Positions 1 to 64,000 of a stretch of 64,000 bases of DNA are shown piece after piece; positions within the stretch are counted from its first letter, which is position 1; each line of letters begins with the position of its first letter. The notes beneath the pieces were generated by a model, which had not been told where the DNA came from, ran no database searches, and was given only the letters and a program-made list of their open reading frames with translations. The position numbers and the translations under genes are program-made. This DNA is from Luteimonas salinisoli (GTDB lineage: Bacteria > Pseudomonadota > Gammaproteobacteria > Xanthomonadales > Xanthomonadaceae): the NCBI RefSeq assembly GCF_013425525.1, contig NZ_JACCKA010000073.1, positions 124,001 to 188,000 on the forward strand, read 5' to 3'.

Positions 1-1
1 G

Positions 2-400
2 CGCCTGCAGGAGTACCGCGACGGCACCACCGGCGAGAGCGATACCCGCCTGTTCGACATCATGCACGAGGTGGCCCAGCGCCTGACCGACGAGGAGATC
101 CAGGCCCTGTCCAGCTACATGGAAGGCCTGCATCCGCGGCCCGACGCGGCGATGCGCGCGGCGATGGCCAGGATCGAGACCGGCCCTGCGCCCATCGCGG
201 CCCCGGCGGCCGGCGACCCGGGCGAGGCCGACATCGGCACCCAGGACGGCGGCACCGTCGCCATCGAGCAGCAGGGCCAGGCCGCCGACGGGGATGCGCC
301 CGAGACGGGCTCCGACCCCGCCGGCCCGCGCAGCGAAGACGCCCAGGCCGAGCCCGATGCCGATGCAGAAGGCGCGACGGGCGATCCGTCGCGGCAGTGA
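2..400 (+). CDS. c-type cytochrome, C-terminal part (cut by window edge)
   Basis: Only the last 132 residues are inside the window; the start lies to the left. The visible part opens in a cytochrome c fold and shows the closing helix LTDEEIQALSSYMEGL, the pattern of the last helix of cytochrome c4/c553-type class I cytochromes. After about residue 45 it becomes a Pro/Ala/Gly/Asp-rich tail of about 80 residues, probably disordered. No CxxCH haem motif is visible here, so the haem count cannot be given. It would act in the periplasm as an electron carrier. A rho-independent terminator follows, then two DsbA-like genes. The fold assignment rests on the helix pattern and context. Confidence 0.75.
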   Translation, partial: RLQEYRDGTTGESDTRLFDIMHEVAQRLTDEEIQALSSYMEGLHPRPDAAMRAAMARIETGPAPIAAPAAGDPGEADIGTQDGGTVAIEQQGQAADGDAPETGSDPAGPRSEDAQAEPDADAEGATGDPSRQ

Positions 401-449
401 ACTTCCGCGGCCACCGCAGGTCGAACCGTCCACAGCCCTTGAAACGATC

Positions 450-483
450 CGCCGGCCGAGGCACATCGGCCGGCGTTTTTTTT
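450..483 (+). terminator. Rho-independent terminator after the cytochrome c gene
   Basis: A perfect 10-bp stem (cgccggccga at 450-459, tcggccggcg at 466-475) with a 6-nt loop is followed by eight T residues. It separates the cytochrome gene from the dsbA pair, which begins only 20 bases later with its own ggagg Shine-Dalgarno at 491-495. Confidence 0.9.
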
Positions 484-503
484 CCCGCCAGGAGGCCCCG
501 CCG

Positions 504-1184
504 ATGAACCCGATCCGACGCTGGCTGCCGCCGGTCCTGGCCGCCCTGGCGCTGTGGGCCAGTGCCGCCCATGCCCAGCAGGGCCCGGTCGAGGGCCGCG
601 ACTACGTCGTGATCGCCGATGGCGCGCCATGGCAGGCAGCGGACGGGCGCATCGAGGTGGTGGAGATCTTCTCCTATGCCTGCCACGTCTGCGACGAGCT
701 CCACCCGCTGGTCGAGGCCTGGCGCGGCCGCCTGCCCCGCGACGTGCGTTTCGAGTACCTGCCGGTGGTCTACCAGCGCCAGGACGCGTTCGCGACCGGG
801 TTCTTCGCCGTCCAGTCGCTGGGCCAGCTGAGCCGGGTCCACGGCGCGACCTTCGACGCGGTCCATCGCGGCGGCGAGCTGGCCCGCAACGCCAGCACTG
901 CAGAGCTCGCCTGGTTCTACGCGCAGCAGGACATCGATCGCGACGCGCTCGAGCGGGCGATGCACGAGGTCCAGACCGGCCAGAAGCTGAATGCGGCCCG
1001 CGAATTCCTGCTTCGCAGTGGCGCGGAAGGCACGCCCACCTTCATCATCGACGGACGCTATCGCGTCCAGGCGCGCAGCCTGCGCGATCTGCTGCGGATC
1101 GCCGACCAGCTGATCGCCAAGGTGCGCGCCGAGCGCCCCGACCCGGCAACTTCCGCCACCGACCACGAGGCCAACTCGCCATGA
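504..1184 (+). CDS. dsbA: Thiol:disulfide interchange protein, DsbA family (CHVC active site)
   Basis: A 226-residue periplasmic thioredoxin-fold oxidoreductase. Residues 1-24 form a signal peptide (MNPIRRW, hydrophobic stretch, then AHAQ). The active site is FSYACHVCDEL, a CxxC motif reading CHVC rather than the CPHC of classical DsbA. A cis-proline loop is seen in GAEGTPTFIIDG, and an all-helical insertion lies between. The ATG at 504 was chosen because ggagg stands 8 bases upstream and the signal peptide starts there. Its TGA overlaps the ATG of the next dsbA-like gene (ATGA), so the two are translationally coupled. The likely role is oxidising cysteines of exported proteins; the unusual dipeptide may tune its redox potential. 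Confidence 0.88.
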   Translation: MNPIRRWLPPVLAALALWASAAHAQQGPVEGRDYVVIADGAPWQAADGRIEVVEIFSYACHVCDELHPLVEAWRGRLPRDVRFEYLPVVYQRQDAFATGFFAVQSLGQLSRVHGATFDAVHRGGELARNASTAELAWFYAQQDIDRDALERAMHEVQTGQKLNAAREFLLRSGAEGTPTFIIDGRYRVQARSLRDLLRIADQLIAKVRAERPDPATSATDHEANSP

Positions 1185-2008
1185 CCAAGCGCCTGGGCTT
1201 TCTCCCGCTGCTGCTGACCGTGATGCTCGCCGCCTGCTCCGGCGACGATGCCGCTCCGCAGCCGGACGCCACGCCAGCCACCCCCGCCACGACCGCGGCC
1301 GAAGGCCCGCCGGCCGCCGCCGAAGCCGTCCCCGGCGCGCAGGCGGAGGCGCCCGCCGCCGACGGCGCCACCATGGACGGCAGCGCAACCGACGCGGGCA
1401 CCCCCGCCCCGGCGGCGCAGCCGCCCCAGGGTCCCGCCCCGCAGGCGGGAACCGACTACGTCGAAATCCCCAACGGCCAGCCCTACCAGCCGCTCGACGG
1501 CAAGATCGAGGTGGTCGAAGTGTTCGGCTACACCTGTCCGGCCTGCGCGCAGTTCGAGCCGCAGATCGCGGCGTGGAAGCGCCGCCAGCCGGCGGACGTG
1601 CGCGTGACCCCGGTGGCGGCGCCGTTCGGCGGCTACTGGATGCCCTACGCCAAGGCCTACTACGCCGCCGAGTCGATGGGCCTGGTCGAGCGGACCCACC
1701 AGGCGATGTTCGAAGCCGTCCACCTGCAGCGCAGCCTGCCGGTGCAGAACGCCACGCCGCAGGCGATCGGCGAGTTCTACGCCGGTCACGGCACCGACGC
1801 CGGGCAGTTCGCCAGCACCATGGAGAGCTTCGCGGTCAGCGGCAAGCTCAAGCGCGCCGAGCAGTTCATCGACCGCGCCGGCGTCGACTCGACCCCGACC
1901 ATGGTGGTCAACGGCAAGTACCGCGTGCTAGGACCGAAGCAGTTCGACGAAGTGCTGCGCATCGTCGACCACCTGGTGGCGCGCGAGCGCGCCGCGATGC
2001 AGCCCTAG
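1181..2008 (+). CDS. DsbA-family thiol oxidoreductase, probable lipoprotein (CPAC active site)
   Basis: A 275-residue paralogue of the upstream DsbA. It has a type II signal peptide with lipobox at residues 12-16 (MLAAC, lipidated Cys), then a 70-residue Ala/Pro/Thr-rich linker to about residue 90. The thioredoxin/DsbA domain follows, with FGYTCPACAQF (CPAC) and the cis-Pro loop DSTPTMVVNGKY. Both domain cores start with a similar phrase (DYV.I.NG.P.Q..DG.IEVVE), which points to tandem duplication. It starts inside the stop of the preceding gene, so it is in one operon with it. It is probably membrane-tethered in the periplasm. Whether it oxidises or isomerises disulfides cannot be decided from sequence. 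Confidence 0.88.
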   Translation: MTKRLGFLPLLLTVMLAACSGDDAAPQPDATPATPATTAAEGPPAAAEAVPGAQAEAPAADGATMDGSATDAGTPAPAAQPPQGPAPQAGTDYVEIPNGQPYQPLDGKIEVVEVFGYTCPACAQFEPQIAAWKRRQPADVRVTPVAAPFGGYWMPYAKAYYAAESMGLVERTHQAMFEAVHLQRSLPVQNATPQAIGEFYAGHGTDAGQFASTMESFAVSGKLKRAEQFIDRAGVDSTPTMVVNGKYRVLGPKQFDEVLRIVDHLVARERAAMQP

Positions 2009-2035
2009 CCGGCGGCCGCCCCCCACGGCCGCCCC

Positions 2036-2818
2036 ATGCCGACCGATCCCGAATCGCTGCAGCGGCTGCGACTGCTCAGCGCCAACATCCAGGCCGGTTC
2101 GAGCACGCGCCGCTACAGCGACTACGCGATGCGCAGCTGGTCGCACGTGCTGCCGGCCGGCAACAAGCTGCGCGCGCTCGACCAGATCGCCGAGCTGGCG
2201 GGCGGCCACGACATCGTCGGCCTGCAGGAGAGCGACCCGGGCAGCTGGCGCTCCGGGTTCACCAACCAGACCCACTACCTGGCCGAGCGCGGCGGCTTCG
2301 ACTACTGGACCCACCAGCCCAACCGCCGCGTGGCCAATGTCGCCTCCAGCGCCAACGCGCTGCTCAGCCGCTTCGAGCCGATCGAGGTCCACGACCACCC
2401 GCTGCCGGGCCGGGTGCGCGGCCGCGGGCTGCTGCTGGCGCGGTTCGGCGAGGGCGACGCGGGCCTGACGATCGCGGTGGCGCACCTGTCGCTGGGCGCG
2501 CAGTCGCGGCGCGCGCAGCTGAGCTACATCGCCGAGCTGCTCCAGCAGTATCCGAACGCGGTGCTGATGGGCGACTTCAACTGCACCCCGGATCGGCCGG
2601 AGATGGAGATCCTCTACCGCAGCACCTCGCTGCAGCCGCCGTCCTGCCAGGTGCACACCTTCCCCAGCTGGCGCCCGCAGCGCGCGATCGACCACGTGCT
2701 GGTCACCAGCAGCCTGGCCTGCGACAACATGCGGGCGATGCCGGCGGCGCTGTCGGACCACCTGGCGCTATCGGTCGAGCTGGTGATTCCGGAACACGCG
2801 CTGCGCACGGAAGGCTGA
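2036..2818 (+). CDS. Endonuclease/exonuclease/phosphatase family protein
   Basis: A 260-residue cytosolic protein with no signal peptide. The EEP metal-dependent phosphodiesterase fold is recognisable by its motifs in order: SANIQAG (Asn), LQESD (metal-binding Glu), GDFNCTPD (Asp/Asn), DHVLVT and the C-terminal SDHLALSVEL (Asp-His pair). All catalytic positions are present. The substrate (DNA, phosphoinositide or other phosphodiester) is not indicated. It begins 27 bases after the second dsbA-like gene on the same strand and may be cotranscribed. Downstream lie two GTAG-type repeats. Confidence 0.85.
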   Translation: MPTDPESLQRLRLLSANIQAGSSTRRYSDYAMRSWSHVLPAGNKLRALDQIAELAGGHDIVGLQESDPGSWRSGFTNQTHYLAERGGFDYWTHQPNRRVANVASSANALLSRFEPIEVHDHPLPGRVRGRGLLLARFGEGDAGLTIAVAHLSLGAQSRRAQLSYIAELLQQYPNAVLMGDFNCTPDRPEMEILYRSTSLQPPSCQVHTFPSWRPQRAIDHVLVTSSLACDNMRAMPAALSDHLALSVELVIPEHALRTEG

Positions 2819-2844
2819 TCGGCCCGACGCCCGTGCCTGCGCCT

Positions 2845-2911
2845 GTAGAGCCGAGCTCGCTCGGCTGCGCGGGCCCCGGAGCCGGGAGCAGCGGAGCAAG
2901 CTCCGCTCTAC
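2845..2911. repeat. GTAG-type palindromic repeat, copy 1 (two-palindrome form)
   Basis: Starts gtagagccgagctcgctcgg and ends gcggagcaagctccgctctac. Each end is a hairpin, and the two are joined by a GC-rich spacer with gggccccggagccggg. It is the first of a close pair; the second begins 104 bases later. It resembles the GTAG REP elements known from Stenotrophomonas. Confidence 0.85.
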
Positions 2912-2948
2912 GCATGCCGAATCGCCGGCCCAGGCCCCGAAGCCGCCT

Positions 2949-3015
2949 GTAGAGCCGAGCTTGCTCGGCTGCGCGGGCCCCGGAGCCGGGAGCAGCGGAA
3001 CAAGCTCCGCTCTAC
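2949..3015. repeat. GTAG-type palindromic repeat, copy 2
   Basis: Near-identical to copy 1 over its full length, including the spacer, with small changes (agctt for agctc in the first hairpin, cggaac for cggagc in the second). Lies between the convergent EEP gene and the TonB-dependent receptor gene, 47 bases from the latter's stop. Confidence 0.85.
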
Positions 3016-3062
3016 GAGGGCGGGGCCGGCAGGCGACGATGGTCGCCTGCCGGGCTGATCCG

Positions 3063-5939
3063 TCAGAACCGCAGGTCCGCGCGCAGGTACCAGAAGCGCC
3101 CGCCGGGGATGTCGTAGGTCGAGGCGTCGTAGCCGTTGAGCGAACACGACAGGCAGATCGGCGGGTCCTTGTCGAACACGTTGTTGACGCCGGCGGTCAG
3201 CTCCAGCCCGCGCATCCAGTCGAAGCGATAGCCCAACTGCACGTCGTGGTAGGTGGTGGCGTCGAGCGTGTTGAGGCCCCGGGCCTGGTCGCTGCAGACC
3301 GGGAACGCGACGGCGGCGCCGCAGTCCTCGGTCAGCTCGGAGATGTGGCGCACCGCCCAGGACGCGCGCCAGGCCTCGCGGCTCCAGTCCAGGGTGGCGG
3401 TCGAGGTCCACTCCGGAATCGCGCTGTCCTCCACCTCCACGCCCGGCTCGCGCGGCTGGCGCTGGCCGGCCACGCCGATCGCCTCGTAGCGGGTGACGAA
3501 GCTGTTCTGCCAGGCGAGCTTGAACTGCCCGGCGTCGCCGGCCGGCAGGGTCCAGTACAGGTCCACGTCCCAGCCGTCGGTCTTGATCGAGCCGAGGTTG
3601 GTCAGGCGGTTGTTGAAGGCGTTGATGCCGCCGGTGGCGGCGCGGCCGATGCCGTCGCAGTACAGCGGATCGAGGGTCTCCACGCACAGGTCCAGCTGGG
3701 CCTGGGCGCTGAGCGCCTGGATCGGCCCCTGGATGTCGTGGCGATAGAAGGTGACCTCAAAATCGAGACGCTCGGACCAGCTGGCGCCGCTGGCGAACCA
3801 CGGACTCCATACGAAGCCGGTGGTGAAGCTGCGTGCGCGTTCCGGCTCGAGCTCGCTGTTGCCGCCGGTGGTCACCGAGATCTGCGGGTTGGGCTGCGCA
3901 TAGCCGGCGGGCACCCCGAGGGTACGGCAGTTGGGCTCCAGCGACGGATCGAGGAACGGCTCGGAACAGGGATCGCGCAGCTGCGCGTCGAAGCGGCTGT
4001 CGGAACCGAACAGCTCGCCGATCGACGGCGCGCGGAAGCCTTCGGCGTAGGTGGCGCGCATCAGGAAGTCGTCGGTGACCTGCCAGCGCAGGCCGTACTT
4101 GGGGGTGAACTCGCCGCCGAAGGTCGAATAGTCCGAATACCTGCCCGCAAGGTTCAGGTCCAGGCGCTTGCCCAGCGGCGAGTCGGCGAAGATCGGCACG
4201 TTGAATTCGACGAACACCTCGTTGACGTCGTATTCGCCGGAGGTCGGCAGCGACGGGACGCCGTTGTAGTCGCCGCGCACGGTCAGCGGGTCCGGCTGGT
4301 ACCAGCCCTCGTACTTGCGGTACTCGTAGCCCGCGGCGAAAGCCACGTAGCCGGCCTCGCCCGGCATCCGGAACAGGTCGCCGGACAGGTTGGCGGACAC
4401 GAGGGTGAGTTCGTTCTCGCTCTCGTCGTGCACCACCGGCTGGATCCAGGCCAGCATCTCCGGGGTGATGGTGCCGGGGCCGCCGAAGATGTTGAGCGGC
4501 ACGCACCCCGCCACCGCCGCGCAGGCGGCGGGGTCGCCCAGCCCGAGGGCGATGTTGCGGATGTTGTAGCTGCCGTAGTTGGTCTGCTCGGCCTTGTTCT
4601 TGCTGTAGGCGGCGTTGACGTCCCAGAACCAGATCGTATCGCGCACGTCGAAGCTGCCTTCCAGGCCGGTGCTGACGTAGGCGGTGTCGACCTCCTGCTC
4701 GAACACGCGCGCCCCGCCCTCGACCGGACGGCGGCCGATCAGGATCAGGTTGTCGGACGAATCCAGGTCGAAGCCGAACGGGTTGTAGGGGTTGAGCGCC
4801 GAGATGAAGATGCCGTCGGCCTGCGGGTTTCCGGTGCCGGCCTCGGGGCCGAGGAAGATCGGCTCGGGCGCGGCCTGGTTGGTGGATTCGCGGCGGTTGT
4901 ACAGCGCCTTGGCGTACCACTGCAGGCCGGGACTGATGTCGAAGCGGAACTGGCCGAACACGCCGGTGCGCTCGGAGGGCGTCATCAGCAGGTTGTACTC
5001 GGCGAAGTTGAAGCGGTCGGCGTTGGTGAAGCAGTGGAAGCCGTCGGTGCGGTCGCAGCCGGTCTGGGTGGGGTCGTAGGTCGGATCGCTGTCGCCGGTG
5101 TTGGGGGTGATGTCGTGGGTGGCGCCGGTGTTCGGGTCGGTGACGATGAAGCGACCGGTCGGCGTGCCCGAACTGCCGAACGCCACCCCGGTGCCGGGGG
5201 TCGGGAAGCGCGACTGCTCGCGGGTGCGCGAGTACACCACGCCCTGGTCGACGTGGCTCAGCCCCAGGAACAGGTTGCTGCGTTCGGTGGTGCGGCCCCA
5301 GGCGAAATCCACGCCCTTGACGGTGCCGTCGCCCTCGCCGAATTCGCCGTAGTTGAGCGTGACCTGGCCGCCGTCGAAATCGCGCCGGGTGATGATGTTG
5401 ACCACGCCGGCGATGGCGTCCGAGCCGTACAGCGACGAGGCGCCGTCCTCGAGCACCTCGATGCGCTCGACGATCGCCAGCGGAATGGTGTTGAGGTCGG
5501 TCGAGGCGCCGACGCCCGAGGCCGACGCCTCGTTCACCCAGCGGATGCCGTCGACCAGCACCAGCACGCGCTTGGAGCCGAGGTGGCGCAGGTCCACCTG
5601 CGCCGAGCCGGCGCCCACGCCGCTGCCGTCGGGCGGGAAGCCGAAGTTTCCCGAGGAGTTGAACTTGGTGTTGAGCGCCGAGCCCGAACCGCTCAGCTGC
5701 TGGATCACGTCGCCGATCGAGGTCAGGCCGCTGCGATCGATATCCTCGCGGGTGACCGTGTGCACCGGCACCTGCCCCTCGATCTCGGCGCGCTTGATCC
5801 GGGTGCCTGTGACCTGGACGGCATCGAGCGTACGGGTACGCTCCTCGGTGCTTTCCTGGGCGCCGGCAACGGCGGGAACGGCGAGCAGGAGCGACAGCTG
5901 GACCGCGAAGGCCAGCCGGCAGGGGTTGGGCGACGTCAT
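3063..5939 (-). CDS. TonB-dependent outer membrane receptor
   Basis: A 958-residue outer membrane receptor. Residues 1-28 form a signal peptide ending AVAGAQ. A plug domain follows, with the TonB-box-like [10 protein letters not shown], the plug phrases ITSIGDVIQ-type and [20 protein letters not shown], and [11 protein letters not shown] long beta-barrel ends in the aromatic terminal strand [13 protein letters not shown]. The ATG at 5939 was chosen because gaggagag precedes it by 3 bases and the signal peptide starts there; an upstream in-frame ATG lacks these. The substrate is unknown. This family takes up siderophores, cobalamin, oligosaccharides or peptides in Xanthomonadales. The next gene upstream on the same strand encodes an MFS transporter (gap 120 bases), a hint but no proof of shared function. 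Confidence 0.92.
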
Positions 5940-6059
5940 CGATCTCTCCTCAGGTTGTGAACGGCCGCCGCGCGCCCCTGTCCACGCGACAATGCACCCC
6001 TTGTAAACAATCTGTAAAAAGCGGACTGCGACGGCCATCACTTAAATCGTGAGATCCGC

Positions 6060-7337
6060 TCAAGTTTTCGTCATGTTCGGCCCATTCGCGGCAGCGTCCG
6101 GATCGGCGCCGGGGCCGATCCCCGGACCGGCGTGCCGCGGCCGCTGCAGCGCCAGCATGGCCGCGATGCCCAGCAACGGCCCAGGCACGAGCACGAGGAA
6201 CACCCAGCGCCAACTGCCGAGCGCGGCGGCGAGCAGGGGCACGATCCAGATGGTGGCCACGGTCAGGGCGAAGCCCAGCGCCAGCTGCAGGGTGAGCGCG
6301 GTGCCGATGCTGCGCTGGTCGCCGTGCTCGGTGACCAGCGCCGAGAACTGCGCCGAGTCGGCGATCACGCTGATCCCCCAGACCAGGGCCACCGCCACCA
6401 GCAGCCAGCCGGGCCCGGCGTGGGCCCAGCCGGCGGCGACGCAGCAGGCGCCCGAGACCGCCATCGCCGCCGCCGCGGTGCGTGCGCGCCCGAAGCGGTC
6501 GGCGAGCGCCCCGGCCAGCACGCAGCCGGGAAGGCCCGCGGCGATCGCGGCGAAGGCCAGCAGCGACGCGCGGACCGGGTCGCCGCCGACGGCCGCCGCG
6601 GTCAGCGCGAACGCCGAGAACCAGGCCCACATCGCGTACAGCTCCCACATGTGGCCGAGGTAGCCGAGCGAGGCCAGGACCACGCCGCGGTTGCGCACGA
6701 TCGCCGCCACGTCGCCGACCCGGAACGGCGCGCGCGGAAAGGGGTACGGGCCCTCGCGCACGCCGAAGGCGACCACAGCGGCGCCGGCCAGGGTCAGCGC
6801 CGTGGTCCAGACGATCACGCCCTGCCAGCGCGCGCCGCCGAGCGCGTTGACCAGGTGCGGCAGTGCCGAGCCGACGGTGATCGCGCCGATCAGCACGCCC
6901 AGCGCCAGCCCGCGGCCGCGCACGAACCAGGTGGCCATGAGCTTCATCGCCGGCGGGTACACCGCCGCCAGGCAGGCGCCGGTGACCGCGCGCGCCAGCA
7001 GCAGCTGGGCCGGAGACTCCACCAGCAGCACCAGGGCATTGGCGAGGGCCGCAGCGCAGGCCGCGGCGGCGATCAGCCGCGGCGCGGGCACGCGGTCGGC
7101 CAGGCCGAGCAGCGCCGAGGCCAGCGCCCCGGCGACGAAGCCGAGCTGCACCGCGATGGTGATCCAGGCCGCCAGCGACTCGCCGAAGCCCCACTGCGCG
7201 CGCAGCTGCATCACCACCGCGCTCGCCGAGAACCATGGCGACATCGCCAGCACCAGCGCCAACGCCATCAGCGCCAGCGCGCGGCCGCGCCCCGGGAGCG
7301 GAGCCGCGTCCGCCGCCGGTGCCGCCGCGCCGCTCAC
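6060..7337 (-). CDS. MFS transporter
   Basis: A 425-residue inner-membrane transporter with about 12 hydrophobic segments in two halves of six. The family loop is seen between segments 2 and 3 (GLADRVPAPR) and repeated in the second half (GALADRFGRAR). The GTG at 7337 is the chosen start. It overlaps the TGA of the TauE-type gene (GTGA), matching translational coupling, and the first membrane helix follows at about residue 20 (MALALVLAMSPWFSASAVV). The substrate cannot be read from sequence; the nitrate/cyanate-like MFS branch is a possibility. It is in an operon with the TauE-type gene, and the TonB-dependent receptor follows 120 bases downstream. Confidence 0.85.
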   Translation of the reverse strand: MSGAAAPAADAAPLPGRGRALALMALALVLAMSPWFSASAVVMQLRAQWGFGESLAAWITIAVQLGFVAGALASALLGLADRVPAPRLIAAAACAAALANALVLLVESPAQLLLARAVTGACLAAVYPPAMKLMATWFVRGRGLALGVLIGAITVGSALPHLVNALGGARWQGVIVWTTALTLAGAAVVAFGVREGPYPFPRAPFRVGDVAAIVRNRGVVLASLGYLGHMWELYAMWAWFSAFALTAAAVGGDPVRASLLAFAAIAAGLPGCVLAGALADRFGRARTAAAAMAVSGACCVAAGWAHAGPGWLLVAVALVWGISVIADSAQFSALVTEHGDQRSIGTALTLQLALGFALTVATIWIVPLLAAALGSWRWVFLVLVPGPLLGIAAMLALQRPRHAGPGIGPGADPDAAANGPNMTKT

Positions 7338-8122
7338 CACAGCAGCAGGCTGGCGCCCACCAGCACCATGAACGCCGCGAACACCCGCTTCAGCGTCGCG
7401 CCGCTGATCGCGTGCGCCAGCCGGGTGCCCAGCGGCGCGGCCAGCACCGAAGCGAACGCCACGCCGATCGCCGCCGGCAGGTAGACGTAGCCGACCGCGT
7501 GCTCCGGCAGCGCGCCCGGGGGCGCCTGCAGCGCATAGCCGGCCGCCGCGGCGATGCCGATGAAGATACCGCAGGCCGACGAGGTGCCGACCGCGCGCAC
7601 CGGCGCCACCCCCAGCCACACCAGCAGCGGCACGGTCATGCTGCCGCCGCCGATGCCGACCACCGCGGAGATCGCGCCGATGCCGCCGCCGGCGGCGGCG
7701 ATCCCTGCGCCGCGCGGCACCACAGCGGCGCCGCCGCCTGCGCGCGTGCGCGACAGCGCCATCTGCGCGCCGACCACGAAGCAGTAGATCGCCACGCACC
7801 ATTTGAGGACGTCGCCGTCCAGCGCGATCGCGAGGCGGCTGCCCAGCCAGCCGCCGAGCAGCACCCCGGGCACCATCCAGGCCACGGTGGGCCACAGCAC
7901 GCTGCCGCGGCGGTGATGCGCACGCGCGGACGAGGCCGCGGTGAGGACGATGCTCGCCATCGAACTGGCCAGCGCCGCGTGCATCGCCGCCTCCTTCGGC
8001 ACCCCGTGCAGCGGCAACAGCCACGCCAGCGCCGCCACCAGCACCAGACCGCCACCGATGCCGAGCAGGCCGGCAAGCACCCCGGCGATCGCGCCGAGCA
8101 GCAGGAACGTCAGCAGGAGCAT
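7334..8122 (-). CDS. TauE/SafE-family permease (YfcA-like)
   Basis: A 262-residue integral membrane protein with eight predicted helices. It carries two copies of the family's glycine motif, GLLGIGGGLVLV near residue 20 and VVGIGGGSMTVP near residue 160, the internal duplication typical of TauE/SafE permeases. Members export sulfite, sulfonates or other small anions, but most are uncharacterised. The start is the ATG at 8122, immediately followed by the first helix (MLLLTFLLLGAIAGVLAG). The stop overlaps the GTG start of the downstream MFS gene, so the two make a two-gene transport operon. Confidence 0.9.
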   Translation of the reverse strand: MLLLTFLLLGAIAGVLAGLLGIGGGLVLVAALAWLLPLHGVPKEAAMHAALASSMASIVLTAASSARAHHRRGSVLWPTVAWMVPGVLLGGWLGSRLAIALDGDVLKWCVAIYCFVVGAQMALSRTRAGGGAAVVPRGAGIAAAGGGIGAISAVVGIGGGSMTVPLLVWLGVAPVRAVGTSSACGIFIGIAAAAGYALQAPPGALPEHAVGYVYLPAAIGVAFASVLAAPLGTRLAHAISGATLKRVFAAFMVLVGASLLLW

Positions 8123-8270
8123 GTGGGAATCCGCAGGCGGAACCGCATCATCATGCCGGACAACGCACCACTCCCGCACCGCGCCCGTACCCCACCCGCG
8201 CCCTGCCACCGCAGGCGCTTCATGTCCGCTCCGCTATAGTCCGGCGCTCCCCCGTTCGTCCGCACCCCGC

Positions 8271-10202
8271 ATGAGACTACTGCTCGCCGCCGCCCTGGCC
8301 TTCGCCGCCATCCCCGCCGACGTCCGGGCGCAGAGCGACGACCTGCAGCTGCGCGAGGCGCTCGACGCCGCGGCGCGCGGCCAGCCGGTGCCCGCGCACC
8401 TGTCCTCCCATCCGGCCCATGGCTGGATCGAGTACGCCGGTCTGCGCCGGAACCTGGACAGCCTGCCGGCGGCGCAGGCGCAGGCATTCCTTTCGCGCCA
8501 TGCGGACCAGGCGGTGGCCGGAGCGTTCCGCGAGGACTGGCTGCGCGCGCTGTACAAGCGCCAGGACTGGGCCGGGATCCGCGCCGCGTGGTCGCCATCG
8601 ATCCGCAATACCGCGCTGCGCTGCATCGAGCTCGACGCGCGCCAGCGCGCCGGCGCGGCCGACGCACGCTGGGACGCCGAGGTGCAGGAGATCTGGCGCA
8701 GCAGCGGCAACTCCCTGCCCGACGAGTGCGACGCGCCGTTCGCGGCGCTGGCCGCGCGCGGCGGGCTGGCGCCGGAACTGCGCTGGGAGCGCATCGAGAA
8801 GGCCGCCGCCGAGTGGAACGCCGCGGTGATGCGCAGCGCGGCGCGCGGCCTGCCGGCCGAGGAGCGCGCCCTGGCCGACGACTACGCCGCCTTCCTGCAG
8901 GCGCCGCACGAGCGCGCGCTGCGCTGGCCGCGCACCCCGCGCAGCCGGCTGGTCGCCTCGCACGGCCTGGCGAAGCTGGCCAAGGCGACGCCGGCCGCAG
9001 GCGAGGCGCAACTGCCGCGCTATGCCGATGCGCTCGGGTTCACCGAGCAGGATCGCGGCCGCGTGCTGTACCAGGCGGCGCTGTGGACCGTGGCCTCCTA
9101 CGAGCCGGACTCGGCGCGGCGGCTGGCGCGCGTGCCCGCGGCGTCCTACGACGACCGCCTGCACGAGTGGCGCGCACGCGAGGCGCTGGCGCGCTCCGAC
9201 TGGCGCGCCGCGCTGGCGGCCATCGACGGGATGGGCGACAAGCAACGCAACGATGCGCGCTGGACCTACTTCGCCGCGCGCCTGCACGAGCTGCTCGGCG
9301 ACGCGCCGCGCGCGCAGGCGCTCTACGCGCAGGCCGCGCAGGAGCCCAATTTCCACGGCTTTCTCGCCGCCGACCGCCTGGAGCAGCCGTATGCGCTGTG
9401 CCCGATGGACGTCGCCGGCGACGCTTCGGCGCGCGCGCGCGTGGCCAACGACCCGGCGATGATGCGGGCGATGGCGCTGTATCGCGCCGATCGCCCCGGC
9501 TGGGCCACGCGCGAGTGGAACCACGCGCTCGAGCGTTTCGACGACACCCAGCGCCGCATCGCGGTGCAGGTGGCACAGGACAACGGCTGGAACGATCGCG
9601 CCCTGTTCGGGCTCGGCCGCCAACCCGAGGAAACCCGCCTGTACACGCTGCGCTTTCCGCTCTCGCACGACGGGCTGATCCGCGCCGAGGGGGAAAAGCA
9701 CGCGCTCGACCCGGCCTGGATCGCCGCCGAGATCCGCGCCGAGAGCGTGTTCAATCCGCGCGCCCGCTCGCCGGCCGACGCCCGCGGGTTGATGCAGGTG
9801 CTGCCGTCCACCGGCGCAGCGGTGGCGCGCCGGCTCGGCCTGGCCTGGGGCGGCGCGGCCAGCCTCTACGACCCGGCCACCAACGTCCGCATCGGGACCG
9901 CCTACCTGCGCGAGATGAAGGAGAAGTACGGCCGCCCGTACGTGGCCATCGCCGCCTACAACGCCGGCCCGGCGCCGACCGCGCGCTGGCAGTCGCAGCG
10001 CCCGGGCATGGACGCCGACTTCTGGATCGAGACGATCAGCTACAAGGAAACCCGCGAATACGTGGCACGGGTGCTGGCCTTCAGCGTGATCTACGACTGG
10101 CGCCTGCACGGCGCCGCGGTGCCGGTCAGCGACCGCATGCACGGGCGCCTCGGCACGCCGCGGCGCAGTTTCCATTGCCCGGTCTCCGCCGCCGCCGGCT
10201 GA
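8271..10202 (+). CDS. slt: Soluble lytic murein transglycosylase (Slt70 family)
   Basis: A 643-residue periplasmic enzyme that cleaves peptidoglycan glycan strands between MurNAc and GlcNAc, forming 1,6-anhydroMurNAc ends. It has a signal peptide (residues 1-20, ending ADVRAQ), a long alpha-helical ring domain (about 25-460) and a C-terminal SLT domain. The catalytic Glu is near residue 490 in AAEIRAESVFNPRARS, followed by GLMQVLPST and the closing AIAAYNAGP motif, all intact. The length fits Slt70 (about 640). Its anhydro-muropeptide products feed the AmpR signalling route in other species, and an ampR gene lies 1.5 kb downstream; functional linkage is inference. Confidence 0.92.
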   Translation: MRLLLAAALAFAAIPADVRAQSDDLQLREALDAAARGQPVPAHLSSHPAHGWIEYAGLRRNLDSLPAAQAQAFLSRHADQAVAGAFREDWLRALYKRQDWAGIRAAWSPSIRNTALRCIELDARQRAGAADARWDAEVQEIWRSSGNSLPDECDAPFAALAARGGLAPELRWERIEKAAAEWNAAVMRSAARGLPAEERALADDYAAFLQAPHERALRWPRTPRSRLVASHGLAKLAKATPAAGEAQLPRYADALGFTEQDRGRVLYQAALWTVASYEPDSARRLARVPAASYDDRLHEWRAREALARSDWRAALAAIDGMGDKQRNDARWTYFAARLHELLGDAPRAQALYAQAAQEPNFHGFLAADRLEQPYALCPMDVAGDASARARVANDPAMMRAMALYRADRPGWATREWNHALERFDDTQRRIAVQVAQDNGWNDRALFGLGRQPEETRLYTLRFPLSHDGLIRAEGEKHALDPAWIAAEIRAESVFNPRARSPADARGLMQVLPSTGAAVARRLGLAWGGAASLYDPATNVRIGTAYLREMKEKYGRPYVAIAAYNAGPAPTARWQSQRPGMDADFWIETISYKETREYVARVLAFSVIYDWRLHGAAVPVSDRMHGRLGTPRRSFHCPVSAAAG

Positions 10203-10262
10203 GCCGGCGGTGACGCACGACGCCGCGCCGGTCCCGGCGGCCGCACGCCGCCCCGATCGGGC

Positions 10263-11627
10263 ATGCTGCCCTGCTCGCGGCACGGAACACCGATCGCTGT
10301 CCTCCACCGTCCAGGCCCGAGCCCCCAGCGCTTGCGAATCACCAATCACCCATCGCCGATCACCGCCGCCAGAACCTACCTCGTCGGCGGCGCCGTGCGC
10401 GACCGCCTGCTCGGGCTGCCGCCGGGCGATCGCGACCACGTGGTGGTCGGCGCGACGCCGGAGGCGATGATCGCGGCCGGCTTCCGGCCGGTTGGGCGCG
10501 ACTTCCCGGTGTTCCTGCACCCGGACACCGGCGAGGAGCACGCGCTGGCGCGCACCGAGCGCAAGTCGGCGCGCGGCCACCGCGGCTTCGTGGTCCATGC
10601 CGACCCGTCGGTGACGCTGGAACAGGACCTGGAACGGCGCGACTTCACCATCAACGCCATCGCCGAAGACGCGGACGGCGCACTGGTCGACCCGTTCGGC
10701 GGCGCCCGCGACATCGAGGCGCGGGTGTTGCGCCACGTCGGCCCGGCCTTCGTCGAGGACCCGCTGCGGGTGCTGCGCGCGGCGCGCTTCATGGCGCGCT
10801 TCGCCGGCCTGGGCTTCCGCGTCGCCCCGGAGACCATGGCGCTGATGCAGGCGATGGCCGCCGGGGGCGAGCTGTCGGACCTGGTGCCCGAGCGGGTCTG
10901 GCAGGAGCTGTCGCGGGCGCTGGCGATGCCGACCCCGTCGGCGTTCCTGTCCACCCTGCGCGCGGCCGGCGCGCTGGCCGCGGTGCTGCCCGAGGTCGAT
11001 GCGCTCTACGGCGTGCCGCAGCGCGCCGAGTACCACCCCGAGGTCGACACCGGCGTGCACGCCGAGCTGGTCTGCGACATGGCCGCGCGCCTGGCGCCGG
11101 GCGACGCCGTGGTCGGCTTCGCCGCGCTCGCCCACGACCTGGGCAAGGCGCGCACCCCGCCGGACCAATGGCCGAAGCACATCGCCCACGAGCGCCGCGG
11201 CCTGAAGCCGCTGGCGGCGCTGTGCGACCGCCTGAAGGTGCCCACCGCGCATCGCGAGCTGGCGGCGATGGCCTGCCGCGAGCACCTCAACGTGCACCGC
11301 ATCGACGAACTGCGCGACAGCACGGTCCACGACCTGCTGGCCCGCTGCGACGCGTTCCGCCGGCCCGAGCGCATCGCCCCGCTCGCCCTGGTGTGCGAGG
11401 CGGACAAGCGCGGCCGCCTCGGCCGCGCCGACGACGACTACCCGCAGGGCCGCGAGCTGCTGCGCCTGCACGCCGCGGCGACGACCGTCGCGGTGCGCGA
11501 CCTGGCCGTCGACGGACTCGCCGGCCCCGCCATCGGCGAGGCGCTGCGCAAGGCCCGCATCGCCGCGATCGCGAAGGCGCGAGGCGCCGCGGGCGAGGCC
11601 GGCAGCGCCCGCCCCGGCGCCTGCTGA
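10263..11627 (+). CDS. cca: Multifunctional CCA protein (tRNA nucleotidyltransferase)
   Basis: Adds or repairs the 3'-CCA of tRNAs. The nucleotidyltransferase head is plain: [13 protein letters not shown], then the metal-binding DRD in [16 protein letters not shown] and RRDFTINA. The HD domain has [15 protein letters not shown], as in the E. coli-type enzyme with phosphohydrolase activity. The length without the 5' extension (about 418) matches the family. The start is a problem. The homologous protein should begin just before YLVGG, but no ATG or GTG is there. The options are ATG 10263 (used here, adds about 36 residues) or TTG 10332, which sits inside a repeat relic. The product is certain, the start is not. 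Confidence 0.9.
10335..10364. repeat. Relic of the GGGAAT-type repeat overlapping the 5' end of cca
   Basis: gaatcaccaatcacccatcg followed by ccgatcacc is a degenerate single arm of the repeat found complete at 35649-35735 and 47761-47878. Those copies show units such as gattcccgattcccgatt. Here the units are spaced at 7-8 bases with altered sequence. It lies in frame within the possible cca 5' extension. Confidence 0.5.
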
Positions 11628-11653
11628 CCCATCGCGGGCGGGTCTTCGAGGGC

Positions 11654-12526
11654 TCAGGCCACCGCCGCCCCGGCCTCGATCCATTCCCGGAACGTTCGCA
11701 TCGCCGCCGTCTCCGTGCGCGAACGCAATCGGGTGAGCCAATAGGCGCCGGCGTCGATGGCGACGTCGAACAAGCGCACCAGGCGTCCGGCGGCGATGTC
11801 CTGGCCGAACATGGGCAGCGGCAGCAGCGCCACGCCGGCCCCGGACGCGGCGGCGCTGGCGATGGCCAGCGAGGAGTCGAACACCGGGCCGCGCGCGCGC
11901 GGCACCGGCAGGCCTGCGGCCGCGAACCAGCGCGACCACTCGTCGGGACGATAGGACCGCAGCAGCGGCGCACCGGCGAGGTCGCGCGGGCGCAGGATCC
12001 GCCGCGCCAGCGCGGGCGAGCACATCGGCACCAGCGGCGCGGCGCAGATCCGCACCGCGTCGAGCCCCTGCCACGCGCCGTCGCCGAATCTGATCGCCAG
12101 GTCGAGTCCCTCGCCCGCCTGGTCGATGCGGTTGTTGTGGGTCAGCAGGCGCAGGTCGACATCCGGATGCGCGATGGCGAAGCCGTCCAGGCGCGGCAGC
12201 AGCCAGCCGGTGGCGAAGGTCGCCACCGCACTGACGGTGAGCGCCTCGCGCAGGCGCCCGCCCTCGAAGCGGCCGAGCACGGCGCCGATCCGGTCGAAGG
12301 CGTCGTTGATCACCGGGAACATCGCCGCGCCCTCGTCGGTCAGCGCCACCCCGCGCGGCAGCCGCCGGAACAGGGCGAAGCCCAGCCGCGCCTCCAGCCC
12401 CTTGATCCGGTGGCTGAGCGCGGCCTGGGTGACGCACAACTCCAGCGCCGCACGGGTGAAATTGAGGTGCCGGGCGGCGGCCTCGAAGGCGCGCAGCCCG
12501 TTGAGCGGCAGGTTGGGGCGGTCCAT
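11654..12526 (-). CDS. ampR: LysR-family transcriptional regulator, AmpR type
   Basis: A 290-residue regulator. The N-terminal helix-turn-helix (about residues 7-65) reads LPLNGLRAFEAAARHLNFTR and ALELCVTQAALSHRIKGLE, very close to AmpR. AmpR-specific features continue in the effector domain: LLTHNNRID, LDLAIRFGDGAW, LLRSYRPDEW, VFDSS and YWLTRLRSRTET.AMR. In known AmpR, UDP-MurNAc-pentapeptide represses and 1,6-anhydroMurNAc-peptides activate beta-lactamase transcription. It is divergent from the metallo-beta-lactamase gene across 120 bases, the classical ampR arrangement. ATG 12526 starts the MDRPNLPLNG phrase that aligns with AmpR starts. It is convergent with cca. Identification is strong; which of the two bla genes it controls is inference. 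Confidence 0.92.
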   Translation of the reverse strand: MDRPNLPLNGLRAFEAAARHLNFTRAALELCVTQAALSHRIKGLEARLGFALFRRLPRGVALTDEGAAMFPVINDAFDRIGAVLGRFEGGRLREALTVSAVATFATGWLLPRLDGFAIAHPDVDLRLLTHNNRIDQAGEGLDLAIRFGDGAWQGLDAVRICAAPLVPMCSPALARRILRPRDLAGAPLLRSYRPDEWSRWFAAAGLPVPRARGPVFDSSLAIASAAASGAGVALLPLPMFGQDIAAGRLVRLFDVAIDAGAYWLTRLRSRTETAAMRTFREWIEAGAAVA

Positions 12527-12569
12527 GGAGCCATGAATCCGATTAATGACTTCGATGAGATAACGTCGC

Positions 12570-12598
12570 TTGTCGCCCACCGTCAAGCTTTCGAGAAT
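12570..12598 (+). promoter_or_regulatory. Candidate promoter of the B3 beta-lactamase gene
   Basis: ttgtcg at 12570-12575 and gagaat at 12593-12598 are separated by 17 bases, a plausible but imperfect -35/-10 pair about 50 bases before the ATG. Next to it, 12538-12566 is unusually AT-rich for this genome (gattaatgacttcgatgaga) and is where an AmpR site of the LysR T-N11-A kind would be expected. I cannot assign the exact operator. Confidence 0.3.
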
Positions 12599-12646
12599 TC
12601 CGGCAGCGCATTGGCGTACCGCCATGCCAGACACCGGAGCGAAACG

Positions 12647-13531
12647 ATGGGAACGAAAGCCAGGGCCGCCGTGGCGGCGGTCGCGATCGGCGCGGCCGCA
12701 TCCACGGCCTACGCGCAGGAGGCCACGCCGCTGCCGCAGCTGCAGGCCTACGAAGTCCGCGCCGCCTGGCGCCAGCCGGTCGCGCCGCTGCGCATCGCCG
12801 AGCGCACCTGGCAGATCGGCACCGCCGGCCTGAGCGCGATCCTGCTCAAGGGCAGCGACGGCGCCATCCTTATCGACGGCGGCATGCCGCAGGCCGCCGA
12901 CCACCTGCTCGCCAACCTGCAGGCACTGGGCCTGGCGCCCTCGGACCTGAAGCTGATCCTGCACAGCCACGCGCATGCCGATCACGTGGGCCCGCTCGCG
13001 GCGCTGCGGCGCGCGACCGGCGCAAGCGTGCTGAGCAACGCCGAGTCGGCCCGGCTGCTGGCGCAGGGCGGCGCCGACGACATCCACTTCGGCGACCATC
13101 TGCTATACCCGCCCGTGCACGTCGACCGGGTACTGCAGGACGGCGAGAACGTGGTGCTCGGCGACCTGCGCCTGCGCGTGCATTTCACCCCCGGCCATAC
13201 GCCCGGCAGCATGAGCTGGACCTGGGACGACCGCCGCGACGGCCGGCGGCTGCGCATCGCCTATGTCGACAGCCTGAGCGCGCCCGACTACCGGCTGCTC
13301 GACAACCCGCGCTACCCGCGCATCGTCGACGCCTACCGCGCCACCTTCGCCACGGTACGCGCCCTGCCCTGCGATCTGCTGATGACGCCGCATCCCGACG
13401 CCAGCGGCTGGCGCTTCCAGGCCGATGCGGCCACGCAGCCCACACCGGTCGACTGTCGCGGCTACGCCGAGGCGGCCGAGGCCAGGCTGGAGGCGCAACT
13501 GGCCGCCGAACGCGGCGAGACGGAGCGCTGA
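12647..13531 (+). CDS. Subclass B3 metallo-beta-lactamase, L1-like
   Basis: A 294-residue periplasmic zinc hydrolase expected to open beta-lactam rings, typically including carbapenems. The signal peptide is residues 1-23 (ending AYAQ). Zinc ligands are all present: H108-A-H110-A-D112-H113 (the HxHxDH motif in SHAHADHVGPL), H184 in TPGHTPGS and H249 in MTPHPDAS. Further L1-like stretches are SNAESARLLAQGG, DDIHFGDH, IAYVDSLSAP, NPRYPRI and ATVRALPCD. The two cysteines near 242 and 260 match the disulfide position of L1. The order of motifs and lack of a B1 cysteine ligand place it in B3. It is divergent from ampR, and the class A gene follows 107 bases downstream on the same strand. Confidence 0.94.
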   Translation: MGTKARAAVAAVAIGAAASTAYAQEATPLPQLQAYEVRAAWRQPVAPLRIAERTWQIGTAGLSAILLKGSDGAILIDGGMPQAADHLLANLQALGLAPSDLKLILHSHAHADHVGPLAALRRATGASVLSNAESARLLAQGGADDIHFGDHLLYPPVHVDRVLQDGENVVLGDLRLRVHFTPGHTPGSMSWTWDDRRDGRRLRIAYVDSLSAPDYRLLDNPRYPRIVDAYRATFATVRALPCDLLMTPHPDASGWRFQADAATQPTPVDCRGYAEAAEARLEAQLAAERGETER

Positions 13532-13638
13532 GCCGTGCCCGGACGCATGCGCCTTCGCCCTCGGCACCAACCGAAGCGGATACCCCCCGTCGCCGCGCGC
13601 CAGGGCAGTCCCGGCGCGCTCCCCACCCGGAGACCGAC

Positions 13639-14538
13639 ATGATCGACAGACGCGACTTCCTGCGCGCCGCCGGCGGCGCGCTCGCGCTCACGGGACTGGG
13701 CAGCACGGCGGCGGCGATGGCCACGCCCGGATTTTCCGGGCTGGCGCCCGCCCTGGCCGCACTGGAGCGCGACAGCGGGGGCCGCCTGGGCGTGGCGGTC
13801 CTCGACAGCGGCAGCGGCCGGCATGCCGGCCTGCATGCGGACGAGCGCTTCCCGATGTGCAGCACGTTCAAGGTCCTGTTGGCCGCCGCCGTGCTGCAGC
13901 GCGTCGACCGCGGCTTCGAGCGGCTGGACCGCAGCGTGCCCATCGCCGAATCCGACCTGGTCTCGCACTCGCCGACCGCCGCGAAGCACGTCGGAGCGGA
14001 TGGCATGCCCGTGGCCGACCTGTGCCGCGCCACCATGATCCAGAGCGACAACGCCGCCGCCAACCTGCTGCTGCGGACCATCGGAGGTCCGGCGGGGCTG
14101 ACGCGCTTCGTGCGCGGGCTCGGCGATCCGCATACCCGGCTGGACCGCTGGGAAACCGCACTCAACAGCGCCACTCCCGGCGATCCGCGCGACACCACCA
14201 CGCCTGCGGCGATGGCGCGCAATCTGCAACGCCTGCTGCTGGGCAACGTCCTGCACGACGCATCGCGCGCCCTGCTGACCGGCTGGCTGGTCGACAACCG
14301 TACCGGCGACGCGCGCCTGCGCGCCGGGCTGCCGGAACGCTGGCGCGCGGGCGACAAGACCGGCACCAGCATCAGCGCCGAGGGGCGCGGCACCGCCAAC
14401 GACATCGCCATCGTCTGGCCGCCCGGGCGCCCGCCGCTGCTGGTCGCCTGCTATCTCACCGGGGCGGCGCCGGATGTCGACGCGATGAGTGCCGTGCATG
14501 CGGCAGTCGCCCGCGCGATGGCGGCGGCGATCGGCTGA
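13639..14538 (+). CDS. Class A serine beta-lactamase, L2-like
   Basis: A 299-residue periplasmic serine beta-lactamase. The N-terminus MIDRRDFLRAAGG is a twin-arginine (Tat) signal. Active-site motifs are S75-T-F-K78 in FPMCSTFK (Ambler S70xxK), S136-D137-N138 (SDN loop), E172 in RWETALN (omega-loop E166) and K240-T-G242 (KTG). The stretches DERFPMCSTFK, DLCRAT, SDNAAANLL, GDPRDTTTPAAMA and NDIA match the inducible L2 enzyme of Stenotrophomonas. A cysteine precedes the catalytic serine, but no partner cysteine follows KTG, so a carbapenemase-type disulfide is unlikely. It lies 107 bases after the B3 gene on the same strand and is probably part of the same AmpR-controlled unit. Confidence 0.94.
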   Translation: MIDRRDFLRAAGGALALTGLGSTAAAMATPGFSGLAPALAALERDSGGRLGVAVLDSGSGRHAGLHADERFPMCSTFKVLLAAAVLQRVDRGFERLDRSVPIAESDLVSHSPTAAKHVGADGMPVADLCRATMIQSDNAAANLLLRTIGGPAGLTRFVRGLGDPHTRLDRWETALNSATPGDPRDTTTPAAMARNLQRLLLGNVLHDASRALLTGWLVDNRTGDARLRAGLPERWRAGDKTGTSISAEGRGTANDIAIVWPPGRPPLLVACYLTGAAPDVDAMSAVHAAVARAMAAAIG

Positions 14539-14580
14539 GCCCGCGGGTTGCGCGCGGCGGAACGGGGGGACGTCCTGTCG

Positions 14581-14602
14581 CGGCCGCTCCCGGCTGCGGC
14601 CG
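14581..14602 (+). terminator. GC-rich hairpin after the class A beta-lactamase gene
   Basis: Arms cggccgc (14581-14587) and gcggccg (14596-14602) form a perfect 7-bp stem with an 8-base loop, 42 bases after the bla stop. There is no T-run, so it is at best a weak terminator or mRNA-stabilising hairpin. Confidence 0.3.
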
Positions 14603-14706
14603 AACGGCTGCCCTGCGCACGGGGCGATGCATCCGCGCATGGGGGGTGCGATCGACCCCGGCGAAGCACGGCCGCGACGCCGCGGGCCGGTGCGGCGCGC
14701 AGGCCG

Positions 14707-15537
14707 CTACAGGCGCGCCTGCAGCGCCATCGCCGCCGCCGGGTTGCGCGCCTTGGCGGCGCCGATGAAGTAGACGAAGACCTCGCGCGGCCGCACCGGG
14801 GCCGCCGCCGTGTCCGGGTCCGCGTAGGGCAGGTCGTCCGGCGCTTCGCCGCCGGCCCAGGCGCGTGCGCGCCGGGTCCAGGCATCGAGCTCGTCGCCGG
14901 GATAGCCGGCGACGACGGCTTCCCGGCTGCGCATCAGCCGCGCATAGACGAAATCGCCGGTCAGATCGGCGAACGAAGGATAGTCCGGCGAATCGGTGAA
15001 CACGCTCGGCAATCGATGCGCGCGCGCCAGGGCCAGATAATCGGCGCCGGCGAAGCTCGGATGCCGCACCTCCAGCACGTGGCGCAGCGGCGCCCCGTCG
15101 AGCTCGCGCGGCAGCAGCTCGAGGAACGCGGCGAAGTCGTCGCGATCGAACGCGCGGCGCGGATCGAACTGCCACAGGATCGGCCCGAGCCTGTCGCCGA
15201 GCTCGGCCAGCCCGCCGAAGACGAAGCCCTCGACCGATTTTCCGACCCCGGCCAGGCGCCTGGCGCCGGTGCAGTAGCGCGGCGCCTTGAGCGAGAACAC
15301 GAAGCCATCGGGCGTCTCCCCGCGCCAGCGCGCGTAGGTGGCCGGCTTCTGCGCGCCGTAGAACGTGCCGTTGATCTCGATCGTCGCCAGCTGCCGGCTG
15401 GCGTATTCCAGCTCGCGCTTCTGCACCAGGCCGGCGGGGTAGAAGTTGTCGCGCCAGGGCGCGAAGGTCCAGCCGCCGATGCCGGTGCGGATGCCGTGGT
15501 CCGGCGCCCCTGGGCCGGCGAACAGGTCTGTCGTCAT
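14707..15537 (-). CDS. DUF72 domain protein (YecE family)
   Basis: A 276-residue cytosolic protein with a TIM-barrel DUF72 domain over nearly its whole length. Marker phrases are GIGGWTFAPWRDNFYP at the start, the ATIEINGTFYG strand with the conserved Asn-Thr-Phe-Tyr, FVFSLKAPRY, and HPSFAGADYLAL. Biochemical function is unknown; the family is very widespread. It is separated from the upstream GlcNAc operon by a GTAG repeat (15577-15644) and reads in the same direction, so it may have its own promoter. It is convergent with the class A beta-lactamase gene. Confidence 0.88.
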   Translation of the reverse strand: MTTDLFAGPGAPDHGIRTGIGGWTFAPWRDNFYPAGLVQKRELEYASRQLATIEINGTFYGAQKPATYARWRGETPDGFVFSLKAPRYCTGARRLAGVGKSVEGFVFGGLAELGDRLGPILWQFDPRRAFDRDDFAAFLELLPRELDGAPLRHVLEVRHPSFAGADYLALARAHRLPSVFTDSPDYPSFADLTGDFVYARLMRSREAVVAGYPGDELDAWTRRARAWAGGEAPDDLPYADPDTAAAPVRPREVFVYFIGAAKARNPAAAMALQARL

Positions 15538-15576
15538 GGGTCGTTCCCTGTGCGGATCGGTGCCTCATCTTCCCCC

Positions 15577-15644
15577 GTAGAGCGGAGCTTGCTCCGCTGC
15601 TCCCGGCTCCGGAGCCAAGAGCAGCCGAGCAAGCTCGGCTCTAC
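15577..15644. repeat. GTAG-type palindromic repeat, copy 3 (forms the amgK stop codon)
   Basis: Starts gtagagcggagcttgctccg and ends gccgagcaagctcggctctac, with cccggctccggagcc between. Its right end supplies the TAG stop of the leftward amgK-like gene (bases 15641-15643). Confidence 0.88.
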
Positions 15645-16657
15645 GTCTCGGCGCCGGGCCGGGGCAGGTGACGGTCCAGGATGGCGGCCAGCGGCGCGAG
15701 CTCCGGGTACTGCGGCAGCACCTGGCCCACATAGGCGACGAAGCGCGGCGCGTCGGCCAGGTACTTCGGCTTGCCGTCGCGGTAGTGCAGCCGCGCGAAC
15801 AGGCCGAGGATCTTCAAGTGGCGCTGCATGCCCGCGCAGTCGGCGTCGCGCCGGAACTCGTCGCGCGCCGGGACCGGCAGCCCGGCCGCGCTGGCGCGCG
15901 CATGGTAGCGGTCGAGCCAGGCGCCCACCGTTTGCGGCGGCCAGGAGTGAAAAGCGTCGCGGAACAGGCTGATCGGGTCGTAGGCGAGGGGCCCGCGCAC
16001 CGCGCCCTGGAAATCGATGACGGCCACGCCCCCGGGCACCGGCATCAGATTGCGCGGCATGAAGTCGCGATGCACCAGCACCTGCGGCTGGGCGAGCATG
16101 TTCGCGACCAGGAAATCGCAGACCCCCTGCAGGGCCTCCCGCTCCCGCGCGTCGAGCGACACGCCCAGGTGGCGGCCCAGGAACCATTCCGCGAACAGGT
16201 CGAGTTCGCGCTGCAGCATCGCCCGGTCGTACCGCGGCAGGTCCGGCGGGCACTCGATCGCCTGCAGTGCCAGCAGCTGGTCGAACGCCGCCTCGAACAG
16301 CGCGTCGGCACCTTCCCGTTCCATCGCCTGCAGGCAGGTGTCGGCGCCCAGATCCTCCAGCAGCAGGAAGCCGGCGTCGACGTCCTCCGCCAGGATCCCG
16401 GGCACGCGCACCCCGGCGCCGCGCAGCAGCGCATGGACCCGCAGCCACGGCCGCACGTCCTCCAGCGCCGGCGGCGAGTCCATGACGATACGGCTGCCGG
16501 CGGCCGTCGCGGCGCGCCAGTAGCTGCGAAAGCCGGCGTCGGCCGAGGCCGGTTCGAGCTCGAGCGCGTCGTCGCCGACGGCCTCGCGCGCCCAGCGCAG
16601 GCGGGCCGCCGCGCGGACGGCGGCAGGAGCGAGTGCCGCGATCTGGATGGCGTTCAT
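15641..16657 (-). CDS. amgK: AmgK-like amino-sugar 1-kinase (aminoglycoside phosphotransferase fold)
   Basis: A 338-residue cytosolic kinase. Motifs in order: FLLLEDLGADTCLQ near residue 100, LPRYDRAMLQRELDLFAEWF, the catalytic loop VHRDFMPRNLM (HRD...N) and the metal-binding VIDFQGA, then GPLAYDPISL. These match AmgK, which phosphorylates MurNAc and GlcNAc at carbon 1 in peptidoglycan recycling. The start at 16657 is preferred; an in-frame ATG at 16690 exists. Usually amgK pairs with murU, but no murU is present here. Instead it closes the nag operon, 60 bases after nagX. Its stop codon is formed by a GTAG repeat. Assignment to AmgK is good; the physiological substrate is open. Confidence 0.85.
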   Translation of the reverse strand: MNAIQIAALAPAAVRAAARLRWAREAVGDDALELEPASADAGFRSYWRAATAAGSRIVMDSPPALEDVRPWLRVHALLRGAGVRVPGILAEDVDAGFLLLEDLGADTCLQAMEREGADALFEAAFDQLLALQAIECPPDLPRYDRAMLQRELDLFAEWFLGRHLGVSLDAREREALQGVCDFLVANMLAQPQVLVHRDFMPRNLMPVPGGVAVIDFQGAVRGPLAYDPISLFRDAFHSWPPQTVGAWLDRYHARASAAGLPVPARDEFRRDADCAGMQRHLKILGLFARLHYRDGKPKYLADAPRFVAYVGQVLPQYPELAPLAAILDRHLPRPGAET

Positions 16658-16717
16658 TCGCGCAGGGTAGCAAGCGCGCGGGCGGCCCATAAGTGCGTCG
16701 CGCCCGCCGCGTACGGG

Positions 16718-17881
16718 TCAGATCCCGGGATGCCAACCGCGACGGTCCATCGCGTAGACGATCGCCCACCACAGCCCGACGAAGGCCACTGCGAAGGCCA
16801 GCGAAGGCAGATAGGGGCCGACATGCAGCGCCATCCAGCCGAACCCCACCCGGTAGAGCGGCTCCCACAGCCCGGCCGCGATCAGCAGGTAGACCATGGC
16901 CGCCGATCCGGCGTAGGCGACGATCGCATTGACCCCGAAACGACGCCCCAGCGGCGGCCAGCCGCGGCGATCCACCAGCACGTGCGCAGCCGCCAGCGCC
17001 AGCAGCGCCCAGCCTGCGGTCCAGAGCACGAAGGAAGGGGTCCACAGGTTCTTGTTCAGCGGCAGCGCCTGTGCCCAGAGCGCTCCCAGCGCCAACGCTG
17101 CCGCTCCCGCCACCCACAACCGCGCGATCCTCCCGCGCCGCAACCACGCCCCTGCACGCAGGCCGATCAGGGTCGTGGCGAGCGCGCCGAGGGTGGCCAG
17201 CAGCCCCTCGGGGTCGTGGCCCCGTCCGGTGACGGCATCGAAGCGGTACAGCAGCGGGCCGAACAGGTTGGCGTCGACGCGGCTGGCCGGGTTGGTCCAG
17301 GGCTCGACCCCGCCTCCGTACGCGAGCAGCCCGGCATAGCCGGCCAGCAACCCGGCCAGCAGCCACCACTGCGTCCGCGGCCCGGTCCACAGCGCCAGCG
17401 ACCCCGCCGCCAGGAAGCAGACGCCGATCCGCTGCAGGACTCCCCACAACCGCAGTGGCGACCCGTCCAGGGCCCACCACGCGAGCAGATGCAGCAGCAG
17501 ACCCAGGGCGACGATGCGCAGCGCGCGCCCCAGCACCGCGCGCTGCAGCAGGGCGCGATCGGTGCCGGTTTCGGCCCGCGCCGCCACCCCCAGCGCGATC
17601 GACACGCCCACCACGAACAGGAACAGCGGGAACACCAGGTCGGCGGGCGTGCAGCCATGCCACGCTGCGTGCAGCAGCGGCCGGTAGACGTGCCCCCAGT
17701 CGCCCGGATTGTTCACCAGCAGCATCGCCGCCACGGTCAGCCCCCGCAACGCATCGACCGAAGCCAAGCGCGACGGCGACCGGGCCGCGGCCACCCCGGG
17801 GCTCGCGGGCGGGCGCCGCGCACGCTCCACGGATACGCCCTGCGGCAGCGGCGCAGGTCCCCGAACGCTATCCCGCGTCAC
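16718..17881 (-). CDS. nagX: NagX-type membrane acyltransferase-like protein (DUF5009/HGSNAT family)
   Basis: A 387-residue membrane protein with about ten hydrophobic helices. It opens with the family signature SVDALRGLTVAAMLLVNNPG, then FPLFLFVVGVSIALG and GVLQRIGVCFL. It belongs to the bacterial relatives of heparan-alpha-glucosaminide N-acetyltransferase, called NagX in proteobacterial GlcNAc clusters. Proposed roles are N-acetylation of glucosamine or transport assistance, both unproven. The GTG at 17881 is the likely start: it overlaps the end of nagA by 14 bases. An internal GTG about 45 bases further in is possible. It sits between nagA and the amgK-like gene in the leftward operon. 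Confidence 0.82.
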   Translation of the reverse strand: MTRDSVRGPAPLPQGVSVERARRPPASPGVAAARSPSRLASVDALRGLTVAAMLLVNNPGDWGHVYRPLLHAAWHGCTPADLVFPLFLFVVGVSIALGVAARAETGTDRALLQRAVLGRALRIVALGLLLHLLAWWALDGSPLRLWGVLQRIGVCFLAAGSLALWTGPRTQWWLLAGLLAGYAGLLAYGGGVEPWTNPASRVDANLFGPLLYRFDAVTGRGHDPEGLLATLGALATTLIGLRAGAWLRRGRIARLWVAGAAALALGALWAQALPLNKNLWTPSFVLWTAGWALLALAAAHVLVDRRGWPPLGRRFGVNAIVAYAGSAAMVYLLIAAGLWEPLYRVGFGWMALHVGPYLPSLAFAVAFVGLWWAIVYAMDRRGWHPGI

Positions 17882-19007
17882 CGCCGACCCAGGTCCGGCG
17901 CACCTGCAGTTCGGCGTCGAGCAGCACCAGGTCGGCGCGGTAGCCGGGCGCGATGCGTCCGTAGCGGTCGTCGACACCGAGGCATTCGGCGGGATACGTC
18001 GACGCCATGCGCGCCGCCTCCTCCAGCGACAGCCCGAGCAGGCGCACGCAGTTGCGCACCGCCGTGGCCATGTCCAGCGCCGAGCCGGCCAGCACCCCCG
18101 CCGCGTTGCGGCAGACGCCGTCCAACGCGGTGATGGTCTCGCCGTACAGGACGTAGCTCGGGTCGCCGGAGCCCACCGGCGGCATCGCATCGGTGACCAG
18201 GAACACCTTGCCGCGCGGCTTGGCCGCGAGCGCCACGCGCAGACTCGCCGGATGGGCGTGCACGCCGTCGACGATGATGCCGCACCAGCTGTCGTCGTCC
18301 TCCAGCGCGGCGCCGACCGCGCCGGGCTCGCGGCCCTGCAGCGGCGTCATCGCGTTGAACAGATGGGTGAAGCCGCGCACGCCTGCCGCCAGCCCCGCGC
18401 GCAGCTCGTCGTAGCTGCCGGCCGTGTGCCCCGCGAACACCACCACGCCAGCCGCGGAGAGCGCGCGGATGGTGGCGGCCGGAACGCGCTCCGGGGCGAG
18501 CGTGAGCAGCGTCGGGCCGTTGTCCAGCGACGCGGCCAGCGCGATCTCCCCGGCATCGGGCACGCGGAACCTGGCTGCGTCGTGGGTGCCCTTGCGGGCG
18601 GGCGCGAGGTAGGGCCCCTCGAGATGGATGCCGAGCACGCCGGGCACGCCCTGCGCGATCGCCTCGCGCACCGCCGCGATCGCCGCCCGCATCGCCTCGG
18701 GCGTATCGCTGATCAGGGTCGGCAGCAGCGCGGTGGTGCCGAAGCGGCGGTGCGCGCGGGCGATCGCGCGCACGCCCTCGACCGTCGGCTGGTTGTTGAA
18801 CAGCACCCCGCCGCCGCCGTTGACCTGCAGATCGATGAAACCCGGCAGCAGCGTCGCCCCGCCCAGGTCGACGATGTCCGCGTCCGGCAGCCGCGGGGCG
18901 TCCGCCGCGACCAGGGCCTCGATGCGCTCGCCGTCCAGCAGCACCGCGACATCGTCGCGAAAACCCCCGTCCACCAGCACCCGGCCATTGCGCAGCGCTA
19001 CCGCCAT
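17868..19007 (-). CDS. nagA: N-acetylglucosamine-6-phosphate deacetylase
   Basis: A 379-residue cytosolic amidohydrolase converting GlcNAc-6-phosphate to glucosamine-6-phosphate and acetate. Visible signatures are LLPGFIDLQVNGGGG, the metal-binding Glu in GIHLEGPYL, His in FAGHTAGSY and THLFNAM, HAHPASL, and the catalytic Asp in LVTDAMPPVG. Length is normal for NagA. The ATG at 19007 overlaps the TGA of the upstream nagB-II gene (TGATG), so translation is coupled. It belongs to the nagP-nagR-nagB-nagA-nagX run, giving a clear pathway context. Confidence 0.95.
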   Translation of the reverse strand: MAVALRNGRVLVDGGFRDDVAVLLDGERIEALVAADAPRLPDADIVDLGGATLLPGFIDLQVNGGGGVLFNNQPTVEGVRAIARAHRRFGTTALLPTLISDTPEAMRAAIAAVREAIAQGVPGVLGIHLEGPYLAPARKGTHDAARFRVPDAGEIALAASLDNGPTLLTLAPERVPAATIRALSAAGVVVFAGHTAGSYDELRAGLAAGVRGFTHLFNAMTPLQGREPGAVGAALEDDDSWCGIIVDGVHAHPASLRVALAAKPRGKVFLVTDAMPPVGSGDPSYVLYGETITALDGVCRNAAGVLAGSALDMATAVRNCVRLLGLSLEEAARMASTYPAECLGVDDRYGRIAPGYRADLVLLDAELQVRRTWVGGDAG

Positions 19008-20062
19008 CACACCGTCTCCGTGACCTTGTTGAGGTGCGGCGGCACATCGGGGGCGAAGCCGCGCGCGCGCGACAGCGCCTCGACCGCGCGGTAGAAGCTC
19101 TGCGCGGTCAGCAGGGGCGCGGCGGCGGCATGCGGCGCCTCTGCGACCGGCAGATTGCCGTGCCGCGAAGCGGTCCACATCGCGGCGCCACGGGCGCGGA
19201 ACTCGTGCGCCATCGCCAGGGTGCCGCTCTCGGTCTCGTCGGGCTGCGCGAGCACCAGCACCGGGAAGCCCGGCCCCACCAGCGCCATCGGGCCGTGCTT
19301 GACCTCGGCCGAGCTGTACGCTTCGGCGTGCAGGCCGCAGGTCTCCTTGAACTTCAGTGCCGCCTCCTGGGCCACCCCGAGTCCCAGCCCGCGCCCGAGC
19401 ACGAACAGGTTGGCGGTCGCGGCCAGGCCATCGACCAGCGCCGTCCAGTCCTGGGCCCACGCGGCGCGCAGCGCATCGGGCAGCGCCGCCAGCGCTTCGC
19501 CCATCCGGGCGTCGTCCTTCCAGCAGGCGGCCAGCTGCAGCAGCGCGGCCAGCGAAGCGATGTAGCTCTTGGTGGCCGCGACGCTGCGCTCGGGCCCCGC
19601 GTGCAGCGGAATCACCGTGTCGGCGAGGGCGGCGAGCGGGGAATCCTCCACGTTGACCAGGGCCACCACCCGGGCGCCCGACGCGCGCGCGGCCTCGGCG
19701 TTGCGCAGCAGGTCGGGGCTGCGCCCGGACTGCGAGATCACCAGGTAGAGCGCGCCGCGCAGGTGCTGGCTGGCGGCATACACCGAGCCCACCGAGGGCG
19801 AGGCCGAGGCCGTCGCCCGCCCCAACTGGGTCTCGAACAGGTACTTGCCGTAGGTGGCGGCGTGATCGGAACTGCCGCGGGCGCAGGTGACCACGAACGG
19901 CGGCGGGTCCCGGCGCAGCGCGCGCGCCAGCTCCGCGACCGCCTCGACGTTGCGCGCGAACTGCCGGGCGACCACGTCGGCCGCCTGCGCGGCCTCGTCG
20001 AACATCCAGCTCGGGCCGGCCGGCGAGGCAGCGGGATCGACGAGATCGGCGGGGGCTTGCAT
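19007..20062 (-). CDS. nagB: SIS-domain glucosamine-6-phosphate deaminase, NagB-II type
   Basis: A 351-residue protein with two SIS (sugar isomerase) domains, resembling the isomerase half of GlmS and the NagB-II deaminases. The first SIS has FVVTCARGSSDHAATYGKY and LVISQSGRSPDLL; the second has NLFVLGRGLGLGVAQEAALK and SSAEVKHGPMALV. The C-terminus is a GlmS-like PPHLNKVTETV. The expected reaction is glucosamine-6-phosphate to fructose-6-phosphate plus ammonia. Its ATG lies one base after the nagR stop, and its own stop overlaps nagA. It replaces the classical hexameric NagB, as is usual in Xanthomonadales and Shewanella. Confidence 0.92.
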   Translation of the reverse strand: MQAPADLVDPAASPAGPSWMFDEAAQAADVVARQFARNVEAVAELARALRRDPPPFVVTCARGSSDHAATYGKYLFETQLGRATASASPSVGSVYAASQHLRGALYLVISQSGRSPDLLRNAEAARASGARVVALVNVEDSPLAALADTVIPLHAGPERSVAATKSYIASLAALLQLAACWKDDARMGEALAALPDALRAAWAQDWTALVDGLAATANLFVLGRGLGLGVAQEAALKFKETCGLHAEAYSSAEVKHGPMALVGPGFPVLVLAQPDETESGTLAMAHEFRARGAAMWTASRHGNLPVAEAPHAAAAPLLTAQSFYRAVEALSRARGFAPDVPPHLNKVTETV

Positions 20063-20063
20063 G

Positions 20064-21122
20064 TCAGGCGTCCTGGGCGGGGGGCGGGCGCGGGCGCATC
20101 GGCGCGGTCGAGCCGCGCACCACCAGTTGCGGCACGAAGCCGTGGTTGTGCACCGCGGCGGGCGCCTCCGGTGCATCGTGGCGCAACTGCGCGATCAGCA
20201 GCCGCGCGGCGTGGCGGGCGATGTCCTCGGTGGCCTGCTTGGCGGTGGTCAGCGGCGGCCAGGACTGCTTGGAGAACGGGCTGTCCTCGAAGCCGGCGAT
20301 CGACAGGTCGTACGGCACGTTCATCCCGACCGACTTGGCCGCGGCCAGGACCCCGGCGGCGATCTCGTCGTTGGAACCGAAGATCGCCGTCGGCGGCTCG
20401 CGCAGCGCCAGCAGCCGGCGCGCGCCGCGGAAGCCGTCGTCGAAGGTGTAGTCGCCGGGCACCACCAGGTGTTTGTCGAGGGTGATCCCGTAGTCCTTCA
20501 GCGCCTTCTCGTAGCCGAGATAGCGCTCGGAGCTGGAGCGATGCTCCTGTCCGCCCCAGAGAAAGCCGATCCGCTGGTGGCCGAGCTGGACCAGGTGCTC
20601 GGTGACTTCGTAGGCGGCGTCGCGGTCGTCGACGAACACGCAAGGGTAGCCGTCTTCCGGGTCCTCGGCGGCGGCGATGATGCGCACCAGCTTCACGCCG
20701 CGCGAGGCCAGCGCCTCCACCAGCTCCATCCGCTCGGACATCGGCGGGGCGAGCACCAGCCCGGCCAGGCGCGAGCGCCGCATCCAGTCGCACAGCTCGT
20801 CCACCAGCAGCGGCGAGCTGGCGTCGCAGGGATGGATCTGCAGGTCGAAGCCGGTCTCGCGGCAAGCGGAGAGGACGCCGTTCTGCACGCTGATGATGTA
20901 GTAGGGATTGGGGTTGTCGTAGGCCACCCCGATCACGAACGCGGTGGCGCTGCGCAGGTTGCGCGCCGACGGATCCGGCTCGTAGTCGAGCTCGGCGACC
21001 GCGTGCAGGACCCGCGCCCGGGTGGCCTGCATGACCGACGGCTCGTTGTTGATGACGCGCGAGACCGTCTTCAGCGAGACCTTGGCGCGCTCGGCGACGT
21101 CGCGGATCGTTGGCTTTCGCAT
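20064..21122 (-). CDS. nagR: LacI-family transcriptional regulator of GlcNAc genes (NagR-like)
   Basis: A 352-residue repressor. The N-terminal LacI helix-turn-helix is at residues 4-25 (TIRDVAERAK, SLKTVSRVIN), with the hinge helix near 50-60 (PSARNLRS). The sugar-binding periplasmic-binding-protein-like core shows FVIGVAYDNPNPYY, GHQRIGFLWGG and FGSNDEIAAGVL. It sits inside the nag operon between nagP (26 bases upstream) and nagB-II, so it probably regulates itself and the divergent arm. The candidate operator is the palindrome at 22758-22773. The ligand (GlcNAc-6-phosphate in characterised NagR proteins) is inferred from context. Confidence 0.9.
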   Translation of the reverse strand: MRKPTIRDVAERAKVSLKTVSRVINNEPSVMQATRARVLHAVAELDYEPDPSARNLRSATAFVIGVAYDNPNPYYIISVQNGVLSACRETGFDLQIHPCDASSPLLVDELCDWMRRSRLAGLVLAPPMSERMELVEALASRGVKLVRIIAAAEDPEDGYPCVFVDDRDAAYEVTEHLVQLGHQRIGFLWGGQEHRSSSERYLGYEKALKDYGITLDKHLVVPGDYTFDDGFRGARRLLALREPPTAIFGSNDEIAAGVLAAAKSVGMNVPYDLSIAGFEDSPFSKQSWPPLTTAKQATEDIARHAARLLIAQLRHDAPEAPAAVHNHGFVPQLVVRGSTAPMRPRPPPAQDA

Positions 21123-21148
21123 GCTCGTCTATCCCGGCCCTGGGCGGA

Positions 21149-22459
21149 TCATGATGCGCCCGTCGGCCGTGCGCCGGCCAGGCCGACGCGATGGCCACGC
21201 CGGGCGTAGAACAGGATGTACAGATAACAGGGCAGCATCAGCAGCAGGAACACAAGCTGGAAATCGAAGTGCTGCTTGAAGACCGCGAACGCCTGCGGAA
21301 TGATCGCGCCGCCGGCGATGCCCATCACCAGCAGCGCGGAACCGGTCTCGGTGGAGCGTCCCAGGCCGCGGATCGCCATCGGGAAGATCGCCGGCCACAT
21401 CATCGCGTTGGCGAAGCCGAGCGCGGCGACGAATCCGACGGACAGGTAGCCGCCGGTCAGGTAGGCGGCGGTGGTGAATGCGATGCCCATCAGCGCCGAG
21501 ACGCTGAGGTACCGCTCCTGCGAAACGAAGCGCGGGATCAGCACCATCCCCGCCAGATAGCCCAGCAGCATCGCGAACAGGGTGAACGAGGTGAAGAACT
21601 TGGTGTGGTCCAGCGGCAACGCCAGCGCCTGGCCGTAGGTGCCGATGGCGTCTCCCGCCATGACCTCCACGCCGACGTAGGTGAACAGGCACAGCACGCC
21701 CAGCCACAGGTGCGGGAAGCGGAAGATCCCGCGTGCCGCACCCGGCGCGCCGGCCCCAGGGGCGCCGGTGTCCGCATTCGCCTCGACCGGTCGCAGCTCC
21801 GGCAGCGGCGAGAACAGCACCCCGACGGCCACCAGCATCAACAGTCCGGCCATCGCCAGGTACGGCGTGTGGATCTTGGCGGCGAAGGCGTCGAGCAGCC
21901 GGGCCCGCACGGCGGGATCGGCGGCGGCGACCTCGCCGGCGAGATCGCCGATGCCGTGCAGCACCAGCGTGCCCAGCACCAAGGGGGCGAGGATGCCCGC
22001 CACCTTGTTGCAGATCCCCATTAGCGCGATCCGCTGCGCCGCGCTTTCGATCGGACCGAGGATGCTGACGTAGGGATTGACCGCGGTCTGCAGCAGCGCG
22101 AGGCCGCCGCCGATCACGAACAGTCCCGACAGCGCCCCCGGATACCAGCGCTGGGTCGAGAACTCGCCGAACAGCATCGCCCCCGCCGCCATCACCGCCA
22201 GGCTCAAGGCCAGGCCCTTCTTCATGCCGGTTCGTTTCAATACCCAGGCCGCGGGCAGCGCGAGGAAGAAATAGGACAGGTAGAACACCATGAGCACGAG
22301 GAAGGCGTTCACCTCGTCCAGTTCGAAGGCCAGCTGCACGAACGTGATCAGCGGACCGTTGATCCAGGTGAAGAAACCGATGATGAAGAACAGCAGCCCC
22401 ATGATCGCGATGGCCAAGGGGAAGGGCGAGCGGGCGCTCGCGGGCACGGCAGCGGACAT
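21149..22459 (-). CDS. nagP: N-acetylglucosamine permease NagP (MFS, FucP-like)
   Basis: A 436-residue inner-membrane sugar:proton symporter of the FucP/NagP branch, about 12 helices. It opens with SPFPLAIAIMGLLFFIIGFF directly followed by TWINGPLI, the NagP hallmark, then QTAVNPYVSILGP and the C-terminal FAVFKQHFDFQ. Start choice: ATG 22459 has an aggag Shine-Dalgarno 8 bases before it and begins where family members begin. An in-frame ATG at 22549 would add 30 residues but overlaps an operator-like half-site and has a poor ribosome site. It is the first gene of the leftward nag operon. Confidence 0.9.
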   Translation of the reverse strand: MSAAVPASARSPFPLAIAIMGLLFFIIGFFTWINGPLITFVQLAFELDEVNAFLVLMVFYLSYFFLALPAAWVLKRTGMKKGLALSLAVMAAGAMLFGEFSTQRWYPGALSGLFVIGGGLALLQTAVNPYVSILGPIESAAQRIALMGICNKVAGILAPLVLGTLVLHGIGDLAGEVAAADPAVRARLLDAFAAKIHTPYLAMAGLLMLVAVGVLFSPLPELRPVEANADTGAPGAGAPGAARGIFRFPHLWLGVLCLFTYVGVEVMAGDAIGTYGQALALPLDHTKFFTSFTLFAMLLGYLAGMVLIPRFVSQERYLSVSALMGIAFTTAAYLTGGYLSVGFVAALGFANAMMWPAIFPMAIRGLGRSTETGSALLVMGIAGGAIIPQAFAVFKQHFDFQLVFLLLMLPCYLYILFYARRGHRVGLAGARPTGAS

Positions 22460-22533
22460 CCTGGCGTCTCCTGATGCAATGGCCCCGGCTTGCGCGGAGC
22501 GCGCGGGCGCCGGTGTCTTACCCACGTCATTCG

Positions 22534-22549
22534 AGTCTAACGTTGTCAT
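22534..22549. promoter_or_regulatory. Operator-like half-site upstream of nagP
   Basis: agtctaacgttgtcat has a right half (tgtcat around a central acgt) like the perfect palindrome at 22758-22773, but a degenerate left half. It lies 75 bases before the chosen nagP start and could be a weak second NagR site. Confidence 0.3.
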
Positions 22550-22882
22550 AAATCCACCGGATTTGCCATGCGATCGCTCGATTGTGCGGGGGCGATCGGT
22601 GTTGTCCTGCAGCATTTGTCCTGCTGTCGTCGCCGATGTCCTGCCTCAGACAGCGCTAATTGTCGACATATATGTGATCAATGGCTGGCTTACAGCCCAT
22701 TATTCGATGAATACAGTGTCAATCGAGCCAAACCTGCAAGGAAACCTTCAAACCATGTTGACATCGTTGTCAAACTATTTTCAAACTCGGTCACGACTTT
22801 CGCGGCACCCCCTGCCGCAAGCACGCACATCCGCACCGAGGACCATGTGGCAGCTACCGCAAGCCCGCTACGGATCGACGCC
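22550..22882. other. AT-rich divergent control region between nagP and nagK
   Basis: About 330 bases without a gene, much richer in A/T than the surroundings, especially 22660-22800 (for example attgtcgacatatatg). It must hold both promoters of the divergent nag arms. It contains the perfect palindrome at 22758-22773 and a self-complementary tgtcgaca at 22661-22668. I see no convincing coding frame. Confidence 0.6.
22758..22773. promoter_or_regulatory. Candidate NagR operator (perfect 16-bp palindrome)
   Basis: ttgacatcgttgtcaa is a perfect inverted repeat TTGACA-N4-TGTCAA, the size and symmetry expected for a LacI-family operator. It lies 110 bases before nagK and about 300 before nagP, in the region a divergently acting NagR would occupy. 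TTGACA also equals a -35 hexamer, so the site could overlap a promoter, but no good -10 follows at 16-18 bases. Confidence 0.6.
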
Positions 22883-23878
22883 ATGACCAGGAGCGCGAAG
22901 CCGTTCATCGCCGCCGACGTCGGCGGCACCCACGTGCGCATCGGGCTGGTGCGGCGCAGCGACGACCCGTCGCACCCGGTCTCGGTCCTGCAGTACCGCA
23001 AGTACGTCTGCGCCGATTGGCCCGGGCTGGCGGACATCCTCGAGGATTTCCTCGGCCGGCTCGGCGACGTCGGGGTCGAGGAGGGCGCGATCGCAAGCGC
23101 CGGCTACGCGCTCGAGGACGGCTCGGTGATCACCGTCAACCTGCCCTGGGGCATCTCGCTCAACGCGATCCGCGAGCGGCTCGGCTTCCGCGAGTTCCGG
23201 CTGGTCAACGACTTCGAGGCCGTGGCCCATGCCGCCGCCTACGTCGATGCCAGCGAGGTGCTGCAGCTGGCCGGACCGGAGACCGCGCCCGCCGGCCCCA
23301 CGCTGGTCGTCGGCCCCGGCACCGGCCTGGGCGCGGCGGTGTGGATCCCGACCGCGAAGGGACCGGTGGTCCTGGCCACCGAAGCCGGCCAGGCGGCGCT
23401 GACCACCGGCAACGACCTGGAGGCGGCGCTGCTGCGCGAACTGCTGCGCGAGCGCGACCACGTGCCCAACGAGCACGCGCTCTCCGGCCCCGGCCTGATG
23501 AACCTCTACGCGGCCCTGGCCAAGCTGCGCGGCGCGACCCAGGCCTACGCCTCGCCCGGCGAGATCACCGCCGCAGCCCTCGACGGCAGCGATCCGCTGG
23601 CGCGCGAGAGCCTGGAGGTGTTCTGCGGCCTGCTGGGAAGCACGGTCGGCGACATGGCGCTGCTGTACGGCGTCCACGGGGGGATCTACCTAGCGGGCGG
23701 GATCCTGCCGCAGATCCGCGAATTCCTGCTGCAGAGCAGCTTCGTGGCGCGGTTCCTCAACAAGGGGCCGATGCGCGAGGCGCTCGAGCGCATCCCGGTG
23801 AAGCTGGTCGAGCACGGCCAGCTGGGCGTGATCGGCGCCGCCACCTGGTACCTCGGCACCGGCGCGGGCGGGCGCTGA
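22883..23878 (+). CDS. Glucokinase-family kinase, probable GlcNAc kinase
   Basis: A 331-residue cytosolic sugar kinase of the proteobacterial Glk (hexokinase/ASKHA) family. ATP and sugar motifs are FIAADVGGTHVRIGLV (phosphate-1), VNDFEAVAHAAAY (catalytic Asp), VVGPGTGLGAA (phosphate-2) and GGIYLAGGILPQ (adenosine region). The ATG at 22883 begins just before the phosphate-binding loop, as usual. As the first gene of the rightward nag arm, before the receptor and hexosaminidase genes, it most likely makes GlcNAc-6-phosphate for NagA. Glucose could also be a substrate. Confidence 0.88.
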   Translation: MTRSAKPFIAADVGGTHVRIGLVRRSDDPSHPVSVLQYRKYVCADWPGLADILEDFLGRLGDVGVEEGAIASAGYALEDGSVITVNLPWGISLNAIRERLGFREFRLVNDFEAVAHAAAYVDASEVLQLAGPETAPAGPTLVVGPGTGLGAAVWIPTAKGPVVLATEAGQAALTTGNDLEAALLRELLRERDHVPNEHALSGPGLMNLYAALAKLRGATQAYASPGEITAAALDGSDPLARESLEVFCGLLGSTVGDMALLYGVHGGIYLAGGILPQIREFLLQSSFVARFLNKGPMREALERIPVKLVEHGQLGVIGAATWYLGTGAGGR

Positions 23879-23999
23879 TCGGGCGGCGGCGACAAGGGCA
23901 GCAGGCGCGCGGGCGGGCAGCGACGCGCGGTACGGAGACGCAGGGCACGGCACCGGCCGCACGGCCGCCGCCGCAACTCAGACAGCGACGAGGAGAGAC

Positions 24000-26804
24000 A
24001 TGATGAATCACCGTAAATCCGTATTGTCCGCGGCGATCCTGGCCTGCCTGGGTGTGAGCGCGCAGGTGCAGGCACAACAGGCTCCCGCGCAGCAGCAGGA
24101 GGAGGCCGCGGAACTCGACCGCGTGGTGGTGACCGGCATCCGCGGCAGCCTGCAGCAGGCCCTGGACACCAAGCGCAACGCCGACGCCTTCGTCGACGCG
24201 ATTACCGCCGAGGACGTGGGCAAGTTCCCCTCCACCAACGTCGCCGAGGCGATGACGGTCATCCCGGGTGTGACCATCGACCGCCTGTTCGGCCAGGGCG
24301 AGAAGGTGAGCATCCTCGGCACCGACCCGGCGCTCAACCGCACGCTGCTCAATGGCCAGACGGTGGCCTCGGCCGACTGGTTCATCGTCGACCAGCCCGG
24401 CCGCACCTTCAACTACGCGCTGCTGGCGCCCGAGATCGTCGGCAAGGTGGAGGTCTACAAGTCACCCGAGGCGCGCATCGACGAGGGCTCGATCGGCGGC
24501 ACCGTCATCGTCAGCACGCGCCGGCCGCTCGACCTGGACGCCAATACCTTCGCCGGCTCGATCGGCTATCTCTACAACGACCGCTCCGAAGAGGCGGACC
24601 CGCAGGGCTCGCTGATGTACAGCTGGAAGAATCCGGCCAGCACCTTCGGCGTCGCCGTCTCGTTCCAGACCTCCACCGAGAACCTGCGCCGCGACGGCGT
24701 CGAATCCTACGGTTCGGTCTCGGCGCGCGACTATCGCGACGGCCAGGGCGGCGGCGGTTCGGTCAACAACCTGCCCCCCGACTGGTCGCAGCCGCCGAAC
24801 CCGGACGGCTCGCAGCCGACCCTGCCCCCCAGCTGCACCGGCACCTGCGCCGAGACCCTGGAGAACAACCTCGACGCGCGCGGCCCCAACTCGCTCAGCG
24901 CCTCGTTCTTCGAGCAGGAGCGCAAGCGCAACAGCTTCACCCTGTCGTTGCAGGCCCGACCGGTGGAGCGGCTCGACCTGGAATTCAACGCCCTGCGCGT
25001 CGATGCCAGCTACGACAACCTGAACCAGTCCATGTTCGCCTTCATGGGCAACCCCTGGAACGGGCTGATGAAGATGACCGACGTCACCATCGAGGACGGC
25101 GTCATCACCCGCGGCACGTTCGCCAACGCGCTTTCGGTGTTCGACGTGCAGAACCGGCTGGCGGAGATCGATACCGAGTCGTACGACTTCAAGGCCGGCT
25201 GGGACGACGAGCGCTGGTTCGTCTCCGCCCACGTCGGCACCACCAAGGCCACCGGCGGCACCAGCCAGCAGGTGTTCGGCGAGTTCCTCAACTGGGCCGA
25301 CTACAGCTACGACATCAGCGGCGCCCCGGGACGCCCGGGCAGCGTCGACTTCTCCGGCGCGAATCCCTTCAGCGATCCGTCGGCGTTCCGCATCGACGGC
25401 GGCTGGGGCAGCGATCCGGACGATCCTGCAGCCTGGAACCCGGGCTGGGGCGGCAACGTGGTCTTCAAGCCCACCAGCGACCGCGAGCGCTACGGCCAGG
25501 TGGATCTCGGCATCCGCCTGGATTCGCCGGTGTACCTGCTGCGCTTCGGCGCCAAGCGCCGCGAGCACGAGACCGAGCAGCTGATGGGCGGCGTATCGCT
25601 GGCCTCGGTGGCCGGCTACGGCGATGCGCCCGCCTCGCTGTTCGACCCCAAGCGGGTGCCGGGCAACTACCTCGACGGATTCGACGGCGTCAGCGACGAG
25701 ATGAAGAACCGGTTCTACATCGACGGCTGGGCGCTGGCCGACTACATCCTCGGCGGCGAGTGGCTGGCGCCATGGCAGTCGATGCCGGTGCCGAGCACGT
25801 TCAACGACCCGTCGTTCGCGGCCAATACCTTCAAGATCACCGAGGACGTGGACGCGGCCTATGTCCAGGCCGACTTCAGCTTCGACCGCCTGCGCGGCAA
25901 CGTCGGCCTGCGCTACGTGCGGACCGAATCCGAAAGCGCGGGCTGGGCGTGCATCGCCACCGACGTGCCGCCGCCGTGCCCCGCGGACGGCTACGCGCCG
26001 GTGAGCGTGAACAAGCAGTACGACAACCTGCTGCCCAACCTCAACCTGGTCTACGAGGCCACCGACGACCTGCTGCTGCGCTTCTCCGCCGCCAGCGTCA
26101 TCGCCCGTCCCAACTACGCCGACATGTCGAGCTACCTGTGGCTGGGGGACCAGACCCTCACCGGCGGCGGCGGAAACCCGGATCTCGAACCCTACGAGGC
26201 CAACAACTTCGACGCCTCGGCCGAATGGTATTTCGCGGAGAACTCGATCCTGTCCGGCACCGTGTACTACAAGGACATCGACAACTACATCCTCACCACC
26301 ACGCGCCCGGAAACCCACTTCAACCAGGCCCAGGGCGAAGAGACGGTCTACCAGGTGTCGCGGCCGGACAACGCCGGCACCGCCAGGATCAAGGGCGTGG
26401 CCGTGGCGTTTCAGCAGAGCTTCGACAACGGCTTCGGCGTACTGGCCAACTACACCTACTCCGACGGCGAGTCGAGCACCGGGGAGCCGATGCCGTACAA
26501 CTCGGAGAACCAGGTCAACCTCAGCCCGTTCTTCGAGGCCGGCGCCTGGAGCGCGCGCGTCACCTACTCCTGGCGCTCGAAGTACTTCACCAACGTCGAC
26601 CGTGGCGACGAGCTGTGGGTGCGTCCGTACGAATCGGTGGACGCCTCGCTGGGCTACCGCTTCAACGACAACTTCAGCCTGACCCTCAACGCGATGAACC
26701 TGCTCGACGAGGCCTACCACAGCTACGCCACCGACGAACGGCTGACCCGCGGCGTGTACCGCAGCGGCCGGCGCTACACCGCGATGCTGCGGGTGAACTT
26801 CTGA
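24000..26804 (+). CDS. TonB-dependent receptor of the GlcNAc cluster
   Basis: A 934-residue outer membrane receptor. The signal peptide is residues 1-26 (ending QVQAQ), with the TonB-box region LDRVVVTGIRGSLQQALD. The plug is typical of the Xanthomonas/Caulobacter carbohydrate-type receptors (DAFVDAITAEDVGKFPSTNV, IPGVTIDR, EVYKSPEARIDEGSIGGTV). The 22-strand barrel ends RSGRRYTAMLRVNF. Two short loops carry cysteine pairs (CTGTC and CIATD...PPCP) that may form external disulfides. A gaggagaga site precedes the ATG. Standing between the GlcNAc kinase and hexosaminidase genes, it probably imports chitin- or peptidoglycan-derived amino-sugar oligomers; the substrate is inferred. Confidence 0.93.
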   Translation: MMNHRKSVLSAAILACLGVSAQVQAQQAPAQQQEEAAELDRVVVTGIRGSLQQALDTKRNADAFVDAITAEDVGKFPSTNVAEAMTVIPGVTIDRLFGQGEKVSILGTDPALNRTLLNGQTVASADWFIVDQPGRTFNYALLAPEIVGKVEVYKSPEARIDEGSIGGTVIVSTRRPLDLDANTFAGSIGYLYNDRSEEADPQGSLMYSWKNPASTFGVAVSFQTSTENLRRDGVESYGSVSARDYRDGQGGGGSVNNLPPDWSQPPNPDGSQPTLPPSCTGTCAETLENNLDARGPNSLSASFFEQERKRNSFTLSLQARPVERLDLEFNALRVDASYDNLNQSMFAFMGNPWNGLMKMTDVTIEDGVITRGTFANALSVFDVQNRLAEIDTESYDFKAGWDDERWFVSAHVGTTKATGGTSQQVFGEFLNWADYSYDISGAPGRPGSVDFSGANPFSDPSAFRIDGGWGSDPDDPAAWNPGWGGNVVFKPTSDRERYGQVDLGIRLDSPVYLLRFGAKRREHETEQLMGGVSLASVAGYGDAPASLFDPKRVPGNYLDGFDGVSDEMKNRFYIDGWALADYILGGEWLAPWQSMPVPSTFNDPSFAANTFKITEDVDAAYVQADFSFDRLRGNVGLRYVRTESESAGWACIATDVPPPCPADGYAPVSVNKQYDNLLPNLNLVYEATDDLLLRFSAASVIARPNYADMSSYLWLGDQTLTGGGGNPDLEPYEANNFDASAEWYFAENSILSGTVYYKDIDNYILTTTRPETHFNQAQGEETVYQVSRPDNAGTARIKGVAVAFQQSFDNGFGVLANYTYSDGESSTGEPMPYNSENQVNLSPFFEAGAWSARVTYSWRSKYFTNVDRGDELWVRPYESVDASLGYRFNDNFSLTLNAMNLLDEAYHSYATDERLTRGVYRSGRRYTAMLRVNF

Positions 26805-26899
26805 ACCCGCCCGGCGCACGCCCCCGCCGGTGAGGCGACCTGCGCGGGCCCGGCACGCCGGGCCCGCATTCTTCCGGACACTGGACAGAGGACGACGCG

Positions 26900-29275
26900 A
26901 TGACGCGCGCTTGCAGCCCCCCCTTCCGCACGCTTCTCCTCGGCCTGGCCGCCCTGCTGGCGGCCGCCTGCAGCCCGCTCGATGCGACGCCCGCGGCGGC
27001 AGAGGAAGCCGTCGCGACCGCGTCCGGCCCGGCCCCGGCCCTGGTTCCCGCGCCGGTATCGCTGCGCGCCGGAGACGGCCGGTTCGCCCTGTCCGCCGCC
27101 ACGCCGGTGCACGCCGAGGGCGCCGGCGCGGCCGCGGCCGCGCGCCACTTCGCGACGTACGCGGCGCGCAGCCACGGGCTTTCGCTGGAGGTCGACGGCA
27201 GCGGGAAAGGCGGCACCGGCGGCATCCGCTTCGACATCGACGCCGCCGCGGACTTCGGCGGGCCCGAGGCCTATGCGATCGAGGTCGACCCCGAGGCGGT
27301 GCGCGTCAGCGCCGCCGATCCGCGCGGGCTGTTCTACGGCGCGGTGACGCTGTGGCAGCTGCTCGAGGGCGATGCGGACGGCGCCGGCGGCGTCGCGCTC
27401 CCGGCGGTGCGGATCGAGGATGCGCCGCGCTTCGGCTGGCGCGGCTTCATGCTGGACTCGGCGCGGCATTTCCAGAGCGTCGACGAGATCAAGCGGCTGC
27501 TCGACGCGATGGCCCGCCACAAGCTCAACGTCTTCCACTGGCACCTGACCGACGACCAGGGCTGGCGCATCGAGATCCGCCGCTATCCGCGCCTGACCGA
27601 GGTCGGCGGCTGCCGCATCCCCGCCGGGGACGGCGGCGTCGATCCGCGCACGGGCGCGCCGGTGCCGTACTGCGGCCACTACACCCAGGCGCAGATCCGC
27701 GACATCGTCGCCTACGCCGCCGAACGGCACATCACCGTGGTCCCGGAGATCGACGTGCCGGGGCATGCGCAGGCGGCGGTGGCGGCCTACCCGGAACTCG
27801 GGGTGACCGGCGAGCAGATCGAGGTGCTGAACGAATGGGGCGTGAACCAGACCCTGTTCAACGTCGAGGAAAGCACCTTCGAATTCCTGGAGAACGTGCT
27901 GGCCGAGGTGGTGGAGCTGTTTCCCGGGACCTACATCCATCTCGGCGGCGACGAGGCGGTCAAGGACCAGTGGCAGGCATCGGAACGGGTGCAGGCGCGG
28001 ATGCGCGAACTCGGCCTTGCCGACGAGGCGGCGCTGCAGAGCCATTTCATCAAGCGCATGGAACGCTTCCTGGTGGCCCGCGGCCGGCGCCTGATCGGCT
28101 GGGACGAGATCCTGGAAGGCGGCCTGCCGCCGGAGGCCACGGTGATGTCCTGGCGCGGCATCGAGGGCGGCATCGAGGCGGCCCGCCAGGGCCACGACGT
28201 GGTGATGACGCCATCGTCCGAGCTCTACCTGGACTACCTGCAGACCGACTCGCCGAACGAGCCGCCGGGGCGCCCGGCGATGGTGACGCTGGAGCAGGTC
28301 TACCGTTTCGAGCCCGTGCCGGAGGCGCTCGAGACGGACCAGCAGGCGCACGTGCTGGGCGTGCAGGCGAACCTCTGGACCGAGCATGCGCGCACGTTCG
28401 ATCGCGTGCAGCACCACGTCTTCCCGCGCCTGGCCGCCCTCGCCGAGACCGCCTGGACGCCAGCGGCGCGGCGCGACTATGCGGACTTCCTGGAGCGGCT
28501 GCCCGCGCAGATGGGACGCTACCGCGCGATGGGCATCGCGGCCGCGACCACGCCGTTCGAAGTGCTGGCCGACGTGGAAGAAGACCGCGCCGGCGGCGCC
28601 GTCGCCATCGCGCTGCGCAATCCGCTCGGCTACCCGGTGCGCTACACCCTCGACGGCAGCGAGCCCGGCCCCGACGCCGTCCTCTACCGCGCGCCGCTGG
28701 AGCTGGCGCTGCCCGCCAGCGTCCGGGCGGCGGCGTTCCACGACGGCGCGGCGCTGGCGCCGCCCGTTGCCCATGCCTTCGATGCCGCCTCGCTGCTGGT
28801 CCGTACCGACGAGCAGCTCGAGACCTGCCCCGATACCGGCCGGCTGCTGCTGCGGCTCGAGGACGACGGGCCGCTGCACGGCGAGCGCGCCATCTTCGAC
28901 GTGACGATCTTCTATCCGTGCTGGCTGTGGCCGCAGGCGGGCCTGGGCGGCATCGCCGCGCTGGAGATCCGCGCCGGCCGCATGCCGTACTACTTCCAGC
29001 TCGCCCACGACGAGCCGAACCGCAAGTTCCTGCCGGCGCAGACCGCGCACGGCGAACTGGTGGTGCAGTCCGGCGGCTGCGAGGGGCCGCTGCTGGCCAC
29101 CCTGCCCCTGCCGGCGCGGCCCGATGCCGACGGCTTCGTCACCCTGCGCACGCCTCCGCTCGCCGCCGCCGCCGACAGGACCGACCTCTGCTTCACCTTC
29201 ACCGGCGACACCCGGCCGACGATGTGGGTGCTCGACCAGGCGCGCCTGATTCCGGACCAACCCTCGCCCCCGTAG
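26900..29275 (+). CDS. Beta-N-acetylhexosaminidase, GH20, lipoprotein
   Basis: A 791-residue exo-hydrolase releasing terminal GlcNAc/GalNAc. The lipoprotein signal has its lipobox Cys near residue 25 (LLAAACS). The GH20b N-terminal domain covers about 40-170. The GH20 barrel starts at RGFMLDSARHF, with FHWHLTDDQGWR, VVPEIDVPGHAQA and the catalytic Asp-Glu pair near 350-351 in HLGGDEAVKDQW. WDEILEGG and NLWTE follow. A C-terminal chitobiase-type domain begins near 560 (YPVRYTLDGSEPGPDAVLY). The product probably sits on the outer membrane or in the periplasm. It is the last gene of the rightward nag arm. Its TAG stop is the first bases of a GTAG repeat. Confidence 0.94.
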   Translation: MTRACSPPFRTLLLGLAALLAAACSPLDATPAAAEEAVATASGPAPALVPAPVSLRAGDGRFALSAATPVHAEGAGAAAAARHFATYAARSHGLSLEVDGSGKGGTGGIRFDIDAAADFGGPEAYAIEVDPEAVRVSAADPRGLFYGAVTLWQLLEGDADGAGGVALPAVRIEDAPRFGWRGFMLDSARHFQSVDEIKRLLDAMARHKLNVFHWHLTDDQGWRIEIRRYPRLTEVGGCRIPAGDGGVDPRTGAPVPYCGHYTQAQIRDIVAYAAERHITVVPEIDVPGHAQAAVAAYPELGVTGEQIEVLNEWGVNQTLFNVEESTFEFLENVLAEVVELFPGTYIHLGGDEAVKDQWQASERVQARMRELGLADEAALQSHFIKRMERFLVARGRRLIGWDEILEGGLPPEATVMSWRGIEGGIEAARQGHDVVMTPSSELYLDYLQTDSPNEPPGRPAMVTLEQVYRFEPVPEALETDQQAHVLGVQANLWTEHARTFDRVQHHVFPRLAALAETAWTPAARRDYADFLERLPAQMGRYRAMGIAAATTPFEVLADVEEDRAGGAVAIALRNPLGYPVRYTLDGSEPGPDAVLYRAPLELALPASVRAAAFHDGAALAPPVAHAFDAASLLVRTDEQLETCPDTGRLLLRLEDDGPLHGERAIFDVTIFYPCWLWPQAGLGGIAALEIRAGRMPYYFQLAHDEPNRKFLPAQTAHGELVVQSGGCEGPLLATLPLPARPDADGFVTLRTPPLAAAADRTDLCFTFTGDTRPTMWVLDQARLIPDQPSPP

Positions 29276-29335
29276 AGCGGAGCTTGCTCCGCTGCTTCCA
29301 GCCCGTAGCCCGTAGCCGAGCAAGCGCGGCTCTAC
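29272..29335. repeat. GTAG-type palindromic repeat, copy 4 (forms two stop codons)
   Basis: Starts gtagagcggagcttgctccg and ends in a slightly decayed gccgagcaagcgcggctctac. The left end gives the TAG of the hexosaminidase gene (29273-29275), the right end the TAG of the convergent vanZ-like gene (29332-29334). Confidence 0.88.
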
Positions 29336-29766
29336 GGAGCGGCGTCGCGGCGGCCGGGAGGCGCGAGGCGCCGGTCGAGCGCCAGCAGCGCGTCCCGCCA
29401 GGGCGTCAGCCGCGTCGCCAGCCCGGCGATCACGCCCAGCGTGTTGGCGAGCGCATCGGCGCGCTCGGCCTGGCGCAGTTCGGTCAGCGCGCCCTGCGCG
29501 TACTCCAGTCCGATGCCCATCAGCACCAGGCCGAGGCCGGCGCCGAGCAGCGCGGGCCAGCGCGCGTGGAGCTGCACCGCGCCGGCGGCCAGCACGAAGT
29601 AGGCGGCCAGGTGGCCGAGCTTGTCGCCGCCGTCGACCGGCGGCATCGGCGGCGGCGGCGCCAGCGAGGCGACCACCACCGCGGCCACCGCCAGGCACCA
29701 GAGTCCGCTCCACAGCAGCGGACGGCGGAACGGCTTGAGCGAGCGGCCGGGGCCCGGGCGGTTCAC
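29332..29766 (-). CDS. VanZ-like family membrane protein
   Basis: A 144-residue protein with three to four hydrophobic helices. It carries the VanZ-like signature DKLGHLAAYFVLAAGAVQ followed by GIGLEYAQGALTELR and the Asp/Asn pair in ERADALANTLGVIAG. Function is unknown for most members; VanZ itself gives low-level teicoplanin resistance. Its ATG overlaps the end of the upstream methyltransferase gene by 4 bases, so it is the second gene of that operon. The stop codon is part of a GTAG repeat. Confidence 0.85.
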   Translation of the reverse strand: MNRPGPGRSLKPFRRPLLWSGLWCLAVAAVVVASLAPPPPMPPVDGGDKLGHLAAYFVLAAGAVQLHARWPALLGAGLGLVLMGIGLEYAQGALTELRQAERADALANTLGVIAGLATRLTPWRDALLALDRRLAPPGRRDAAP

Positions 29767-30944
29767 AGGCGGTAGCTCAGGTCGCCGGCGAGGAACGCGT
29801 GGCCGAACCCGACGTCGCGGGCGAAACCCATCGCCTGGAAGCGCTCGCCCATGGCTCCGGGCAGGGTCAGGGTCTTGACCTGCTGGCGCAGGGCGTAGCG
29901 GGCGGCCTCGTCGACGGCACGCGCCTCGTGGGCGGCCAGCACGCGGTCGAGGCCGTTGCCGAGCAGGAAGCTGGCCTGCGAGCAGTAGCCGGAGAACTCG
30001 AAGCCGGCGCCGGTGCCGGCCTCGGCCAGGGCGGTGAAGTCCACCGAGGCGGTGAGGTCCTGCAGGCCGAGGTTGGCGTACACGTCATCGACCAGGCGGT
30101 GGCGGTGGAAGGCGCGCAGGGTGCCGTCGCCGCGCTGCGGCTGGTAGTACTCGCAGCGCGGATGGCCGTAGTCGACGAACAGCAGCGCGCCGGCGTCCAT
30201 GCCGCCGATCACCGCCTGCAGCCAGTACGGCAGCTGCGGCAGCAGTTCCGAGCGGTAGCCGTCGGCGAAGGGGGCGTCGAGCTGGCGTTCGACGTGGCGC
30301 ACGGCGGCGGCCAGCAGCGCATCCGCGGGCCAGTCGACGCGGGCGAAGCCGCCGCCCGCGTCGATCCCGACGTGCTCCTCGAACACCTCGCCATCGCGCA
30401 GCACGAATCGCGGGGTGGGCAGCGCGTCGATCACCTCGTTGGCGAACAGCACGCCGCTCCAGCGCTCCTCGATCGGGCGGTCGAGCCAGCGCACGCGGTC
30501 GAACACCGGCGGGGTGAGCCGCCGCTGCAGGTGCTCGCGCTGGCGTTGGCGCAGGTCGGCGCTGGGTTCGAGGATGGCGTAGCTGGCGGGCATCGCGTCG
30601 AGCAGCATCAGCTGCTTGATGGCGTACTCGGCGAAGCGGCCGCTGCCACCGCCGATCTCGACGAACCGGGCATCCTCGCCGATGGCGCGCAGCACCGGCG
30701 CCAGCGCCTCGGCGATGCATTCGGCGAACAGGGACCCGAGTTCCGGGGCGGTGACGAAGTCGCCGGCGGCGCCGAACTTGGCGGCCCCGGCGCTGTAGTA
30801 CCCCAGGCCCGGCGCGTAGAGCGCCAGCTCCATGAAGCGAGAGAACGGGATGGCGCCGCCGGCCTGCGCGATCTGCTCGCGGATCAGCGCCTGCAGGCGC
30901 CGGCTGTGCGCCAGGGCATCGGCGTCTGCGGGGGAGATCGACAT
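29763..30944 (-). CDS. SAM-dependent methyltransferase, NDUFAF7/MidA family (DUF185)
   Basis: A 393-residue cytosolic protein. Family phrases are IPFSRFMELALYAPGLGYYS near residue 35, FVTAPELGSLFAECIA, the SAM-binding motif FVEIGGGSGRFAEY, LFANEVIDALP and LFVDYGHPRCEYY. The mitochondrial relative NDUFAF7 dimethylates an arginine of complex I; the bacterial target is not established. It starts at ATG 30944 and overlaps the vanZ-like gene by ATGA. It is divergent from the pteridine reductase gene. Confidence 0.9.
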   Translation of the reverse strand: MSISPADADALAHSRRLQALIREQIAQAGGAIPFSRFMELALYAPGLGYYSAGAAKFGAAGDFVTAPELGSLFAECIAEALAPVLRAIGEDARFVEIGGGSGRFAEYAIKQLMLLDAMPASYAILEPSADLRQRQREHLQRRLTPPVFDRVRWLDRPIEERWSGVLFANEVIDALPTPRFVLRDGEVFEEHVGIDAGGGFARVDWPADALLAAAVRHVERQLDAPFADGYRSELLPQLPYWLQAVIGGMDAGALLFVDYGHPRCEYYQPQRGDGTLRAFHRHRLVDDVYANLGLQDLTASVDFTALAEAGTGAGFEFSGYCSQASFLLGNGLDRVLAAHEARAVDEAARYALRQQVKTLTLPGAMGERFQAMGFARDVGFGHAFLAGDLSYRL

Positions 30945-31288
30945 CGCGGCTCCAGGAAGTCCTGCGGCCGAGTTTACGCAAGACGCATTGAACGGCCGAT
31001 GGCGGCAGCGGGCTGCCGGCGTGCTCGCGCGGGCTTCGGGCGGCTTGCGGACGGGGCCGATGCGCGGCTTCCGGCGCAGGCGTGGTCGCGCTGCCGTCCG
31101 GCAGACGCGAACCGGACACGTCTCGAAGCGCGCCGCGACCCGCGGCGGCAGGTCCGCGCGGCGTGCGCCGGCTCGGGGGAAAACGGCGCCGCTCGAGCGC
31201 GCGCAAGCCGACGCTGCCTGACGGCGGCCCGGGCCGCCGGCGATTGCCGGTATCGTGTCGGCTGCAGCATCGCACCGGGAGTTCCGCC
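30945..31288. other. Intergenic stretch between methyltransferase and pteridine reductase genes
   Basis: About 340 bases between divergent genes, GC-rich, with no convincing gene. It holds a perfect 16-base palindrome, ggcggcccgggccgcc, at 31223-31238, which could form a hairpin 50 bases before the reductase ATG. No clear -35/-10 pair stands out. Confidence 0.5.
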
Positions 31289-32032
31289 ATGGCCGCAGAC
31301 CCGTGTCCCGTCGCCCTCGTCACCGGCGCCGCGCGCCGCCTGGGCGCGGCGATCGCGCAGCGCCTGCACGCCGACGGCTACCGCATCGCCCTGCACTACC
31401 GCAGTTCGGCGGCGGAGGCGGAAACCCTGCTCGCCGGCCTCGAGGCGGCGCGGCCCGGCAGCACGCTGGGGCTGCAGGCGGAACTGGGCGACTTCGACCG
31501 GCTGCCCGAACTGGTGGCGCGCACCGTCGGCAAGTTCGGCCGGCTGGATGCGCTGGTCAACAACGCCTCGACCTATGCCGCCACGCCGCTGGGCAGCGCC
31601 ACGCCGGAACAGTGGGATGCGCTGTTCGCCAGCAACGCACGCGCGCCATTCTTCCTCGCCCAGGCCGCGGCGCCGCACCTGAGGGCGGCGCGTGGCGCGA
31701 TCGTCAACCTCACCGACATCCATGCCGAGCGCCCGCGGCCCGGCTACGGGCTGTACTGCATGGCCAAGGCTGCGCTGGTCATGGCGACCCGCTCGCTGGC
31801 GCTGGAGCTGGCCCCCGAGGTGCGGGTGAACGCGGTGGCGCCCGGGGCGATCCTGTGGGCCGAGGAAGAGACCGACGAAGCCCGCCAGCGAACCCTGCTG
31901 GCGCGCACGCCGCTGGGCCGCACCGGCACCCCCGAAGAAGTCGCCGATGCGGTGGCCTGGCTGCTGGACGGCGCCGGCTACGTCACCGGCCAGGTGATCG
32001 CCGTCGACGGCGGCCGCCTCATCGCCGGCTGA
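31289..32032 (+). CDS. Pteridine reductase (short-chain dehydrogenase/reductase)
   Basis: A 247-residue NAD(P)H-dependent SDR. It has the TGAARRLGAAIAQRL nucleotide loop (two arginines, suiting NADPH and the pteridine-reductase/FolM-type group), HYRSSAAEAE, LVNNAST, and the catalytic YxxxK as YCMAKAAL at about residue 155. The C-terminus is GQVIAVDGGRLIAG. Pteridine reductases reduce dihydrobiopterin or dihydrofolate. folK and folB lie 1.4 and 3.3 kb downstream, which supports a pterin role. ATG 31289 begins the Rossmann fold. Two GTAG repeats follow. Confidence 0.85.
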   Translation: MAADPCPVALVTGAARRLGAAIAQRLHADGYRIALHYRSSAAEAETLLAGLEAARPGSTLGLQAELGDFDRLPELVARTVGKFGRLDALVNNASTYAATPLGSATPEQWDALFASNARAPFFLAQAAAPHLRAARGAIVNLTDIHAERPRPGYGLYCMAKAALVMATRSLALELAPEVRVNAVAPGAILWAEEETDEARQRTLLARTPLGRTGTPEEVADAVAWLLDGAGYVTGQVIAVDGGRLIAG

Positions 32033-32063
32033 TATGGGCGGGCGACGCGGGCACCGGGGCCCC

Positions 32064-32140
32064 GTAGAGCCGAGCTTGCTCGGCTGCTTCACCCGGTTGC
32101 GGGCTCCGGGCCGGGCGCAGCGGAGCAAGCTCCGCTCTAC
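32064..32140. repeat. GTAG-type palindromic repeat, copy 5
   Basis: Starts gtagagccgagcttgctcgg, ends gcggagcaagctccgctctac; the spacer reads cttcacccggttgcgggctc. Together with its left flank (from 32036) it is tandemly repeated at 32152-32250 with a 116-base period. Confidence 0.88.
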
Positions 32141-32179
32141 GAATGAGGGCCGGGCCGGCGACGCGGGCGCCGGGGCCCC

Positions 32180-32250
32180 GTAGAGCCGAGCTTGCTCGGC
32201 CGCTTCACCCGGTTGCGGGCTCCGAGCCGGGCGCAGCGGAGCAAGCGTAC
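32180..32250. repeat. GTAG-type palindromic repeat, copy 6 (decayed right end)
   Basis: Tandem copy of the 32064 element with the same spacer, but the last hairpin is shortened to gcggagcaagcgtac. It ends 7 bases from the stop of the convergent membrane-protein gene. Confidence 0.85.
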
Positions 32251-32256
32251 GAGCGC

Positions 32257-33087
32257 TCAGCGCCTGTCGAAGGCGTGATCGAGCTGAAGGTCGCGGAACG
32301 CCTCCGGAGTTTCGTGCGAGACCGCGTAGCGATACAGCACCGCCGAGTAGACCCCGCTCAACGCCGCCTGGAACACGCCCATCAGCAGCAGCGCGATCAG
32401 GAACAGGCCGCCGACCAGGAACGCCAGGCCCAGCCAGGCCTGCGCGGCCAGGATCGTCAGGCCGATGCCGGCCAGCGCGACGACGAAGGTGATCAGGCCG
32501 AACGCCGCGCCGATGCCGATGTTGCCGATGGCGTTCTCGCCCCAGGTGCGCTTGAGCAGGGCCACGCTTTCCTTCAGCGCGTCGATCGGCCCGACATCGC
32601 GGCTGACCAGCACCGGCACCACCAGGAAGGTGGCCAGGGTCCACGCCGCGCCGAGGCCGCTGCCGATCAGGCGCACGATGAAGTTGTTGCGGTGGTTCTT
32701 CAGCGACTGCAGCAGCACGCCGACGGTGGCGGCGATGGCGGCATAGCCAAGGATCGCCGGGATGCGCCGCTTGGCCGCGTTGAAGCCGTCGGCCAAGGTG
32801 GGGTCGCCACCGTCCAGGCGGATCATCGCCGCCGACACCAGCGCGCTGTTGAAGAAGATCACCACGCTGTACTGGCAGAAGTAGAACAGGAAGCCGAACA
32901 CCACCGCGCCCGCGCCCCAGCCTTCCGCGAAGATCCCGAACAGCGAGATCGGGATCAGGAACGTGGCCAGCACCACCAGGGTGGCGACCCCGGAGATCAC
33001 CGGGAACAACATCAGCTCCTTGTCGGATCGCAATACCGCGGCGCTGGCCTTGACCAGCCCCCAGCTGCGGGAAAATTTCTCGAACAT
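32257..33087 (-). CDS. Integral membrane protein, DUF6159-like
   Basis: A 276-residue protein with about six hydrophobic segments. It begins MFEKFSRSWGLVKASAAVL and continues RSDKELMLFPVISG before the first helix, a phrase typical of this uncharacterised family of bacterial membrane proteins. A conserved-looking cytosolic stretch SRDVGPIDALKESVALLKRT lies in the middle. Function is unknown. ATG 33087 was chosen because the family phrase starts there; the upstream in-frame codons run through a repeat. No operon partners; flanked on both sides by repeats. Confidence 0.78.
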   Translation of the reverse strand: MFEKFSRSWGLVKASAAVLRSDKELMLFPVISGVATLVVLATFLIPISLFGIFAEGWGAGAVVFGFLFYFCQYSVVIFFNSALVSAAMIRLDGGDPTLADGFNAAKRRIPAILGYAAIAATVGVLLQSLKNHRNNFIVRLIGSGLGAAWTLATFLVVPVLVSRDVGPIDALKESVALLKRTWGENAIGNIGIGAAFGLITFVVALAGIGLTILAAQAWLGLAFLVGGLFLIALLLMGVFQAALSGVYSAVLYRYAVSHETPEAFRDLQLDHAFDRR

Positions 33088-33203
33088 GCCTGCCCCCTTG
33101 GTTTTCGGCTCCCATTCATCCTGCCGGCAGCGGCGGCCGACGGCAAGTCTCGCGGAACTGGACGGGAGCCGGGGGGCGGGCGTGACCCGTTCCGCCGCAT
33201 GCC

Positions 33204-33313
33204 CTTGCAGGCGCGCGCCATGCGCGCGAAAACCGGCTCGGTTGGCCACGCCGGTATCACCGCCATGCCCGCCGGAGCCGTCCGCGGCCTTCACGGCCAC
33301 GGGCCGCTCCTAC
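33204..33313. repeat. GGAGCG-type dispersed repeat, copy 1
   Basis: An approximately 110-base element bounded by a gcgcgcgccatgcgcgcgaa palindrome on the left and cggccttcacggccacgggc plus cgctcctac on the right. It lies in the 356-base gene-free stretch 33088-33443, which it and copy 2 almost fill. Confidence 0.8.
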
Positions 33314-33341
33314 AGGAAGGCGCCTCCGGCGGTCCTACCTT

Positions 33342-33447
33342 GTAGGAGCGCGCCATGCGCGCGAAAGCCGGTGCGGTTGGCCGCGCCCGGGATCACTGCC
33401 ATCCCGCCGGGGCCTCCCACGGCCTTCGCGGCAAGGGGTGCTCCTAC
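33342..33447. repeat. GGAGCG-type dispersed repeat, copy 2 (forms the folK stop codon)
   Basis: Begins gtaggagcgcgccatgcgcg and ends ggccttcgcggcaaggggtg plus ctcctac. Its last bases (33444-33446) are the TAG stop of folK on the minus strand. Confidence 0.85.
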
Positions 33448-33977
33448 GGAATCCCGGAGGACGCGGTGTCAGCCAGCGACACCTGCGCCATCGGCACCGC
33501 GCGCTCGGGCGAGAGCGCCCAGAGTTCGGCCAGGGTACGCCCGCTGATGGGCTCGACGATGTCGGGCGCGATCTCGGCCAGCGGACCCAGCACGAAGGCA
33601 TGGCGCAGTTCGGGCCTCGGCAGCCGCAGCGGTCGACCCGGGCCTGGCTCCGCGCTCCCGGTTCCGTCGAGCACCAGGTCGTCGAACAGGACGATGTCGA
33701 TATCGAGGGTGCGGTCTCCGTAGCGTGGGCCGGACCGATCGCGGCCGTGGGCATCCTCGAGCGCATGCAGCCAGGCATCGAGGGCGTGCGGATCGAGGTC
33801 GCTGTCGATCACCGCCGCGGCGTTGACGAAGTCCGGACCGTCGAAGCCGACCGCCGGGGTGCGGTAGGCCCGCGAGAAACGCGCTCCGGGAAAGCGTTCG
33901 CACAGCGCGGCGATGGCCGCGCCGAGGTGCCGGGCGGGGTCGATGTTGCTGCCCAGGCTCAGGCAGGCGCGGGCCAC
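33444..33977 (-). CDS. folK: 2-amino-4-hydroxy-6-hydroxymethyldihydropteridine diphosphokinase
   Basis: A 177-residue folate-synthesis enzyme that transfers pyrophosphate from ATP to 6-hydroxymethyl-dihydropterin. Signatures are CLSLGSNIDPARHL at the start, YRTPAVGFDGPDFVNAA, and the metal/pterin motif RYGDRTLDIDIVLFDD, then LPRPELRHAFVLGPLAEIAP. The GTG at 33977 is the likely start: it lies one base after the mscS-type gene's stop and begins the SLGSN strand at the proper distance. An in-frame ATG 54 bases upstream would overlap that gene. The stop codon lies inside a dispersed repeat. Confidence 0.93.
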   Translation of the reverse strand: MARACLSLGSNIDPARHLGAAIAALCERFPGARFSRAYRTPAVGFDGPDFVNAAAVIDSDLDPHALDAWLHALEDAHGRDRSGPRYGDRTLDIDIVLFDDLVLDGTGSAEPGPGRPLRLPRPELRHAFVLGPLAEIAPDIVEPISGRTLAELWALSPERAVPMAQVSLADTASSGIP

Positions 33978-33978
33978 G

Positions 33979-35250
33979 TCAGGACGCCGCGTCCGCAGCG
34001 CCGCGCCCTTCGTCGAGACGGGCCAGCGCACCCGTCACGTCCGCGCCGGACGGCGACTGGAACAGCCGCAGCCCGAACTCCGGCAGCACCGCGAGCAGGT
34101 GATCGAAGATGTCCGCCTGGATCCCCTCGTACGCGGCCCACTCGGTGGTGGCGGTGAAGCAGTACACCTCCAGGGGGATGCCATGGGCATCGGGCTGCAG
34201 CTGGCGCACCATCAGGGTCATGTCCTGGCGGATCTGCGGATGCGCGCGCAGGTAGGCGGCGACATAGGCGCGGAAGGTGCCGAGATTGGTGACCCGCCGG
34301 GTGTTCACCGGGTCCTTGCCGGCGGCCGCGAGCTGCGCGTTCCACTCCTCCAGCTCGCGGCGCTTGGCGTCGAGGTAGTCGTCGATCAGCGCGATCCGGC
34401 GCAGCGCATCGCGCTCGCCGGGCGCGAGGAAGCGCACCGAACTCTGGTCGATCAGCAGCGGCCGCTTGATCCGGCGCCCTCCGGACTCGCTCATTCCGCG
34501 CCAGTTCTTGAACGAGTCGCTGATCAGGCGATAGGTGGGGATGGTGGTGACGGTCTTGTCCCAGTTCTGCACCTTCACCGTGTTCAGGGCGATGTCGATC
34601 ACGTCGCCGTCGGCGCCGAGTTCCGGCATCTCGATCCAGTCGCCGACCCGCAGCATGTCGTTGCTGGCCAGCTGTACGCTGGCCACCAGCGAGAGGATGG
34701 TGTCCTTGAACACCAGCAGCAGCACCGCGGTCATCGCGCCGAGGCCGGACAGCAGGATCAGCGGCGAGCGGTCGATCAGCGCGGCGATCGCCAGCACCGC
34801 CGCGAGCAGGAACACCACCAGCTTGGCGACCTGCAGGTAGCCCTTGATCGGCCGCGTGCGGGCGCGGTCGGCGTTGCGCGCGTACAGGTCGCCCAGGGCG
34901 TTGAACAGGTTGCCGAGGGACAGCGCCACGGTCAGGATCACGTAGGAGCGGGCGACGTTGCGCACCACCAGCACCGCCGCCTCGGGCAGGTCCGGAACCG
35001 CGGAGATGCCGAACGAGATCACCAGTGCCGGCACCACGTGGGCCAGCCGCGACAGCACCCCGCGCGCCAGCAGGGCGTCGTCCCACTGCATCGGCGAGGC
35101 CTGTACCACCCGGCGCACGATGCGCAGCAGCACCCGCTGGGTGAGCCAGCTGGCGAGCGCGGCGACGACGATCAGCAGCAGCAGGGCGAGCAAAGTATCG
35201 GCGTGCGGCACGCCGGCCAGGCCGGGAATGGAGTCGCTGAATCTCTGCAT
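33979..35250 (-). CDS. Mechanosensitive ion channel family protein (MscS/YbdG-like)
   Basis: A 423-residue inner-membrane protein. About five N-terminal helices (residues 15-165) lead into the MscS pore helix region, with LSGLGAMTAVLLLVFKDTIL and the beta-domain phrase VQLASNDMLRVGDWIEMPEL. VIDIALNTVKVQNWDKT and TTIPTYRLISDSFKNW follow. These last phrases resemble E. coli YbdG (MscM), a miniconductance-type channel of similar length (415). It would gate on membrane tension during osmotic downshift. folK follows directly, one base after its TGA; the pairing is probably only positional. Confidence 0.9.
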   Translation of the reverse strand: MQRFSDSIPGLAGVPHADTLLALLLLIVVAALASWLTQRVLLRIVRRVVQASPMQWDDALLARGVLSRLAHVVPALVISFGISAVPDLPEAAVLVVRNVARSYVILTVALSLGNLFNALGDLYARNADRARTRPIKGYLQVAKLVVFLLAAVLAIAALIDRSPLILLSGLGAMTAVLLLVFKDTILSLVASVQLASNDMLRVGDWIEMPELGADGDVIDIALNTVKVQNWDKTVTTIPTYRLISDSFKNWRGMSESGGRRIKRPLLIDQSSVRFLAPGERDALRRIALIDDYLDAKRRELEEWNAQLAAAGKDPVNTRRVTNLGTFRAYVAAYLRAHPQIRQDMTLMVRQLQPDAHGIPLEVYCFTATTEWAAYEGIQADIFDHLLAVLPEFGLRLFQSPSGADVTGALARLDEGRGAADAAS

Positions 35251-35285
35251 GCGGACAGGTTAACAGGCGGCCGCGGGCGGTCGCG

Positions 35286-35642
35286 TCATGCGCCGCGCGT
35301 GCGCTCGATCACCACGCCCACCGCGCGCGCGCCGCGCACCGCGCCGGGTTTGCCGAGTTTCAGCCGCAGCCAGGCGACCCCGAATTCGGACAGCACGATC
35401 TCCGCGCAGCGCTCGGCCAGGGTCTCGACCAGGCCGAATTCCGACTGCGAGACGTATTCGATCAGCCGTTTGCTGACCGCCTTGTAGTCCAGGGTATCGT
35501 CGATGGCGTCGCTGGCCGCGGGCACGCGATTGTCGAACGCCATCTCCAGGTCGATCACCAGCGGCTGGCGGATGCGCCGCTCCCAGTCGTAGATGCCGAT
35601 GGTGGTCTCGATCTCGAGACCTTCTATGAAGACTTTGTCCAT
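35286..35642 (-). CDS. folB: Dihydroneopterin aldolase
   Basis: A 118-residue folate-pathway enzyme that splits 7,8-dihydroneopterin into 6-hydroxymethyl-dihydropterin and glycolaldehyde. Family marks are MDKVFIEGLEIETTIGIYDW at the start (EGL..E...GIYDWE), DYKAVSKRLIEYV, and the catalytic-region Glu in FGLVETLAERCAEIVL, with a closing C-terminal lysine motif LRLKLGKPGAVRGARAVGV. The start ATG at 35642 is unambiguous. It lies upstream of the mscS-type and folK genes on the same strand, so this stretch holds consecutive pterin steps. Confidence 0.93.
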   Translation of the reverse strand: MDKVFIEGLEIETTIGIYDWERRIRQPLVIDLEMAFDNRVPAASDAIDDTLDYKAVSKRLIEYVSQSEFGLVETLAERCAEIVLSEFGVAWLRLKLGKPGAVRGARAVGVVIERTRGA

Positions 35643-35648
35643 GAGGGG

Positions 35649-35735
35649 CCGGGAGTCGGGAATGGAGAATCGGGAATGGTAAGAGCAATGGCGAAGCGCC
35701 GTTACGATTCCCGATTCCCGATTAACGATTCCCGG
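35649..35735. repeat. GGGAAT-type inverted repeat, copy 1 (encodes the TsaD C-terminus)
   Basis: Left arm ccgggagtcgggaatggaga followed by atcgggaatggtaag. Right arm (read on the minus strand) ccgggaatcgttaatcggga followed by atcgggaatcgtaacg. The arms are joined by about 20 bases, so a long hairpin is possible. The right arm codes the last TsaD residues and its TAA stop (35702-35704). Confidence 0.85.
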
Positions 35736-36769
35736 CTTGCCGCCGCCAGCGGCGGCAACCCCGCCATGTCCCAGCGCGGCAGCGCGCGGACCGCGGCGTC
35801 GTCGTGCTGGCCGGCGGCCAGGCGCAGGGCGCCGGCGAAGGCGATCATGGCGCCGTTGTCGGTGCACAGTTCCGGGCGCGGGAAGCAGACCCGGCCGCCG
35901 CGGGCCGCGGCCATGGCGTGCAGCCGTTCGCGCAGGCGGCGGTTGGCGCCGACCCCGCCGGCGACCACCAGCACCTCGCTGCCGGCCGCGTCCAGCGCGC
36001 GGCCGCACTTGATCGCCAGGGTCTCGACCACCGCGTCCTCGAAGCCGCGGGCGATGTCGGCGCGGGTCTGCGCGGCCTGGTCGCTGCCGCGCCAGGCCAG
36101 CAGCACCTGGGTTTTCAACCCGCTGAAACTGAAATCCAGGCCGGGTCGGTCGGTCATCGGCCGGGAGAAACGGAACGCGCCCGGGAGGCCTTCCGCGGCC
36201 AGCGCCGCCAGCTGCGGCCCGCCCGGATAGGGCAGGCCCATCAGCTTGGCGGTCTTGTCGAAGGCCTCGCCGGCGGCGTCGTCCAGGGTCTCGCCCAGCA
36301 GCCGGTAGACGCCGATGGCGTCCACCGCGACCAGCTGGGTGTGGCCACCGGAGACCAGCAGGGCGACGAACGGCGGTTCCGGGGGATCGTCCTCCATCAG
36401 CGGCGCCAGCAGGTGGCCCTCCATGTGGTGGACCCCCAGCGCCGGCACGTCCAGGGCCCAGGCCAGGGCCCGCGCCACCCCGGCCCCGACCAGCAGCGCA
36501 CCGACCAGCCCCGGGCCGGCGGTGTAGGCCACCCCATCGAGATCCCGGACCCCGAGGCCGGCCTCGGCGAGGGTCCGGCGCACCAGCGGCAGCAGCTTGC
36601 GCACGTGGTCGCGGCTGGCCAGTTCCGGCACCACGCCGCCGTATTCGGCGTGCAGGGCGATCTGGCTGTAGACCGCCTGGGCGCGCAGGCCGGCGGCGCC
36701 CGGCAGCGCGGTGTCGTAGACGGCCACGCCGGTCTCGTCGCAGGAGGTTTCGATGCCGAGGACGCGCAT
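35702..36769 (-). CDS. tsaD: tRNA N6-adenosine threonylcarbamoyltransferase
   Basis: A 355-residue ASKHA-fold enzyme that transfers the threonylcarbamoyl group onto A37 of ANN-decoding tRNAs, acting with TsaB and TsaE. Motifs: [19 protein letters not shown], the metal-binding [10 protein letters not shown] (HMEGH), [32 protein letters not shown] and [14 protein letters not shown], then the ligand Asp in [12 protein letters not shown] 36769 begins the family N-terminus. The last 11 residues ([11 protein letters not shown]) have no family counterpart and are encoded by a dispersed repeat arm. It is divergent from rpsU. Confidence 0.95.
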
Positions 36770-36826
36770 GGGCTGCCAGATGAGGGCGGAAGGGGCCGGA
36801 TACCACCCGGAAGGCCCTGCGATGGC

Positions 36827-36856
36827 TTGCGGGCGGCCTGCCGGTGCCGCTATCAT
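36827..36856 (+). promoter_or_regulatory. Candidate sigma-70 promoter of rpsU
   Basis: ttgcgg at 36827-36832 and tatcat at 36851-36856 are separated by 18 bases. The -10 stands out as an AT-rich island in the tsaD-rpsU divergent spacer, about 50 bases before the rpsU ATG. A ggagag ribosome site lies just before the ATG. Confidence 0.45.
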
Positions 36857-36905
36857 ACGCGGCTCGCCGTGCCCAGCCCGGCGAAGCTACCGTCCCGGAG
36901 AGTCC

Positions 36906-37121
36906 ATGCCAAGCGTCAAAGTCCGCGAAAACGAGCCGTTCGAGTTTGCCCTCCGCCGCTTCAAGCGCACCTGCGAGAAGGCCGGGGTGCTGGCCGAGAC
37001 GCGCAAGCGCGAGTACTACGAGAAGCCGACCCAGGAGCGCAAGCGCAAGGCCGCGGCCGCCGTCAAGCGCCAGGCCCGCCGCGCCTCGCGCGACGTCACC
37101 AAGCGCCAGCGCCTGTACTGA
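36906..37121 (+). CDS. rpsU: 30S ribosomal protein S21
   Basis: A 71-residue basic ribosomal protein needed for initiation on the 30S subunit. The sequence [20 protein letters not shown] is diagnostic, followed by [20 protein letters not shown] and an Arg/Lys-rich tail ending VTKRQRLY. Length is exactly that of the family. It stands first in the rpsU, yqeY, ..., dnaG order typical of gammaproteobacteria, divergent from tsaD. It is followed by a strong terminator. Confidence 0.98.
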
Positions 37122-37168
37122 GTTCCGCCCCCGCGCCTTCGGCGCGGAGCGACCCGTACACCTGCGAG

Positions 37169-37201
37169 AAGCCGGCACGCGCGAGCGTCGCCGGCTTTTT
37201 G
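37169..37201 (+). terminator. Rho-independent terminator after rpsU
   Basis: aagccggc (37169-37176) pairs with gccggctt (37190-37197), 13-base loop, followed by a T-run. It would end rpsU transcription ahead of yqeY. Confidence 0.85.
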
Positions 37202-37237
37202 CGTTCCCGTGTCGATGCCGGCGCATCAACTGCCCCC

Positions 37238-37263
37238 GTAGAGCGGAGCAAGCTCCGCTCTAC
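37238..37263. repeat. GTAG-type repeat, copy 7 (single palindrome)
   Basis: A single 26-base perfect inverted repeat: gtagagcggag, then caag-centred loop, then ctccgctctac. The minimal unit of the family, lying 31 bases before yqeY. Confidence 0.85.
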
Positions 37264-37294
37264 GGGAACAGACGACACACCGAGAGAAACCACC

Positions 37295-37744
37295 ATGACC
37301 CTGAAGCAGACCCTCACCGACGACATGAAGGCCGCGATGAAGTCCGGCGACAAGGCCTCGCTCGGCGTGATCCGGCTGATCAATGCCGCGATCAAGCAGA
37401 AGGAGGTCGACGAGCGCGTCGAGCTCGACGATGCCGCGGTGATCGCGGCGATGGAAAAGATGGTCAAGCAGCGCCGCGATTCGGTCGCACAGTACGAGGC
37501 CGCCGCGCGCGAGGACCTGGCCGCGGTGGAGCGCGACGAGATCGCGGTGATCGAGCGCTACCTGCCGGCCAAGCTCGACGAGGCCGCAATCGCGCGGGCG
37601 GTCGACGCGGCGATCGCCGCCACCGGCGCCAGCGGCCCGGCCGACATGGGCAAGCTCATGGGCGTGCTCAAGCCGCAGCTCGCCGGCCAGGCCGACATGG
37701 GCCAGGTCTCGGCCCTGGTGAAAAAGAAGCTCGCAGGCGGCTGA
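37295..37744 (+). CDS. yqeY: GatB/YqeY domain protein
   Basis: A 149-residue cytosolic protein with one YqeY domain. It reads MTLKQTLTDDMKAAMKSGDK, LGVIRLINAAIKQKEVDERV, then AVIERYLPAKLDEAAI and GKLMGVLKPQLAGQADMGQV. It is related to the C-terminal tRNA-binding domain of the GatB amidotransferase subunit; the role of the free-standing protein is not settled. It sits between rpsU and dnaG, the normal place. Its TGA overlaps the ATG of the following GNAT gene by one base. Confidence 0.94.
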   Translation: MTLKQTLTDDMKAAMKSGDKASLGVIRLINAAIKQKEVDERVELDDAAVIAAMEKMVKQRRDSVAQYEAAAREDLAAVERDEIAVIERYLPAKLDEAAIARAVDAAIAATGASGPADMGKLMGVLKPQLAGQADMGQVSALVKKKLAGG

Positions 37745-38268
37745 TGGCGGCGGGCGCTTCCGGGCCGGGGCATATCGCGCTGCGGCCGGCGCGGCGCGAC
37801 GACGTGCCGCAGATTCTCGCCTTCATCCGCGAGCTCGGCGAATACGAGCGCCTGGCGCACGAGGTGGTCGCCAACGAGGCCACCCTGGCCGACAGCCTGT
37901 TCGGCGCGCGCCCCGGCGCGGAGGTGGTGATCGCCGAGGCCAATGGCCGCGCGGCGGGTTTCGCGCTGTTCTTCCACAGCTTCTCCACGTTCCTGGGGCG
38001 CCGGGGCCTGTACCTGGAAGATCTCTACGTGCGTGCGGAGTTCCGCGGCCAGGGCATCGGCCGCCGGCTGATGGCGCACCTGGCGGCGATCGCCGTGGAG
38101 CGCGGCTGCGGCCGCTTCGAGTGGTCGGTGCTGGACTGGAACGCCCCCGCGATCGGCTTCTACCGCGACATCGGCGCGATGGGGATGGACGGCTGGACCG
38201 TGCAGCGCCTCGACGGCGAGGCGCTGCGGCGGCTTGCCGCCAGCGATCCGGAAGGCGCCAACGTTTAG
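37744..38268 (+). CDS. GNAT-family N-acetyltransferase
   Basis: A 174-residue acetyl-CoA-dependent acetyltransferase. It has LRPARRDDVPQILAFIRELG near the start, the strand-4 phrase YLEDLYVRAEFRGQGIGRRL carrying the acetyl-CoA loop (RGQGIG), and VLDWNAPAIGFYRDIGA. The pattern is close to diamine (spermidine/thialysine) acetyltransferase-type GNATs, but the substrate is not certain. Its ATG overlaps the yqeY stop (TGATG), so it is translationally coupled to yqeY, although the two functions have no known link. Confidence 0.88.
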   Translation: MAAGASGPGHIALRPARRDDVPQILAFIRELGEYERLAHEVVANEATLADSLFGARPGAEVVIAEANGRAAGFALFFHSFSTFLGRRGLYLEDLYVRAEFRGQGIGRRLMAHLAAIAVERGCGRFEWSVLDWNAPAIGFYRDIGAMGMDGWTVQRLDGEALRRLAASDPEGANV

Positions 38269-38490
38269 ACCCGCCGCTGGCGACCCGTCGAGCCGCTCTC
38301 CGGCACGCTGCTGGGTGATCGGCCTCCCGCTCCCACCGACTCCCCGGCGGCCGCCGGCGGATGCGCGCCCGGCCGGGCCGTGGCTGCATGCGGTTGACCA
38401 GCCGTGGCCGGCCGGGCGCGTGGGTCTCACACGCCACCCACGCGGCTCTGGCATGCTGCCGGCTCGACGCACCCGCGACCTCCGAAAGAG

Positions 38491-39417
38491 ATGCCGCTGC
38501 CCGCCAACGACCTCAGAACGCGCCTGCTGCGCACCGTCCAGGACAGCCTTCCGGCGGCGGTCGTGCGACGCTTCATCGAGATCGACCTGCTCACCCACGC
38601 CGCGTCGCTGTCGTTCTTCACCCTGATCTCGCTGGCACCGCTGCTGGTGCTGCTGCTGTGGCTGACCTCGCTGCTCTATCCCTCGGCGCAGCAGGCGCTG
38701 CTCGACCAGGTCGGCGAGCTCGCCGGCACCAGCGCCGAGAAGGTGGTCGGCACGGTCATCGACAACGCCAAGCTGCGGCCCGACCTGGGCTCGCTGGCCG
38801 GCCTCTGGAGCACGCTGCTACTGCTGCTCGGGGCGACCGTGGTGTTCGCGCGGCTGCAGCAGACCCTGAACCTGATCTTCCATACCGATGCCAAGCGCCT
38901 GGCCCTGCTGGCCTGGCTGCGCAAGCGGGTGTTCTCCTTCGGTGTGGTGCTGGCGCTGGGCTTCCTGCTGCTGGTCTCGACGCTGCTGTCCACGGTGCTG
39001 GAACTGGTGTTTTCGGGGGTGCCGTCGCTGCTGCCGGCGATCGGCAACGCCAGCGCGTTCGCGCTGTACGGGGTCGCCTTCGGCCTGCTCTACCACTACC
39101 TGCCCGACCGCCGGGTGCGCTGGCACCAGGCGCTGCTCGGCGGCGTGATCACCGCCGCGCTGTTCGTGCTCGGCCGCTGGGGGATCGGGTTGTACATCCG
39201 CGAGGCCGCCCCCGGCAGCGCCTACGGCTCGATGGGCACGCTGGTGGTGCTGCTGGTGTGGATGTACTACGCGGCGATGGTGTTCTTCGTCGGTGCGCTG
39301 ATCACCGCGGTGATCGACGAGCGCTCGCGCGAGCGCCGGGACCCGCCGCCGGAGGAAGCGTCGCTGCCGCCCGACCTGGCGGTCGACGCGGAGCCGCCGC
39401 AGCGCAGGACGCCCTGA
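38491..39417 (+). CDS. YihY/BrkB-family inner-membrane protein
   Basis: A 308-residue membrane protein with six predicted helices. The family signature phrases are AASLSFFTLISLAPLLVLLL in helix 1, GATVVFARLQQTLNLIF, LLYHYLPDRRVRWHQALLGG and APGSAYGSMGTLVVLLVWMYY. The C-terminus is a charged cytosolic tail. The family was first annotated as ribonuclease BN in error; function is unknown. ATG 38491 is preceded by gaaagag. It lies between the GNAT gene and dnaG. Confidence 0.88.
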   Translation: MPLPANDLRTRLLRTVQDSLPAAVVRRFIEIDLLTHAASLSFFTLISLAPLLVLLLWLTSLLYPSAQQALLDQVGELAGTSAEKVVGTVIDNAKLRPDLGSLAGLWSTLLLLLGATVVFARLQQTLNLIFHTDAKRLALLAWLRKRVFSFGVVLALGFLLLVSTLLSTVLELVFSGVPSLLPAIGNASAFALYGVAFGLLYHYLPDRRVRWHQALLGGVITAALFVLGRWGIGLYIREAAPGSAYGSMGTLVVLLVWMYYAAMVFFVGALITAVIDERSRERRDPPPEEASLPPDLAVDAEPPQRRTP

Positions 39418-39758
39418 CCGGCCAGGCGGCGGCGGGGGCCGGACGAACCCCCGCCCCGCGCACGATGCGATCCCGCCAACGCACGGCGATCGCTGCAGGA
39501 GCGGCCCAACGCCGCGAAGGCCGCGGGCGGCTCCAGCGGGATGGATGACGATCGCAGGCACCCGCCCGCGTCGCCGGCATGCGTCGGCCGCCCGGGTTGC
39601 GTGGCATCCTAGCGCGGCCATGGTCCGCACCCCAGACGCCCTCATCGACGATCGCGCCTCCGCAAGTCGGGGACGCCGCGCGGCTGGGCGCGCCGCCGCG
39701 CGCGGTCCTACTGCGGGTTCCTGCGGCATCCGTATGCGGTCGCAGCGGAGAGATTGAG
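39418..39758. other. Intergenic stretch upstream of dnaG with decayed repeat and start-site duplication
   Basis: About 340 bases. 39497-39535 (gcaggagcggcccaacgccg, then cgaaggccgcgggcggctcc) is a decayed left end of the GGAGCG-type repeat. 39619-39651 resembles the first 33 bases of dnaG (26 of 33 identical). An open frame across it could give MVRTPDALIDD and ends in TGA one base before the dnaG ATG. I see no independent gene. Confidence 0.55.
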
Positions 39759-41501
39759 ATGGCGCGCATTCCGGACGCCTTCATCGACGACCTCCTCGCC
39801 CGCACCGACATCGTCGAGGTGGTCGGCGCGCGCGTGCCGTTGAAGCGCCAGGGCAAGGAGTACGCCGCCTGCTGCCCGTTCCACGACGAGCGCTCGCCCT
39901 CCTTCACGGTCTCGCCGGTCAAGCAGTTCTACCACTGCTTCGGCTGCGGCGCGCACGGCAGCGCGATCAGCTTCCTGATGAATTACGACCGCATGGAGTT
40001 TCTCGATGCGGTCGAGGAGCTGGCGCGGCGCGCCAACATGGAGATCCCACGCGAGACCGTGCAGCGCAACCAGGACGGCGAGACCCGGGAGCTGTACGCC
40101 GCGCTCGACGCCGCCGACCGCTTCTTCCGCCGCCAGCTGGCCGGCAGCGACAAGGCGCGCGCCTACCTGGACCGCCGCGGCGTCGACGAGGCGATCCGCA
40201 CGCAGTTCGGCATCGGTTACGCCCCGGACGGATTCTCGGCGCTGAAGGACGCGCTGGGCAGCGACCAGCGCCGCCTCGGGCTGCTCGAGCGCGCCGGCCT
40301 GCTGTCGAAGAACGACCGCGGGCATAGCTACGACAAGTTCCGCGACCGGGTGATGTTCCCGATCGCCGACCGCCGCGGCCGCACCATTGCCTTCGGCGGC
40401 CGGGTGATGGACAAGCAGGACGGTCCCAAGTACCTCAACTCGCCCGAAACCGCGCTGTTCCACAAGGGCCGCGAACTGTACGGCCTGTGGCAGGTACGCC
40501 AGGCCAACCAGAAGATCGCGCGGCTGATCGTGGTGGAGGGCTACATGGACGTGGTGGCGCTGTTCCAGCACGGCATCGCCCAGGCGGTGGCGACGCTCGG
40601 CACCGCGACCACGCCCGACCATGCCGAGCTGCTGTTCCGCAACGCTCCCGATGTGTTCTTCTGCTTCGACGGCGACGCCGCCGGCCGCCGCGCCGCGGTG
40701 CGGGCGATGGAGTCGGTGCTGCCGCGCATGCGCGACGGCCGGCAGGCGTTCTTCCTGTTCCTGCCGGAAGGCGAGGATCCTGATTCGCTGGTGCGCGCGG
40801 AAGGCGCGGAAGGCTTCGACGCGCGGCTGCGCGAGGCGGTGCCGCTGTCGCGGTTCCTGTTCGACAGCCTCGGAGCCGACGTCAACCTCGGCACCCTCGA
40901 CGGCAAGGCGCGGCTGGCCGAACGCGCCCAGCCGATGCTCGCGCAGATCCCCGACGGCGCCTTCGCCGACCTGATGCGCCAGCGCCTGACCGAGCTGACC
41001 GGCGTCGGCGCGCGCGCCAGCGCCCCGCAAACCCACGTCCCCACCCATCGCGTGCGGCGCGGCCACGCCGTTCCGGCGCCGAAACGCAGCCTGGTGCGGA
41101 CCGCCATCACCCTGCTGCTGCAGCGGCCGGCGCTGGCGCTCGAACTCCCCGGCGAGCAGCGCTTTCCCGTCCTGCGCCAACCGGGGATCGCCCTGCTCGC
41201 CGAGCTGGTGGAGGTCGTCCGTGCGCGTCCCGGCATCGCCACCGGCGCCCTGCTCGAGCACTTCGAGGGCCGCGACGAGGCCGAGGCGCTGCAGAAGCTC
41301 GCCGCGGTCTCGCTGCCGGGCGACGAGGCGAGCTGGCGCGAGGAGTTCCTGGGCGCGATGTCGCAGCTCGACCGCCAGACCCTGCAGCAGCGCGTCGACG
41401 AGCTGCAGGCGCAGCTCGGCGCGGGCGGCTTCGCCGCGCTCGGCGATGCCGAGAAGACCGAACTGCGCGAGCTGCAGCACGCTCTGAGCGCGCGCCGCTG
41501 A
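39759..41501 (+). CDS. dnaG: DNA primase
   Basis: A 580-residue primase making RNA primers for replication. The N-terminal zinc domain has ligands C39, H42, C60 and C63 (CCPFHDERSPSF, YHCFGCGAHG). The RNA-polymerase/TOPRIM core follows, with LIVVEGYMDVVAL (catalytic Glu near 259) and the acidic CFDGDAAGRR near 303. The C-terminal helicase-binding region is about 430-580. The length is normal for gammaproteobacteria. ATG 39759 is preceded by ggagagattgag. A partial duplicate of its start lies 140 bases upstream. rpoD, the usual next gene, is not in its place: an S9 peptidase follows. Confidence 0.97.
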   Translation: MARIPDAFIDDLLARTDIVEVVGARVPLKRQGKEYAACCPFHDERSPSFTVSPVKQFYHCFGCGAHGSAISFLMNYDRMEFLDAVEELARRANMEIPRETVQRNQDGETRELYAALDAADRFFRRQLAGSDKARAYLDRRGVDEAIRTQFGIGYAPDGFSALKDALGSDQRRLGLLERAGLLSKNDRGHSYDKFRDRVMFPIADRRGRTIAFGGRVMDKQDGPKYLNSPETALFHKGRELYGLWQVRQANQKIARLIVVEGYMDVVALFQHGIAQAVATLGTATTPDHAELLFRNAPDVFFCFDGDAAGRRAAVRAMESVLPRMRDGRQAFFLFLPEGEDPDSLVRAEGAEGFDARLREAVPLSRFLFDSLGADVNLGTLDGKARLAERAQPMLAQIPDGAFADLMRQRLTELTGVGARASAPQTHVPTHRVRRGHAVPAPKRSLVRTAITLLLQRPALALELPGEQRFPVLRQPGIALLAELVEVVRARPGIATGALLEHFEGRDEAEALQKLAAVSLPGDEASWREEFLGAMSQLDRQTLQQRVDELQAQLGAGGFAALGDAEKTELRELQHALSARR

Positions 41502-41595
41502 CCTCGCGAGGGCGGCGAACCCGCCGGCACCGGCCGGGCGGCGGCGGCCCCGACCCGTCGGTTAAGCTGGAGCCTCCAGACGCCGGAGGCCGACG

Positions 41596-43608
41596 ATGCG
41601 CAGCACCCGTTCCCTGCCCGCCGCGGCAATGCTCCCCGCCCTGCTCCTGCTTGCCGGCGTCCCGGCCGCGGCACAGGAAGGCGCGCAGGTCGAACGCCGG
41701 CACGTGGGCAACCGCGTCACCGAGAGTGTCCCGGAGATCCCGGCCGATCTGCTCGCACGACTCAACCGCTACCAGAACACCCGCGGCGCCAGCGTCGCCG
41801 GCTGGACCGCCGACGGCTGCCTGCTGATCGGCACCCGCTTCGCCGAGACCACCCAGGCGCACCGGGTCTGCGAGCCGATGGGCATGCGCGAACAGCTGAC
41901 CTTCGAACCCGAGCGGATCGGCCTGGGCGACATCGCCCCGGCGGGATCCGGCCTGGACGGCTTCGTCTACAGCCGCGACCTGGGCGGCGACGAGTTCTGG
42001 CAGCTGTTCTGGTACGACCTGGGCAGCCGCGAGGCCACCCTGCTCACCGACGGCGCACGCAGCCGCAACCAGGGCGCGCTGTTCTCGCGCGACGGCGGCC
42101 GCCTGGCCTACAGCAGCACCGCGCGCAACGGCACCGACACCGACGTCTGGCTGATGGACCTCGCCACGCGCCAGGCGCGGCCGGTGGTGACCGAGGGCGG
42201 CAACTGGAACGCCGAGGACTTCTCGCCCGATGGCTCGCGGATGCTGGTGACCCGCTACGTGTCGATCAACGAGTCCTACCCGGGCGAGGTGGACCTGGCC
42301 AGCGGCGCGCTGCGGATGCTGCCGGTCGACGGCGAGAAGGCCGGCTTCGGCGGCTTCCGCTACGCGCCCGACGGCAAGGGCGTGTTCTACGTCTCCGACG
42401 AGCCGGTCGACGGCGCGGCGCAGGAGTTCCGCACCCTGCGCTACCACGTACCCGGCAGCGCGCCGCGGATCGTCAGCGGCCACATCCCCTGGGACGTGCG
42501 CGGCTTCGAGATCTCCGACGACGGCCGCCACCTCGCCTACGCCACCAACGAGGACGGCATCGCGAAGCTGCATCTGCTGCGGCTGCCCGGGCTCGAGCCG
42601 GTGGCGCTGCCGGACCTGCCGGTGGGCGTGTTCGGCGGCGCCAGCTTCTCCCCGGACGGCGGCAAGCTCGCGCTCTCGCTCAACACCGCCACCTCCCCCA
42701 GCGACGTCTACGTGGTCGATATCCAGGCTCGCTCGCTCGAGCGCTGGACCCGCAGCGAGGTCGGTGGCCTGCCCGTCGACGGCTTCGTCGAGCCGGCCCT
42801 GGTGCGCTATCCGACCTTCGACGAGGTCGACGGCGCGGCGCGCACGATCCCGGCGTTCTACTACCGGCCCAAGGCGCCGGCGCCGGCCGGCGGCTACCCA
42901 GTGGTGGTGAGCATCCACGGCGGGCCCGAGGGCCAGGCGCTGCCCGTCTTCAACCCCAGCTTCCAGTTCCTCGCCAACGAGCTCGGCATCGCCGTGCTGG
43001 TGCCGAACGTGCGCGGCTCCTCGGGCTACGGCAAGAGCTATCTGCTGCTCGACAACGCGATGCTGCGCGAGGATTCGGTGAAGGACATCGGCGCGCTGCT
43101 GGCCTGGATCGGGGAGCAGCCCGAACTGGACAGCGAGCGCATCGGCGTGTCCGGCGGCAGCTACGGCGGCTACATGGTCCTGGCTTCGCTGATGCACTAC
43201 AGCGACCGCATCCGCGCCGGCATCGACATCGTCGGCATCTCGCATTTCGGCACGTTCCTGCAGAACACCGAGGACTACCGCCGCGACCTGCGCCGCGCCG
43301 AGTACGGCGACGAGCGCGACCCGGAGATCGCCGCGTTCTTCGACCGCGTCTCGCCGCTCACCAACGCCGAGCGCATCACCACCCCGCTGTTCGTCGCCCA
43401 GGGCCGCAACGACCCGCGAGTGCCCTACACCGAGGCCGAGCAGATCGTCGAGGCGGTGCGCGGCAACGGCCAGCCGGTCTGGTTCCTGATGTTCGACGAC
43501 GAGGGCCACGGCTTCGCGAAGAAGTCCAACAGCGATTACTTCGGCGCAGCGGCCATGCTGTTCTGGCAGCGTTTCCTGCTCGACGGCGAGGCCTCCACCG
43601 GGGATTGA
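41596..43608 (+). CDS. S9-family prolyl oligopeptidase-type peptidase, exported
   Basis: A 670-residue serine peptidase with signal peptide (residues 1-26, ending AAAQ). An N-terminal beta-propeller (about 50-400, with WD/TolB-like phrases such as FSPDGSRML and YAPDGKGVFY) covers a C-terminal alpha/beta-hydrolase. The triad is Ser near 520 in ISVSGGSYGGYMV-type GVSGGSYGGYM, Asp near 605 in AQGRNDPRVPY and His near 636 in DEGHGFAKKSN. The family cleaves short peptides, often after proline or acyl-aminoacyl groups. It is a stand-alone gene; a dispersed repeat follows. Confidence 0.93.
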   Translation: MRSTRSLPAAAMLPALLLLAGVPAAAQEGAQVERRHVGNRVTESVPEIPADLLARLNRYQNTRGASVAGWTADGCLLIGTRFAETTQAHRVCEPMGMREQLTFEPERIGLGDIAPAGSGLDGFVYSRDLGGDEFWQLFWYDLGSREATLLTDGARSRNQGALFSRDGGRLAYSSTARNGTDTDVWLMDLATRQARPVVTEGGNWNAEDFSPDGSRMLVTRYVSINESYPGEVDLASGALRMLPVDGEKAGFGGFRYAPDGKGVFYVSDEPVDGAAQEFRTLRYHVPGSAPRIVSGHIPWDVRGFEISDDGRHLAYATNEDGIAKLHLLRLPGLEPVALPDLPVGVFGGASFSPDGGKLALSLNTATSPSDVYVVDIQARSLERWTRSEVGGLPVDGFVEPALVRYPTFDEVDGAARTIPAFYYRPKAPAPAGGYPVVVSIHGGPEGQALPVFNPSFQFLANELGIAVLVPNVRGSSGYGKSYLLLDNAMLREDSVKDIGALLAWIGEQPELDSERIGVSGGSYGGYMVLASLMHYSDRIRAGIDIVGISHFGTFLQNTEDYRRDLRRAEYGDERDPEIAAFFDRVSPLTNAERITTPLFVAQGRNDPRVPYTEAEQIVEAVRGNGQPVWFLMFDDEGHGFAKKSNSDYFGAAAMLFWQRFLLDGEASTGD

Positions 43609-43668
43609 AAGGCACGCGCAGTCGCGGCTCCCGGCTGCGCGGCCACGGCACCGCGCCCCTCGATCGCG

Positions 43669-43785
43669 GTAGGAGCGCGCCATGCGCGCGAAAGCCGACG
43701 CGCCTGGCCGTACCCGCAATCGCCGCCCGCCCGCCCGGAGCCTCCCGCGGCCTTCGCGGCCTTCGCGGCCATGGGCCGCTCCTAC
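43669..43785. repeat. GGAGCG-type dispersed repeat, copy 3
   Basis: Begins gtaggagcgcgccatgcgcg and ends ggccatgggccgctcctac. The inner part has a short duplication (ggccttcgc twice). It lies between the convergent S9 peptidase and ctaB genes. Confidence 0.85.
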
Positions 43786-43828
43786 CGGCGGCGGCTCGAC
43801 CGTGACGAGCCGGCTGCCGCAGCGCGGT

Positions 43829-44737
43829 TCATCCCACCCGCTGGAACTCCATCAGCGGCGGCGGCTGCAACCACGGCAGCAGCCAGTGGTCGACCAGCAG
43901 GAACGCGAACAGCGCCATCAGGTAGACCACCGAGTAGTTGAACACCCGCATCGCGAAGAACTCGTCCGGCGGATCCAGCAGCTTCCACGCGTACCACAGG
44001 AACACCGCGCCCAGCACCACGGCGCTGCCGAGGTAGAACAGCCCGCTCATGCCGGTGACCCACGGCAGCAACGTGACCAGTACCAGCAACACCGTGTAGA
44101 ACAGGATCTGCCAACGCGTGTAGACCACGCCGTGGGTGACCGGCAGCATCGGGATCAGGGCGCGGGCGTAGTCGTCGCGGCGGAAGATCGCCAGCGCCCA
44201 GAAGTGCGGCGGCGTCCACACGAAGATGATCAGCACCAGCAGCAGCGCGTGCGGATCGAGGGTGCCGGTGATCGCCGCCCAGCCCAGCGCCGGCGGCGCC
44301 GCGCCGGCGATGCCGCCGATGACGATGTTCTGCGGAGTGGCGCGCTTGAGATAGCCGGTGTAGACGATCGCGTAGCCGATCAGCGAGGCGAAGGTCAGCC
44401 CGGCGGTCAGCGGATTGACCAAGGCGATCAGGATCGCCATGGATGCGGCGCCGAGGAACACCGCGAACGCCAGCACCTGCGCCGGCCGCAGCGCGCCGGT
44501 GGCCAGCGGCCGGTGCGCGGTGCGCGCCATCAGCTTGTCGATGCGCTGGTCGATCAGGTGGTTGATCGCCGCCGCCGACGCCGCGGCCAGCCAGATGCCG
44601 AGCAGGCCGAACGCCGCCTGCCGCAGCGGCGGCAGGCCCGGCACCGCCAGGAACATGCCGACCAGCGCGGTGAACACGATCAGCGCCACCACCCGCGGCT
44701 TGGTCAGGCTCCAGTATTCATGGGCGATCGACGCCAT
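43829..44737 (-). CDS. ctaB: Protoheme IX farnesyltransferase (haem O synthase)
   Basis: A 302-residue UbiA-family membrane prenyltransferase that adds farnesyl to protohaem, making haem O for the aa3 oxidase. About nine helices. The active-site Asp motif is [20 protein letters not shown] (NxxxDxxxD...RT), and the second one lies in [27 protein letters not shown] is diagnostic. ATG 44737 was chosen because the protein then starts [16 protein letters not shown] like its homologues; 17 further upstream codons are open. It ends the leftward oxidase-assembly run. Confidence 0.95.
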
Positions 44738-44814
44738 GGCTAAACCCGCCTCCCGTGCCGCGCTACTGCCGGCGACACGCGCGGACAATGAAGCCTGCCC
44801 AGCGCCCCACCGAT

Positions 44815-44882
44815 GTCGAGCGGAGCTTGCTCCGCTGCCTTCGGCTCCGGAGTCCGGCTCAGCGGAGCAAGCTCCGCTCTAC
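44815..44882. repeat. GTAG-type palindromic repeat, copy 8
   Basis: Left end decayed to gtcgagcggagcttgctccg, right end intact gcggagcaagctccgctctac, spacer ttcggctccggagtccggct. Located between ctaA and ctaB, two genes expected to be in one operon. Confidence 0.85.
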
Positions 44883-44909
44883 GGGAGAGGGGGACCCGGC
44901 GCAACGATT

Positions 44910-46085
44910 TCACCTCGGCTCCTCCAGCCGCGCCAGCAGCGAGACCAGCACGAACAGCAGCAGCGCCGCACCGGCGTTGTGCAGCACCGCCACCGAGAGC
45001 GGCAGCGACAGCTTGACGTTGAGGATGCCGAGGGCCACCTGGGCCAGCGCCAGCGCGCCGAGCATGCCGCCCCAGCCGCGCAGGCCCGGCGTGCGCAGCA
45101 GCCGCGCGGCGATCCACAGCAGCGCGCCGAGCACCGCCACCGCCATCAGCCGGTGCGCCATCTGGATGGCGATGCGCGCCTCGCCGCCGAGCACGCCGCC
45201 CTCGTAATCCGGGCCGAGCCCGCGCCAGAGCACGAAGCCCTCGCGGAAGTCGGCCGGCGGCCACCAGCGCCCGACGCATTGCGGGAAGTCGAACCAGTGA
45301 CCCTCGGCGGTGGTCCAGCCGCCGCCGCCGCAGGCCAGTGCGGCGTAATTGGCGCTGACCCAGCCGCCGAGCGCGATCTGCAGCGCGAGCAGCGCCAGGC
45401 CGGCCGCCAGCCAGCGCCGCAGGGCCGCCGCGCCGGCGAACCGGATCGGAACGTCGGTGGCGCGCCAGGCCATCCAGGCCAGCAGCGAGAAGGTCAGCAG
45501 GCCGCCGAGCAGGTGGCCCATCACGATCACCGGCTTGAGCAGCAGCGTCACCGTCCACTTGCCCAGCAGCGCCTGGAACACGATCACCGCCAGGGTGAGC
45601 GCCGCGGCGCGGGCGAGATCGACATTCGACCAGCGGAACGCGGCGAACAGCAGGACCGCCTCGCCGAGCCCGGCCAGGGCCAGGGCGGCGCCGACGTGGC
45701 CGCCCATGTAGGCCGGGATCGCCGCCGCCACCAGCAGCGATGCGCCGAGGATCTGCGCCACGCCGAAGCGCCGGCGGCGCGCGGCCAGCAGCGCCAGCAC
45801 CAGCACCAGCACGCCCAACACGGCGGCGATGTGGCGGTGGACCTGTTCGCGCCAGGCCTTGTGGGTCTCGAACGGTCGGATGCTGCTGGCGGCGTGCGCG
45901 TCGGCCTCGGCGGGCGCCTGCGGCCAGGCCGCACGCCCGTAGCAGGTCGGCCAGTCGGGACAGCTCAGGCCGGCATCGGACAAGCGGACGAACGCACCGA
46001 ACACCACCACGCACAGGGTCAACGCCACGGCGAACCAGGCGATGCGGTGGAAGTGGCGATACACGGTGGGGGACAGGCTGGTCAT
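44910..46085 (-). CDS. ctaA: Haem A synthase (COX15/CtaA)
   Basis: A 391-residue membrane protein with eight helices that oxidises haem O to haem A. Signatures: FGAFVRLSDAGLSCPDWPTC near the start, the haem-ligand His in KAWREQVHRHIAAVLG, ALLGKWTVTLLLKPVIVMGH, LGGWVSANYAALAC, AIQMAHRLMAVAVLG and a final His in LSVAVLHNAGAALLL. The long form with the extra loop is usual for proteobacteria. ATG 46085 starts 13 residues inside the longest frame, just before the first helix. Between it and ctaB lies a GTAG repeat. Confidence 0.94.
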   Translation of the reverse strand: MTSLSPTVYRHFHRIAWFAVALTLCVVVFGAFVRLSDAGLSCPDWPTCYGRAAWPQAPAEADAHAASSIRPFETHKAWREQVHRHIAAVLGVLVLVLALLAARRRRFGVAQILGASLLVAAAIPAYMGGHVGAALALAGLGEAVLLFAAFRWSNVDLARAAALTLAVIVFQALLGKWTVTLLLKPVIVMGHLLGGLLTFSLLAWMAWRATDVPIRFAGAAALRRWLAAGLALLALQIALGGWVSANYAALACGGGGWTTAEGHWFDFPQCVGRWWPPADFREGFVLWRGLGPDYEGGVLGGEARIAIQMAHRLMAVAVLGALLWIAARLLRTPGLRGWGGMLGALALAQVALGILNVKLSLPLSVAVLHNAGAALLLFVLVSLLARLEEPR

Positions 46086-46161
46086 CGTCGGGTCGGGGCT
46101 GGATTCCGGTTCGGGGCCGCGCATGCCGGTACCGGCCGGCCGCGGCCGCTGGGGGCCTGTG

Positions 46162-46731
46162 CTATCGCAGCTTGAGCAGCCGCGACATGTCCTGCCGCAG
46201 GTGGCCCGGATCGAAGCCGGGAGCGTAGCGCAGAATCACGAAGCCATTCGGATCGATCACGTAGACCGGGACGCCGGCGGGATCGTCGACCCGCGGCAGG
46301 CCGGCGCGCAGCGCGGGATCGGGCAGCACCTCGCGCAGCGCGGCGTCGCGGGTCGCGCCGTCGGGGAACTCGCCGATCCAGAGGATGTGCACGCGGTCGG
46401 CCTGGCGGCCGAACAGCTGCCAGACGGTGTCCAGTTGCGCGGCCAGCTCCACGCAGGGCTCGGCGCAGCCGGGCGGTGGCGCCAGGGCGATCCGCCACTG
46501 CCGTTGGCCCGGGTTCCAGCCGTACTCGCCGCCGTCGCGCAGCCGCGGCGCAAGCTCGCGCAGGTCGCCCGGCGGTTGCAGCAGTTCGCCGTGGTTGCGC
46601 AGGCCCTCCGGGCGCCAGCCCGAGAACCGCAGGGCGCCGGCCACCAGCGCGCTGCCCAGGAAGACGACCACGATGAGGATCAGCAGGCTGCGGTTGCGGT
46701 TGCGCAGGCTGCGGGAAACGGGAGCGTTCAT
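46162..46731 (-). CDS. Membrane-anchored Sco-like/thioredoxin-fold protein of the oxidase cluster
   Basis: A 189-residue protein with one N-terminal membrane helix (residues about 17-38, SLLILIVVVFLGSALVAGAL) and a periplasmic domain. The domain has PGCAEPCVELAAQLDTVWQL, whose CxxxC spacing equals the copper motif of Sco proteins, and YVIDPNGFVILRYAPGFDPG near the end, like the thioredoxin-fold terminal strand. The conserved Sco histidine is not evident, so copper binding is unsure. It overlaps the SURF1 gene by ATGA and precedes ctaA, so a role in cytochrome oxidase assembly is likely by context. Confidence 0.75.
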   Translation of the reverse strand: MNAPVSRSLRNRNRSLLILIVVVFLGSALVAGALRFSGWRPEGLRNHGELLQPPGDLRELAPRLRDGGEYGWNPGQRQWRIALAPPPGCAEPCVELAAQLDTVWQLFGRQADRVHILWIGEFPDGATRDAALREVLPDPALRAGLPRVDDPAGVPVYVIDPNGFVILRYAPGFDPGHLRQDMSRLLKLR

Positions 46732-47477
46732 GGACCTGTCCGCTGGTTGCGTTGCAGCCGCGGCGCGCCGCGGCGAATGGTGAGGACGAGCGCCGTGACC
46801 AGCACCGCGAGCGCGAGGCCGTACCACTGCACGGCATAGCCGAGGTGGCGCTCGGGCGGCAGCGTGTTGGGCAGCATCTCCAGGTCGCGTGCGTAGCCAC
46901 CGGGAAGCTCCGGATCGAGCCGCAGCACCCGCGGCGCCAGCGCCGGCAGCCCGAGCGCAGGCGCCAGGGCTTCGGGCTCGAGCGCGGTCGCCAGCAGCGC
47001 GCCTTCGGCCTGCGGCTGCAGTGCCGCGCGGGCCAGGCCGGCCGACGGCGGCGGTGCCAGCAGGCCGGCGACGCGTGCATCGGCCGGCGGCGGCGCGAGC
47101 GGCGGCAGGCTGCGGTCGGCGGACCACGGCAGCCAGCCGAGGTCGACCAGCAGCGGCAGGCCGTCGCGCTGCGGCGCGAACGCGCGATACACGCGTACGC
47201 CCGGGCGGCCGCCGCGCTGCTGGTTGTCCAGCAGGACCGCCGGCAGGTCCAGGTAGCTGCCCGGTCCCGCCGCCCAGTCCAGCACGCGCCCGGCGTCCCG
47301 GTCGGACGCGGCGGCGAGCGGCAACGGATCGCGCTGCTGCAGCGCCTGGCCGGCATCGTCGAGCAGGCGCTGCTTCTCGCCCTGGCGCCCGAGCTGCCAG
47401 GTGCCGAGGGCGGCGAATAGCGCGATCGCCAGCAGCGCCAGCGCCCACCCCGCCAGCAGGGTGCGGCGGCGGCTCAC
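46728..47477 (-). CDS. SURF1-family cytochrome oxidase biogenesis protein
   Basis: A 249-residue membrane protein with a helix at each end (LLAGWALALLAIALFAALGT and HLGYAVQWYGLALAVLVTAL) and a periplasmic middle domain. SURF1 features are GTWQLGRQGEKQRLL after helix 1, the ..VLLDNQQRGGRPGVRVYRAF strand, LLVDLGWLP and the C-terminal HLGYAVQWYGLA motif. It assists haem a insertion into CtaD. The start is GTG 47477 (VSRRRTLLAGW), as nothing better lies upstream before the divergent DUF2909 gene. It overlaps the Sco-like gene downstream. Confidence 0.9.
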   Translation of the reverse strand: MSRRRTLLAGWALALLAIALFAALGTWQLGRQGEKQRLLDDAGQALQQRDPLPLAAASDRDAGRVLDWAAGPGSYLDLPAVLLDNQQRGGRPGVRVYRAFAPQRDGLPLLVDLGWLPWSADRSLPPLAPPPADARVAGLLAPPPSAGLARAALQPQAEGALLATALEPEALAPALGLPALAPRVLRLDPELPGGYARDLEMLPNTLPPERHLGYAVQWYGLALAVLVTALVLTIRRGAPRLQRNQRTGP

Positions 47478-47537
47478 GCCGGGTTGCCCGGGGGCTGCGA
47501 TAATCCCCGCCTGCCCAGCCGCGCGCCGGAGACCGCC

Positions 47538-47756
47538 ATGAGCGATTCGCTCAAGACCCTGCTGATCGTCGCCTTCCTGATACTCATCCTCTGGAACCTC
47601 GGCGCGGGCCTGTACTACATGATGGTCGACAAGGGCGAGACCAAGCGCACCGTGAATGCGCTGACCAAGCGTATCGGCCTGTCGGTGGCCCTGATCCTGC
47701 TGGTGATGCTGGCGATCTGGATGGGCTGGATCACGCCGCACGGCGTCGGCGGCTGA
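47538..47756 (+). CDS. DUF2909 twin-transmembrane small protein
   Basis: A 72-residue protein made of two membrane helices (about 7-29 and 48-66) joined by a charged loop MVDKGETKRTVNALTKRIGL, the pattern of the DUF2909 family commonly found beside aa3 oxidase genes. Function unknown. It is transcribed against the rest of the cluster: SURF1 is divergent on its left and ctaE convergent on its right, with a GGGAAT repeat in between. gaccgcc precedes the ATG, a weak ribosome site. Confidence 0.88.
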   Translation: MSDSLKTLLIVAFLILILWNLGAGLYYMMVDKGETKRTVNALTKRIGLSVALILLVMLAIWMGWITPHGVGG

Positions 47757-47760
47757 AGCG

Positions 47761-47878
47761 CCGGGAATCGGGAATGGAGAATCGAGAATCGTAAAAGCGA
47801 AAAGCGACGACCGCGCCGTCGCCACGCAGGCATGGGGGTCGCTCTAGCGATTCCCCATTCCCGATTCCCTATTCCCGG
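47761..47878. repeat. GGGAAT-type inverted repeat, copy 2
   Basis: Left arm ccgggaatcgggaatggaga then atcgagaatcg; right arm gattccccattcccgattcc then ctattcccgg. About 55 bases lie between the arms. It fills the space between the convergent DUF2909 and ctaE genes and ends 3 bases before the ctaE stop. Confidence 0.87.
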
Positions 47879-47881
47879 CTC

Positions 47882-48769
47882 TCAAAGCACGTACACGAAC
47901 AGGAACAGCCCCAGCCACACCACGTCGACGAAGTGCCAGTACCAGGCCACCGCCTCGAAGGCGAAGTGGTTTTCCTTGGTGAAATGGCCCTTGAGGCAGC
48001 GGAACCAGATCACCAGCAGCATGATCGTGCCCAGGGTGACGTGCGCGCCGTGGAAGCCGGTGAGCATGAAGAAGGTCGAGCCGTAGATGCCCGAGCCCAG
48101 CGTCAGGTTGAGATCGCGGTAGGCGTGGATGTACTCCTCCGCCTGGAAAAACAGGAACACCGCGCCGAGCAGCACGGTCAGGCCGAGGAACACCAGCAGC
48201 CGGGTGCGATGGCCGGCCTTGAGCGCGTGATGGGCGATGGTGACGGTGACGCCCGAGGTCAACAGGATCAGGGTGTTGAGCAGCGGCAGGCCCCAGGCCG
48301 GAATGGTCTGGAAGGCGCCGCCGATCTCGCCCGGGCCGCTGGTCGGCCAGGCCGCGCTGAAGCCCTCCCACAGGAAGGTATTGGTGGCCACGCCGGCCAC
48401 GCCCTCGCCGCCCAGCCACGGCAGCGCGAGGATGCGGGCATAGAACAAGGCGCCGAAGAACGCCGCGAAGAACATCACCTCGGAAAAGATGAACCACACC
48501 ATCCCCATGCGGAACGAGGTGTCGACCTGCTTGTTGTAGTGGCCCGAGACCGACTCGAGGATCACGTCGGCGAACCACTTGAACAGGATCGCGGCCAGGC
48601 CGGCCAGCCCCACGTAGAACACCATCTGGCCCCAGCCGGCGTCGTTGAACCAGCTCGCCAGCCCGAACATGGCCACGAACAGGAACACCGAGGCGAACAC
48701 CGGCCAGCGGCTGCCGTGCGGCACGAAATAGACGTTCGCGTCGTGGGGTTGGGCGTGTGCTTGTGCCAT
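47882..48769 (-). CDS. ctaE: Cytochrome c oxidase subunit III
   Basis: A 295-residue membrane protein with seven helices. COX3 phrases include NKQVDTSFRMGMVWFIFSEV, FFAAFFGALFYAR, TNTFLWEGFSAAWPTSGPGE, FQAEEYIHAYRDL, and FHGAHVTLGTIMLLV with WYWHFVDVVWLGLFLFVYVL at the end. The conserved Glu in FSEVMFF, near the proton pathway, is present. ATG 48769 begins MAQAHAQPHDANVYFVPHG. It follows ctaG by 35 bases in the leftward oxidase operon. Confidence 0.97.
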   Translation of the reverse strand: MAQAHAQPHDANVYFVPHGSRWPVFASVFLFVAMFGLASWFNDAGWGQMVFYVGLAGLAAILFKWFADVILESVSGHYNKQVDTSFRMGMVWFIFSEVMFFAAFFGALFYARILALPWLGGEGVAGVATNTFLWEGFSAAWPTSGPGEIGGAFQTIPAWGLPLLNTLILLTSGVTVTIAHHALKAGHRTRLLVFLGLTVLLGAVFLFFQAEEYIHAYRDLNLTLGSGIYGSTFFMLTGFHGAHVTLGTIMLLVIWFRCLKGHFTKENHFAFEAVAWYWHFVDVVWLGLFLFVYVL

Positions 48770-48804
48770 GGTCGTGTTCCGGTGGGTGATGCGGGTTGGA
48801 TGGG

Positions 48805-49380
48805 TCAGCGCGCCGCCAGTGCGGGCGCGGCGTCGGCGCGGGACTGCGCCAGTCGCTCGGTGGCGACATCGTTCTTGAAGAAGGTGTAGGACAGCGTGAC
48901 CGTGCCGACCTCCGGCGGGAGCGCCGGGTCGATGATGAAGCGCACCGGCATGTCGCGAGTCTCGCCGGCCTCCAGGGTCTGCGCGGTGAAGCAGAAGCAC
49001 TCGGTCTTCTGGAAGTATCCGGAGGCGCGCGCCGGCGCCACCGAGGGCGTGGCGCTGCCGACGATCGCGCGGTCGCCGTCGTTGTGGGCGTAGTAGGTGG
49101 TCTCGTGGACCTCGCCCACCCGCACCTGCATGCGGGCCTGGTTGGGGCGGAACGACCAGGGCAGCTTCGAGTTGACGCTGGCGTCGAACTCCACCGTCAC
49201 CATGCGTCCCGGCACCGCCTGGGCGGCACCGGCGGGCCCGGCCGCCGAGGCGGTGCCGTCGAGGCGGATGCCGAACACCTTCTCGCAGGCGATCCGGTAG
49301 ATCGGCACCAGCGAGAAGGTGAAGGCGAACGCGGCCACCGCGATCGCCACCAGCTTGATCACGTCGCGCTGCGCCTTCAT
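48805..49380 (-). CDS. ctaG: Cytochrome c oxidase assembly protein CtaG (Cox11 family)
   Basis: A 191-residue protein with one N-terminal helix (about 10-30, VAIAVAAFAFTFSLVPIYRI) and a periplasmic copper-binding immunoglobulin-like domain. The copper motif KTECFCFTAQTLEAGE contains the CFCF pair, and a further Cys is in YRIACEKVFGI. The terminal phrase VGTVTLSYTFF is typical of the family. It delivers copper to the CuB site of CtaD. ATG 49380 overlaps the stop of the 48-residue ORF upstream by ATGA. Confidence 0.95.
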   Translation of the reverse strand: MKAQRDVIKLVAIAVAAFAFTFSLVPIYRIACEKVFGIRLDGTASAAGPAGAAQAVPGRMVTVEFDASVNSKLPWSFRPNQARMQVRVGEVHETTYYAHNDGDRAIVGSATPSVAPARASGYFQKTECFCFTAQTLEAGETRDMPVRFIIDPALPPEVGTVTLSYTFFKNDVATERLAQSRADAAPALAAR

Positions 49381-49523
49381 CGGCTCACGACTCCGGACAG
49401 GATGAACGCGACGTAGATCGCCACGGCGATCGCCGCGACCACCAGCGCGGTCCGGCGCGCGCGACGGCGGCCGGCCGCAACCCGATCGTCCGCTGGCGGC
49501 TGTCGGTCACGCTTCCCGGTCAT
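49377..49523 (-). CDS. 48-residue single-helix membrane protein between ctaD and ctaG
   Basis: Reads MTGKRDRQPPADDRVAAGRR, an Arg-rich stretch, then one hydrophobic helix (ALVVAAIAVAIYVAFILSGV) and a short tail VSR. The ATG at 49523 lies within the last 17 bases of ctaD, and the TGA overlaps the ctaG ATG (ATGA), so it is embedded in the operon with coupling at both ends. A similar tiny gene occurs at this place in many proteobacterial oxidase operons, without a known function. No sequence family recognised. The overlap pattern and the helix make it very likely real. Confidence 0.75.
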   Translation of the reverse strand: MTGKRDRQPPADDRVAAGRRRARRTALVVAAIAVAIYVAFILSGVVSR

Positions 49524-51192
49524 TGCTGCGGCCCGCGGTGTCGAGGTGCGCGCTGGTGTCGTCGTAGTCCAGGTGTTCGAAATCGCCGTGCGCCAGGTCG
49601 CCGTCGCGGATCACCGGCGGCACGCTGAAGGTGTGGTGCGGGGCCGGCGAGGGCACCGTCCATTCCAGACCGCGCGCGGCCTCCCAGGGCCGCGCCGGCG
49701 CGGGCGCGCCGCGCTTGAGCGAATGGAACAGGATGGCGAACATCATGAACGGCGTGAGGAACATGCCGAACGCGCCGATCGAGCTGATCAGGTTCCAGTC
49801 GGCGAACACCACGTTGTAGTCGGGGATGCGGCGCGGCATGCCGGCCAGGCCGAGGAAGTGCTGCGGGAAGAACAGCAAGTTCACGAACACCACCGACCAC
49901 CAGAAGTGGACCTGCGCCCAGGTCTCGTTGTACATCCGGCCCGACCATTTCGGCCACCAGTAGTACACCGCGGCGATGATGCCGAACAGCGCGCCGGTGA
50001 CCAGCACGTAGTGGAAGTGCGCGACCACGAAATAGGTGTCGTGGTACTGGAAGTCGGCCGGCACGATCGCCAGCATCAGCCCGGAGAAGCCGCCGATGGT
50101 GAACAGGATCACGAAGGCGATCGACCACAGCATCGGCGCCTCGAAGGTCAGCGAGCCGCGCCACATGGTGCTGACCCAGTTGAACACCTTCACCCCGGTG
50201 GGGATGGCGATGAGCATGGTGGCGAACATGAAGTAGATCTCGCCGCCCAGCGGCATGCCCACCGTGAACATGTGGTGGGCCCAGACGATGAACGACAGGA
50301 ACGCGATCGCGGCGATGGCGTACACCATCGCCTGGTAGCCGAACAGCGGCTTGCGGCTGAAGGTCGGCAGGATTTCCGAGACGATCCCGAACGCCGGCAG
50401 GATCATGATGTAGACCTCGGGATGACCGAAGAACCAGAAGATGTGCTGGTACATCACCGGGTCGCCGCCGCCGGCGGCGAAGAAGAAGCTGGTGCCGAAG
50501 AACTTGTCGGTCAGCAGCATGGTCACCGCGCCGGCCAGCACCGGCATCACCGCGATCAGCAGGAATGCGGTGATCAGCCAGGCCCAGCAGAAGATCGGCA
50601 TCTTCAGCAGGTCGATGCCGGGCGCGCGCATGTTGAGGATGGTGGCGATCACGTTGATCGCGCCCATGATCGAGCTGATGCCCATCATGTGGATGGCGAA
50701 GATGGTGAACGCCACGCTGTTGCCGCCCTGCAGGCTCAGCGGCGGGTACAGCGTCCAGCCGCTGGCCGGGCCGCCGCCTGGCAGGAACAGCGTCATCAGC
50801 AGCATGGTGAACGCGAACGGCAGGATCCAGAACGACCAGTTGTTCATGCGCGGCAGCGCCATGTCCGGCGCGCCGATCTGCAGCGGGACCATCCAGTTGG
50901 CCAGGCCGACGAAGGCCGGCATCACCCCGCCGAAGATCATCACCAGCGCATGCATGGTGGTCATCTGGTTGAAGAAGTCCGGGTTGACGTGCTGCAGGCC
51001 CGGCACCGCCAGCTCGGTGCGGATGATCACGCTCATTCCCGCACCGATGACGAACATCAGGAACGAGAACAGCAGGTACAGCGTGCCGATGTCCTTGTGG
51101 TTGGTCGAGAACAGCCAGCGCTCGACGAAGCCCTGCTTGTGGCCGTGCTCGTCGGTCTGGTGGTGGTCGGCGGTTGCGGTATGCGTGGACAT
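49507..51192 (-). CDS. ctaD: Cytochrome c oxidase subunit I (aa3 type)
   Basis: A 561-residue, 12-helix catalytic subunit holding haem a, haem a3 and CuB. Ligand motifs are MTTMHALVMIFGGVMPAFVG (haem a His), WFFGHPEVYIMILPAFGI (CuB His and the cross-linked Tyr), IVWAHHMFTVGM (CuB His pair) and VVAHFHYVLVTGA (haem a3 and haem a His). The K and D proton-path residues around these motifs appear normal. The N-terminus has a His-rich stretch (HTATADHHQTDEHGH). It is 35 bases downstream of ctaC and overlaps the 48-residue ORF by 17 bases. Confidence 0.98.
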   Translation of the reverse strand: MSTHTATADHHQTDEHGHKQGFVERWLFSTNHKDIGTLYLLFSFLMFVIGAGMSVIIRTELAVPGLQHVNPDFFNQMTTMHALVMIFGGVMPAFVGLANWMVPLQIGAPDMALPRMNNWSFWILPFAFTMLLMTLFLPGGGPASGWTLYPPLSLQGGNSVAFTIFAIHMMGISSIMGAINVIATILNMRAPGIDLLKMPIFCWAWLITAFLLIAVMPVLAGAVTMLLTDKFFGTSFFFAAGGGDPVMYQHIFWFFGHPEVYIMILPAFGIVSEILPTFSRKPLFGYQAMVYAIAAIAFLSFIVWAHHMFTVGMPLGGEIYFMFATMLIAIPTGVKVFNWVSTMWRGSLTFEAPMLWSIAFVILFTIGGFSGLMLAIVPADFQYHDTYFVVAHFHYVLVTGALFGIIAAVYYWWPKWSGRMYNETWAQVHFWWSVVFVNLLFFPQHFLGLAGMPRRIPDYNVVFADWNLISSIGAFGMFLTPFMMFAILFHSLKRGAPAPARPWEAARGLEWTVPSPAPHHTFSVPPVIRDGDLAHGDFEHLDYDDTSAHLDTAGRSNDREA

Positions 51193-51226
51193 GGCGTCTG
51201 CCTGGAATACTTTCGGTATGGGTCGA

Positions 51227-52198
51227 TCAGGCCGCGGGGGTCGCGGCGGCGGGGGCGGTGCCGGTCTGCAGCGCGGGCTCCTCGCCCTCGGCCGCGTCCT
51301 CGATCATGTCGGGGTCGACGCCGCGCGGGGCGGTGCCGCTGCCTTCTTCGTCGATCACCGAGGGATCCTGCGGCGCCGAATCGGCCTTGCGCGCGGCCAG
51401 CCAGGTATCGAACTCGTCGCGCGGGACCGCGCGGACCACGATCGGCATGAAGGCATGGTCCTTGCCGCACAGCTCGGCGCACTGGCCGCGATAGACGCCG
51501 GGCTCGCGGATCTCGGTCCAGGCCTCGTTGACCAGGCCGGGGATCGCGTCCTGCTTCCAGCCCAGCGCCGGCACCCACCAGGAATGGATCACGTCGTCGG
51601 CGGTCACCACGAAGCGCACCTTGGTGTCGACCGGCAGCACCAGTTCGTTGTCGACGTCGAGCAGGTAGGCCGGGTGCGCGTCGAGCTCGGCGCGGGTGGT
51701 GGCGCGGTTCTGGCGCAGGCGGTCGCTCTCGCGGTCCATGCGGCTGGTGAAGGAGACGTCCTCGCCGATGTACTCGTAGGCCCACATCCACTGGTAGCCG
51801 GTGACCTTGACGGTCATCTCGGAGTCGCGCACGTCGTACATCGCGATCAGCTTGGCGGTGGCCGGCACCGCCATGACCACCAGGATGATGATCGGCACGA
51901 TGGTCCAGATCACCTCGGCGGTGGTGTTGTGGCTGAACTGCGCCGCGACCGCGCCCTTGGACTTGCGGAACTTCACCATCGCCACGGCCATCGCGCCGAA
52001 CACGATGACGCCGATGACCACGCAGACCCAGAGCACGAACATGTGCGCCTCGTAGGCGTTCTGGGAGGTGGCGGTGACGCCGCGCCCCATGTTCAGCTGC
52101 CAGCGCTGCGGATCGGCGGACTGCGCGAGCGCACCCGTGGACAGCGCCATCGCGGCGAGACCCAGGGCCCATTGCTTGAAACGACCGGCTTGCATCAC
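51227..52198 (-). CDS. ctaC: Cytochrome c oxidase subunit II
   Basis: A 323-residue subunit with signal peptide (residues 1-26, ending GALAQ) and two helices (about 50-72 and 92-112). The periplasmic cupredoxin domain carries the CuA site: His in DVIHSWWVPALG and the QCAELCGKDHAFMPIVV cluster (two Cys, Glu, His, Met). A 60-residue acidic Ala/Pro-rich tail follows after about 265. No CxxCH is present, so there is no fused cytochrome c. It is the first gene of the leftward aa3 oxidase operon. An imperfect promoter region with a 10-bp dyad lies upstream. Confidence 0.97.
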   Translation of the reverse strand: MMQAGRFKQWALGLAAMALSTGALAQSADPQRWQLNMGRGVTATSQNAYEAHMFVLWVCVVIGVIVFGAMAVAMVKFRKSKGAVAAQFSHNTTAEVIWTIVPIIILVVMAVPATAKLIAMYDVRDSEMTVKVTGYQWMWAYEYIGEDVSFTSRMDRESDRLRQNRATTRAELDAHPAYLLDVDNELVLPVDTKVRFVVTADDVIHSWWVPALGWKQDAIPGLVNEAWTEIREPGVYRGQCAELCGKDHAFMPIVVRAVPRDEFDTWLAARKADSAPQDPSVIDEEGSGTAPRGVDPDMIEDAAEGEEPALQTGTAPAAATPAA

Positions 52199-52460
52199 TT
52201 TGGAACCCCGAATGCCTCGTTGGCGTCTGCTGGTGGCTGGCGGAAGCGCGACCGACCCCTCGCCCCGGGGAGTCCAGGGGCTGGATGGCGCGGTGGCGGG
52301 CTGCGGTTAACCCGCAAATGGTAGCTGCGGCAGGCATTTGCGGGCAAGTCGTGGCGCCGCGCCGTCCGCGGCTGAACGGCGTCACGGCCGCCCCGCGCTC
52401 CCCTGTCGCGGCGAACCGGCAGGCCCTAGAATCGCGGGCTTCGCCCGACCCCGGTGCCCC
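52199..52460. other. Divergent control region between ctaC and putA
   Basis: 262 bases that must carry both promoters. The most visible element is the inverted repeat at 52311-52344 described separately. Otherwise GC-rich; I cannot point to a clear -35/-10 pair, and no gene is visible. Confidence 0.5.
52311..52344. promoter_or_regulatory. Perfect 10-bp dyad in the ctaC-putA spacer
   Basis: cccgcaaatg (52311-52320) and catttgcggg (52335-52344) are perfect inverted repeats separated by 14 bases. It is placed 113 bases before ctaC and 117 before putA, so it could be an operator for either gene or a hairpin in a 5' leader. No regulator can be named. Confidence 0.5.
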
Positions 52461-55400
52461 GTGCCCACCATCCTCTCCCCGGAACTGCCCGACCCGCCGC
52501 CGCCGGCGCGGGCCGCGATCACCGCCAGCTGGGCGCTGGACGAGACCGCGCACCTGCGCGCCCTGCTCGCCCAGGCGCGGCTGCCGGCCGAGGACGGCGC
52601 CGCGGTCCAGGCCGCGGCCGCCGACCTGGTGCGGCGGGTGCGCGCACGGGCCCAGGACCAGGGCGCGATCGAGGCCTTCATGCAGCAGTACGACCTCGGC
52701 AGCGAGGAGGGCGTGCTGCTGATGTGCGTGGCCGAGGCGCTGCTGCGCATCCCCGACCCGGACACCACCGACAGGTTGATCCGCGACAAGCTCGGCGAGG
52801 CCGACTGGAAGCGGCACATGGGCCGGTCCGAGTCGGTGCTGGTCAACGCCTCCACCTGGGGACTGATGCTCACCGGGCAGCTGGTGGACCTGGCCGACGA
52901 CACCAAGCGCGACGTGCACAACGCCTTCCAGCGCGTGCTCGGGCGCGTCGGCGAGCCGGTGATCCGCCTGGCGGTGCGCCAGGCGATGCGGATCATGGGC
53001 CACCAGTTCGTGATGGGCCGCACCATCGACGAGGCGTTGGCGCGCGGCCGCAAGGGCCGCAACGCCGCCTACCGCTACTCGTTCGACATGCTCGGCGAGG
53101 CCGCGCTGACCGAGAAGGACGCGCAGCGCTACCTGCGCGCCTACCACGGCGCCATCGAGGCCATCGGCCGCGGCGGTCCGGGCGGCAGCTATGCCGGGGG
53201 CGACCCGTTCGCCGCGCCGTCGATCTCGGTGAAACTGTCGGCGCTGCACCCGCGCTACGAGCACGCCAAACGTCGGCGCGTACTGGCCGAGCTCGCTCCG
53301 CGGGTGCTGGCGCTGGCGCAGCGCGCCCGCGCCCAGGGCATCGGCTTCACCGTCGACGCCGAGGAATCCGAGCGCCTGGAGCTGTCCCTGGACGTGATCG
53401 CCGCCGCCTACGCCGACCCGTCGCTGGACGGCTGGGAGGGCTACGGCCTGGCGGTGCAGGCCTACCAGAAGCGCGCCCCGGCGGTGATCGACTTCGTCGT
53501 CGACCTGGCGCGCCGCCACGGTCGCCGCATCCCGCTGCGCCTGGTCAAGGGCGCGTACTGGGACAGCGAGATCAAGCGCGCCCAGGTCGAAGGCCACGAC
53601 GGCTATCCGGTGTTCACCCGCAAGCCGAACACCGACGTGTCGTACCTGGCCTGCGCGCGGCGCATGCTCGAGGCCGCCGACGCGGTGTACCCGATGTTCG
53701 CCACCCACAACGCGCATACCATCTGCGCGGTGCAGCGAATGGCGTCCCTGTACCTGCCGGGCGCGCTGCGGCCGGAGACGGCGCCGTACGAGTTCCAGAA
53801 GCTGCACGGCATGGGCGACGACCTCTATGCCGAGGTGATCCCGCCCGAGCGCATGGGCGTGCCGTGCCGGGTCTACGCCCCGGTCGGCAGCCACGAGGAC
53901 CTGCTGCCCTACCTGGTCCGCCGGCTGCTCGAGAACGGCGCCAACTCGAGCTTCGTCAACCGCATCAGCGACGAGGACGTGCCGATCGAGGCGCTGATCC
54001 AGGACCCGGTGGCGACCGTCGCCGCATTCGAGTGCCTTCCCCACCCCCGCATCCCGCTGCCGGTCGAGCTGTTCCGCAGCCAGGGCCACGACAGGAGCAA
54101 TTCCATGGGCCTCAACCTCGCCGATGACGACCGCCTGCGCCAGCTGGCCGAACAGGTGAATGCAGCGGTGGCCGACTGGCGCGCGGCGCCGCTGGTGCCG
54201 GGCGCGCAGCCGTCGGGGCCGGAGATCGAGGTCACCAACCCCGCCGACCGCCGCCAGCGCGTGGGCCGCTGGCAGGCGGCCGATGCGGCCACGGTGGAGC
54301 GCGCCCTGGCCAACGCGGTGGCGGCGCAGCCCGGCTGGGACGCGACTCCGGCGGCCTCGCGCGCGGCGCTGCTGGAGCATGCCGCGGAGCTGCTGGAAGC
54401 GCGCATGGCGCAGTTCATCGCCCTGTGCACGAAGGAGGCCGGCAAGACCATCCCGGACGGCGTGGCCGAGGTGCGCGAGGCGGTCGATTTCCTGCGCTAC
54501 TACGCCGGCCAGGCGCGCAAGCTGTTCGTGCCCGAGCCGCTGCCCGGCCCCACCGGCGAAACCAATACCCTGCAGCACGCCGGTCGCGGCGTGTTCGTCT
54601 GCATCAGCCCTTGGAACTTCCCGCTGGCGATCTTCACCGGCCAGGTGGCTGCGGCGCTGGCGGCCGGCAACAGCGTGATCGCCAAGCCCGCAGAGCAGAC
54701 CAGCCTGGTCGGCTACTACGCGGTGCAGCTGCTGCACGAGGCCGGCATCCCGCGCGAGGTGCTGCAGTTCCTGCCCGGCGACGGCGCCACCGTGGGCGCC
54801 GCGCTCACCAAGGATCCGCGCGTGGCCGGCATCGCCTTCACCGGCTCCACCTTCACCGCGCGCGCGATCAACCGGGCGATGGCCGCGCGCGACGCCGCGA
54901 TCGGCGTGCTGATCGCCGAGACCGGCGGCCAGAACGCGCTGATCGCCGATTCCTCGGCGCTGCCCGAGCAGCTGGTCAAGGACGTGCTGGGCTCGGCGTT
55001 CACCTCGGCCGGCCAGCGCTGCTCCGCCGCGCGCATCCTGTTCGTGCAGGACGACGTGGCCGACCGGGTCATCGAGATGCTGGCCGGCGCCATGGCGGAA
55101 CTGCAGGTCGGCGACCCGGCCCTGCTGTCGACCGACGTCGGCCCGGTGATCGACACCGACGCGGTGAAGATGCTGGACGAGCATGCCGCACGCATGGCCA
55201 CCGAGGCGCGGCTGATCGCCGAGGCCCCGGGCGGCGCGCACCTGGCCCACGGCACCTTCTTCCTGCCGCGGGCCTGGGAGCTGAAGTCGATCGACCAGCT
55301 CGAGGACGAGAAATTCGGTCCCGCCCTGCACGTGATCCGCTGGAAGGCCAACGAACTGGACAAGGTGATCGCGGCGATCAACTCCACCGGCTACGGCCTG

Positions 55401-55658
55401 ACCCTGGGCATCCACTCGCGCATCGACGCAACCGTCGAGCGCATCGCCTCGCAGGCGCGGGTGGGCAACGTCTACGCCAACCGCAACCAGATCGGCGCGG
55501 TGGTCGGGGTGCAGCCGTTCGGCGGCCAGGGCCTGTCCGGCACCGGCCCCAAGGCCGGCGGTCCGCACTACCTGCCGCGCTTCGCCACCGAGAAGGCGGT
55601 GACCATCAACACCACCGCCGCCGGCGGCAACGCCTCGCTGCTGACGCTGGAGGACTGA
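52461..55658 (+). CDS. putA: Bifunctional proline dehydrogenase / delta-1-pyrroline-5-carboxylate dehydrogenase
   Basis: A 1065-residue enzyme oxidising proline to glutamate. The FAD-dependent PRODH barrel is about 130-470, with [50 protein letters not shown] and FATHNAHT. The aldehyde dehydrogenase domain is about 560-1060, with [23 protein letters not shown], the Glu region [12 protein letters not shown] near 819 and the catalytic Cys near 853 in [12 protein letters not shown]. It begins at GTG 52461; the frame upstream lacks domain homology. There is no N-terminal ribbon-helix-helix domain, so this PutA should not autoregulate as E. coli's does. Confidence 0.96.
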
Positions 55659-55687
55659 TCTCCCGAACCTCCCGGGCAAAGTCTCCC

Positions 55688-55756
55688 GTAGAGCGGAGCT
55701 TGCTCCGCTGCTCCCGGCTCCGGAGCCCGCGCATAGCGGAGCAAGCTCCGCTCTAC
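55688..55756. repeat. GTAG-type palindromic repeat, copy 9
   Basis: Starts gtagagcggagcttgctccg, spacer cccggctccggagcccgcgc, ends agcggagcaagctccgctct followed by ac. It lies 29 bases after the putA stop, in the 262-base space before the AEC permease gene, which otherwise shows nothing. Confidence 0.87.
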
Positions 55757-55920
55757 GGAAAAGCGCGTTCCGTGGCGCCAGCCGCGGCCGAAGGCGCCCC
55801 CCCGGCGGCGGGGCGACCGGGCCCCTGTATCCAGCACACGCATCGCTCGCCTCCCGGGCGCGGAGAGACCACGCCGATGCGGCCCACCAAGATGAAGCCC
55901 GGTCTGGCAACCTCCTCCGC

Positions 55921-56838
55921 ATGGCCTTCGACGCCTTCGCCCTGATCCTCGCCATGCTCGCCCTGGGCATGCTGTTCGCACGCGTGCGGGTGCTGCCGGA
56001 CGCCGCCTCCGAGTCGCTCAACCTGGTGGTGCTGTACGTCTGCCTGCCGGCGGCGGTACTGCTGTACGTGCCGCGGCTGCGGTTCGAGCCCTCCCTGCTC
56101 GGCCTGGCCGCCACGCCCTGGCTGCTGGCCGCCGCCACCGTCGCGCTGGTGCTGCCGCTGGCGCGCCTGCTGCGCTTCCGTCGCGACGAACTCGGCGTAG
56201 TGCTGCTGTGCGTCGCGCTGGCCAACAGCAGCTTCATCGGCTACCCGATGATCCGCGCCCTGCTGGGCGACGACGCGCTCCCTTTCGCCGTGGTCTACGA
56301 CCAGTTCGGCACCTTCGTGCTGCTGTCGACGTTCGGCCTGTACGTGATCGCCCGCTACAGCGGCGATGCACCGCCTTCGGCGCGCGAGATCGGCCTGCGC
56401 ATCGTGCGTTTTCCGCCGCTGTGGGCGCTGGCGTTCGGCCTGACCCTGATGCCGGCGCAGCCGCCGGACTGGATCGCCCAGGGCCTGCAGCGGCTGGCCG
56501 ACGCGATGCTGCCGCTGGTGATGCTGGCCGTCGGCCTGGCGATCCGCCTGCGGATCCCGCGCGGCGAACTGAAGCCACTCGCCACCGGACTGGCGCTGAA
56601 ACTGCTGGTGATGCCGGCGCTGGCGCTGGCGCTCTCACTGCTGTTCGGCATGCAGGGGAAGATGCTGCAGGCCAACGTGCTCGAGTCGGCGATGCCGACC
56701 ATGATCACCGCCGCGGCGCTGGCGATCTCCCACAACCTCGCCCCGCGCCTGGCCGCCGCCCTGGTCGCCTACGGCATCCTGCTGTCGCTGGCGACGCTGC
56801 CGCTGTGGGCGGCATTGCTCGAAGCCCTTGCGGGCTGA
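55921..56838 (+). CDS. AEC (auxin efflux carrier) family permease
   Basis: A 305-residue membrane protein with about ten helices in two halves of five, the architecture of the AEC/bile-acid-like fold. Phrases such as SLNLVVLYVCLPAAVLLYV in the first half, NSSFIGYPMIRALLG (the central Asn/Gly crossover) and ESAMPTMITAAALAISHN in the second are typical. Bacterial members carry malate, malonate or other small organic acids; the substrate here is unknown. ATG 55921 begins directly in the first helix. It stands alone between putA and the convergent oxygenase gene. Confidence 0.88.
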   Translation: MAFDAFALILAMLALGMLFARVRVLPDAASESLNLVVLYVCLPAAVLLYVPRLRFEPSLLGLAATPWLLAAATVALVLPLARLLRFRRDELGVVLLCVALANSSFIGYPMIRALLGDDALPFAVVYDQFGTFVLLSTFGLYVIARYSGDAPPSAREIGLRIVRFPPLWALAFGLTLMPAQPPDWIAQGLQRLADAMLPLVMLAVGLAIRLRIPRGELKPLATGLALKLLVMPALALALSLLFGMQGKMLQANVLESAMPTMITAAALAISHNLAPRLAAALVAYGILLSLATLPLWAALLEALAG

Positions 56839-56928
56839 ACTGCCCGCTGGACGGATTTCAGGGCCCGGTTGCGCAGGAGCGTCGCCGGCATGTTCCTGCA
56901 GAAGGATCGATTTCCTCCGCCGCCTTTC

Positions 56929-57633
56929 TCAGGCTGCGTCGTGCAGGATGATGCCCAATGTATGACGGGCTCCGCTCATGACGGCGCTCACACCGTGCCG
57001 CATCTTCACCCGGTAGTCGCCGCGCGCGCCGGGCACCGGCCGTTCGTTCACCGCGAACGCCACCGCATCGCCTTGCCGCAGGGGCACTACCGTCGCACGC
57101 GACTGCATGCGCGGGCGCTGCTCGGTCAGTACGAACTCGCCTCCCGTGAAATCGCGCCCCGGCTCCGATAGCAGTATCGTCACCTGGATCGGGAACACGT
57201 GCTCGCCGTAGAGGTCCTGATGGAGACGGTTGTAGTCTCCGGGGCCGTACTTCAGCAGCAGCGGCGTCGGCCGCGATTGCCCTGCCGCATGGCACTGCGA
57301 GAGGAACTCCGCATGCGCCTGCGGAAATCGAACCTCCGAACCGAGCCGCTGGTTCCAGCTGTTCGCGAGCGGCCGCAGAGACGCGTACAGTCCGGTCCGC
57401 AGCGTCTCGATGGGGTCCGGCAGCGGGTAGGAAAAGTAGCGATACTCGCCGCGGCCGAACCCATGCCGATGCATCACCACCCGCGAGCGAAAGCCCTCCT
57501 CGCAGCCGTATCGCGCGGCCGTGGCCCGACAGGCCCCCACGTCGAGCAGCCCCGGCAGCCGCGCCCATCCATCGGATTCCAGGCTCGCCTCGACGCCGCT
57601 CCAGTCGTGCCCGCCGAGCAAACCGCTGCTCAT
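56929..57633 (-). CDS. 2-oxoglutarate/Fe(II)-dependent oxygenase, AlkB/prolyl-hydroxylase-like
   Basis: A 234-residue protein with the double-stranded beta-helix fold. The iron ligands are His and Asp in RLHQDLYGEHVFP (HxD) and a distal His in KMRHGVSAVMSG, with an Arg a few residues on in GARHTLG for 2-oxoglutarate. GRDFTGGEFVLTEQ is the strand between them. Its ATG overlaps the stop of ada by ATGA, so it is cotranscribed with an alkylation-response gene. A dealkylating repair role like AlkB is therefore likely, though the sequence is nearer to general 2OG-Fe(II) oxygenases than to classical AlkB. Confidence 0.85.
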   Translation of the reverse strand: MSSGLLGGHDWSGVEASLESDGWARLPGLLDVGACRATAARYGCEEGFRSRVVMHRHGFGRGEYRYFSYPLPDPIETLRTGLYASLRPLANSWNQRLGSEVRFPQAHAEFLSQCHAAGQSRPTPLLLKYGPGDYNRLHQDLYGEHVFPIQVTILLSEPGRDFTGGEFVLTEQRPRMQSRATVVPLRQGDAVAFAVNERPVPGARGDYRVKMRHGVSAVMSGARHTLGIILHDAA

Positions 57634-58685
57634 GCGGCACCCTCGCGTTCGAGCAAGGCGCGCTTGCGATCGACGCCCCAACGATACCCCGAGGGGGTCC
57701 CGTCCCGACGAACGACGCGGTGGCAGGGGATCGCCACCGCCAGCGGATTCGCTGCGCAGGCCTGGGCAACCGCGCGCACCGCCTTTGGTCGGCCGATCGC
57801 AGCGGCAATCTCCGCATAGCTCGCGGTTTTCCCCGCTCCGATCTTGCGCAACGCCTCCCACACCCGCTGCTGGAACGCCGTCCCCTGGATATCCAAGGGC
57901 AGGTCGAACCTGGACCGAGGCGATTCCACGAGCGCGATCGCGGCTGCCGCAGTCTGCTCGAAATCCGCGTCCGCCCCGACGAGGTCGGCCTGTGGAAAGC
58001 GTTTCTGGAGATCGTCCACCAGCGCCTGGGGGTCGTCGCCCAGAAAAATCGCACAGACGCCGACGTCCGTTGCAGCCACGATGATCGAGCCGAGCGAGCA
58101 ATCGCCGACGGCGAACCGGATGCGCGTTCCCGGGCCGCCTGCCCTGAAGCGCCCAGGCGACATGCCCAGCGCCGCGGGTGCGGCTTCGTAGAAGCGGCCA
58201 CTGGAACTGAAACCCGCGTCGTAGACTGCAGAAGTCACGCTGGGGGCGGTGGGCAGCGCCTGGCGCATGCGCTGCGAGCGCTGCGCCACCGCATACGCCC
58301 GCGGCGTCACGCCGGTGACGGACTTGAAGACCCGATGGAAATGGTAGGGGCTCATGCCGACCGCCTCGGCAAGTTGCGACAGCGGCAGAGGCGAGTCGTT
58401 CTGCTCGATCAACCGACACGCAGCGACCACCGCCTCCGCATTCCTCTCGCTTCGCGACCGGCCATTCGGCATGCACCGCAGGCAGGGCCGGAACCCCGCG
58501 CGCTCGGCCGCCGCGCAGCTCGCGTGGAACGCGATGTTCTCCGGCCGCGCGGCCCGCGCCGAGCACGAAGGGCGGCAGTAGACGCCGGTCGTGCGCACCG
58601 AATACACGAACTTGCCGTCTGCGTTGGGATCGCGCCGCTTCAGGGCGGCCCAGCAGGCGGACGGGTCAAGATGCCCGGATTTCAT
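57630..58685 (-). CDS. ada: Bifunctional DNA repair methyltransferase / transcriptional activator Ada
   Basis: A 351-residue three-domain protein. The N-terminal zinc domain has C37 (methyl acceptor) in VYCRPSC, with C41, C68 and C71 (RPCLRC) as metal ligands. An AraC-type helix-turn-helix is at about 85-180 (LSQLAEAVGMSPYHFHRVFK). The C-terminal O6-alkylguanine methyltransferase domain carries the acceptor Cys near 318 in IPCHRVVR. All are intact. Once methylated on C37, Ada activates its own operon. It overlaps the 2OG oxygenase gene by 4 bases, matching an adaptive-response operon. The divergent GST-like gene begins 164 bases away. Confidence 0.95.
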   Translation of the reverse strand: MKSGHLDPSACWAALKRRDPNADGKFVYSVRTTGVYCRPSCSARAARPENIAFHASCAAAERAGFRPCLRCMPNGRSRSERNAEAVVAACRLIEQNDSPLPLSQLAEAVGMSPYHFHRVFKSVTGVTPRAYAVAQRSQRMRQALPTAPSVTSAVYDAGFSSSGRFYEAAPAALGMSPGRFRAGGPGTRIRFAVGDCSLGSIIVAATDVGVCAIFLGDDPQALVDDLQKRFPQADLVGADADFEQTAAAAIALVESPRSRFDLPLDIQGTAFQQRVWEALRKIGAGKTASYAEIAAAIGRPKAVRAVAQACAANPLAVAIPCHRVVRRDGTPSGYRWGVDRKRALLEREGAA

Positions 58686-58848
58686 GCCACGACTCCCGAT
58701 CGACCTGGACCCACCTTAGCGCCCACATGCCAGGCTCGCTCCCCGATCCTTGCTCGGCAATCCTGCGCCGGGATTGCATCGCAAGATTCGGATATGCGCA
58801 GGCCCCGGCATGACCGGAAGATGGCCGTTTCCACATGCGAGGATCGCC

Positions 58849-59490
58849 ATGCTGACCCTATACGACTATCTTCCCTCGCAGAACGGCTACAAGGTGCGCC
58901 TGCTGCTGTCGCAGCTGCAGACGCCGCACCAGACTCGACTGGTCAGCATCTTCGAGGGCGCGGGGCAGGCGGCGGAGTACCGCGCGATCAACCCCACCGG
59001 TGCAGTGCCCGCGATCCGGCTGGACGATGGATCGGTACTTTCCGAGTCGAACGCGATCCTCGCCTACCTGGCCGAGGGAACGGAGTACCTCCCCGAAGGC
59101 AGGTTCCTGCGCGCCAAGGTGGCGCAGTGGATGTCCTTCGAGATCGATTACGTTCAAAGCACGATCGGTTCACTCAGGTACTGGGCCCTGACCGGAAAGC
59201 TCGAGCGGCGCCCCGAGGAACTCGTTGCGATGAAGCACGCCGGCGCCCGTCGTGCGTTGGGCGTGCTCGACGCGCACCTGGCTGCCACGCCATTTCTGGT
59301 GGATGGAGCGTACTCGGTCGCGGATATCGCGGTGTTCGCTTACGCACACCGCGCGGAGGAAGCAGGGATCGAGCTATCGCGCTACCCGGCGTTCATTTCG
59401 TGGGTGAAACGCATCCAGTCGCAGCCGCGGTTCCTCAGCCAGGTATTTCCCTATTCCATCGATCCTTACTCGTCCGGAGAGCTGGCCTGA
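58849..59490 (+). CDS. Glutathione S-transferase family protein
   Basis: A 213-residue cytosolic protein with an N-terminal thioredoxin-like GST domain (residues 1-78: LTLYDYLPSQNGYKVRLLLS, NPTGAVPAIRLDDGSVLSES with the cis-Pro and Glu-Ser glutathione site) and a C-terminal helical domain (ending with YSVADIAVFAYAHRAEEAG). In place of the usual catalytic Tyr/Cys the first helix starts SQNGYK, so the catalytic residue may be the serine. ATG 58849 is chosen because the first strand starts there. Divergent from ada; whether it belongs to the alkylation response is unknown. Confidence 0.88.
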   Translation: MLTLYDYLPSQNGYKVRLLLSQLQTPHQTRLVSIFEGAGQAAEYRAINPTGAVPAIRLDDGSVLSESNAILAYLAEGTEYLPEGRFLRAKVAQWMSFEIDYVQSTIGSLRYWALTGKLERRPEELVAMKHAGARRALGVLDAHLAATPFLVDGAYSVADIAVFAYAHRAEEAGIELSRYPAFISWVKRIQSQPRFLSQVFPYSIDPYSSGELA

Positions 59491-59665
59491 CTGGGGTGGA
59501 CGCAGCGGTCGTCGGGTCTCGGCATCATACGTACATGTGCGGCCGTCGATCCCCGGCGCGTTGGCGCGACCCTCGCGGCTGAAATAGCGCGGCGGTCGCC
59601 CGTGGTGGCGGCAGCCAGCTGGACGCGATCGAGCGCAACGGCGAGCTCACTCCCGCGCGAACAAC

Positions 59666-59692
59666 AAAAAGCCCCGCCGAAGCGGGGCTTTT
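59666..59692 (-). terminator. Rho-independent terminator after fadL
   Basis: Read on the minus strand: gccccgc, loop ttcg, gcggggc followed by tttttgtt. A 7-bp perfect GC stem with T-run ends the leftward fadL transcript. On the plus strand it has a shorter T-run and could also stop the GST-like gene's transcript. Confidence 0.85.
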
Positions 59693-59714
59693 CGCGAAGC
59701 GATGACGCGGTGGA

Positions 59715-61103
59715 TCAGAACCGGTACTGCGCCGAGATGCCGAACAGGTTGGCGCCGCCGTCGTAGGTGCCGGTCAGGCGCGAGCCGCTGCTCGAGACCA
59801 GGTCCACTTCCGGGTCGTCGGCCATCTGGATGCGGGTGTAGGCCGCGGAGATTTCCATCTGGTCGGATGCCGCCCAGCTCAGGCCGATCGCGTACCAGTT
59901 GCGGTCCTGGTCGGGCATGCGCGGGGTGCGGTGCTGGAAGGCGATCGGCGACTCGTCGCGGCCGATGCCGCCGCGCAGGGTGAAGCGGTCGTTGAGCGCG
60001 TACTCGGCGCCGACGGTGTAGAACCAGCTGTCGTGCCAGTTGTAGTCCTCGGCCGAGTCCGGCTGCGCGGGATTCTCGAACTGGATGCGCACTTCCTCCA
60101 TCGAGCTCCAGCCGGTCAGCGCGGTCTCCGCCATCAGGGTGAGCTGGTCGTTGACCCGCCAGCTGCCGCTGAAGGTATGGGTGCTCGGCAGCACCAGGCG
60201 CGCGCCGCCGCCGGTGTCGACGAACTGGCCGGTACCGGCCAGGATCGGCGCGACGTTGGAAGGCACGGTGAAATCGGCATGGCCGCTGATCTCGTGCTTG
60301 ATCTCCGACCGGTAGGCGTAGCCCAGCGAGACGCGCTCGGTCGGGCGGAAGCTCAGTCCGCCGACCCAGCCCAGGTTGGTGTCGTCGCCCTCGATCGAGA
60401 TGAAGCCGTCGTTCTTCTGCGGGCCGTACGGGCCGGTGACCGGATCGGGCTGGAAGCACAGCGGCTGGGTGGCCGGGTTGGCGCACAGCGAGCTGCCGAA
60501 GTCGATGGCGTTGGACAGGGTGACGTCGGCGCGCTCGATCACCGCGCCGAAACCGACCGAGAAGCGGTCGCTGATCTCGACCGCGGCAGAGAGGGTGAGG
60601 TCGACGATGCGCACGTCGGACTCGACCGCGTGGTAGCGGCCCACCCAGTCGGAGTCGTACTCGGTCTTCAGGCCGAACGGCGCGCTGACCATGGCGCCCA
60701 GGGTCAGGTACTCGAAGCGGTCGCTGAGCGGCAGGATGAAGGACATCGCCGGCACCGGGGTCAGGCCGCCGGCATCGCCGCCGTCGCCGCCGGTCAGCGG
60801 CTGCTGCAGCGGGCTGCCCGCGGCCGCGCTGCCGCCGCCGTTGAATTCGAACGAGAGATCGATCGCGGTGACGTCGCCCTGCACGGTGGTGCGATCGAAG
60901 GTGGACATCATCGCCGGGTTGTTGACCACCACCGAGGCATCGCCCCAGGCGGAGGCGGAACCGGCCATCGCGCGGCCCTGGGCCTTGACGCTGTTCTCGC
61001 GCAGCTCGAATGCGGACGCGTGCGCCTGGCCGGCGCCGGCGAGCGCAGCGGCCACGCCGAGCGCCAGGACGGAAAGGGAGCGGGTGCGGGGGGAAGTATG
61101 CAT
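59715..61103 (-). CDS. fadL: FadL-family outer membrane protein (long-chain fatty acid / hydrophobe transport)
   Basis: A 462-residue outer membrane beta-barrel with signal peptide (residues 1-29, ending GQAHA). FadL family marks are SAFELRENSVKAQGRAMAGS at the mature start, forming the hatch, and ASVVVNNPAMMSTFD with the characteristic Asn-Asn-Pro-Ala motif. Regular amphipathic strands run to the terminal NLFGISAQYRF. The family lets long-chain fatty acids or aromatic hydrocarbons diffuse laterally through the barrel wall. No operon partners; a terminator follows. Confidence 0.93.
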   Translation of the reverse strand: MHTSPRTRSLSVLALGVAAALAGAGQAHASAFELRENSVKAQGRAMAGSASAWGDASVVVNNPAMMSTFDRTTVQGDVTAIDLSFEFNGGGSAAAGSPLQQPLTGGDGGDAGGLTPVPAMSFILPLSDRFEYLTLGAMVSAPFGLKTEYDSDWVGRYHAVESDVRIVDLTLSAAVEISDRFSVGFGAVIERADVTLSNAIDFGSSLCANPATQPLCFQPDPVTGPYGPQKNDGFISIEGDDTNLGWVGGLSFRPTERVSLGYAYRSEIKHEISGHADFTVPSNVAPILAGTGQFVDTGGGARLVLPSTHTFSGSWRVNDQLTLMAETALTGWSSMEEVRIQFENPAQPDSAEDYNWHDSWFYTVGAEYALNDRFTLRGGIGRDESPIAFQHRTPRMPDQDRNWYAIGLSWAASDQMEISAAYTRIQMADDPEVDLVSSSGSRLTGTYDGGANLFGISAQYRF

Positions 61104-61316
61104 TGCTATGGTCTCTCCGATGACTTAATTGGTTTGACGCGCCGCAACATGCCAGGCCTTGTCCCGGCCCTGTGCCTGCATCGGAAGCCCCTCCCGACCG
61201 CGGCGCCGGGCGCACTATAACCGTACCCGGGCGTGTGGTCACGGGAACTGCGACACGAATCCGCCGCGGTCGATACTGAACAGGTATCGTGGCCGCTTCC
61301 CGCCTACGCCGCCGGC

Positions 61317-62009
61317 ATGTTCGTTTCCATTCCCACCCACGCCCGACCGGGCTTCCGCTGGGCCACCCCGCTGCTGTGCGCGCTGCTCTGGCTCGCCTAC
61401 CTGTGGGCGAGCATGCGCCCGGACAGCGTGCAGCACGACCTGCTGCTGGAATGGGGCGCCCTGAGCGGCGGCCTGGCGCCGACCGACCTGCTGCGTTCGT
61501 GGTCGGAAGCCGAGCGCTGGCTGCGCCTGCTGAGCGCGCTGTTCCTGCATGCCGACTGGGCGCACCTGCTCGGCAACCTGGTGTTCCTGCTGATCTTCGG
61601 GCTGCCGGCCGAGCGGGCGATGGGGCCGTGGCGGTTCCTCGGCCTGTTCCTGCTCGGCGGCGCCTTCGCCAACTTCATCGCCGCCCTGGCCATCGGCGCG
61701 CCGGACCGGCTGATCATCGGCGCCAGCGGCGCGGTCTCGGCGCTGATCGGCGCCTATCTCGCGCTGTTCCCGCGCGCGCGGCTGGGGGTGGTGCTGCCGC
61801 TCGGGCTGTTCCTGGAGTTCGTGCGCGCCCCGGCGTCGCTGCTGATCGGCATCTGGGCGCTGCTGCAGGTGGTGTTCGCCTACATCGGCCCCGCCTTCGG
61901 CATGGTGGCCTGGGCGGCGCACGTGGGCGGGTTCCTGTTCGGGGCGGTGTTCGCGCTGGCCTCGCGCGGCGCGATCGCCCGGCGCCTGCGCCGGCGGCAG
62001 GGGTACTAG
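61317..62009 (+). CDS. Rhomboid-family intramembrane serine protease
   Basis: A 230-residue membrane protein with about six helices. Rhomboid signature: LSALFLHADWAHLLGNLVFL (HxxxHLxxN in helix 2), IIGASGAVSALIGAYLALFP with the catalytic Ser near 137 (GASG) and WAAHVGGFLFGAVF with the catalytic His near 202. Both dyad residues are present, so it should be active. Substrates are unknown. The ATG at 61317 was chosen over 61233: it leaves a short cytosolic N-terminus before the first helix. Stand-alone gene. Confidence 0.9.
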   Translation: MFVSIPTHARPGFRWATPLLCALLWLAYLWASMRPDSVQHDLLLEWGALSGGLAPTDLLRSWSEAERWLRLLSALFLHADWAHLLGNLVFLLIFGLPAERAMGPWRFLGLFLLGGAFANFIAALAIGAPDRLIIGASGAVSALIGAYLALFPRARLGVVLPLGLFLEFVRAPASLLIGIWALLQVVFAYIGPAFGMVAWAAHVGGFLFGAVFALASRGAIARRLRRRQGY

Positions 62010-62110
62010 CAACGAGATGGGTGGAGCTGGTCGCGAGACCAGGCTGTAGGCGACCGCCGAGCCGATGGGGCGAATCGATAGCCAGACCTCTGGCATCATC
62101 GCCTGCCCGA

Positions 62111-62152
62111 TCGGAGCTGCCCGCGGCCTTCGCGGCCATGGGCCGCTCCTAC
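62111..62152. repeat. GGAGCG-type dispersed repeat, right half only
   Basis: tcggagctgcccgcggcctt followed by cgcggccatgggccgctcctac equals the right end of the copy at 43669-43785. The left end is not recognisable upstream. It lies in the 279-base space before the DUF1820 gene. Confidence 0.7.
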
Positions 62153-62288
62153 GGGAGCATGCCGGATGCGCGGAAGAACACCGGCATGTGCCATGGGTGC
62201 GGTAGCCAGCGCGGTGGGGCATGCGACGAACCACCGCCAGCCATTGCCGACCGCTATCATTCGCCAATCGCGCGAATATACTCGCCGC

Positions 62289-62609
62289 ATGGTCAAGCCG
62301 CTCTACAAGGTCAGCTTCCTCAACCACGGCAAGGTCTACGAGCTGTACGCGCGGCGCGTGCACAGCGGCAGCCTCTGGGGCTTCACGGAGGTCGCCGACC
62401 TGGTGTTCGACGTCCACGACGGCGTGGTAGTGGACCCCACCGAGGAGCGCCTGCGCGACGAGTTCGCCGACACCCGCGTGCTGCACCTGCCGATGCAGTG
62501 CATCCTGCGCATCGAGGAGGTCGAGAAGAAGGGGCAGTCGGCGATCCGCGATGCCGGCTCGGGCGAAAAAGTCGTCACGCCATTTCCCCTGCCCGCCAAG
62601 CCGCGCTGA
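62289..62609 (+). CDS. DUF1820 family protein
   Basis: A 106-residue cytosolic protein covering the DUF1820 domain: PLYKVSFLNHGKVYELYARR at the start, the SLWGFTEVADLVFD strand, VVDPTEERLRDEF and LPMQCILRIEEVEKKG. The family is widespread in gammaproteobacteria, short and uncharacterised. No motif suggests an enzyme. ATG 62289 begins the domain. A lipoprotein gene follows 19 bases after its stop, perhaps in one transcript. Confidence 0.9.
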   Translation: MVKPLYKVSFLNHGKVYELYARRVHSGSLWGFTEVADLVFDVHDGVVVDPTEERLRDEFADTRVLHLPMQCILRIEEVEKKGQSAIRDAGSGEKVVTPFPLPAKPR

Positions 62610-62628
62610 CGCGCTAGGAGACCCGCGC

Positions 62629-63144
62629 ATGCAGCATCCCGTCCGTATCGCGCTGCTCTCGGCCCTCGCCGCCGCCCTGTTCGGCTGCGAGCGCACGCCG
62701 AGCCCCGCCGACGGGCCCTCGCCCGCCGCCGCACCGGCGGCCGGCGGCGACAACGGGTTCGAGGTGCAGGTGGAGCTGTCCGACACCGCCCGGCGCGCGC
62801 TCGCAGCGGCCGGCGAGAGCGTCGTGGTCTCGGCCGACTATTTCGGCTATCCGACCGTCGCGGCGCAGCAGCGCGAACTCCCCGGCACCGGGGAGGGCTG
62901 GCTGACCCTGCACGAGCAGAAGATCGAACTCGAGGGCGCCGGCACCGCGACGTTCGCGCCGGTGGCGCTGGATCCCGGGCAACTGCAGCTGGTCGAGCGC
63001 GGCCGTGCGCAGCTGCTGATCAACGTCTACTCCGGACGCAGGTCGTCCGAGGACAACCTGCTCGACTGCGGCACCTTCCAGGACGCGCTCGCGGTCGCGG
63101 TGCGCGGCGGCGTGCACATCGAGTGCAAGCTGATCGCCGAGTAG
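62629..63144 (+). CDS. Putative lipoprotein, unknown function
   Basis: A 171-residue protein with a lipoprotein signal: MQHPVRIALLSALAAALFGC, Cys 20 as the lipid-attachment residue. An Ala/Pro/Gly-rich linker follows to about residue 45, then a compact domain with VSADYFGYPTVAAQQRELPG and INVYSGRRSSEDNLLDCGTF. Two later cysteines (LLDCGTF and HIECKLI) could form a disulfide, consistent with a periplasmic domain. No known family recognised. gctaggag precedes the ATG by 9 bases, a good ribosome site. Confidence 0.75.
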   Translation: MQHPVRIALLSALAAALFGCERTPSPADGPSPAAAPAAGGDNGFEVQVELSDTARRALAAAGESVVVSADYFGYPTVAAQQRELPGTGEGWLTLHEQKIELEGAGTATFAPVALDPGQLQLVERGRAQLLINVYSGRRSSEDNLLDCGTFQDALAVAVRGGVHIECKLIAE

Positions 63145-63180
63145 CGGACCCACGGAAACCGGCCCCTGCGCGGGCCCTCC

Positions 63181-63288
63181 ATAGGAGCGGCCCATGGCCG
63201 CGAAGGCCGCGGGAGGCTCCGGCCGGATCGGCGGCGATCCCGGGCATGACCAACCGCGCCGGCCTTCGCGCGCATGGCGCGCTCCTAC
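63181..63288. repeat. GGAGCG-type dispersed repeat, copy 4 (inverted orientation)
   Basis: Begins ataggagcggcccatggccg, continues cgaaggccgcgggaggctcc and ends ggccttcgcgcgcatggcgc followed by gctcctac. It is the reverse complement arrangement of the copies at 33342 and 43669. It lies between the convergent lipoprotein and ctpA-like genes. Confidence 0.85.
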
Positions 63289-63334
63289 AGGGAACGACCG
63301 ACAGGGGGAACGCCAGGCGCCGCCGGGGTCCGCT

Positions 63335-64000
63335 TCAGCGGCGCGCGTTCGCGACGCTGGCGGCAGCCGTCGGCGGCGGTGCCGGCGTCGGGCTCTTCAG
63401 CTCGGCCAGCGCCGCGTCGATCGGGCCGTCGCCGTCGAGCACCTCGCCGGCGTTGTCGCCCGGCAGTCCTTCCTCGTCGCCGCGCAGGTGCCCCGGCAGC
63501 GCCGCTTCCGAGTACTCGCGGGCGAGGCTCGCCGGGCGATTTTCCGCCTGCAGCACCACGTCCGGATCGATGCCGCGCGCCTGGATCGAGCGCCCGCTGG
63601 GAGTGTAGTAGCGCGCGGTGGTGAGCTTGACCGAGTCGCCGTTGTCCAGCGGCAGCACGGTCTGCACCGAGCCCTTGCCGAAGGTGCGGCTGCCGACGAT
63701 GCGCGCGCGGCCGTTGTCGCGCAGCGCTCCCGCCAGCACTTCCGAGGCGCTGGCCGATCCGGCATCGACGATCACCGCCACCGCGGCGCCGTCGAGCAGG
63801 TCGCCGGGGGTCGCGGAGAACTCGGCATCGCTGATGCTGATGCGGCCGCGGGTGCTGACGATCGCTCCGGCTTCGAGCAGGTCGTCGGCGATCTGCACCG
63901 CCGAGGTCAGCAACCCGCCCGGGTTGCTGCGCAGGTCCATCACCAGGCCGCGCAGCGGCCCTTCGGCCTGCAGTTCGCGCAGGGTGCGCTGGAATTCGGC
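63335..64000 (-). CDS. C-terminal processing peptidase, S41 family (CtpA-like), N-terminus cut by window edge
   Basis: The visible 221 residues are the end of a periplasmic S41 serine protease. They start inside the catalytic domain: GLVMDLRSNPGGLLTSAVQI (the oxyanion-side motif), AVIVDAGSASASEVLAGALR with the nucleophile Ser, and IVGSRTFGKGSVQTVLPLDN with the catalytic Lys. YYTPSGRSIQARGIDPDVVL follows, then an acidic/proline-rich tail. Such proteases trim C-termini of periplasmic proteins and control peptidoglycan hydrolases. The PDZ domain and start are outside the window. Confidence 0.9.
   Translation of the reverse strand, partial: AEFQRTLRELQAEGPLRGLVMDLRSNPGGLLTSAVQIADDLLEAGAIVSTRGRISISDAEFSATPGDLLDGAAVAVIVDAGSASASEVLAGALRDNGRARIVGSRTFGKGSVQTVLPLDNGDSVKLTTARYYTPSGRSIQARGIDPDVVLQAENRPASLAREYSEAALPGHLRGDEEGLPGDNAGEVLDGDGPIDAALAELKSPTPAPPPTAAASVANARR

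Follow-up and report, generated by a model that had tools for sequence, protein, structure and literature searches.

The LacI-family repressor NagR of Shewanella is reported to bind and repress nagP, nagK and a receptor gene (PMC3223726). NagI of S. maltophilia represses nagP, its response to GlcNAc-6-phosphate having been deduced from mutants (PMC13055268), and an account of two Xanthomonas species assigns nagAB and nagP to NagQ, and the kinase and TonB receptor genes to NagR (PMC5343134). In E. coli, NagC forms a repression loop, and both operons are derepressed when its phasing is altered (PMC2946308). For the Herbaspirillum PhaR, named PhbF, a footprint-supported motif is described, TG[N]TGC[N]3GCAA (PMC3206438), and ppa appears as a motif-based PhaR target in Sinorhizobium meliloti (PMC12542648). 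Here we compare with these systems a nag locus lying in a 64-kb stretch of Luteimonas DNA, hereafter the window. We propose that the LacI-family repressor NagR controls this locus through a two-operator switch in the divergent nag spacer, a reading that we consider quite probable. Sequence and comparison support it in that two sites, O1 and O2, are conserved, that O1 overlaps a -35/-10 pair resembling a promoter and that the spacing of the sites is restricted; we infer the presence of NagR on both sites, the inducer (from S. maltophilia NagI) and the position of the nagP transcription start.

The palindrome O1 and the genes beside it

The spacer divides nagK, a TonB receptor gene and a GH20 gene on the plus strand from nagP-nagR-nagB-II-nagA on the minus strand. 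The gene nagK (22883..23878) encodes a glucokinase-family kinase (NCBIfam NF009073 above cut-off; PF02685) and is followed by genes for a TonB-dependent receptor (24000..26804; TIGR01782 above cut-off) and a GH20 beta-hexosaminidase (26900..29275; PF00728), the sole GH20 match in the assembly. On the other side lie nagP for an MFS transporter (21149..22459; PF07690, with NF046060 below cut-off), whose start we place at a conserved ATGTCC after GGAG, then nagR (20064..21122), nagB-II for glucosamine-6-phosphate deaminase (19007..20062; NF046059 below cut-off) and nagA for GlcNAc-6-phosphate deacetylase (17868..19010; TIGR00221 above cut-off), the last two with provisional starts. The first-pass annotation took the nagR product for a LacI-family protein, and its PF00356 and Peripla_BP_3 domains bear this out, so a regulator of that family is indeed encoded with the nag genes. 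NCBIfam offers no above-cut-off name for it, which counts against the two-operator switch; its matches there fall below cut-off, and the name NagR therefore rests on context and orthology. Elsewhere in the window, an HGSNAT_cat (PF07786) frame just past nagA (16718-18190, minus strand) is possibly nagX in the same operon, a beta-lactamase family gene (PF13354) occupies 13639-14538 on the plus strand, and REP-like interspersed inverted repeats (CGTAGAGCGGAGCTTGCTCCGCTGCT ... AGCGGAGCAAGCTCCGCTCTACG) stand at gene ends (15572-15645, 29267-29353 and 32036-32246).

An exact palindrome had been claimed at 22758-22773, and the letters read there are TTGACATCGTTGTCAA, a perfect 16-bp palindrome to which no strand is assigned. 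This site, O1, is very probably the main operator of NagR, whose binding is predicted. A scan of the window with TTGACANNNNTGTCAA returned O1 as the sole match at 0-2 mismatches; at up to 3 mismatches there were 7 matches against 4.21 expected, a number reached in 10 of 100 shuffles and hence within chance, so that the exact site alone stands out. The 4.52-Mb genome holds a single exact copy of the 16-bp palindrome, and the pattern loosened to 2 mismatches carries no signal there (32 places versus 45 for the reversed control). Its core, TGACANCGNTGTCA, has three exact places in the genome; tolerating up to 2 mismatches gained little (95 versus 68 in the control), and inspection of the gene maps gave no plausible target for the one-mismatch cores C6, C14 and C17. 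The fourth one-mismatch core, C85:85510, is some 600 bp away from a reading frame for a TonB receptor.

Conservation upstream of orthologous nag genes had been named as a check on the operator reading, and the comparison supports that reading. A search with NagR in named genomes gave 201 relatives, the best 80 of which were taken for locus comparison; all are titled Luteimonas, Pseudoxanthomonas, Stenotrophomonas, Xanthomonas or uncultured Xanthomonadaceae except one titled Bacillus subtilis, and the closest NagR among these best 80 is that of Luteimonas endophytica (97% identical). In 77 of these 80 loci the core, with its central CG, is found no more than 2.6 kb upstream of nagR. The three without it (L022, L026 and L086), all titled Xanthomonas, contain nagP-nagR-nagB-nagA, with no nagK found within their 21-kb stretches, which fits the division between NagQ and NagR described in that genus (PMC5343134); nagK, O1 and O2 are all present in L078, also titled Xanthomonas. 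Since the same account has NagR controlling nagK and TonB receptor genes, the O1 operator itself is of a known kind. The locus titled Bacillus subtilis (L071) is Stenotrophomonas-like, its NagR being 82% identical, and the assembly behind it is probably mislabelled or contaminated. A second O1-type site is present in ten loci. In seven of these (L054, L056, L072, L083, L085, L087 and L088) a second nagK-like gene follows it after 92-116 bp, and in L077 after 270 bp, with no nagK found alongside in L051 and L052; this suggests duplicated nagK promoter modules. Several Stenotrophomonas spacers, such as those of L021 and L027, share a further conserved palindrome near O1, TAAACGTTTA.

A feature beyond the first-pass annotation is the overlap of O1 with a promoter. 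Its left half, TTGACA (22758..22763, plus strand), is the predicted nagK -35 box, and CAAACT (22782..22787, plus strand) the predicted -10. Read towards nagK, the outer T of TTGACA, a base outside the search pattern, is invariant, both among the non-redundant sequences (49 of 49) and across the distinct spacers of the pair collection given below (111 of 111), while its mirror base matches the palindrome in 41 of those 111. A promoter element occupying half of the palindrome would explain its asymmetry in relatives. CANACTC follows 18 bases past TTGACA, its A, A and T each found in 47 of the 49. The simple reading is that TTGACA and CANACT form the nagK -35/-10 pair; NagR bound there would then keep RNA polymerase off the nagK promoter. 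A nagK-like start lies 92-143 bp from the centre of 83 of 87 O1-type sites and 270 bp from one, and none was found near the other three. The idea that the palindrome is simply a strong -35 box, mirrored by chance, is hardly credible. In its favour, TTGACA has the perfect -35 sequence and is followed by a -10-like element, but the right half, TGTCA, falls in no promoter element and yet is kept together with the left in the 77 of 80 loci.

The genome has seven LacI-domain matches, and the palindrome might be bound by another of these proteins, such as the GH3-linked paralogue at C88:17061, whose sites share TGACA..CG..TGTCA. A like site lies upstream of the paralogue in 25 of 25 loci with a recognised helix (26 were read, and L219, whose helix was not recognised, was left out). 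However, the base beside the central CG is G or C at all 31 sites found at paralogue loci, whereas in O1 it is A or T in 111 of 111 distinct spacers, which makes such binding very improbable; in the LacI family the base at this position is reported to depend mainly on hinge residue 55 (PMC2978694). The other two exact cores of the genome, one before a GH3/lacI pair and one before a TonB receptor gene, are G-centred like the paralogue sites and so are more likely the paralogue's than NagR's. A genome scan for the motif before chitinase, hexosaminidase or TonB receptor genes, as had been suggested, thus yielded little: a TonB receptor gene was found, though with that G-centred core, whereas a search of the assembly for GH18 chitinases gave no match and the single GH20 gene is the window's own. 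No further NagR site was found before other chitin or GlcNAc genes of the genome, and the NagR regulon here may be the single nag locus, which the family definition allows. The two G-centred palindromes, TGACAGCGTTGTCA, at C88:16824 and C88:55805 of G000 (L111 8825 and L112 7806), precede the divergent GH3/lacI pair and the TonB receptor gene 39 kb away, and likely constitute a second LacI regulon with a sister motif.

The second site O2 and its distance from O1

The first-pass annotation also mentioned a weaker half-match at 22534-22549 before nagP. It is present as described, reading AGTCTAACGTTGTCAT on the plus strand, and comparison indicates what that annotation missed, namely that it is a conserved second site. 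The half inside it, TGACAACGTT (22539..22548, minus strand), is termed O2; it is predicted to be a second site for NagR, within the nagP leader and 224 letters from O1. Of the 77 relatives' loci with O1, 75 have it exactly and in a single orientation; the two exceptions, L074 and L077, have O1 and lack an exact O2, which counts against the two-operator switch. In three nagP-side alignments, of Luteimonas, Stenotrophomonas and Pseudoxanthomonas type (13, 13 and 12 of the 77 loci, plus the window), TGACAACGTT is invariant. Among 66 non-redundant sequences, drawn from pairs that include both identical copies L187 and L054, an AT-rich, -10-like stretch precedes O2 and RTTCCC follows it. Two observations weigh against the switch, namely that the downstream half of O2 in the window is poor (AGAC versus palindrome TGTCA) and that the nagP -35 varies between groups, none being clear in the window.

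In the Luteimonas- and Stenotrophomonas-type groups a GGAG-ATGTCC start for nagP lies beyond O2, and in the window this is ATG 22459; this conserved start downstream places O2 in the nagP leader, probably at the transcription start of nagP. The alternative start, ATG 22549, was rejected: Stenotrophomonas-type sequences read TGTGACAACG there, and the GGAG-ATGTCC start follows. The likely start codon of nagP thus moves from 22549 to 22459, and with the former falls the idea that O2 arose by chance from a start codon and Thr-Thr-Leu codons. It is quite unlikely that O1 is the only NagR operator and O2 a conserved nagP promoter or 5' mRNA element unused by NagR. The degenerate downstream half is itself conserved as RTTCCC, and the half sits at the probable transcript start, both of which would suit such an element; however, O2 copies exactly ten bases of the half-plus-centre of O1, keeps a restricted spacing to it, and persists in seven loci with O1 and O2 where no nagP match was found and nagR follows directly (L039, L041, L049, L053, L057, L064 and L066). 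In five of the seven, nagR starts 71-77 bp after O2, and O1 and O2 are 234-237 bp apart.

The spaced pair was also sought without using NagR in 395 genomes of the family. This search gave 107 pairs in 105 genomes, 75 at 210-240 bp, 28 at 241-271 bp (three of them G-centred) and 4 at 179-209 bp, and its reversed-pattern control gave 0 among the matches listed. Forty of the 107 were fetched, picked for informative genera and not at random, and 38 of these lie between nagK and nagP and/or nagR, the exceptions being L179 and L190. A set of 112 pairs was obtained after removal of L169 and L189 (duplicates of the L049 and L087 records) and of L179 and L190 (no nagP or nagR); L187 is identical to L054, which leaves 111 distinct spacers, both copies being kept in the parsimony, shuffle and X-distance sets (112). 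With the three G-centred pairs of the search excluded, the 104 A/T-centred spacings between O1 and O2 are 181 bp (1), 208 bp (3), 212-214 bp (2), 221-227 bp (10), 231-239 bp (63) and 242-248 bp (25), and none of the 104 falls at 209-211, 215-220, 228-230 or 240-241 bp. The classes are about one helical turn apart, with 208 and 181 bp as exceptions, which suggests a repression loop like that of NagC, the stepped distances hinting that the intervening DNA is held in a fixed geometry.

We can thus elaborate the two-operator switch, without replacing it, by letting NagR act jointly on O1 and O2 with the spacer as a phased repression loop, possibly aided by a protein on a third element, X (see below), an idea that we hold tentatively and a little below the balance of probability. 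Apart from the precedent of E. coli NagC (PMC2946308), it draws on the discrete spacing classes with empty gaps, on a similar clustering of the X-O2 and O1-X distances and on linear parsimony. On a NagR-NagB-NagA tree of 112 tips, the changes of at least 4 bp outside the three deepest edges are -10, -27, -10, -5, +9, +10, +9, +9, -11, -21, -9 and -10, and 10 of these 12 differ from a multiple of 10.5 by no more than 1.75 bp (p about 5e-4 at one third each, with the bin picked post hoc). However, the proportion falls to 7 of 12 and 7 of 13 under two other cost functions, and an indel simulation on a tree of 76 tips gives p of about 0.56, 0.25 and 0.01 across three models. The score moreover has no peak at 10.5 (0.55 versus 0.59 at 11.25) and is no higher there than at 11-12, the main class of 231-239 bp covers most of one turn, and the 208-bp spacing is out of phase. 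NagR also aligns over its full length to the dimeric PurR, while its alignment to LacI ends at residue 304, from which a LacI-type tetramer would not be expected. Helical phasing of O1 and O2 is accordingly suggested at most.

A PhaR-type dyad between the two sites

Element X (22600..22614, minus strand) is a dyad, TGCTGC-AGG-ACAACA, one mismatch from TGYTGCNNNGCARCA, a PhaR-type motif. At up to one mismatch, the TGYTGCNNNGCARCA dyad occurs between O1 and O2 in 92 of 111 distinct spacers, whereas shuffling the letters of the 112 gives an expectation of 0.15. Fifty-nine spacers have it 54-98 bp before O2, exact in 27 of them; in 38 it is near O1, at exactly 35 bp in 37, and the named ones among these are Stenotrophomonas-type loci. 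The X-O2 distances cluster at 65-67, 76-79 and 86-88 bp and the O1-X distances at 127-130, 147-149 and 157-163 bp, but these clusters reflect the same events as the O1-O2 spacing and so are no separate proof of phasing. In the window X has ACA in place of the GCA triplet of a PhaR site with intact TGC and GCA, whereas the dyad is exact near O2 in 27 of 111 other spacers; PhaR control is consequently less likely here than in those relatives.

The genome encodes a PhaR (TIGR01848 above cut-off) and has the motif at its PHB genes, with 12 exact dyads against 0 for the reversed control. Ten of the 12 were read, of which one lies just before phaR, one before a likely phasin start (PF09361), one 53 bp before ppa and five others inside predicted reading frames. 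The exact dyads before the phasin gene, ppa and phaR (L226, L228 and L231; C19, C32 and C54 of the own genome) outline a Luteimonas PhaR regulon. Within the family, the dyad stands upstream of phaR at up to one mismatch in 14 of 30 phaR loci, our own included, and is exact in one. Clp/CRP-like sites occur in 3 of 112 regions versus 0.55 expected. Among the literature matches listed, most of which concerned other meanings of 'Phar', none linked PhaR to N-acetylglucosamine or GlcNAc, and this does not prove that no such link has been published. The most far-reaching proposal would be a single nucleoprotein switch in Xanthomonadaceae, with NagR on O1 and O2 in helical register and PhaR on the dyad, in which the loop is opened by GlcNAc-6-phosphate and tuned by PHB granules titrating PhaR; it would wire GlcNAc uptake to PHB storage, and we regard it as doubtful.

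Proposed mechanism and comparison with known switches

In the proposed switch, NagR on O1 would cover the predicted -35 box for nagK, the TonB receptor gene and the hexosaminidase gene, since this box coincides with the left half of O1, and NagR on the half-perfect O2, at the predicted start of the nagP-nagR-nagB-nagA transcript, would block the nagP side. By analogy, GlcNAc-6-phosphate, the product of NagK, is the likely inducer and would release NagR from both sites, although Shewanella NagR is reported to be released by 20 mM GlcNAc in vitro (PMC3223726), which counts against regarding GlcNAc-6-phosphate as settled.

The closest relatives of this system are the NagR regulon of Shewanella and Xanthomonas (PMC3223726, PMC5343134) and NagI of S. 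maltophilia (PMC13055268), in which a LacI-family repressor likewise stands beside nagP, nagB and nagA, targets nagP, nagK and TonB receptor genes and is released by GlcNAc or GlcNAc-6-phosphate. The passages compared from these accounts contain no operator sequences; the present locus differs in that O1 and O2 are paired between divergent genes. To the known NagR operator it appears to add a second one, an overlap with a promoter, stepped distances between the two sites and a PhaR-like dyad. The dyad family fits TG[N]TGC[N]3GCAA as described for PhaR/PhbF sites of PHB genes (PMC3206438; PMC12542648), but unlike those sites X sits inside a nag control region. If O2, the stepped spacing and the dyad hold, about a hundred genomes would form a natural series in which operator distance changes by roughly whole DNA turns, and the uptake of chitin sugar would gain a possible tie to carbon storage. 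With the NagC loop between nagE and nagB of E. coli (PMC2946308) the locus shares two operators between divergent promoters, here O1 and O2 flanking those of the nag genes, repression of GlcNAc genes, induction by GlcNAc-6-phosphate (predicted here) and a spacing that may matter. NagC, however, is of the ROK family and NagR of the LacI family, so that the switch would work like the NagC loop without being a member of that class; if true, a LacI-family protein has reached an arrangement known from the unrelated NagC.
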